Part shown: in pieces, positions 1-21,748 of the stretch
Layout of the letters: every line of letters starts with the position of its first letter
Numbering within the stretch: the first letter of the stretch is position 1
Virus record (IMG/VR): IMGVR_UViG_3300006802_000679
Span: 1-21,748 of that record
DNA length: 21,748 nucleotides
Direction: 5' to 3' (one strand)
Source: a virus
Notes under the pieces: generated by a model
The model's database searches: none
The model's input: the letters and a program-made list of their open reading frames with translations, nothing else
Told to the model about the DNA's origin: nothing
Position numbers and translations under genes: made by a program

Positions 1-1056
1 ACTAGTCCCCAGACCTAAGCGGCCACTGGAGTCAATAACCAACCTTGGAGAGCTATTGCCGGCAGTATGAAAACTAAGCGATTGATTGGTCTGGCTGTAC
101 TCAATAAGACCATCTTGGGCACCGGCGCCAGACCCGGAATTATCCGCAAACGCAATACTTGAAGTTCCAGAAGTTCCTGTCCTTAGAACAATACCTAACG
201 TTGTTTCGGCGCTACTTCCAAGTACAAGCGCTTTTCCATAATCGGTATAACTATTAGGAGCACTAGTTGCAATGCCAACATTCCCACTCGCATCAACAAA
301 CAACCGCCCCTGCCCATTAGTCGAGATGGCTAATTGATTCGCTCCGGGTGAATAAATACCTGTGTCTTTGTCGCTGCCAAAAGTGATACCCGGCGCGCTA
401 TCTGTGCCAATTGGGAACGAAGCAACACCAGTTGTGTTAAGTGTGCCGGTAACGCTTACATCGGCAGTGGCGCTTGTTGCATTCACCGTCAAAATTGACG
501 ATGCGTTTGAGTTCAGAAGAACACCGCCGCTTCCATCAAACGAAATGCCTGTATCTGTATCGGACGCAGGGGAAATTGCTGGCGAACCTGCGTTGCCTGT
601 AGTCGTATAAATTCGACCGTCAAATGTTGCAGTGCTCGTTACGTCAAGCGTGCCGGGTACATCAACGTTGCTAGTCCACTCAACGCCAGTACCGGCGGCA
701 TCGGTCTGTAGCAACTGACGCGCAGAACCATCAATCAGCTTGCTAACTGGAATTTCTTGGCCAGTGGCACTGACCCACGCAGAACCGTTCCACGTTTTCA
801 GTTCATTTGGCGTCAAACTTGTATCCAGCCACAATTCACCAGTTGTATTACCTGTTTCACCACCAGAGGCAGGGCTGGCGTTTGGCGCAGTGGTGCCAAT
901 ATGCACCGGACCAATTTTTACAAGATCACCGTTGCTGTCTTTAATAAAAAGACCGGGACTTGCAAGGTTTGTATTGATGGCAATTTGGCCATCGCTCATC
1001 CCAGCAGGAAGCGGACGCTTGTTAGCTGTGCTGGAACGCAAATGCTGTAAAGCCAT
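1..1056 (-). CDS. Tail fibre protein, C-terminus cut by window edge
   Basis: The frame stays open for 352 codons from ATG 1056 to position 1 without a stop, so the C-terminus lies outside the window. The N-terminus (MALQHLRSSTANKRP, then SDGQIAINTN and SPGLFIKDSNGDLVKIGP, residues 1-50) matches what I remember as the conserved start of fibre proteins in phages of marine picocyanobacteria. Repeated modules follow: DTDTGISF near residue 167 and DKDTGIYS near 229, then RLFVDASGNVGIATS at 251 and RLVIDSSGRLGLGTS at 338. Such repeats are typical of trimeric beta-rich fibre shafts. Purine-rich TAAGGA abuts the ATG, unusually close for a ribosome site. The gene follows another fibre gene after a 50-base gap, so the virion may carry two fibre types or one two-part fibre. 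The role in host attachment is inferred from family and position. Confidence 0.8.
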   Translation of the reverse strand, partial: MALQHLRSSTANKRPLPAGMSDGQIAINTNLASPGLFIKDSNGDLVKIGPVHIGTTAPNASPASGGETGNTTGELWLDTSLTPNELKTWNGSAWVSATGQEIPVSKLIDGSARQLLQTDAAGTGVEWTSNVDVPGTLDVTSTATFDGRIYTTTGNAGSPAISPASDTDTGISFDGSGGVLLNSNASSILTVNATSATADVSVTGTLNTTGVASFPIGTDSAPGITFGSDKDTGIYSPGANQLAISTNGQGRLFVDASGNVGIATSAPNSYTDYGKALVLGSSAETTLGIVLRTGTSGTSSIAFADNSGSGAGAQDGLIEYSQTNQSLSFHTAGNSSPRLVIDSSGRLGLGTS

Positions 1057-1064
1057 TCCTTAAC

Positions 1065-1074
1065 GCCCGAAGGC
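1065..1074 (-). promoter_or_regulatory. Small UUCG-tetraloop hairpin before fibre gene
   Basis: On the minus strand the bases read GCC TTCG GGC, a three-pair stem closed by a C(UUCG)G tetraloop, which is an unusually stable loop. It lies about nine bases upstream of the fibre start at 1056 and has no U-run, so it is not an obvious terminator. A role in initiation or mRNA stability is only a guess, because the stem is very short. Confidence 0.25.
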
Positions 1075-1106
1075 CGGAAATTACCCCTCTACTTTACCGG
1101 CTTTGA

Positions 1107-2816
1107 TCAGAACGTTCCGTCATCCAAATCGCTTGTGAAAGCGACTGTACCGGTTGCATCTTGGAATGTAATGGTGCGATCAGCGGTCGGATCGGTCACT
1201 GTCAGCGTGGTCTCGTAATCATTAGCTGTTGAGCCTTCAAACACAAGATTGCAATCATCCAATACGAGATCGCCGGTCATTGTGCCGCCAGCTTTTGCGA
1301 CCTTTTCAGAATCAACCTCGGCGATTGCGCCTTGAACATTGGTGCTACCAATACTGCCGACAGGAGTAAAGCCAACGTTCGACGCAATCTGCGCTGTGAT
1401 CGTTTCCGAGGTTTCAATCAGCACATAGCTTGTGCCGTTAGAAAGCAAAATATCCGGTGGTTCAAGCGTAACCGTGGGGGCAGGTGCAGTGCCTGTACCG
1501 CTTTGGCTAACAACGACGTAATACCGATTGTTTTCGGTTGCAGCAGCAGGCAGCGCACTACCGGTGGTAAATCCAGCCGCATTTCCTTCTGCTGTAACGG
1601 AATCCAGTTGGTTTGTACTGGCGTCGTAAGTACCAGCAAGGATAATTTCACCAGCGCTGATGCCTACCGGCTGATAAACGTTGCCGTCCCACAAATAAAG
1701 ATCACGGGTCAGCGGATTAAAGAAGAACTGACCAATGTGATCCGCGGTCGGTTGGGTTTCACCAAACAGAGAAACGGTGTAATCGGCGATCTTGTCGGCA
1801 TTGATTGTTCCAGCACCGATACGCGCCGAGGCAAACGTTCCGGTTGTAATCTTTGCGGCATCCAAGTCTGGAATATCCGTTGCAAGCAAAGATTCGGTGC
1901 CGGTGACGTGGCCTTGCGCATCAAACGTAAATTTGGTCGCCGTTCCAGAAGCAACAACGTTGGAGTGACCTAAGGCGCCGGCGCCATCAACGTTTAACCC
2001 TGATCCCGGCGAAACAACACCAACCGAGCCAGACGTGGCGACAGGTACATCAGCAGCAATGATCGTGCGACCGGCAGTTACAAGACCATTGGCGTCGTAC
2101 TGAACGATGTGATAATCGCTGGCTTCTGCCGCAACGGTGTTATCAATAGCAATCGTGTCGCCGCTCAGCGTCAAACCGTTTCCGTTTACGACAACGGCGC
2201 CTTTTGCGCTTGTAGTGGCTGTTGGGAGATCGCCAGCCGCAATTGTGCGATAACTAACCGCGCCAGCTGCCGAAGTTGGACCAGCAAGAAATTGTGCCGC
2301 TGCACTGCTGTTATCAAGCGTGGCGGCAATCGTGACCTGATCACCAGAAACGCTTACGTCGATATTGACGATTCCGGCGCTTGTGCTGACAAACGTATTA
2401 GCGGAACCCGAGGCTTTAATCGTGCGCCACGTGCTGCCATCCCATAAATAAAGTTTGTCGTCGTCTGTGTCTAACGCAAATTGGCCGACGTAACCGCCGG
2501 ATACCGGCAGCGTGGCTAGAACTTGGCAAACCGTGTTGTTGTCAATCTTTGCCGCAGTAACCGCGTCGTTCGCCAGCTGTGTTGCGGTGATGCCTCCCGT
2601 TGCAATTGACGTTCCAGCAATCTGCCCGCTGCTGAACAGGATTTTGGCGCCGGGGATGGTGGCATCAGCAATCAGCGTGGTGGCGTTACCAACTAGATCG
2701 GTAACGGTGATCTTTTTGGTTTCGCTAGCGCTGATGTCGGCAATCGCCAGCAGGTCGCCCGCTGCAAGGTTTGCGCCAGCAAGTGCCGCCAGTTCTGTGA
2801 TCCTCAGGTCGGCCAT
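1107..2816 (-). CDS. Tail fibre / adhesin-like structural protein
   Basis: The 569-residue protein is rich in Ala, Thr, Gly and Asp, with many short beta-prone repeats and few charged or aromatic residues, as in tail fibres. A module of about 47 residues occurs twice, around 89-135 and 341-387, each ending in LYLWDG (KLYLWDGSTW and RDLYLWDGNV). The C-terminal third carries NVQGAIAEVD (493-502) and GGTMTGDLVLDD (510-521), a motif typical of phage tail-fibre repeats. The extreme C-terminus, DDGTF, resembles DDGTY at the end of the collagen-like head protein. The start is ATG 2816, which gives the N-terminus MADLRITELAAL common in such proteins. It most likely acts at the tail tip in adsorption. 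Whether it is a fibre shaft, a receptor-binding protein or a connector cannot be told from sequence alone. Confidence 0.75.
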   Translation of the reverse strand: MADLRITELAALAGANLAAGDLLAIADISASETKKITVTDLVGNATTLIADATIPGAKILFSSGQIAGTSIATGGITATQLANDAVTAAKIDNNTVCQVLATLPVSGGYVGQFALDTDDDKLYLWDGSTWRTIKASGSANTFVSTSAGIVNIDVSVSGDQVTIAATLDNSSAAAQFLAGPTSAAGAVSYRTIAAGDLPTATTSAKGAVVVNGNGLTLSGDTIAIDNTVAAEASDYHIVQYDANGLVTAGRTIIAADVPVATSGSVGVVSPGSGLNVDGAGALGHSNVVASGTATKFTFDAQGHVTGTESLLATDIPDLDAAKITTGTFASARIGAGTINADKIADYTVSLFGETQPTADHIGQFFFNPLTRDLYLWDGNVYQPVGISAGEIILAGTYDASTNQLDSVTAEGNAAGFTTGSALPAAATENNRYYVVVSQSGTGTAPAPTVTLEPPDILLSNGTSYVLIETSETITAQIASNVGFTPVGSIGSTNVQGAIAEVDSEKVAKAGGTMTGDLVLDDCNLVFEGSTANDYETTLTVTDPTADRTITFQDATGTVAFTSDLDDGTF

Positions 2817-2846
2817 GCCTAAAGCTTCCCGGCGATGTCTACAGTT

Positions 2847-2864
2847 AAGCCCAGTCTAGGGCTT
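2847..2864 (-). promoter_or_regulatory. Hairpin between tail gene and fibre gene
   Basis: A perfect six-base inverted repeat (AAGCCC / GGGCTT, six-base loop) overlaps the TAA stop of the 298-residue tail gene and lies about 30 bases upstream of the next start at 2816. No U-run follows on the minus strand, so a classical intrinsic terminator is unlikely. It may be an mRNA processing or stabilising element. Confidence 0.3.
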
Positions 2865-3759
2865 ACTCCTCTTCTTCCAATAGCAGATAGGACGTGGGTT
2901 CCTGTTCCAGTTCAATCCGGTCGCCTGTTTCCTGCAGCAAGTAGCGCTTGGCTTGCGTGCGGGTTTTCAAGCGGATCGGACCAGTCGCCACAAAATCAAT
3001 CGTGCCAACAATCACGCTGTCTGGCGTAAAACTGACCGCAGCGTTTGTCACCAGCGCGTCAAATTCCCACCACAACGAATCGTTTATTTGCGCGTAATCA
3101 AAACTGCCTGTTTGCGCTGTTGTGTTTTCGGCTTTTACGTAAAACTTACCGTGGAAAGACGAGCCAACTTCTGTCCGTACAACCAACTGCATTAAGTAAT
3201 GCACAGGCTCTGTGCCAGCCGTATTGGTGTAATCCCAGTGAGCAGTTAGACGACCGCTTCCCGTAATCAAGCTGCTGTATTGCTGCCGATGTTGATCGTT
3301 AAGCGAAGTAATGTCAACGGTTTCACGGTTTGTGTTTAATTCGTACTCAACAACATCAGCGAGGATGCGCGAATCACGATCGCGTACCGTTACGCGGATT
3401 GGAATGTCCCGTGCGATGGCAACAAGGCTAACCTGCCCTGCTGTACTGCCTTCTAGGCTATCGTCAAAATTATCGTAAAGCTTGATTCCTCCTAGTTCGT
3501 CAAAAAAAACGTACCAGTTGCCGCTTGTTTGGACGCTGCCTGCCGTCCAGCCAGTTGCATCAATAAAATCAAGATCCGTGCCATCAGTCGTGGCGATCTC
3601 AATTAGATCACCGCTAATTAAATAACCTTCGTCAAAATCAAAACTAAAGCGACTACGAACAGCGTTTACGTCCGAAGGATTGACGACAGATTCCAGCGAC
3701 CCTTCTAGTGACTTACGAGTCAGCTCAATCTGACCAATTTGCCCTAAATAGATGCCCAT
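2863..3759 (-). CDS. Minor tail protein of unknown function (298 aa)
   Basis: The protein begins MGIYLGQIGQIELTRKSLEG and continues with a segment of about 100 residues (RSRFSFDFDEGYLISGDLIE) that I associate loosely with tail proteins of cyanobacterial phages. No catalytic motif, signal peptide or membrane segment is visible, and the composition is beta-rich. Residues from about 105 to 270 (IPIRVTVRDRDSRIL onward) could form a second beta domain. The C-terminus ends in acidic LLLEEEE. Its start codon overlaps the stop of the tail-tube-like gene upstream as TGATG, implying coupled translation in similar amounts. Position between the tip hub and the fibres suggests a tip or baseplate component, possibly linking tube-like rings to fibres. 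That role is inferred from context only. Confidence 0.65.
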   Translation of the reverse strand: MGIYLGQIGQIELTRKSLEGSLESVVNPSDVNAVRSRFSFDFDEGYLISGDLIEIATTDGTDLDFIDATGWTAGSVQTSGNWYVFFDELGGIKLYDNFDDSLEGSTAGQVSLVAIARDIPIRVTVRDRDSRILADVVEYELNTNRETVDITSLNDQHRQQYSSLITGSGRLTAHWDYTNTAGTEPVHYLMQLVVRTEVGSSFHGKFYVKAENTTAQTGSFDYAQINDSLWWEFDALVTNAAVSFTPDSVIVGTIDFVATGPIRLKTRTQAKRYLLQETGDRIELEQEPTSYLLLEEEE

Positions 3760-4184
3760 CAGATCGTCACCGCAGTAAGCGCACCAGTGCCTTGGAAACT
3801 AATTTGCGCGGAACTAACTTCGCCGACACTGGCGCCAAAGCTTACGCTGGTGATATAGGCCGTTAAGCGTACGTCGTGGTTGGTACTGCCTTCCACTAGG
3901 CGAAGACGCAGATCAACGGTGTCACTTTCTGACACGCTGCCAATCTTCAACACCTTTTTCAGTGCCGTTGCGGCATCGTTGCGGCCGGTGCCATCGTTGT
4001 AATACAGCAGTGTGGCGCTGCCGTTAAATTCCTGCACACCAGGCACGTAGGTGCGTTGGCTGTCGCCCAAGCTGGTGGTTTCAAGGGTTTCAAGATTACC
4101 GGTCATAGACCAGTTGGTGACCTTTATTTGCTCGGTGCCGTCAAACAACAGGCGACCGTCACGTCCGGTATAGACCTTTGCCAT
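3759..4184 (-). CDS. Tail-tube-like protein (second copy of the fold)
   Basis: The 141-residue sequence starts MAKVYTGRDGRLLFDG and contains VTNWSMTGNLETLETTSLGD, where an LETT(S/T)-type strand-turn follows an early beta hairpin. It ends in a strand pair VSFGASVGEVSSAQISFQGT. This pattern is typical of gpV-like and other phage tail tube proteins, which stack as hexameric rings. A separate, larger tube candidate sits at 13565-14338, before the tape measure. This copy is downstream of the tip hub gene, so it may form a distal or tip ring instead of the main tube. It is joined to both neighbours by TGATG stop-start overlaps. The tube-like fold is fairly well supported by motif, but the exact location in the virion is inferred. 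Confidence 0.7.
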   Translation of the reverse strand: MAKVYTGRDGRLLFDGTEQIKVTNWSMTGNLETLETTSLGDSQRTYVPGVQEFNGSATLLYYNDGTGRNDAATALKKVLKIGSVSESDTVDLRLRLVEGSTNHDVRLTAYITSVSFGASVGEVSSAQISFQGTGALTAVTI

Positions 4185-4558
4185 CAGATCACCGCCACCA
4201 AGTTCACTGTAACGCTACTGCGACCGGGACGAACTGCCCGCACAGCAGGTTCAGATTCGTAACGCCACTTCGCACCAGTTGGCGCATCAATACTGGATGC
4301 AGTACCAGTCCAACCTGTACGTACAGTGTCCGGTAAATCAAAAGTGCGCAATGTGCCAATTTGCGCGGCGTAATCGTCAAGAAACAACTGGGCGTTTGCG
4401 TCGCTGATATTGTCGTAGCCCAAGCTGATCTTGGCGTTGGTGCGTTGGCTGCCGTACAAAATCCGTACCTCAGCACCGGATTGCGCGTTAAACCGTTTAA
4501 TTGGCCAGTCACCCGGACTGAAATCACGGCTCGTTGGTCGCAGCGAAGGGAACGCCAT
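4184..4558 (-). CDS. Minor tail protein (124 aa)
   Basis: The sequence begins MAFPSLRPTSRDFSPGDWPI, continues with a beta-rich body (AEVRILYGSQRTNAKISLGY), and ends with RAVRPGRSSVTVNLVAVI. I have seen this kind of short protein next to tail tip genes of cyanobacterial phages but do not know a named function. ATG 4558 is chosen over a GTG one codon upstream because its A is shared with the stop of the hub gene (TGATG), the same junction used by the next two genes. It lies directly after the J-like hub gene, which suggests a tip accessory or assembly partner. No transmembrane segment or enzyme motif is visible. Confidence 0.65.
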   Translation of the reverse strand: MAFPSLRPTSRDFSPGDWPIKRFNAQSGAEVRILYGSQRTNAKISLGYDNISDANAQLFLDDYAAQIGTLRTFDLPDTVRTGWTGTASSIDAPTGAKWRYESEPAVRAVRPGRSSVTVNLVAVI

Positions 4559-7500
4559 CACTCAAAAATGCGGAAAGCGGCTTCGTTCAGCACGTCCTTT
4601 GCAACAATGCTAGCCCCCGTGCTATCAACGGGCACCTCCACTGCACTGACGTTTACCAGTCCGTCTTCGTCAAGGGTCAGCTGTTCAACTTGGTAAACGT
4701 TTTTGTTGACCGTCGTACTAAGCAGCGTAAACAGGCAACCGTAAACAGTGGAATCGGTAACGCTGCCGTTGTTAATCGTGATTTCTTTTTCGGAAACCGC
4801 TGATGTTGCTGGGTTGTAGATCAAAGCCGTATATGTTCCGTTGTCGATTGTGTTGATGCTGACCAGCGTCCCAGCGTCTTGAATTACGCCGTTAGCCGAG
4901 GCGTTATAGCTGGTGGCCTCCGTAATCACACGAATGTAAGAACCCGGTTGAATGCCAAGAGAATCGGGTACGGTTTTGAAGCTGACGGTATGGGTAATGC
5001 GACGACGCACGCTAAGCAAGAAACGTGCCGTCAAAAGTGCTTGGGCGCGATTTGTGCAGAAATCAGTCAGATCAAAAGCTTGTTGTGTGGTGGCACGATT
5101 GCCCTCCGAAATATCTGCCCATTCAACCAATGCTGATGCTTGTGTTGGGAGATCATTTTCAATCGTCACGCGCCAGCTCACCAATGCGCGGAAGTTGGAA
5201 CGCTGAGCGGCGTCAAGGTATTGAATTTGCAAACTATCTTCAATAATGTTGCCAGCCGTAAAAATTTGATCGACGGCAATAGGGTTGGTACTGATTTTGT
5301 AGTTGCTGTCGTATGGCAGCGCAGGCATCATCCCAAACCTGCCATTTTTGATCGTGAAATTGCAAAGCTGCAATGCGGCGTTGTCGTACAGGAAAGAACG
5401 CAAGCTTTCGCTGTCTTCCAGCACGCCATCGTAGAAAATTTTATTTGCACGCAAATATCGGGCTGTTGTAGTGAGCGAGTCGGTGTCTACCAATTCAGAG
5501 GGAACAATGTTTCCGACGCCTTGCGATTTACTGGTGAGCAAGTAATAAACAAGATCAGCAAAAAGATTGCTTGGACCTGTGCCGCCATCAATTAAGCGGG
5601 GTACGTCGATTCCGCTTGGCATCCACGCACGCAATTGCCCGACGCTACCAACCTGACCGCTTGACTTAACAGCAATAGCAAGTGTGGACATTCCGTAATA
5701 CTGAGCTAGTGAATCATTGGAGATGTATTCATTGATGTAAACAACTTCGTGCTCTGGCGAGGATTCATTTGATTTTGAAAGCTCTTGGTAAAAACTTACA
5801 TCCGCAATCTGCGAGTTTTCTTCAAATACCCTTTCTGCAGTGGACAGCGGGTTGGTGTTTTCTGTCGGCTCTATCGTTTGAATTGCTGTAACACGGAAGC
5901 GGAAATAAACACTGCCAGAACCAAAAGTATTGTTCACCGCTATGGTTTTTGTTGTTGTATCACCAACTTGCCACGTCCCCGTTGACTCCGTGACTGTATA
6001 GGTCATTCCACGCCACGCATAACGGCTGTTACCTGTAAGCTCTAAATAAGTGGGGCTAATCTGCGCGTTGTAAGTTGATGTCGCAGTTACTCGAATTTTT
6101 ACGGTTCTTGAACCTTCGACTACATCAATAATTGCACTTTTAGTTTGACCGGCTAGCGAAGGAGCGTAGCCAAGGTATTCGGTCAAAAAGGCATTGCCCC
6201 AAAGCGGTACGTTGCCACTTACAACGCCGGATTCATACTGATCGACTGCGGATGGTGCATTGCGCGTTGCAACAGGCACAAATACAGCGTCTTGTGGATC
6301 AGTAAACATTTCCTCGTTTACTTTGATTTGCCCCACGTATACTTCGCGGCCCTTGGTGCCAATGCGGAATGCGCCGTATGGCGTGCTGTAATCACGGCCA
6401 AAATTGGCATCGCCTTCAATGCCCTGTGCATCTAGTTGCACCACCATGTTTTGGTCAATCCCGTGCTGCGCCATGTCAGAACCGGTTTTAGGCACCAAGC
6501 GATATTCGTAATATCCGGGAACACGCGGGCGAATGCGCAAAAAGTTGAATTGGTCAACAGGTGCGCTACCTGTTACGCAAAAAATTTCTGGGATACGCAC
6601 CCAAGGTGATTCGGCTTGGCCGTAAACCTGCACAGGTCGCACGAAGACGGCAAACAGTGATGTACGCGCAAAATATTTATCCATGCGCGGTGTGTTTAGC
6701 GTGATGTTTTTCCTGTCAAGCTTGCGAAGTTTGTCCGGTGTAGGAATTGCGTTGAAGTTGCAAAGACCGTTGGCGCGGTTCCAAACTTGACTGCGAATGC
6801 CAATTTCAATTACTTCAGCGTCTCTCCGAACTGGGCGAATTGTTGCCTCGTGATACCGGCACAAGGAATAAAAACCCGCGCCAATGCTCTTATCAGGATT
6901 AAACAGGCCACCGTCATAACCGCCGAGCGGCTCGTCAATAGTGCGTGTACCTGGCACGCCAATACGAGATACGCCAAGCACTTCGACGCAACGCATATTC
7001 ACATCAATTCGACCTTGCGCTTCGTCCCCAGCGCGACTTTCAACAACCCAAACAGTTGCACCAATAATCCACTTTGAACCCACTGCCAACAAATCAGCCG
7101 CACGCTCCCGCCAAGATTGCGCGGATGTTTTCAGATCTTTTAGATTTACTTCCGTGCCCTTAAAATCTTCCCGCTGAAAGTCCCGCCAATTAGCGTAATT
7201 GATTGTAAAAACAGCGGTGTTATCTACGGCTACATCAACGAAGCTGCGAGTTGAATACGTTGATGTGTTGACTTTAATAATCCCCATGCGGCGTGAATAC
7301 TGCCGCCCAACGCCGGGCATCCCAACCTGATCGCGCTCTTCTTTTGTTTGGCCTTCAAAAGTTGCCAGTGCATCGGCATATTGACCAGCAATCTTGCGGC
7401 GCCGCGCTTGAACTTCGGCGCGTTCTTCTTTGTTGTCTGATCCAATAATTCCGTCGTATGGCGCACTAATAATTTCCCAGTTGAAACGAAAAGCCGTGCC

Positions 7501-8340
7501 ATTGTGAATTGGCGTAGACGTTCCAAATTGCGTTTGATTGGCAGGGTTGTATGCCATCGAGAAGCCCGGACTAAATTGCCCGTCATCTGTGGGCGCCGTA
7601 AATACTTGACGACCGACAGTGCCAGTAGCACCACTTCCCTGCGTGCCATAAATTAAATTTGCAGGCCTGTTATTTGCGTTGTTTGACGACCAATAAAGGG
7701 CATATTCGCGTGGGTCAAGAATTGAGAGCGCAGTTGTGCCAAGCCGTATTCCGCCGATTTGAGGCGTGATCATTCCATATTCGCCAGCAACGTAAATCCC
7801 TTCAAATGATTGAAAAGAACCGTTGGCATACAAACGACTCCATACCAGTGCCGGCGCAAGAATCAATCCACCGGTCGTCAAACCATCCGCTCCCGTGTCG
7901 CGTTTGCCAAATGGAATTGGAATCGGCTGGCCGTATTCAGCAAGACTGCTGACGTTATCGAAGCTGGTGGTTTGGTTAAAGCGGGTTGGTCCAATCTGAT
8001 CAGCTAGCCTTTTGCCGCGGATCTTTGCCGGTGTCTCAAGCGCAGGTGCTTTTGGTGCCAGCAGAATACTGACTGCAGTAGATGCCAAGCCCAAGACGAG
8101 GCTGACAATTGCAACAACTTCAAAGTTCTGAATATCTGGAACATGCGCATACTCAGCAGGCCGCACATGTGCCCGCAACTGTGCGTGGCGTACAAATTCA
8201 CGATATTCCTCTTCTGTGCAGCCCAGCGCTTCAATCAGCGCGATTTCATACGGTAGGAGCGCAGGATCGTAAGGGCGGATACCGGTTTCCAATCGGCCGT
8301 TCCGGTCAGACGATTGAGATACAGGATTCCGTTCTGCCAT
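4558..8340 (-). CDS. Large tail tip / central hub protein, J-like
   Basis: At 1260 residues this is the second largest protein in the window. It sits after the tape measure, an L-like protein and an NlpC-like protein, the position of host-specificity protein J in lambda. The N-terminus has a charged, Tyr-rich segment (RPYDPALLPYEIALIEALG, 22-40), then a hydrophobic stretch at about 75-95 (VVAIVSLVLGLASTAVSILL), then SSLAEYGQPIPIPFGKR (131-147), a motif typical of hub proteins. The rest is largely beta-structured. The hydrophobic segment recalls those of lambda I and J and may interact with the tape measure or the host membrane. ATG 8340 is preceded by GGGGTGAC, a usable ribosome site. This start lies 106 bases inside the upstream NlpC-like gene in another frame. 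The hub role is well supported by size and order, and receptor binding is inferred. Confidence 0.8.
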   Translation of the reverse strand: MAERNPVSQSSDRNGRLETGIRPYDPALLPYEIALIEALGCTEEEYREFVRHAQLRAHVRPAEYAHVPDIQNFEVVAIVSLVLGLASTAVSILLAPKAPALETPAKIRGKRLADQIGPTRFNQTTSFDNVSSLAEYGQPIPIPFGKRDTGADGLTTGGLILAPALVWSRLYANGSFQSFEGIYVAGEYGMITPQIGGIRLGTTALSILDPREYALYWSSNNANNRPANLIYGTQGSGATGTVGRQVFTAPTDDGQFSPGFSMAYNPANQTQFGTSTPIHNGTAFRFNWEIISAPYDGIIGSDNKEERAEVQARRRKIAGQYADALATFEGQTKEERDQVGMPGVGRQYSRRMGIIKVNTSTYSTRSFVDVAVDNTAVFTINYANWRDFQREDFKGTEVNLKDLKTSAQSWRERAADLLAVGSKWIIGATVWVVESRAGDEAQGRIDVNMRCVEVLGVSRIGVPGTRTIDEPLGGYDGGLFNPDKSIGAGFYSLCRYHEATIRPVRRDAEVIEIGIRSQVWNRANGLCNFNAIPTPDKLRKLDRKNITLNTPRMDKYFARTSLFAVFVRPVQVYGQAESPWVRIPEIFCVTGSAPVDQFNFLRIRPRVPGYYEYRLVPKTGSDMAQHGIDQNMVVQLDAQGIEGDANFGRDYSTPYGAFRIGTKGREVYVGQIKVNEEMFTDPQDAVFVPVATRNAPSAVDQYESGVVSGNVPLWGNAFLTEYLGYAPSLAGQTKSAIIDVVEGSRTVKIRVTATSTYNAQISPTYLELTGNSRYAWRGMTYTVTESTGTWQVGDTTTKTIAVNNTFGSGSVYFRFRVTAIQTIEPTENTNPLSTAERVFEENSQIADVSFYQELSKSNESSPEHEVVYINEYISNDSLAQYYGMSTLAIAVKSSGQVGSVGQLRAWMPSGIDVPRLIDGGTGPSNLFADLVYYLLTSKSQGVGNIVPSELVDTDSLTTTARYLRANKIFYDGVLEDSESLRSFLYDNAALQLCNFTIKNGRFGMMPALPYDSNYKISTNPIAVDQIFTAGNIIEDSLQIQYLDAAQRSNFRALVSWRVTIENDLPTQASALVEWADISEGNRATTQQAFDLTDFCTNRAQALLTARFLLSVRRRITHTVSFKTVPDSLGIQPGSYIRVITEATSYNASANGVIQDAGTLVSINTIDNGTYTALIYNPATSAVSEKEITINNGSVTDSTVYGCLFTLLSTTVNKNVYQVEQLTLDEDGLVNVSAVEVPVDSTGASIVAKDVLNEAAFRIFE

Positions 8341-8567
8341 GTCACCCCGAGTGCTGGTGGGTCAGATGCCAGCAAAACCACGTCACCATCGTAGGCGGGC
8401 GCGTCTACTGCATCACCATATTTTTTGACTTCACGCAAGATACCTTTCATGCCAAGGCTGTACCAGTCAGGTTGGTCGGATGGTGCATCCAATCCCATCG
8501 CCTGCATTGCCTCAAGCACAAGCTGGTGGCAGCGTTCGTAACGCCGTCCAATCAAGTGATCACACAC
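8235..8567 (-). CDS. NlpC/P60-like tail tip peptidase, probably degenerate (K-like)
   Basis: The 110-residue protein follows the layout of NlpC/P60 papain-like peptidases. HLIGRRYERCHQLVLEAM (4-21) parallels the usual segment around the catalytic Cys, and DGDVVLLAS parallels the strand before the catalytic His. In that second region PALGVTWQNGILYLN has no His where family members usually have HVGI, so the catalytic dyad looks incomplete. Active relatives in tail tips (lambda K) cut peptidoglycan during entry. GTG 8567 is chosen because it overlaps the stop of the preceding gene by eight bases and gives a typical N-terminus. A longer frame from 8645 would overlap that gene by 86 bases. The 3' end overlaps the J-like gene by 106 bases. 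Family assignment rests on motif and context, and loss of activity is an inference. Confidence 0.6.
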   Translation of the reverse strand: MCDHLIGRRYERCHQLVLEAMQAMGLDAPSDQPDWYSLGMKGILREVKKYGDAVDAPAYDGDVVLLASDPPALGVTWQNGILYLNRLTGTADWKPVSALTILRSYRMKSR

Positions 8568-9012
8568 GGATTTGCGCTGTAAACGGAATGCTGCCCACCT
8601 GCCAGCGATGAAGCCGACGCCCCGGAATGTTGGCTTGAACAGCATCGAGCACTGAATTCAAGCTGATTTGAAGCGCGGTTTGATCCCAGCCACCAGCAGA
8701 ACAGCTGCCCCAATATTGGTACAAATTGCGCTGAACAGCACCAGTTGACGGCTCCCACAGCACTGTGGTGACTTTGGCAACCCACAAATTGTCGAGCGCT
8801 TCCGTGACCCAAGCACGGGTCATATCCGTATTGGCAAACTGCAGCGTTGCGTCAAGGTTGTCGCCCTGCAACGTGGCTACTGCGCCGCCAAAGCTGAACG
8901 GCAAAAACAAGTAACCGTTGACGTTTTGATTGATCGCGTAATTTTGAAAGCGGTACTGCGCGGCTTGACCGCTGGGACCGATATCAAGCAGGTGGCCGTA
9001 GGCGTATTCCAT
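8560..9012 (-). CDS. Minor tail protein, L-like
   Basis: The 150-residue protein starts MEYAYGHLLDIGPSGQAAQY. Its central segment (GGAVATLQGDNLDATLQFAN) resembles the start of gpL-type proteins, where a described tail region is followed by strands and a C-terminal helix. The C-terminus reads NIPGRRLHRWQVGSIPF. It sits between the tape measure and the NlpC-like gene, where lambda has M, L and K. Lambda L joins the tip complex around the tape measure end. The gene shares an A with the tape measure stop (TAATG). No cysteine cluster for an iron-sulfur site, as reported for lambda L, is evident; only one Cys is seen (WGSCSAGG). Assignment as L-like is therefore tentative, but a tail tip structural role is likely. 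Confidence 0.6.
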   Translation of the reverse strand: MEYAYGHLLDIGPSGQAAQYRFQNYAINQNVNGYLFLPFSFGGAVATLQGDNLDATLQFANTDMTRAWVTEALDNLWVAKVTTVLWEPSTGAVQRNLYQYWGSCSAGGWDQTALQISLNSVLDAVQANIPGRRLHRWQVGSIPFTAQIRV

Positions 9013-12000
9013 TAGATGCCAACTCCCCTACGTGTGGCGGCGCTGTTCTTAAGGCTGCGCATGGCGCGGCGTTCACCTTGGATGGCGCCTTGTTGTGCGG
9101 CTTGAGCCATACCGCGTTGGAACTGATCAGCCGTAACGTAGTCCACATTATTGATGCGTTCCACGCTGTAACGCACGTCGATCGGCTCCATTGTTGCTGT
9201 TGCTGCGCTGCCGCCTTCGGTGCTGGCACCATTGCCGGGGATGACGGATTCGCCACGGGCGCCACGCGAGTAGCGGGACATTGCGGCGGACATTTTGGAC
9301 TGTGGGATGACATACTCCGGTTCGCCCCCCTCGCCTATTAGTGCGCGAGTGGGGCCGGTGACGAAACCTCCTTCGGCAAAGGCATATTGTTGCCAGTTCC
9401 CAATGTCAGAAATTCCTCCGCCGCTACCACCACCACCACCACCACCCCCGCCAGAAACAGCGCCAAGTGCCTTGAGGATTGTTTGGAGCGTAATCATCAC
9501 CAGCTGCTTGGCAATAATTTCAGCGGCCATTGAGACAAAGGCCTCGCCGATGCTCTTGAAGAAATTCGACAGCGCTTCCTGCGCAGTCATTGTGCCAGTG
9601 GCAATTCCTTGGAACGCTTGACTGAACGCACTGCCAATTGCGTTAGCGCCAGTTACCGCCGCATTGATCGGATCTGCCAGCTGGTTAAGCTCTCCGCGTA
9701 CTTGTGCCAGTGCGTCAGCGGCACGTTGCGCATCGGTAGGACCTTCACCGGGACCTTGTGCAGCAGAAGATACTGCTGCCCCGCGTGCACCTTGGAGCCG
9801 TTCCAGTTCTTCGCGCAGCTCTTTAACTTTGTCTGCAGCGGCGCCGTACTCAATCGCCTGTTTTAGTGCGGATTCAGTTGTGGCTATTTGAATATCTAAA
9901 GACTTTAATTGTTCTGTTACAAGGCGCTCGAAGTTAGCAATGCGCTCGGCCTCTGCTGGCAACATACCTTCAGTAACCAAGCGAAGATATGTTTTGCCGT
10001 ATTGAATTTCTAATTCACGGTTTTTGCGAACATCCTCAAAAGGCTGAACTGCCTGCTGTTTTGCAGCTGCATCGGCTATAAATTTATTGAGAGCGATTAA
10101 AGCTAGAGCTTCTTTCTTGGTGGCTACGCGGATGTCGTACTGCGCTTTTAAGTTTGCTAGCTGTTCCTTATAGATACTGTTTATTAGCTGTACTTCTTGC
10201 GTTGTAATGTCTTTAGTGAGCAGCTTCTGCTGCGTTTGAAGCTCCAGTATTTTTGCTTCGACATTGAATCGAGCGTTTAACTGATTTACTTCTTCTTGTA
10301 TAGCAGCGGCTTCGCCGCCGCGAAGACGTGCAAACTCGACATCAATGTCGGCTGCTGCTATGGTTGTCTGCAACAATTCTGCTTGAAGGCTAAGAATAGC
10401 CGAACGGGCATCTCTTTGATCCTTAAGCGCTTTAAGCTGTTCAGCATCAATAGCTTTAAGTTTACCGGCATACTGCAAATTGGCTTGTGTAATAAGTAGT
10501 CGATTACGTTCGGTATCAAATGCTTTTCCTATCCAGCTATTCTTAATTTCAAGCAGCCTATTTTCGTACTCTTGAAGGGCTACTGCTTTTGCTGCGGCAA
10601 TGTACGCTTGGCCATTACGCTCCAAGGACATGCCCACAAGGCTTAATTTCTTTGCCTCTAAATCTACTTGCGCAGCTAGCTCCTGTGTTTGACCGCGTGC
10701 TTGCAGTTCAGGTGTGGTGTCGACGGACATACCAGGACGCTGCATTTGTGCGCGTCCCGCGTAACTTTGGTACAACTGTGATACTTGTTGACGTTTTTGG
10801 GCTTCGTTAAAAAGGTTCGCGCCTTGCAGGATACGCTGTTCTTCTCGCTGTAGAGCGGCTCTGTCTTGCGCCGAAAGACCTTGCATAATATCCGTCTGGC
10901 TGGCGGCTTCGCGGTTTACGCGATTACCTACTGCAACTACATCAGCAAGCCAGCTAAGTAATCCAGCTAATGGACCAGCGATGGCGGCTTGAGCTTGGAG
11001 AGAGAACTCGGCAAACGCTTTATTAAGTTTGTCGCTTGCTGCGCCAGCATTTTGTAAATCCTGTACTCCTTCAATGCCGATCTTTTTAATTAACTCGTCT
11101 TGGATAGCCGTGGCTGCCTCGGTAACGCGGCCAGCTTCAATTAGACGTTCAATGTACTGTTTTTGACTCCGGCTGGCGATTAGGCCGGCATCGGCAAGTT
11201 TTTGGAAGTTTGTGATCGGATCACGAATAGCACTGCCGGCTTCCTGTACAGAAGTGATAAAAGAGTCAATTAACGCACCAACAGCACTGGTGGCCACAGA
11301 CAACATGGGGTTGCCTGGGATAAGACCGCCGGCTGCGCCACCCAAGACGGCTCCGGGGCCGCCGCCAAACAGCATCGGAAAAGCGCCACCGATAATGACG
11401 TTTTCTGTCATCTGACGGCGGCGCTGTTGCGCCCCTTGACTGCGCCCCGTTATGCGATTTTCGCCTGCAGCTAAACGGCGCTGTCTATCAGCACGAAGGG
11501 ACGCTGGATCTAGCGTGCCGGAAGCAACGCGCTGTTCGGCGCGGTATTGCTCCATAAGAAGCGCATTGCGTTCACGTGCTAGTTGCACAGACCGTTCATC
11601 TAGCCTATTTTGCTCTTGTTGTACGACGCTTATTTGTTTTGCTTGTTTGAATATAGATGCCTCAATTTGAAGGCGAGTTCTAGATGTTTTTTCTATAGCC
11701 TGTTGCGCAAAAGCTTGCACATTCAACATGTCTCTATATTGCCGTGCTGCTGTTTCTGTGCGGCCGCCGGGGAATAGCTCGCCGCGTGCTGGTACTTGTG
11801 CTAGTGAGTATTGGCCTCCAGCCATAGCACGTTCGCGTGCCATCAGTTCGGCGCTGCGTTGACGGGCTACCTCGGCACTACGACGGTTTTCTTGGAACTC
11901 CTGTAGGCGTGTACGTAGTTGAGATTGCGTACCAAAAACACCGGCTTTACTGGAACGTGCTACCCGCTCTAAATTAGCTGCCCATTGTTTTGTTTGAGCC

Positions 12001-12890
12001 GCAACTTGCTCAGCAAGACGTTCGTATTCAGCTAGTTCAGCGTTTATTTGATTCTGTAATTGTAGGTCTTTTTGTTGCTGTATTTCTCGTGATTTAAGTA
12101 GAGCAACGCGCCTATTAAGCTCGGCATCTCGTACATCTTGCGGTTGCAGACCTTGTGCTTGACGAATTAAATCGTTAATTGCTTTTTGTTCTTTACGTTG
12201 CTCTTTTTGAACTGTTACTAGCTGCTCGGCAGCCGTTACCGCCTCGGCGGTAGAAGAGTGAAATTCGCCGCTTTGCTTTACGGCATCTTTAAGTTGATTG
12301 TTTAGTTGATTAAGTGTGCTACCAGAAACAAGATCTTGGAAAGCAGCAGCAGTGGCGTTTAATTCAACGTTTAATTGTCCGATACTATCGACTGCTTGTG
12401 CAATCTTCTGCGTGGTCTGTGCGCCTACAGCTTTATCTACTGCAGCTGCAAGACCTGTAGCTGCGCTGGACGCCTTTAGTATTTGAGGAGCAAAAGCCAT
12501 TGCGGCAACTGCCGCAATACCAAACGCATTTGGAACTTGCCCAATGTGATTAAGGATATCTGTAATTACACTTGGTACACCTCCAAGGGCGCTATTTACA
12601 GTGGCGCCAGCGCTAGCTGCTGCCGCACCGAGTATTCCGAACTTGGCTCCAAGGCCCCCTAAAGCTGTTGTGGCTTTACCTGCGGCAAGTGTTAATGCCC
12701 CTAATGCTCCTCTTTGTCCTATACCTTGAACAGCAGTCCCAATATCACGTACACTTTTTTGAAAGTTGCGTGCATCTAACTTAAAGGCAGCGTCACCAAG
12801 CTGGCTAATGCGCTTCTGAAGTTTTGATAGCTCCGATTCAGCCTGTCTGGTGTCGGCACTTACTCTGATTTTGGCGTCGTAATCGGCCAC
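9012..12890 (-). CDS. Tape measure protein
   Basis: The 1292-residue protein sits directly after the tail chaperone, as tape measure genes do, and fits the type. It has Lys/Gln/Ala-rich coiled-coil segments over most of its length (about 10-50, 170-470 and 640-1090), a hydrophobic Ala/Gly segment at about 60-155, and a second one at about 495-550 (MLFGGGPGAVLGGAAGG). A nine-Gly run at 1147-1155 is followed near 1172 by FAEGGFVTGPTRALIGEGG and EPEYVIPQSKM, a common tape-measure C-terminal motif. Tape measures set tail length and help DNA cross the membrane. At about 1.5 angstroms per residue the tail would be near 190 nm, an inference. No lysozyme or peptidase domain is seen. The start is GTG 12890. 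The middle of the gene is noticeably AT-richer than its neighbours. Confidence 0.92.
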   Translation of the reverse strand: MADYDAKIRVSADTRQAESELSKLQKRISQLGDAAFKLDARNFQKSVRDIGTAVQGIGQRGALGALTLAAGKATTALGGLGAKFGILGAAAASAGATVNSALGGVPSVITDILNHIGQVPNAFGIAAVAAMAFAPQILKASSAATGLAAAVDKAVGAQTTQKIAQAVDSIGQLNVELNATAAAFQDLVSGSTLNQLNNQLKDAVKQSGEFHSSTAEAVTAAEQLVTVQKEQRKEQKAINDLIRQAQGLQPQDVRDAELNRRVALLKSREIQQQKDLQLQNQINAELAEYERLAEQVAAQTKQWAANLERVARSSKAGVFGTQSQLRTRLQEFQENRRSAEVARQRSAELMARERAMAGGQYSLAQVPARGELFPGGRTETAARQYRDMLNVQAFAQQAIEKTSRTRLQIEASIFKQAKQISVVQQEQNRLDERSVQLARERNALLMEQYRAEQRVASGTLDPASLRADRQRRLAAGENRITGRSQGAQQRRRQMTENVIIGGAFPMLFGGGPGAVLGGAAGGLIPGNPMLSVATSAVGALIDSFITSVQEAGSAIRDPITNFQKLADAGLIASRSQKQYIERLIEAGRVTEAATAIQDELIKKIGIEGVQDLQNAGAASDKLNKAFAEFSLQAQAAIAGPLAGLLSWLADVVAVGNRVNREAASQTDIMQGLSAQDRAALQREEQRILQGANLFNEAQKRQQVSQLYQSYAGRAQMQRPGMSVDTTPELQARGQTQELAAQVDLEAKKLSLVGMSLERNGQAYIAAAKAVALQEYENRLLEIKNSWIGKAFDTERNRLLITQANLQYAGKLKAIDAEQLKALKDQRDARSAILSLQAELLQTTIAAADIDVEFARLRGGEAAAIQEEVNQLNARFNVEAKILELQTQQKLLTKDITTQEVQLINSIYKEQLANLKAQYDIRVATKKEALALIALNKFIADAAAKQQAVQPFEDVRKNRELEIQYGKTYLRLVTEGMLPAEAERIANFERLVTEQLKSLDIQIATTESALKQAIEYGAAADKVKELREELERLQGARGAAVSSAAQGPGEGPTDAQRAADALAQVRGELNQLADPINAAVTGANAIGSAFSQAFQGIATGTMTAQEALSNFFKSIGEAFVSMAAEIIAKQLVMITLQTILKALGAVSGGGGGGGGGSGGGISDIGNWQQYAFAEGGFVTGPTRALIGEGGEPEYVIPQSKMSAAMSRYSRGARGESVIPGNGASTEGGSAATATMEPIDVRYSVERINNVDYVTADQFQRGMAQAAQQGAIQGERRAMRSLKNSAATRRGVGI
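9426..9446. repeat. Trinucleotide microsatellite (seven GGT codons) in tape measure
   Basis: Seven tandem ACC units on the plus strand read as GGT codons on the coding strand and, with an adjacent GGG and GGC, encode nine consecutive glycines near residue 1147 of the tape measure. It is a flexible linker before the conserved C-terminal motif. Repeat number changes would keep the frame and only alter linker length. Confidence 0.8.
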
Positions 12891-12927
12891 CGCACCATTG
12901 CCTTAGCGTAAAACCAGTCTACGGCGT

Positions 12928-12953
12928 AAAAAAGCCGCCGGGCTAACGGCGGC
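12928..12953 (-). terminator. Intrinsic terminator between chaperone and tape measure
   Basis: On the minus strand GCCGCCG, a six-base loop, CGGCGGC and then six T residues (plus-strand A run 12928-12933) form a classical intrinsic terminator. The stem contains the last Arg codons and the TAG stop (12943-12945) of the frameshifted chaperone extension. The tape measure starts 38 bases beyond the T-run, so either read-through occurs or a promoter lies in the gap. Confidence 0.8.
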
Positions 12954-13469
12954 GTTTGGCCTTTTCCATCTCCTTCTGCTGATCCTCGTTGAGGATTTGG
13001 AAGTAGGCGCTCCAGCCGAGTAACTCCTCGGCGGTCATGGTGGTGCGAACTTCGGTAAGGGTTAGGCCCAGTTCCTTGGCGACGCCAAATTGGAGCATGA
13101 GCCAGTTGTCCTTGCGGAGTTCGGCGCTCAGGATTTTGGGTCGATGGGCTCGGCGTCGTCGGTCAAGATCGCCAGCATCAAAGCTTGAAGGTCTTTGTCC
13201 TTGACCTCGTTTTTTAGTACATCCACTTCGCCGACGCTAAACAGCTTGGCACCAGACTCGTCGAGAGCTTTGGTGATCAGCAGTTGGAGTGCAAAAGCGT
13301 TGGCGTCATCGGACTTGGCTTGCTTTTGGGCGCGTTCACGCTCGGCCATCGTCAGCGGTGCCACCCACATTTCAAATGTGCTGCCGTCGGACAGCTCTAC
13401 TACTCTCTTGACAGGCTCCAGGTTTGCGGCCTTGCGGAGACGGTCGATTGCGCGTACAGGAACGGGCAT
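12943..13469 (-). CDS. Tail assembly chaperone, frameshifted long form (GT-like)
   Basis: The long product forms when ribosomes slip back one base at the heptamer 13134-13140 and bypass the TGA at 13128-13130. It has 112 residues from the first frame plus 63 from the -1 frame, 175 in total. The extension begins ILSAELRKDNWLMLQFGV and ends DQQKEMEKAKRRR before TAG at 12943. It has real coding character (LTLTEVRTTMTAEELLGW) and no start codon of its own that would preserve it, which supports fusion. In lambda and most long-tailed phages such G and GT proteins coat the tape measure and recruit tube subunits. The short form is given separately. The frameshift is seen as motif plus open frame, and its efficiency is unknown. 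Confidence 0.85.
13128..13469 (-). CDS. Tail assembly chaperone, short form (G-like)
   Basis: The 113-residue protein starts MPVPVRAIDRLRKAANLEPV and contains SDGSTFEMWVAPLTMAERER (about 27-46), a strand-rich segment followed by an Ala/Asp-rich helix, as in tail chaperones of the G type. It sits between the tail tube gene and the tape measure, the expected place. The C-terminus, EPIDPKS, spans the slippery heptamer, so most ribosomes would end here and a minority continue into the extension. The start ATG 13469 lacks a strong Shine-Dalgarno sequence. An intrinsic terminator lies 42 bases upstream, so transcription must pass it or start afresh. Confidence 0.85.
   Translation of the reverse strand: MPVPVRAIDRLRKAANLEPVKRVVELSDGSTFEMWVAPLTMAERERAQKQAKSDDANAFALQLLITKALDESGAKLFSVGEVDVLKNEVKDKDLQALMLAILTDDAEPIDPKS
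13134..13140 (-). promoter_or_regulatory. Slippery heptamer for programmed -1 frameshift
   Basis: The minus strand reads C CCA AAA in the zero frame, the canonical X XXY YYZ pattern that lets both tRNAs re-pair after a one-base slip back. The zero-frame stop TGA follows four to six bases later, and the -1 frame is open for 63 codons. A possible five-base stem (TGAGC at 13126-13130 with GCTCA at 13098-13102) lies just downstream but is weak. I see no clear upstream Shine-Dalgarno stimulator. Confidence 0.85.
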
Positions 13470-13511
13470 ACCAGTTCGTTGGGTATGAGACTAGTGTAGC
13501 GGACTAGAAAC

Positions 13512-13537
13512 AAAAAACCCCGGCTTTACGGCCGGGG
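13512..13537 (-). terminator. Intrinsic terminator after the tail tube gene
   Basis: The minus-strand RNA forms a seven-pair stem (CCCCGGC with GCCGGGG, six-base loop) followed by six U residues, from the plus-strand A run at 13512-13517. It lies 28 bases past the stop of the tail tube gene and 42 bases before the chaperone start. Read-through would give less chaperone than tube protein, matching their expected copy numbers. Confidence 0.88.
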
Positions 13538-13564
13538 TGCTGAACCTACTGCACCAGCAGACTA

Positions 13565-14338
13565 TCAGGCGGAAGTGCTGAAGTCGAAATCAGGGATACC
13601 AGAAGGACGGAAGTTGACGGTTACAGACTGTGCGTCATCGGGATTGACGTTCAGGCTGGCGGAAGTCAGGATCGCGTCAAAGCTGATCGAGCGGCTGAGG
13701 CTGTCGCTTACGGTGCCGCCGCTGCTAACGCGGTCGATGTACAGCTTGAAGGCTGCGCCGGTTTGTTGGCGCTGCAGCACGTCTTCAATCAGACGGTTCG
13801 ACATCGAGGCATCCTCGTTGGTCATGTAGACCGTGGCAGTACCAGTGCCGTCGCCGAAGCCGCTGATGTAGCTACGAAAGGGCACGTACTGACCAGGAGT
13901 TTGGCCGATGGTGGTTACGTCGATTTCGGCGCGAGTGATCTCGAAGCTCCAGTCGCGGCACTGGCCGACGACGGCATACTCGGCGTAGGCAACCTGGAAC
14001 TGGTTCGGAGAAACAGCAGTGCCGTCGTCAGTAATAGTGATTGTGGAGCCGCCTGCGGTAGCGGACACTTGCAGCACGCCGGTAGCGGCGGTGTAGCTGA
14101 TCACGTAGTAAGTGGTGGCGGCAGTGATGCCAGCAGGAAGGGTGCCGCTACCGGCGCCGCCTGTGTTGGCGTTGACGACACTGAACACCACGGGGTCGCC
14201 GACCTTGAAGTTCAGGTAAGGGGCTACGGTGATTTCGTCGTCAGCGACGGAAACACCGCTTTCGCCGAAAGTGCCGGTGGTGCCGGCGGGCTTGTAGTAG
14301 AGAGCGCCGGACGTGCCGGACAGAACGGTGGTGGCCAT
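13565..14338 (-). CDS. Major tail tube protein with inserted domain
   Basis: The 257-residue protein starts MATTVLSGTSGALYYKPAGT and has the tube-like C-terminal part VVGQCRDWSFEITRAEIDVT (124-143), QTPGQYVPFRSYISGFGDGT and SISFDAILTSASLNVNPDDA. Tube proteins build the tail shaft by stacking rings and are among the most abundant virion proteins. Residues about 43-112 (FKVGDPVVFSV through ITITDDGTAV) look like an inserted beta module with LPAGITAATTYYVISYT, a segment type I know from phage surface proteins, so the tube may be decorated. ATG 14338 is preferred to a TTG four codons upstream. The gene is flanked by hairpins before and a strong terminator after, suggesting separate control. Family and position give good confidence, and the insert is inferred. 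Confidence 0.85.
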   Translation of the reverse strand: MATTVLSGTSGALYYKPAGTTGTFGESGVSVADDEITVAPYLNFKVGDPVVFSVVNANTGGAGSGTLPAGITAATTYYVISYTAATGVLQVSATAGGSTITITDDGTAVSPNQFQVAYAEYAVVGQCRDWSFEITRAEIDVTTIGQTPGQYVPFRSYISGFGDGTGTATVYMTNEDASMSNRLIEDVLQRQQTGAAFKLYIDRVSSGGTVSDSLSRSISFDAILTSASLNVNPDDAQSVTVNFRPSGIPDFDFSTSA

Positions 14339-14365
14339 AGGGCGTACCAAATGAACGTTGTTGGG

Positions 14366-14378
14366 CGGGCACTGCCCG
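14366..14378 (-). promoter_or_regulatory. GC-rich hairpin in leader of the tail tube gene
   Basis: The perfect palindrome CGGGC-ACT-GCCCG sits 27 bases upstream of the tail tube start and has no U-run. A hairpin of the same size lies 30 bases upstream of the capsid gene. Such 5' stems can mark RNA processing or stabilise an mRNA; the function here is inferred. Confidence 0.4.
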
Positions 14379-14385
14379 GCTTAAT

Positions 14386-14401
14386 ACAGGTTAGCGCCTG
14401 T
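14386..14401 (-). promoter_or_regulatory. Second hairpin upstream of the tail tube gene
   Basis: A five-base perfect inverted repeat (ACAGG / CCTGT, six-base loop) lies between the stop of the tail terminator gene and the GC-rich leader hairpin. The 76-base gap therefore holds two tandem hairpins and no gene. I found no convincing promoter boxes in it. Confidence 0.35.
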
Positions 14402-14414
14402 AACTAAGCATTAC

Positions 14415-14870
14415 CTAAGACAGAACAGTGGCCTGGAAACTTGTTTCAACCCTACCTACAAAAAATGGCATAAAAGCTCGCCTGGACTCTTGGTCCCGAC
14501 CGCCTAGACCAAAATCCGGTCCTGTAATAGTTCCAGTTCGGCCGTAAACACCGCTAGACGGTTTGGGTGTTGCGTTAATTGTCTCTAGGGCACTTACCGC
14601 GAGACTAAGTAGCTGTTGGTTTCGCCCTGGTCCTTTACCCTTGGGGCTAAATGCTCGAATGATGATAGCTCCACGGGCATAATCGACGCTGTTTACTAAG
14701 GTCGGCTCGTTAGTTACACCAAACTGGATGTTTACCGTGATGTATTCGTCTACAGAATCGCTTCTATCGTTTAGTACGTTGTCAAAGTAGACCGGGATAG
14801 CCGGTGTCTGGCTACCAAAAGTCGCAAGTAGCGGCGACTCGAAAACAGCGCGGATAGCTTGGTAGTTCAT
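14415..14870 (-). CDS. Tail terminator / tail completion protein
   Basis: The 151-residue protein (MNYQAIRAVFESPLLATFGS) has the layout of phage tail terminators of the DUF4128 type: an N-terminal helix, a strand with the target IPVYFDNV, then EYITVNIQFGVTNEPTLV, an Arg-Gly strand (YARGAIIIRAFSPKG) and a helix (NQQLLSLAVSALETI). Terminators cap the tail tube end and allow joining to the head. The gene is placed just before the tail tube gene, the usual position. Its start overlaps the stop of the preceding gene by four bases (ATGA). Assignment rests on fold-like pattern and order; an alternative is a neck connector. Confidence 0.7.
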   Translation of the reverse strand: MNYQAIRAVFESPLLATFGSQTPAIPVYFDNVLNDRSDSVDEYITVNIQFGVTNEPTLVNSVDYARGAIIIRAFSPKGKGPGRNQQLLSLAVSALETINATPKPSSGVYGRTGTITGPDFGLGGRDQESRRAFMPFFVGRVETSFQATVLS

Positions 14871-15391
14871 TTGCCGAATCCTCGGGCCTTACCGAAGCCG
14901 CGTCGTACACCTAGAGCTAAATCACGACTTAGAGCTCCGCCCACATTGTACGTGGGCCACCAATCGGCAGGGGCCGTACTTGTATTTCCTCCTGAACCTG
15001 TTACATCGCCCCTGGTAGCACCATCCCGCCGATAACCGCGTTTTTGTGCTTTAACTGCATCTTGCTCGTCAAAATCTTCATAGCTAAACGATACAAGGTC
15101 CATTGCCTCGGCGGCATGAGGTGCTCCGTTTACAATCTCAAACCAGACACCAGAAGATTTAAAACGTGACTTAGGTACATTGCGTAAGTCGTACTTATAG
15201 AGACCGTTACTGGAACGGGGGGCTCCGGGTTCCTGACCTTTCTCGACTGCGTACCAGGCGGAGGAAAATTCTCCGGTATATCCAGGACCAGCTTCTACCA
15301 AACCATTCATGATTGTTACGCAGGCTTGACGTGCTGCATTTACAGTTGCGTCCTGTATGTCCTTAACTAAAAACTTAATGTCACGTGCCAT
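14867..15391 (-). CDS. Head-tail connector / neck protein, HK97 gp10-like
   Basis: The 174-residue protein begins MARDIKFLVKDIQDATVNAA and continues with GLVEAGPGYTGEFSSAWYAV, a pattern seen in gp10-like neck proteins where a helix precedes a Gly/Tyr-rich loop. The middle part (KSSGVWFEIVNGAPHAAEAM) gives strands expected of a small beta domain. The C-terminus is Gly/Arg-rich (RRGFGKARGFGK), with a short repeat RGFGK occurring twice. It is tied to its neighbours by TAATG upstream and ATGA downstream, so it belongs to the same coupled set as the stopper and terminator. The function is inferred from order and weak similarity; no enzyme motif is visible. Confidence 0.65.
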   Translation of the reverse strand: MARDIKFLVKDIQDATVNAARQACVTIMNGLVEAGPGYTGEFSSAWYAVEKGQEPGAPRSSNGLYKYDLRNVPKSRFKSSGVWFEIVNGAPHAAEAMDLVSFSYEDFDEQDAVKAQKRGYRRDGATRGDVTGSGGNTSTAPADWWPTYNVGGALSRDLALGVRRGFGKARGFGK

Positions 15392-15768
15392 TACTGTGGC
15401 CTCACAATCAAGGTGTGGAGAATAGGGTTATCCCCTCGGTAAGTTTGTATATCAATAATTCGACCGACTTTGGTGGTTCCTGCTTCTGTGTACTGGATAC
15501 GGTCGCGCACAGACGGATAATACGTACTAAGCTCTGCTGTGCCGATGATCACTTTGATGTCTGTAGTTTGGTAAAACCCCTCGAATTCTTTTGGCTCAAT
15601 TCTTCCGATGTAAGCACGCACCGTAAGACTTGTTTCGGTGCTGGTAATAGCGCCGGTATTCGGGTCGTAAGTCTCGGTTGCGCCAGCTTTGATGTAAGTG
15701 ATGTTGGTGCCCCAGTCTGCTAAAAGCTGGGTAGGTAAATTGCCGAAAGTGGTGTCAATGAGGCCCAT
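15391..15768 (-). CDS. Head-tail joining (stopper-like) protein
   Basis: The 125-residue protein reads MGLIDTTFGNLPTQLLADWG, then a strand-rich central part (ITYIKAGATETYDPNTGAIT) and TVRAYIGRIEPKEFEGFYQT, and ends ILHTLIVRPQ. This pattern of a short N-terminal helix and a small beta barrel fits head-tail joining proteins such as SPP1 gp16 and relatives, which plug the channel and bind the tail. ATG 15768 is chosen over a frame opening at 15858, because the longer form would overlap the upstream gene by 89 bases with an unlikely Cys/Pro-rich N-terminus. The start lies one base after the upstream stop, and its own stop overlaps the next start as TAATG. Confidence 0.7.
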   Translation of the reverse strand: MGLIDTTFGNLPTQLLADWGTNITYIKAGATETYDPNTGAITSTETSLTVRAYIGRIEPKEFEGFYQTTDIKVIIGTAELSTYYPSVRDRIQYTEAGTTKVGRIIDIQTYRGDNPILHTLIVRPQ

Positions 15769-15769
15769 A

Positions 15770-16300
15770 TCAACCTCGGAATAGGCGGACGGCGTAGTTT
15801 GCGGCGCCACCCATGCAATAGGGGCCGAGGTAGGTCTGCAGCCAGGGGTACACGTCAAAGACGTTGTTGATCACGCCGCTGGTTTGGCTGGTCTTGTTGT
15901 ATTTGACTTTCAGTTCGCCCAGTTCCACTTCGTCGTAGATGCCGGTCGTGCCAGTGTTGCCGGTGATGGCGTCGGTGTCGTTGGCGAAGGCGCGTGCCAG
16001 TTCGTAGGTGGCAACTTCGATGCCGACAGGAATCAGGGTGCAGGCCAGTTCGATGCCGTCAACTTTGTATTCCTTGCGGGGCCACTTCAGTGCCTGCGTT
16101 TCGCTGCAGCGTTTGCCGTAAAAGCTCAGCGCGTCGATCCAGCGCGTGGCGGAAATCAAAGCGCGGTTTTTCTGGTCGTTGGTCTTGTCGTCCCAGTTGG
16201 CGGATTCTGGTGTTGTCTCGAAATAGGCGTCAGCATCTGCCAGCGTCACGTACGAGTTGGCCGAAGCCCCACCCAGAGTGGCGTCAATGACAGCGGCCAC
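15770..16300 (-). CDS. Head completion / adaptor protein (DnaT-like family)
   Basis: The 176-residue protein starts MAAVIDATLGGASANSYVTL and has DADAYFETTPESANWDDKTN, then a helix with NRALISATRWIDALSFYGKR and a segment TQALKWPRKEYKVDGIELAC. That pattern is typical of the family labelled DnaT-like ssDNA-binding in databases, which sits at the portal-proximal adaptor position in many phages. An adaptor role (as SPP1 gp15 or HK97 gp6) fits its place directly after the capsid block. The start is GTG 16300, four bases past the stop of the small gene upstream, with AAGGA about a dozen bases before. The DNA-binding label should not be taken literally, since the virion role is inferred from context. 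Confidence 0.7.
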   Translation of the reverse strand: MAAVIDATLGGASANSYVTLADADAYFETTPESANWDDKTNDQKNRALISATRWIDALSFYGKRCSETQALKWPRKEYKVDGIELACTLIPVGIEVATYELARAFANDTDAITGNTGTTGIYDEVELGELKVKYNKTSQTSGVINNVFDVYPWLQTYLGPYCMGGAANYAVRLFRG

Positions 16301-16303
16301 GGC

Positions 16304-16498
16304 TTAGTACATCCTTTGTTTGAGTCTAGCGCCAGTGCGAGATTTCCTTTGTTTGGGTGGTTCGCTTAAAACCATTGAGTGGTAAACCTTGGCGCCAAAC
16401 ATTTCCAGCTCGGCTTGAGCTTCGGCGTGGACGCCGTGAGGAACGTCAACAAAGCTGCGACAGTTATCCTGTAGTACGAAGAGGCGAACTCGTTTCAT
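16304..16498 (-). CDS. Small protein of unknown function (64 aa)
   Basis: I do not recognise this protein. It reads MKRVRLFVLQDNCRSFVDVP, then GVHAEAQAELEMFGAKVYHS, and ends in a basic tail KQRKSRTGARLKQRMY. Short, basic and without membrane segments, it may bind nucleic acid or the head vertex. ATG 16498 is chosen because the peptide downstream looks coding, while an upstream GTG at 16546 would add sequence that lies opposite the divergent gene. The start codon shares its A and T with the plus-strand gene at 16497 (CATG). The stop lies three bases before the next start, so expression is linked to the connector genes. Confidence 0.6.
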   Translation of the reverse strand: MKRVRLFVLQDNCRSFVDVPHGVHAEAQAELEMFGAKVYHSMVLSEPPKQRKSRTGARLKQRMY

Positions 16499-16772
16499 GA
16501 CCCCGCGTAGAACTTCGGCAATTGAGGCCAGCGTAGAGCCGATCACTCAAGTTGAACAGAAGACTGTTGACGCTTCCAAACCGAGGAAGTGGGCTGACGT
16601 GGCTAAGGAAGTTAAGGCGTTGCGTGAGAAAGGCGCCAACGTGCCGGAGATTTGCGAAAAGCTGCAGGTTTCCTACGTGCTTGTGAACCAGCTCATCTTG
16701 CAGTCGTACAAGATGGCGATTGACTCGGAGGCTGTGTTCCAGCGGCAAGAGGAGATGCGGCTTCAAGGTTGA
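16497..16772 (+). CDS. Small helix-turn-helix-like protein on the opposite strand
   Basis: This is the only supported plus-strand gene. The 91-residue product begins MTPRRTSAIEASVEP, has a Lys/Glu-rich helix (KWADVAKEVKALREKG), then ANVPEICEKLQVSYVLVNQL (about 53-72), which has the spacing of a helix-turn-helix, and ends AVFQRQEEMRLQG. Codon use favours G or C at the third base, as expected of a real gene, and the opposing frame looks like a shadow. A DNA-binding regulatory role is likely but not proven; small terminase-like or plasmid-type regulators also have such helices. A GAGG sequence lies 12 bases before the ATG, rather far. It stops 14 bases before a strong terminator. Reversed orientation inside a late operon with its own terminator is typical of a moron gene. 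Confidence 0.72.
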   Translation: MTPRRTSAIEASVEPITQVEQKTVDASKPRKWADVAKEVKALREKGANVPEICEKLQVSYVLVNQLILQSYKMAIDSEAVFQRQEEMRLQG

Positions 16773-16785
16773 GGTAGACAAAAAG

Positions 16786-16812
16786 AAAGGCCCCCGAAAG
16801 GGGGCCTTTTTT
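16786..16812. terminator. Bidirectional terminator between capsid and HTH genes
   Basis: A ten-pair perfect stem (AAAGGCCCCC with GGGGGCCTTT) closed by GAAA lies at 16786-16809. It is followed by a T run on the plus strand (16807-16812) and by CTTTTTG on the minus strand. It can stop transcription of both the plus-strand HTH gene (14 bases upstream) and the minus-strand capsid gene (stop at 16827). Confidence 0.9.
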
Positions 16813-16826
16813 GTGTCGCTTGAGGA

Positions 16827-17921
16827 TCAGGCGTACACAGAGGTGTCGAACGGGGTGTTCACCAGCAGGCGGGTGATGGGCACCATCTTGGTGGTGCTGT
16901 ACACCAGGTTCCAGTTGCCAGTGGTGGCCAGACCAGCGTTGGTCGGGTTGTCGGTGGCGTTGGCGTACTTGGTGCCGGTCACGTGGTAACCGTAGTGGTA
17001 ATCCACGGCGATCACATCCTGCATGGACAGGATGTTGCGGTCTGCGGCCAGGCGAAGATCCTGTTGGATGCCTTCGGAAACGACGCCAGACTTGAACAGA
17101 TAGACCGGATACTTCACCAGGTGGGTGGCAGTACCGCCGGTCAGGTAGCTCAGTTGGTCGTCGATCACCACGCGGAGACCAGCAAAGGTCGCCACTTCGG
17201 GTTGGCCGACGCCCACACCGCCGCCACCCCAAGTCACCGCACCAGCGGCAGCAAGGGCAGAGGTGCTGAAGGTCAGCATCCCGACTTGTTGCAGGTAGTA
17301 GGCAACAGCCGAGTGCATGGCGATGGAGTCAAGCTCTTCGCCGCGCTCGCCAAGCTCGTTCTTGGCCTTGATCACGTTGGCAGCCGAGATGTAGTTCGCC
17401 TCGGTTGCGGTGGTGGTGCCAGTTACGTCAACCTGGTTGGGGCCAAGCACGCCAGCGCCGGAAATACCGCCGAAAAGACCCAGCAGCTGGTTCTTCAGGG
17501 TGGTGGTCTTCAGCTTGTTGATGGCGGCGGTCAGCTGGTTGCGGACGTGAGCCAGAGGATCGGCGCCGGAACAAAGCTTGCTTAGGTCGTCTGCGGCATA
17601 GGCAAAACCACGATGCAGGATCGTCATGATCTGCTCGTCGGCGGTGGACTTCTGAGGAGTCAGATAACCAGCGCCAGAAGTTCCCCAAGCGGCCGAAGAG
17701 AGGATTTGCTCTTCGGTGGGGTTGATGGGGTCGAAGAAAGGCACGCGGACGCGGGTGCCGCCGGCACGTGCGTCGAGAGCAGCGTTGCGCTGCACAATGC
17801 CGCTCTGGATCCACTTCGATTGCTCGAAGATGCCCTCAGAGGTGTATTGCAGGAATTCCGGGCGAGCGACAAGATCGCTCAAAAAAGTACCGCCGGAATA
17901 GTTTTCAGAGATGGCAGCCAT
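16827..17921 (-). CDS. Major capsid protein
   Basis: The 364-residue protein follows the scaffold gene and precedes connector genes, the standard capsid position. It starts MAAISENYSGGTFLSDLVAR and has GGTRVRVPFFDPINPTEEQI (54-73), a motif I associate with a capsid family of HK97 fold in which an early strand carries a Val-Pro-Phe turn. The long helix (LAHVRNQLTAAINKLKTTTL, 123-142) fits the spine helix, and ALAAAGAVTWGGGGVGVGQ (222-240) is a loop. The C-terminal part (LVVYSTTK-like strands, ending NTPFDTSVYA) fits the A domain. A strong ribosome site AGGAG lies six bases before ATG 17921, fitting high expression, and a bidirectional terminator lies 15 bases after the stop. The HK97 fold is inferred. 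Confidence 0.88.
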   Translation of the reverse strand: MAAISENYSGGTFLSDLVARPEFLQYTSEGIFEQSKWIQSGIVQRNAALDARAGGTRVRVPFFDPINPTEEQILSSAAWGTSGAGYLTPQKSTADEQIMTILHRGFAYAADDLSKLCSGADPLAHVRNQLTAAINKLKTTTLKNQLLGLFGGISGAGVLGPNQVDVTGTTTATEANYISAANVIKAKNELGERGEELDSIAMHSAVAYYLQQVGMLTFSTSALAAAGAVTWGGGGVGVGQPEVATFAGLRVVIDDQLSYLTGGTATHLVKYPVYLFKSGVVSEGIQQDLRLAADRNILSMQDVIAVDYHYGYHVTGTKYANATDNPTNAGLATTGNWNLVYSTTKMVPITRLLVNTPFDTSVYA

Positions 17922-17927
17922 TGTGGG

Positions 17928-17932
17928 CTCCT
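17928..17932 (-). promoter_or_regulatory. Shine-Dalgarno AGGAG for capsid gene
   Basis: The minus strand reads AGGAG six bases before ATG 17921, which fixes the capsid start and suggests strong initiation. Confidence 0.85.
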
Positions 17933-17951
17933 AGGTGGGTTTGCGGAGGTC

Positions 17952-17964
17952 GCCCCACAGGGGC
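17952..17964 (-). promoter_or_regulatory. GC-rich hairpin upstream of the capsid gene
   Basis: GCCCC-ACA-GGGGC is a perfect five-pair stem with a three-base loop, overlapping the last base of the scaffold stop and lying 30 bases before the capsid start. It has no U-run. It could stabilise or mark a processing site in the scaffold-capsid mRNA, which would help make more capsid than scaffold. The role is inferred. Confidence 0.4.
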
Positions 17965-18674
17965 TAGTTGAGACCGGCTTCTGCTTTCAACAACCGGGCT
18001 TTGTCGGGGTCGCTGGCAAGCATCATCATTTGCTGAGTGATGTTCCAGCTGTCCTTAGACCAGGGGTTGGCTTGGCCGGGAAGGGCGGTGGCACGGGCAC
18101 TACCCGTAACACCCATGCCGGCGCGGTTCGTAGCTGCAAAATGATGCTCGTAACCACTACCGGGGTTTTTTAGGTTGGCGATATATTCACCAACCGGAAC
18201 TTCGACGCCGCCGACAACAGCCACAGGCTGCCCTTCTTTGGCGCGTAGGTTCTCCTGAAGTAAACGATACAGCTGATCAGGTGCCAGTGCACCAGCCTGT
18301 GAGAGGTGTGCAATCGCCGCCGATTTCACTTGCTCTTGTGTAAATCCTTGGCGAACTTGCTCAACCTCAGATTCTTTTGCCGCTAGTTGTTGCTTGAGTT
18401 CGGCAACTGTTTCTTGCGCTTGTTCCCATAGGGTTTTGAACTCGCCGGATTCCGCCAATTTGGCGGTTTGGGCGGACTCTTGCGCAATACGAAGCTCTTC
18501 GATCTGTTTCTGTAGGTTTTCGCGGTTCTCGCGGTCCTTACGGCGCTCGGCGATCAACTCTTGGTTCTTCGCACGTAAAGCTTCGAGTTGGGCGGCCAGA
18601 TCTGAGCTTTCAACCACAGGTTGAGGGGCAACGGGCTCCACAGGAGCTACCGCTGCTTGCTGTTCTTCAGGCAC
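17964..18674 (-). CDS. Capsid scaffolding protein
   Basis: The 236-residue protein is a typical scaffold: a Pro/Val/Glu-rich disordered N-terminus (PEEQQAAVAPVEPVAPQPVV), then a long coiled coil at about 25-110 (LAAQLEALRAKNQELIAERR to KQQLAAKESEVEQVRQGF), then a short conserved part (GQPVAVVGGVEVPVGEYI) and a helical C-terminus (MMMLASDPDKARLLKAEAGL) that should contact the capsid protein. It lies immediately before the major capsid gene, as scaffolds do. Scaffolds guide procapsid assembly and leave before DNA packaging. GTG 18674 is the start; no clear Shine-Dalgarno is seen. The short gap upstream, 18675-18716, holds no gene. Confidence 0.85.
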   Translation of the reverse strand: MPEEQQAAVAPVEPVAPQPVVESSDLAAQLEALRAKNQELIAERRKDRENRENLQKQIEELRIAQESAQTAKLAESGEFKTLWEQAQETVAELKQQLAAKESEVEQVRQGFTQEQVKSAAIAHLSQAGALAPDQLYRLLQENLRAKEGQPVAVVGGVEVPVGEYIANLKNPGSGYEHHFAATNRAGMGVTGSARATALPGQANPWSKDSWNITQQMMMLASDPDKARLLKAEAGLN

Positions 18675-18716
18675 GGTTGTGTGTTACTTGGACAGTATTA
18701 GTTTACGACAGAAGAA

Positions 18717-19517
18717 TCAGTACGTTCCATCGTCAGTTGAGGCAGGGTCGCCTTGGTCGCCTTTCGGGATTGTGAAATTCAAAATTGCGGCTGTACTGGT
18801 ACCGCTATTGGTGACGATTACGTTGGTGCCGGCAGATCCTGTGTTTACGGCGCCAATCGTGATGGTTGCGGCGGTGCCTGGATCGCCTTGGGGTCCTTGC
18901 GCACCTGTAGCACCAGTCTCGCCTTGAGGTCCTTGCGGGCCGGTTTCGCCCTGTAAACCTTGTTCGCCTTGGATGCCCTGCTCACCCTGAATACCTTGGG
19001 TTCCCTGCGGACCTTGTGGGCCGGTCTCACCTTGGGGTCCGGTTAAACCTTGGATGCCTTGTTCGCCTTGTTCGCCTTGCGGGCCTTGGGGACCTTCCGG
19101 TCCTGTCGCCCCAGTGGCGCCCGTCGCCCCACGGGGAATAACAAAGTTGAATACAGCGGCAGACTCGGTGCCGCTATTAGTTACGGAGGCATCAGTGCCG
19201 GCGTCGCCGGTGGTCGTAGTGCCAACCGTGATCGTTGTAGTAGATCCACCGCCGGAACCCGGCAGTGCCCCGCCAATTGTTAATCCTGTTATCTGCGTGC
19301 GGGTAGCAAGTTCGACGCCCGCGCCCCAGTCGGCGTTTGCCTTGGGGCCGTAAATCGTCAGCGGGTCAAGGCTGATGTACCAGTCGCCGTCCGTGCCGAG
19401 TGTGGCGCGTGGTGGACCGTCGCCAGAGTGGATCGTGTTAAGTGCGTCAACCCGCTGGGTGAGGCGCACCAAGGCGGTGACTTGGGCGAGCGTTAGTTGC
19501 TCGGACTTGGTAGCCAT
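18717..19517 (-). CDS. Collagen-like protein in the head gene cluster
   Basis: The 266-residue protein has a helical N-terminus ([20 protein letters not shown]), then [20 protein letters not shown], then two near-identical 38-residue beta modules (residues 93-130 and 216-253, 22 of 38 positions identical) flanking 28 uninterrupted Gly-X-Y triplets at 130-213. The modules share the core VTNSGT and end in N-F-x-I-P-(R/K)-G. Collagen triplets form trimeric rods in phage fibres and appendages. Here the gene lies between portal and scaffold, so a capsid-attached fibre or a vertex protein is possible; a tail fibre is the alternative. It ends DDGTY. The start shares an A with the portal stop (TGATG). 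The sequence shows the repeat clearly, and the location on the virion is inferred. Confidence 0.85.
18879..19130. repeat. Gly-X-Y coding repeat (28 triplets)
   Basis: A run of nine-base periodicity encodes 28 uninterrupted collagen triplets of the minus-strand gene. Frequent triplets are G-P-Q, G-E-Q, G-I-Q and G-E-T. The near-repetitive DNA may recombine and change rod length. Confidence 0.9.
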
Positions 19518-21001
19518 CAGCGGGACAGCAGCTCAATAAGGCGGTCTACGCGGTCTGGGTTCATCTCGGCGCGGTCGTTCATGTCGTCTTCGCCAGTGTT
19601 TTCGTTCGCCTCAATCAGCTCGGGACCTTCCATCTCGCTGCGGGCAGCTTCTGCCTCGTCTTCGATGTTGATGTTGTCGGGCAACACCTCGCCACGGCGC
19701 AGAATTTCCAAGAGCATCGCATCGCTGATTTTGCCCATCTGATTGAGTTGGGTCAGTACAGAAACGTCTTGACCGATCAGACGGTAGTAGTCGAAGTCGC
19801 GGTCGATGGTGATCTCGGGCGGTTCCAGTCCGACGTATTGGCCGGCGAAAGCAAACGCCTGTTGCAACGCGCTTTCCAGTTCTTGGCTGATGATTGAGAG
19901 CACGCTGTTGCTTTGGGCTTGGTCGATGCGCTTGGCCTCGGCAGATTCGGCAACGAACTTCTGGCCGAAAAGCTTGGTGACGCCAAGCGTGGACATCTGG
20001 CCCTCCAGTGACTGGAGTTCTTGCATTTGGGCGTCGAAGCTGGTGGCGTCCGCCTGGACGTAGTACGCCTTGTTGCCCGGTTGCATCGCAATGGCGTAGT
20101 TCACGCCCATCGTTGCTGAACCAGTCGTGTCGTCCCAGCCCTCTAAGACGAGGGTGGGCATGGCGGCAATATGCAGCGCGTGGATGAGGTCCGCTTGGCG
20201 CTGGTAATGCGTGATGTTGAGGTTGGCAATGTCCAGCAGTGGGGGCTGGGAACGCAACATGCCGCGACGGTTGCTGTAGATCGGCACCACCGGGATATCG
20301 GGCAGGCTGTAGTCGCCGGTTTCGCTGAACTCAACTACGTCTTGACCCAGTGTGTACAGGTCGTAGCGGCCGGGGTAGATCACCCGCATTTGTTCGATTT
20401 GCTCTTCGCCAAACTCGTTCAGCGGGCGGGTCGTGTACTCGTGGATGCGGATTTGAGTAAGAGGAGAGCCAGGCATCGTGCTCTCTTGACGCCAGCCCCA
20501 GATTTGTGGTGCGTCGATATGCACGAAATAGGGGCGGCGGCCTTGGGCGCGTTCTTCAGCAAGATTTCGCGCTCCCATTGCTGCGGGATAGTCCACCAAA
20601 ATGGCGCTATGTCCGAAGGTGAGGCTGCTGACAAGGGCGCGGCGGGCATATTCGTTGATGTTGGAGCCGAGGCCGTCAATGTTTTGTGCCAGCTCCAGCC
20701 AGTAAGGGTCGCCTTCGATATGGATGGGTTTGCGCAGGATGGCGCCAGCGGCGGTCTCGATTAGGCGGCTGGTGTAAGGGCTAAGGACGCTGCGGTCTAC
20801 ACGGGTTTGATAAGCGTCGTCATCCTCACGCGGCTCTTGCGGCAGATATGTCTCGCTCAAGTCGCGGATGTAGTTCGTGCCGCGGGTGACTGCAGCCATG
20901 ACGCTCCAGTCGGCCATCATTGCGATGACGTCTAGGCTGCGAACGAACGGGGATTCGCTGACTACAGCTCCAGTCGGCGGGATATTGGCGCTGTAGACCA
21001 C
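19517..21001 (-). CDS. Portal protein (DUF4055-like)
   Basis: The 494-residue protein fits portals of the DUF4055 type. An N-terminal part has [20 protein letters not shown] (42-61) followed by [20 protein letters not shown], where a Tyr-Leu-Pro motif precedes a helix. Then come [40 protein letters not shown], and a C-terminal stem and wing with [20 protein letters not shown] and [20 protein letters not shown]. The end is acidic. Portals form the dodecameric DNA entry ring at one vertex and bind the terminase. GTG 21001 is the start, with AGGAG seven bases upstream. The collagen-like gene is joined to the stop by TGATG. The terminase gene should lie beyond the right edge. Confidence 0.88.
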
Positions 21002-21008
21002 GGCTAGG

Positions 21009-21013
21009 CTCCT
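21009..21013 (-). promoter_or_regulatory. Shine-Dalgarno AGGAG for portal gene
   Basis: AGGAG on the minus strand, seven bases before the GTG at 21001, decides the start of the portal. Confidence 0.8.
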
Positions 21014-21034
21014 ACTTTGTACCTATTTTGGCAC

Positions 21035-21232
21035 TTAATCATCGTCCTCTTCTTCGTCGTCGGGGTCTGCAATTGGAACCAGCACTTCGATGCCTTGAGT
21101 AAGCATCGTGACGAAGCCGCCGATGATTTCGGGGTTTTGGGGTGTTTTGAAAACAAATGTGGCATGGGTGAGGCCGTCTTCAGCATCAATTTCGATGTGA
21201 ACACAACCTCCATTGACCGTTTGGATTGCCAT
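21035..21232 (-). CDS. Small acidic-tailed protein of unknown function (65 aa)
   Basis: I do not recognise this protein. It reads MAIQTVNGGCVHIEIDAEDG, then THATFVFKTPQNPEIIGGFV, and ends in a strongly acidic tail ADPDDEEEDDD. The body looks like a small beta sheet. Its ATG shares an A with the stop of the preceding gene (TAATG), so it is coupled to it. It lies 33 bases before the portal. An acidic C-terminus next to the Lys-rich 56-residue protein could indicate mutual binding or DNA mimicry, but this is guesswork. No membrane segment or enzyme motif is seen. Confidence 0.6.
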   Translation of the reverse strand: MAIQTVNGGCVHIEIDAEDGLTHATFVFKTPQNPEIIGGFVTMLTQGIEVLVPIADPDDEEEDDD

Positions 21233-21573
21233 TAGCCGTGATAAGCAATTCCGATGTGGGGAACAATGCTGGGTGTGCCAGAGCTGATGGACGCAACGCG
21301 CATACGGATGCGGTTACAGGCTTTGCCGGTATAAAAGTAAATATACGATCCGTTTGAGTTAATATTTTTGCTGGTATCGAGTTCGTACCAAGTGTTGCCG
21401 CCGTTGAAGTTAGTCTCAAAGGAGAGTGTGAAGTTGGCGCCGCCGGTGACTGTTGCGGCGAAAGTGAATTCGCTGCTGTCGGCGTGGACTTCCATCGAGT
21501 CGTTTACAGCTGTGAGTGGAGTGGACTGGTGGTACTCCACTAAGTTGGTGCCGTGGGCGATAGTTAAGGCCAT
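21232..21573 (-). CDS. Small beta-rich protein, possibly structural (113 aa)
   Basis: The protein begins MALTIAHGTNLVEYHQSTPL and is almost entirely beta-prone (FTFAATVTGGANFTLSFETN, then YIYFYTGKACNRIRMRVASI). It has no hydrophobic membrane segment and no charged tail. Such short beta proteins near the portal are often decoration proteins or small head components, but I cannot name a family. GGAGG lies five bases before ATG 21573, a strong ribosome site that suggests abundant product. The start shares its A with the stop of the upstream basic gene (TAATG). Its own stop is coupled to the next gene the same way. Confidence 0.65.
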   Translation of the reverse strand: MALTIAHGTNLVEYHQSTPLTAVNDSMEVHADSSEFTFAATVTGGANFTLSFETNFNGGNTWYELDTSKNINSNGSYIYFYTGKACNRIRMRVASISSGTPSIVPHIGIAYHG

Positions 21574-21743
21574 TATTTCCTCCGTTTTTTGGCGGTTTTG
21601 GCGGCTGCTTTGAAGGCAGCGGCGGTGGGGGCACCCTTAGTGCCAGGTTTGCGCATTTTTTCGCCGCTGCCGGCGGCAATGCGCTTGCGTTTGGCTGCGA
21701 TGTTGGCGTAAAGGCCGGGATCGCCGGGTTTTTTACGTGCCAT
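21573..21743 (-). CDS. Small basic conserved phage protein (56 aa)
   Basis: The 56-residue protein starts MARKKPGDPGLYANIAAKRK and continues RIAAGSGEKMRKPGTKGAPT before an Ala/Lys-rich tail AKTAKKRRK. I recall the GLYANI-AKRKRIAAGSGE-MRKPG motif from short proteins of many unrelated phages, where the function is unknown. The very high Lys/Arg content suggests DNA or RNA binding, perhaps in packaging, since it sits near the portal and probably the terminase. The stop TAA overlaps the next ATG. Only five bases upstream of its ATG are visible in this window, so its ribosome site cannot be judged. Confidence 0.75.
   Translation of the reverse strand: MARKKPGDPGLYANIAAKRKRIAAGSGEKMRKPGTKGAPTAAAFKAAAKTAKKRRK
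21579..21583 (-). promoter_or_regulatory. Strong Shine-Dalgarno GGAGG for the 113-aa gene
   Basis: GGAGG sits five bases before ATG 21573, inside the final codons of the basic gene (AAACGGAGGAAATAATG). Confidence 0.85.
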
Positions 21744-21748
21744 GACTA

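Follow-up and report, generated by a model that had tools for sequence, protein, structure and literature searches.

A divergent gene pair between the capsid and connector genes of a phage: a candidate regulatory insert at a transcription-unit boundary

The viral DNA analysed here (IMG/VR record IMGVR_UViG_3300006802_000679, positions 1 to 21,748; the whole stretch of 21,748 nucleotides is called the window) contains one small gene for a helix-turn-helix (HTH)-like protein, flanked by MCP, which encodes the major capsid protein, and by the gene of the head-tail adaptor (Ad1); all other plausible genes of the window are on the minus strand. What is such a reversed gene doing within the late genes, and does it, as the original prediction proposed, mark a control point for head versus tail gene expression?

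The gene pair and its products

Judged by homologues in IMG/VR (52–95% identity), a median dN/dS of 0.20, indicating purifying selection, and the exclusively in-frame indels seen on comparison of the homologues, the reversed ORF is a true protein gene, alone on the plus strand between the capsid and connector genes, as had been predicted. The earlier inventory of the block was right in this ORF and had overlooked its partner, sORF64. The CATG palindrome reads ATG on both strands, and the two genes diverge from it with no intergenic DNA (Table 1). Together they look like a block inserted between two transcription units and resemble a self-contained control cassette. The capsid protein is 43% identical to that of cyanophage S-2L and 51% identical to that of the marine virus AG-345-A17.

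Table 1. Positions of genes and candidate signals at the capsid–connector junction of the window.
Feature	Position	Strand	Remarks
MCP, major capsid protein gene	16827–17921	-	closes the head unit; match to PHROG 247 (major head protein), E 2.8e-47
Intrinsic terminator hairpin, 3' of MCP	16786–16809		T-runs on both sides in the window
HTH gene, 91 aa, ATG start	16497–16772	+	antisense to the late arm; putative DNA-binding product
Candidate -10 site TACGCT for sORF64	16530–16535	-	in HTH codons 12–13; TANNNT in 110/110 loci
Stretch where the two RNAs are predicted to overlap at their 5' ends	16477–16523		47 nt in the window; covers both start codons
CATG palindrome, start codon of the HTH gene (+) and of sORF64 (-)	16496–16499		invariant in 110/110 non-redundant loci
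sORF64, 64 codons	16304–16498	-	ends 3 nt short of the Ad1 GTG
Candidate -10 site TATCCT for the HTH gene	16465–16470	+	in sORF64 codons 10–12; TATNNT in 110/110 loci
Candidate -10 site TAGACT for Ad1 and tail genes	16323–16328	-	in sORF64 codons 58–60
Ad1, head-tail adaptor gene, GTG start	15770–16300	-	first gene of the connector/tail unit; PHROG 477, E 1.7e-34

Related loci were collected with the HTH protein as query (46 loci) and, in addition, with sORF64, giving 110 non-redundant loci in total, all of one clade, so that invariance among them overstates the independent evidence. The order MCP, hairpin, HTH gene (reversed), CATG, sORF64, Ad1 was identical in the 46 loci found with the HTH protein. 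Many of the loci found with sORF64 gave no pairwise HTH match, yet all have a reversed ORF that starts from the same CATG; their diverged HTH subfamily was recognised by the family profile (E 1e-10 to 1e-12). Both genes and the CATG were kept in 110/110 loci, and the synteny survey that had been suggested for related phages thus bore out a constant layout; one copy of each gene was found in 8/8 records of the window's clade. In L006 (5284–5793, minus strand), an HNH-endonuclease-like gene separates the HTH gene from the capsid terminator, and a gap of the same size is present in L002, L004, L005, L007, L008, L019 and L029; the gene is taken as a sign that the junction takes up insertions. Elsewhere in the window, a collagen-like gene (18717–19517, minus strand) between the portal and scaffold genes is present in some relatives and absent in others.

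The label HTH is one that we infer, as no HTH family cut-off was passed, from numerous weak matches at the same place and a model of medium confidence. Pfam HTH_23 matched 26 of the 28 family members, weakly (best E 0.005); a phage transcriptional-regulator family gave a weak match in 17 members, and for the window protein the two cover the same segment. Raf1_HTH matched the family with E 0.0005, the window protein being below its curated cut-off. Scores of the window protein were 16.7 vs 27.3 bits and 14.6 vs 24.6 bits against Pfam curated cut-offs, and no HTH domain above the curated cut-off of any Pfam HTH family was found in it. The predicted structure, of modest confidence, consists of a three-helix core followed by a C-terminal helix (helices 32–44, 49–56, 60–68 and 77–90; core pLDDT about 70–85). 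A structure search with this model returned no PDB fold match below E = 1, a PDB profile search with the HTH alignment gave chance matches and one repeat protein ('CAP REPEAT') of which no single stretch passed, and tblastn of the protein against the phage collection gave no match even at E 1. The structure prediction that had been proposed as a check thus provided the helical core at medium pLDDT but no PDB counterpart; the HTH nature is favoured by the co-located matches and the helical model, though not by curated scores or a significant fold match, and the 91-aa protein is probably a DNA-binding HTH protein.

sORF64 is also under purifying selection (dN/dS 0.27) and has a predicted bbab fold (pLDDT 86); no Pfam match and no convincing PHROG match were obtained, and its alignment was too variable for a genome scan. 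The fold weakly resembles those of CpcD-type phycobilisome linkers, T7 Gp2 and RNA polymerase epsilon (none with E below 0.001); superposition on a protein of the uvMED phage MedDCM-OCT-S39-C11 gave an rmsd of 0.5 over 42 columns, this match likewise not reaching E below 0.001.

Promoter-like sites and the capsid terminator

A generic sigma-70 scan found no promoter at the block, and no -35 box is evident at the sites described here, which were detected by codon constraint, i.e., by codon use more conserved than the proteins need. The pattern TANNNT is kept in at least 98% of the sequences at three sites only in the 0.5 kb block, each about 20–30 nt before the start codon of sORF64, the HTH gene or Ad1; in the five control genes taken from these loci (4.4 kb), one invariant TANNNT site was counted in total. 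The pattern is a loose one, and for GCTAVACT taken by itself chance predicts 1.7 occurrences in the window. Upstream of sORF64, HTH codons 12–13 (or an indel-shifted pair) read TACGCT, TAGGCT, TACGGT or TACACT on the minus strand in 110/110 loci, the S/T-V/L codons always spelling TA[CG][GA][CG]T on that strand; the V/L codon ends in TA in 110/110 loci vs 104 GTA/CTA among 1587 V/L codons elsewhere in the gene. Upstream of the HTH gene, sORF64 codons 10–12 read TATCCT, TATTGT, TATTCT or TATCAT on the plus strand in 110/110 loci, with the Asp/Asn codon 11 ending in T in 110/110 (vs 86/335 elsewhere) and Phe7 encoded by TTC in 110/110 (vs 31/161 elsewhere). Upstream of Ad1, the minus-strand sequence of sORF64 codons 58–60 is TAGACT or TAAACT in 101/101 loci. 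As a caution, protein conservation at such places (N-terminal S-V of the HTH protein; C-terminal residues of sORF64) can be promoter conservation.

From this constraint we infer that the three conserved TANNNT sites are promoters with RNA starts. The -10-like sites of the HTH gene and sORF64 point towards one another, each from within the opposite gene; by arithmetic on these candidate sites with starts set 7 nt after each -10, the 5' RNA overlap is predicted to be 38–47 nt in relatives. No conserved inverted repeat suggestive of an operator was found around the CATG; the best repeat occurs in 23/108 loci and lies away from the two -10 sites.

The motif TAWCCTGTA is found twice in the window (0.16 expected): one copy precedes the HTH gene, the other the major tail protein gene. 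TATCCTGTA at the candidate HTH promoter resembles the latter site (14385–14393, minus strand), which is conserved in relatives. In the major tail protein leader (14350–14395, minus strand), a nearly invariant hairpin GCCGGGCAGTGCCCGC follows the TAACCTGTA/TATCCTGTA site; it is present at the same place in about 60 loci, though the protein differs by 30% or more, and may be an RNA control element.

The hairpin after MCP has 10 pairs (7 GC), a loop of 4 and T-runs on both sides; folding with flanks gave -31 kcal/mol (plus strand) and -25 kcal/mol (minus strand). A generic terminator scan of the window yielded terminator counts at chance level. Wherever the MCP junction was readable, the hairpin is kept, though its sequence varies. 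Since the minus-strand T-run, which belongs to the capsid transcript, is kept across relatives and the plus-strand T-run of the HTH transcript is weak or missing in several clades (L012–L016, L037–L046), the hairpin is read chiefly as the terminator of the capsid transcript that, by its sequence, works both ways in the window. The terminator had been described as strong, bidirectional and the HTH gene's own: the T-runs on both sides support two directions for the window, but not for the clades lacking the plus-strand run, and the hairpin is probably not the HTH gene's own, only the MCP orientation being consistently kept in relatives.

Junctions without the pair, host and lifestyle

Phages of the AG-345-A17 type have a capsid protein about 50% identical to that of the window. 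Their MCP–Ad1 junction is alike in having the same neighbours, a terminator and a -10-like site before Ad1; it differs in having neither the HTH gene nor sORF64. At this junction, both genes are absent from 74 AG-345-type loci whose two flanking genes could be read, and neither was found anywhere in 8 AG-345-type records (24–43 kb). Where the MCP–Ad1 gap of the HTH-less relatives is 82–108 nt, the hairpin is followed by the -10-like site and then Ad1, i.e., terminator, GCTAGACT/GCTACACT/GCTACAAT/GTTAAACT, Ad1. The TAGACT site before Ad1 in the window is homologous in position and sequence to this junction promoter (upstream site GCTAGACTGACAAAAAGTATGTGGTAATGCT in L229 vs GCTAGACTCAAACAAAGGATGTACTAAGCC in the window), and sORF64 overwrites it with its last eight codons. 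Because many HTH-less relatives have the arrangement terminator–promoter–Ad1 at this place, the terminator and the tail promoter are taken to be older than the pair, which was probably inserted between them.

In one HTH-less subclade (54-nt gaps), Ad1 comes directly after the hairpin with no -10-like site; some transcription must pass the hairpin there, so that the hairpin may leak and read-through at the block is conceivable. In another subclade (L194, L198, L206, L222, L230), an unrelated small sense gene of about 54 codons (MAYSS...KKVGR) occupies the terminator–Ad1 junction. In about 60 loci, the tail chaperone gene is preceded by a terminator and then a promoter-like site (CGCTACANTA), with no HTH gene; in the window (13490–13540, minus strand), the conserved CGCTACANTA site follows the terminator immediately. 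A similar junction is seen near 12920, with GTAGACT after a terminator and before the tape measure gene. As HTH-less relatives and the tail chaperone junction both show it, the terminator–promoter design is thus general in the late arm and independent of the HTH gene.

A cyanobacterial host is likely for the window phage, as far as capsid relatives can tell: the nearest named ones are the marine single-cell virus and cyanophage S-2L, then Synechococcus and Prochlorococcus phages. A genome scan for prophages gave a single match, a cyanobacterial MAG contig without the block; a tRNA search for host clues found none. A tyrosine-integrase match (E 2.8e-19) is present in G002, the record of L022, at 37906–38400, and in none of the other 7 long records; with one such match among eight, lifestyle may vary within the clade.

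Readings of the block

The reading to which we incline, with somewhat better than even confidence, is that of a regulatory cassette of two genes, inserted where two transcription units of a siphovirus meet, with face-to-face promoters and autoregulation by the HTH protein. The ancestor would have had MCP, terminator, short promoter and Ad1; the divergent pair with its common CATG start would have come between the terminator and the Ad1 promoter. With each -10 inside the other gene, the mRNAs would be complementary over 38–47 nt, both start codons included, and polymerase collision together with 5'-end pairing would make the HTH gene and sORF64 mutually limiting. The HTH protein would bind the region and repress or tune its own promoter and that of sORF64; both binding and repression are guesses, because no operator repeat was found and the HTH fold is weakly supported. 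The tail genes would be served also by the promoter before Ad1.

This last point bears on the claim that tail transcription must either pass the terminator or start inside the HTH gene: with an invariant TAGACT (101/101) right before Ad1, neither is compelled. The promoter-like TACGCT inside the HTH gene does exist in 110/110 loci, but a tail start there is not required; read-through and this promoter may add to tail transcription. A head/tail switch, in which the terminator stops late transcription and the HTH protein gates a tail promoter inside its own gene, could draw on the strong minus-strand terminator in all loci with a readable junction and on that internal site, yet a further conserved promoter-like site lies downstream, many HTH-less relatives have the same terminator–promoter junction, and more such junctions occur deeper in the tail region, that before the tail chaperone gene among them. 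As Ad1 has its own site and HTH-less junctions exist, nothing singles out the block as a head-versus-tail gate, and such a switch is quite improbable. A role of the HTH protein as a general late activator compensating for missing -35 boxes was rejected, the HTH-less relatives having the same -35-less sites.

By anatomy, the suggestion of a moron-like insert stands: the block is absent from the next clade at the same junction, lies between a terminator and a promoter-like site and has its own promoter-like site. It shares with the morons of lambdoid and Salmonella phages an extra transcription unit at a gene boundary, in antisense and with its own (here candidate) promoter, and antisense position within lytic genes is typical of morons and prophage accessory loci (PMC7067206). 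A classical moron, an extra gene with its own promoter that chiefly benefits the lysogen and has no role in the late programme, would agree further with the neighbouring terminator and with the other inserts at the junction (the HNH endonuclease gene; the unrelated small sense gene). The block differs in being fixed in the whole clade, not patchy, in its divergent genes wired together by a common start codon, and in being written over the promoter of the neighbouring operon; moreover, an integrase was detected in 1/8 records only, so that lysogeny is conjectural. We regard the classical moron as rather unlikely. A non-regulator, e.g., a small structural or host-directed protein, whose reversed promoter serves as a brake on sORF64 by antisense transcription, would suit the weak HTH similarity and the lack of an operator-like repeat found; it accords poorly with the HTH_23 and phage-regulator matches (26/28 and 17 members, weak, on the same segment of the window protein) and with the predicted three-helix core and C-terminal helix, and is held to be unlikely.

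The inserted cassette invites comparison with known systems. In coliphages 186 and P2, opposed pR/pL transcripts have overlapping 5' ends. The block is alike in its opposed promoters (here candidates), its predicted overlapping 5' ends and a small, here predicted, DNA-binding protein on one side. It differs in lying among structural genes, between capsid and connector, and not in an immunity region deciding lysis vs lysogeny, in having both promoter-like sites inside coding sequence and both genes starting from one CATG, and in that no sequence relation to these phages was found. Interference, which the block would owe to its predicted layout, has been described for 186, where pR acts on pL (PMC7708051). 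No description of divergent genes with a common start codon at such a place was found in the open-access literature. In Aca systems a small HTH protein stands beside a small gene within the phage structural region, and the block likewise pairs a small gene with that of a putative HTH protein in that region. Its genes diverge from one CATG, no conserved inverted repeat was found, a PADLOC search gave no relevant match, and sORF64 is universal, not patchy; membership among Aca repressors was therefore dismissed. Aca genes share an operon with acr and bind inverted repeats in its promoter (PMC9410906).

A more far-reaching version of the cassette would be a two-state switch, in which expression of the HTH gene and of the tail-leading sORF64 is mutually exclusive because polymerases collide and the RNAs pair; once the late state is reached, sORF64 would act on the host's transcription or on its light harvesting. 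This target is guessed because the predicted fold weakly resembles T7 Gp2, an RNA-polymerase inhibitor, and phycobilisome linkers; the version as a whole is a long shot.

If the promoters of the inserted cassette are real, it would be an unusually compact unit, each promoter written in the coding sequence of the other gene, on more than 100 phage contigs. On the same condition, it would make built-in transcription interference accessible to testing away from the lysogeny region and would show that a regulated gene pair can be inserted at a transcription-unit boundary without cutting off the downstream genes.
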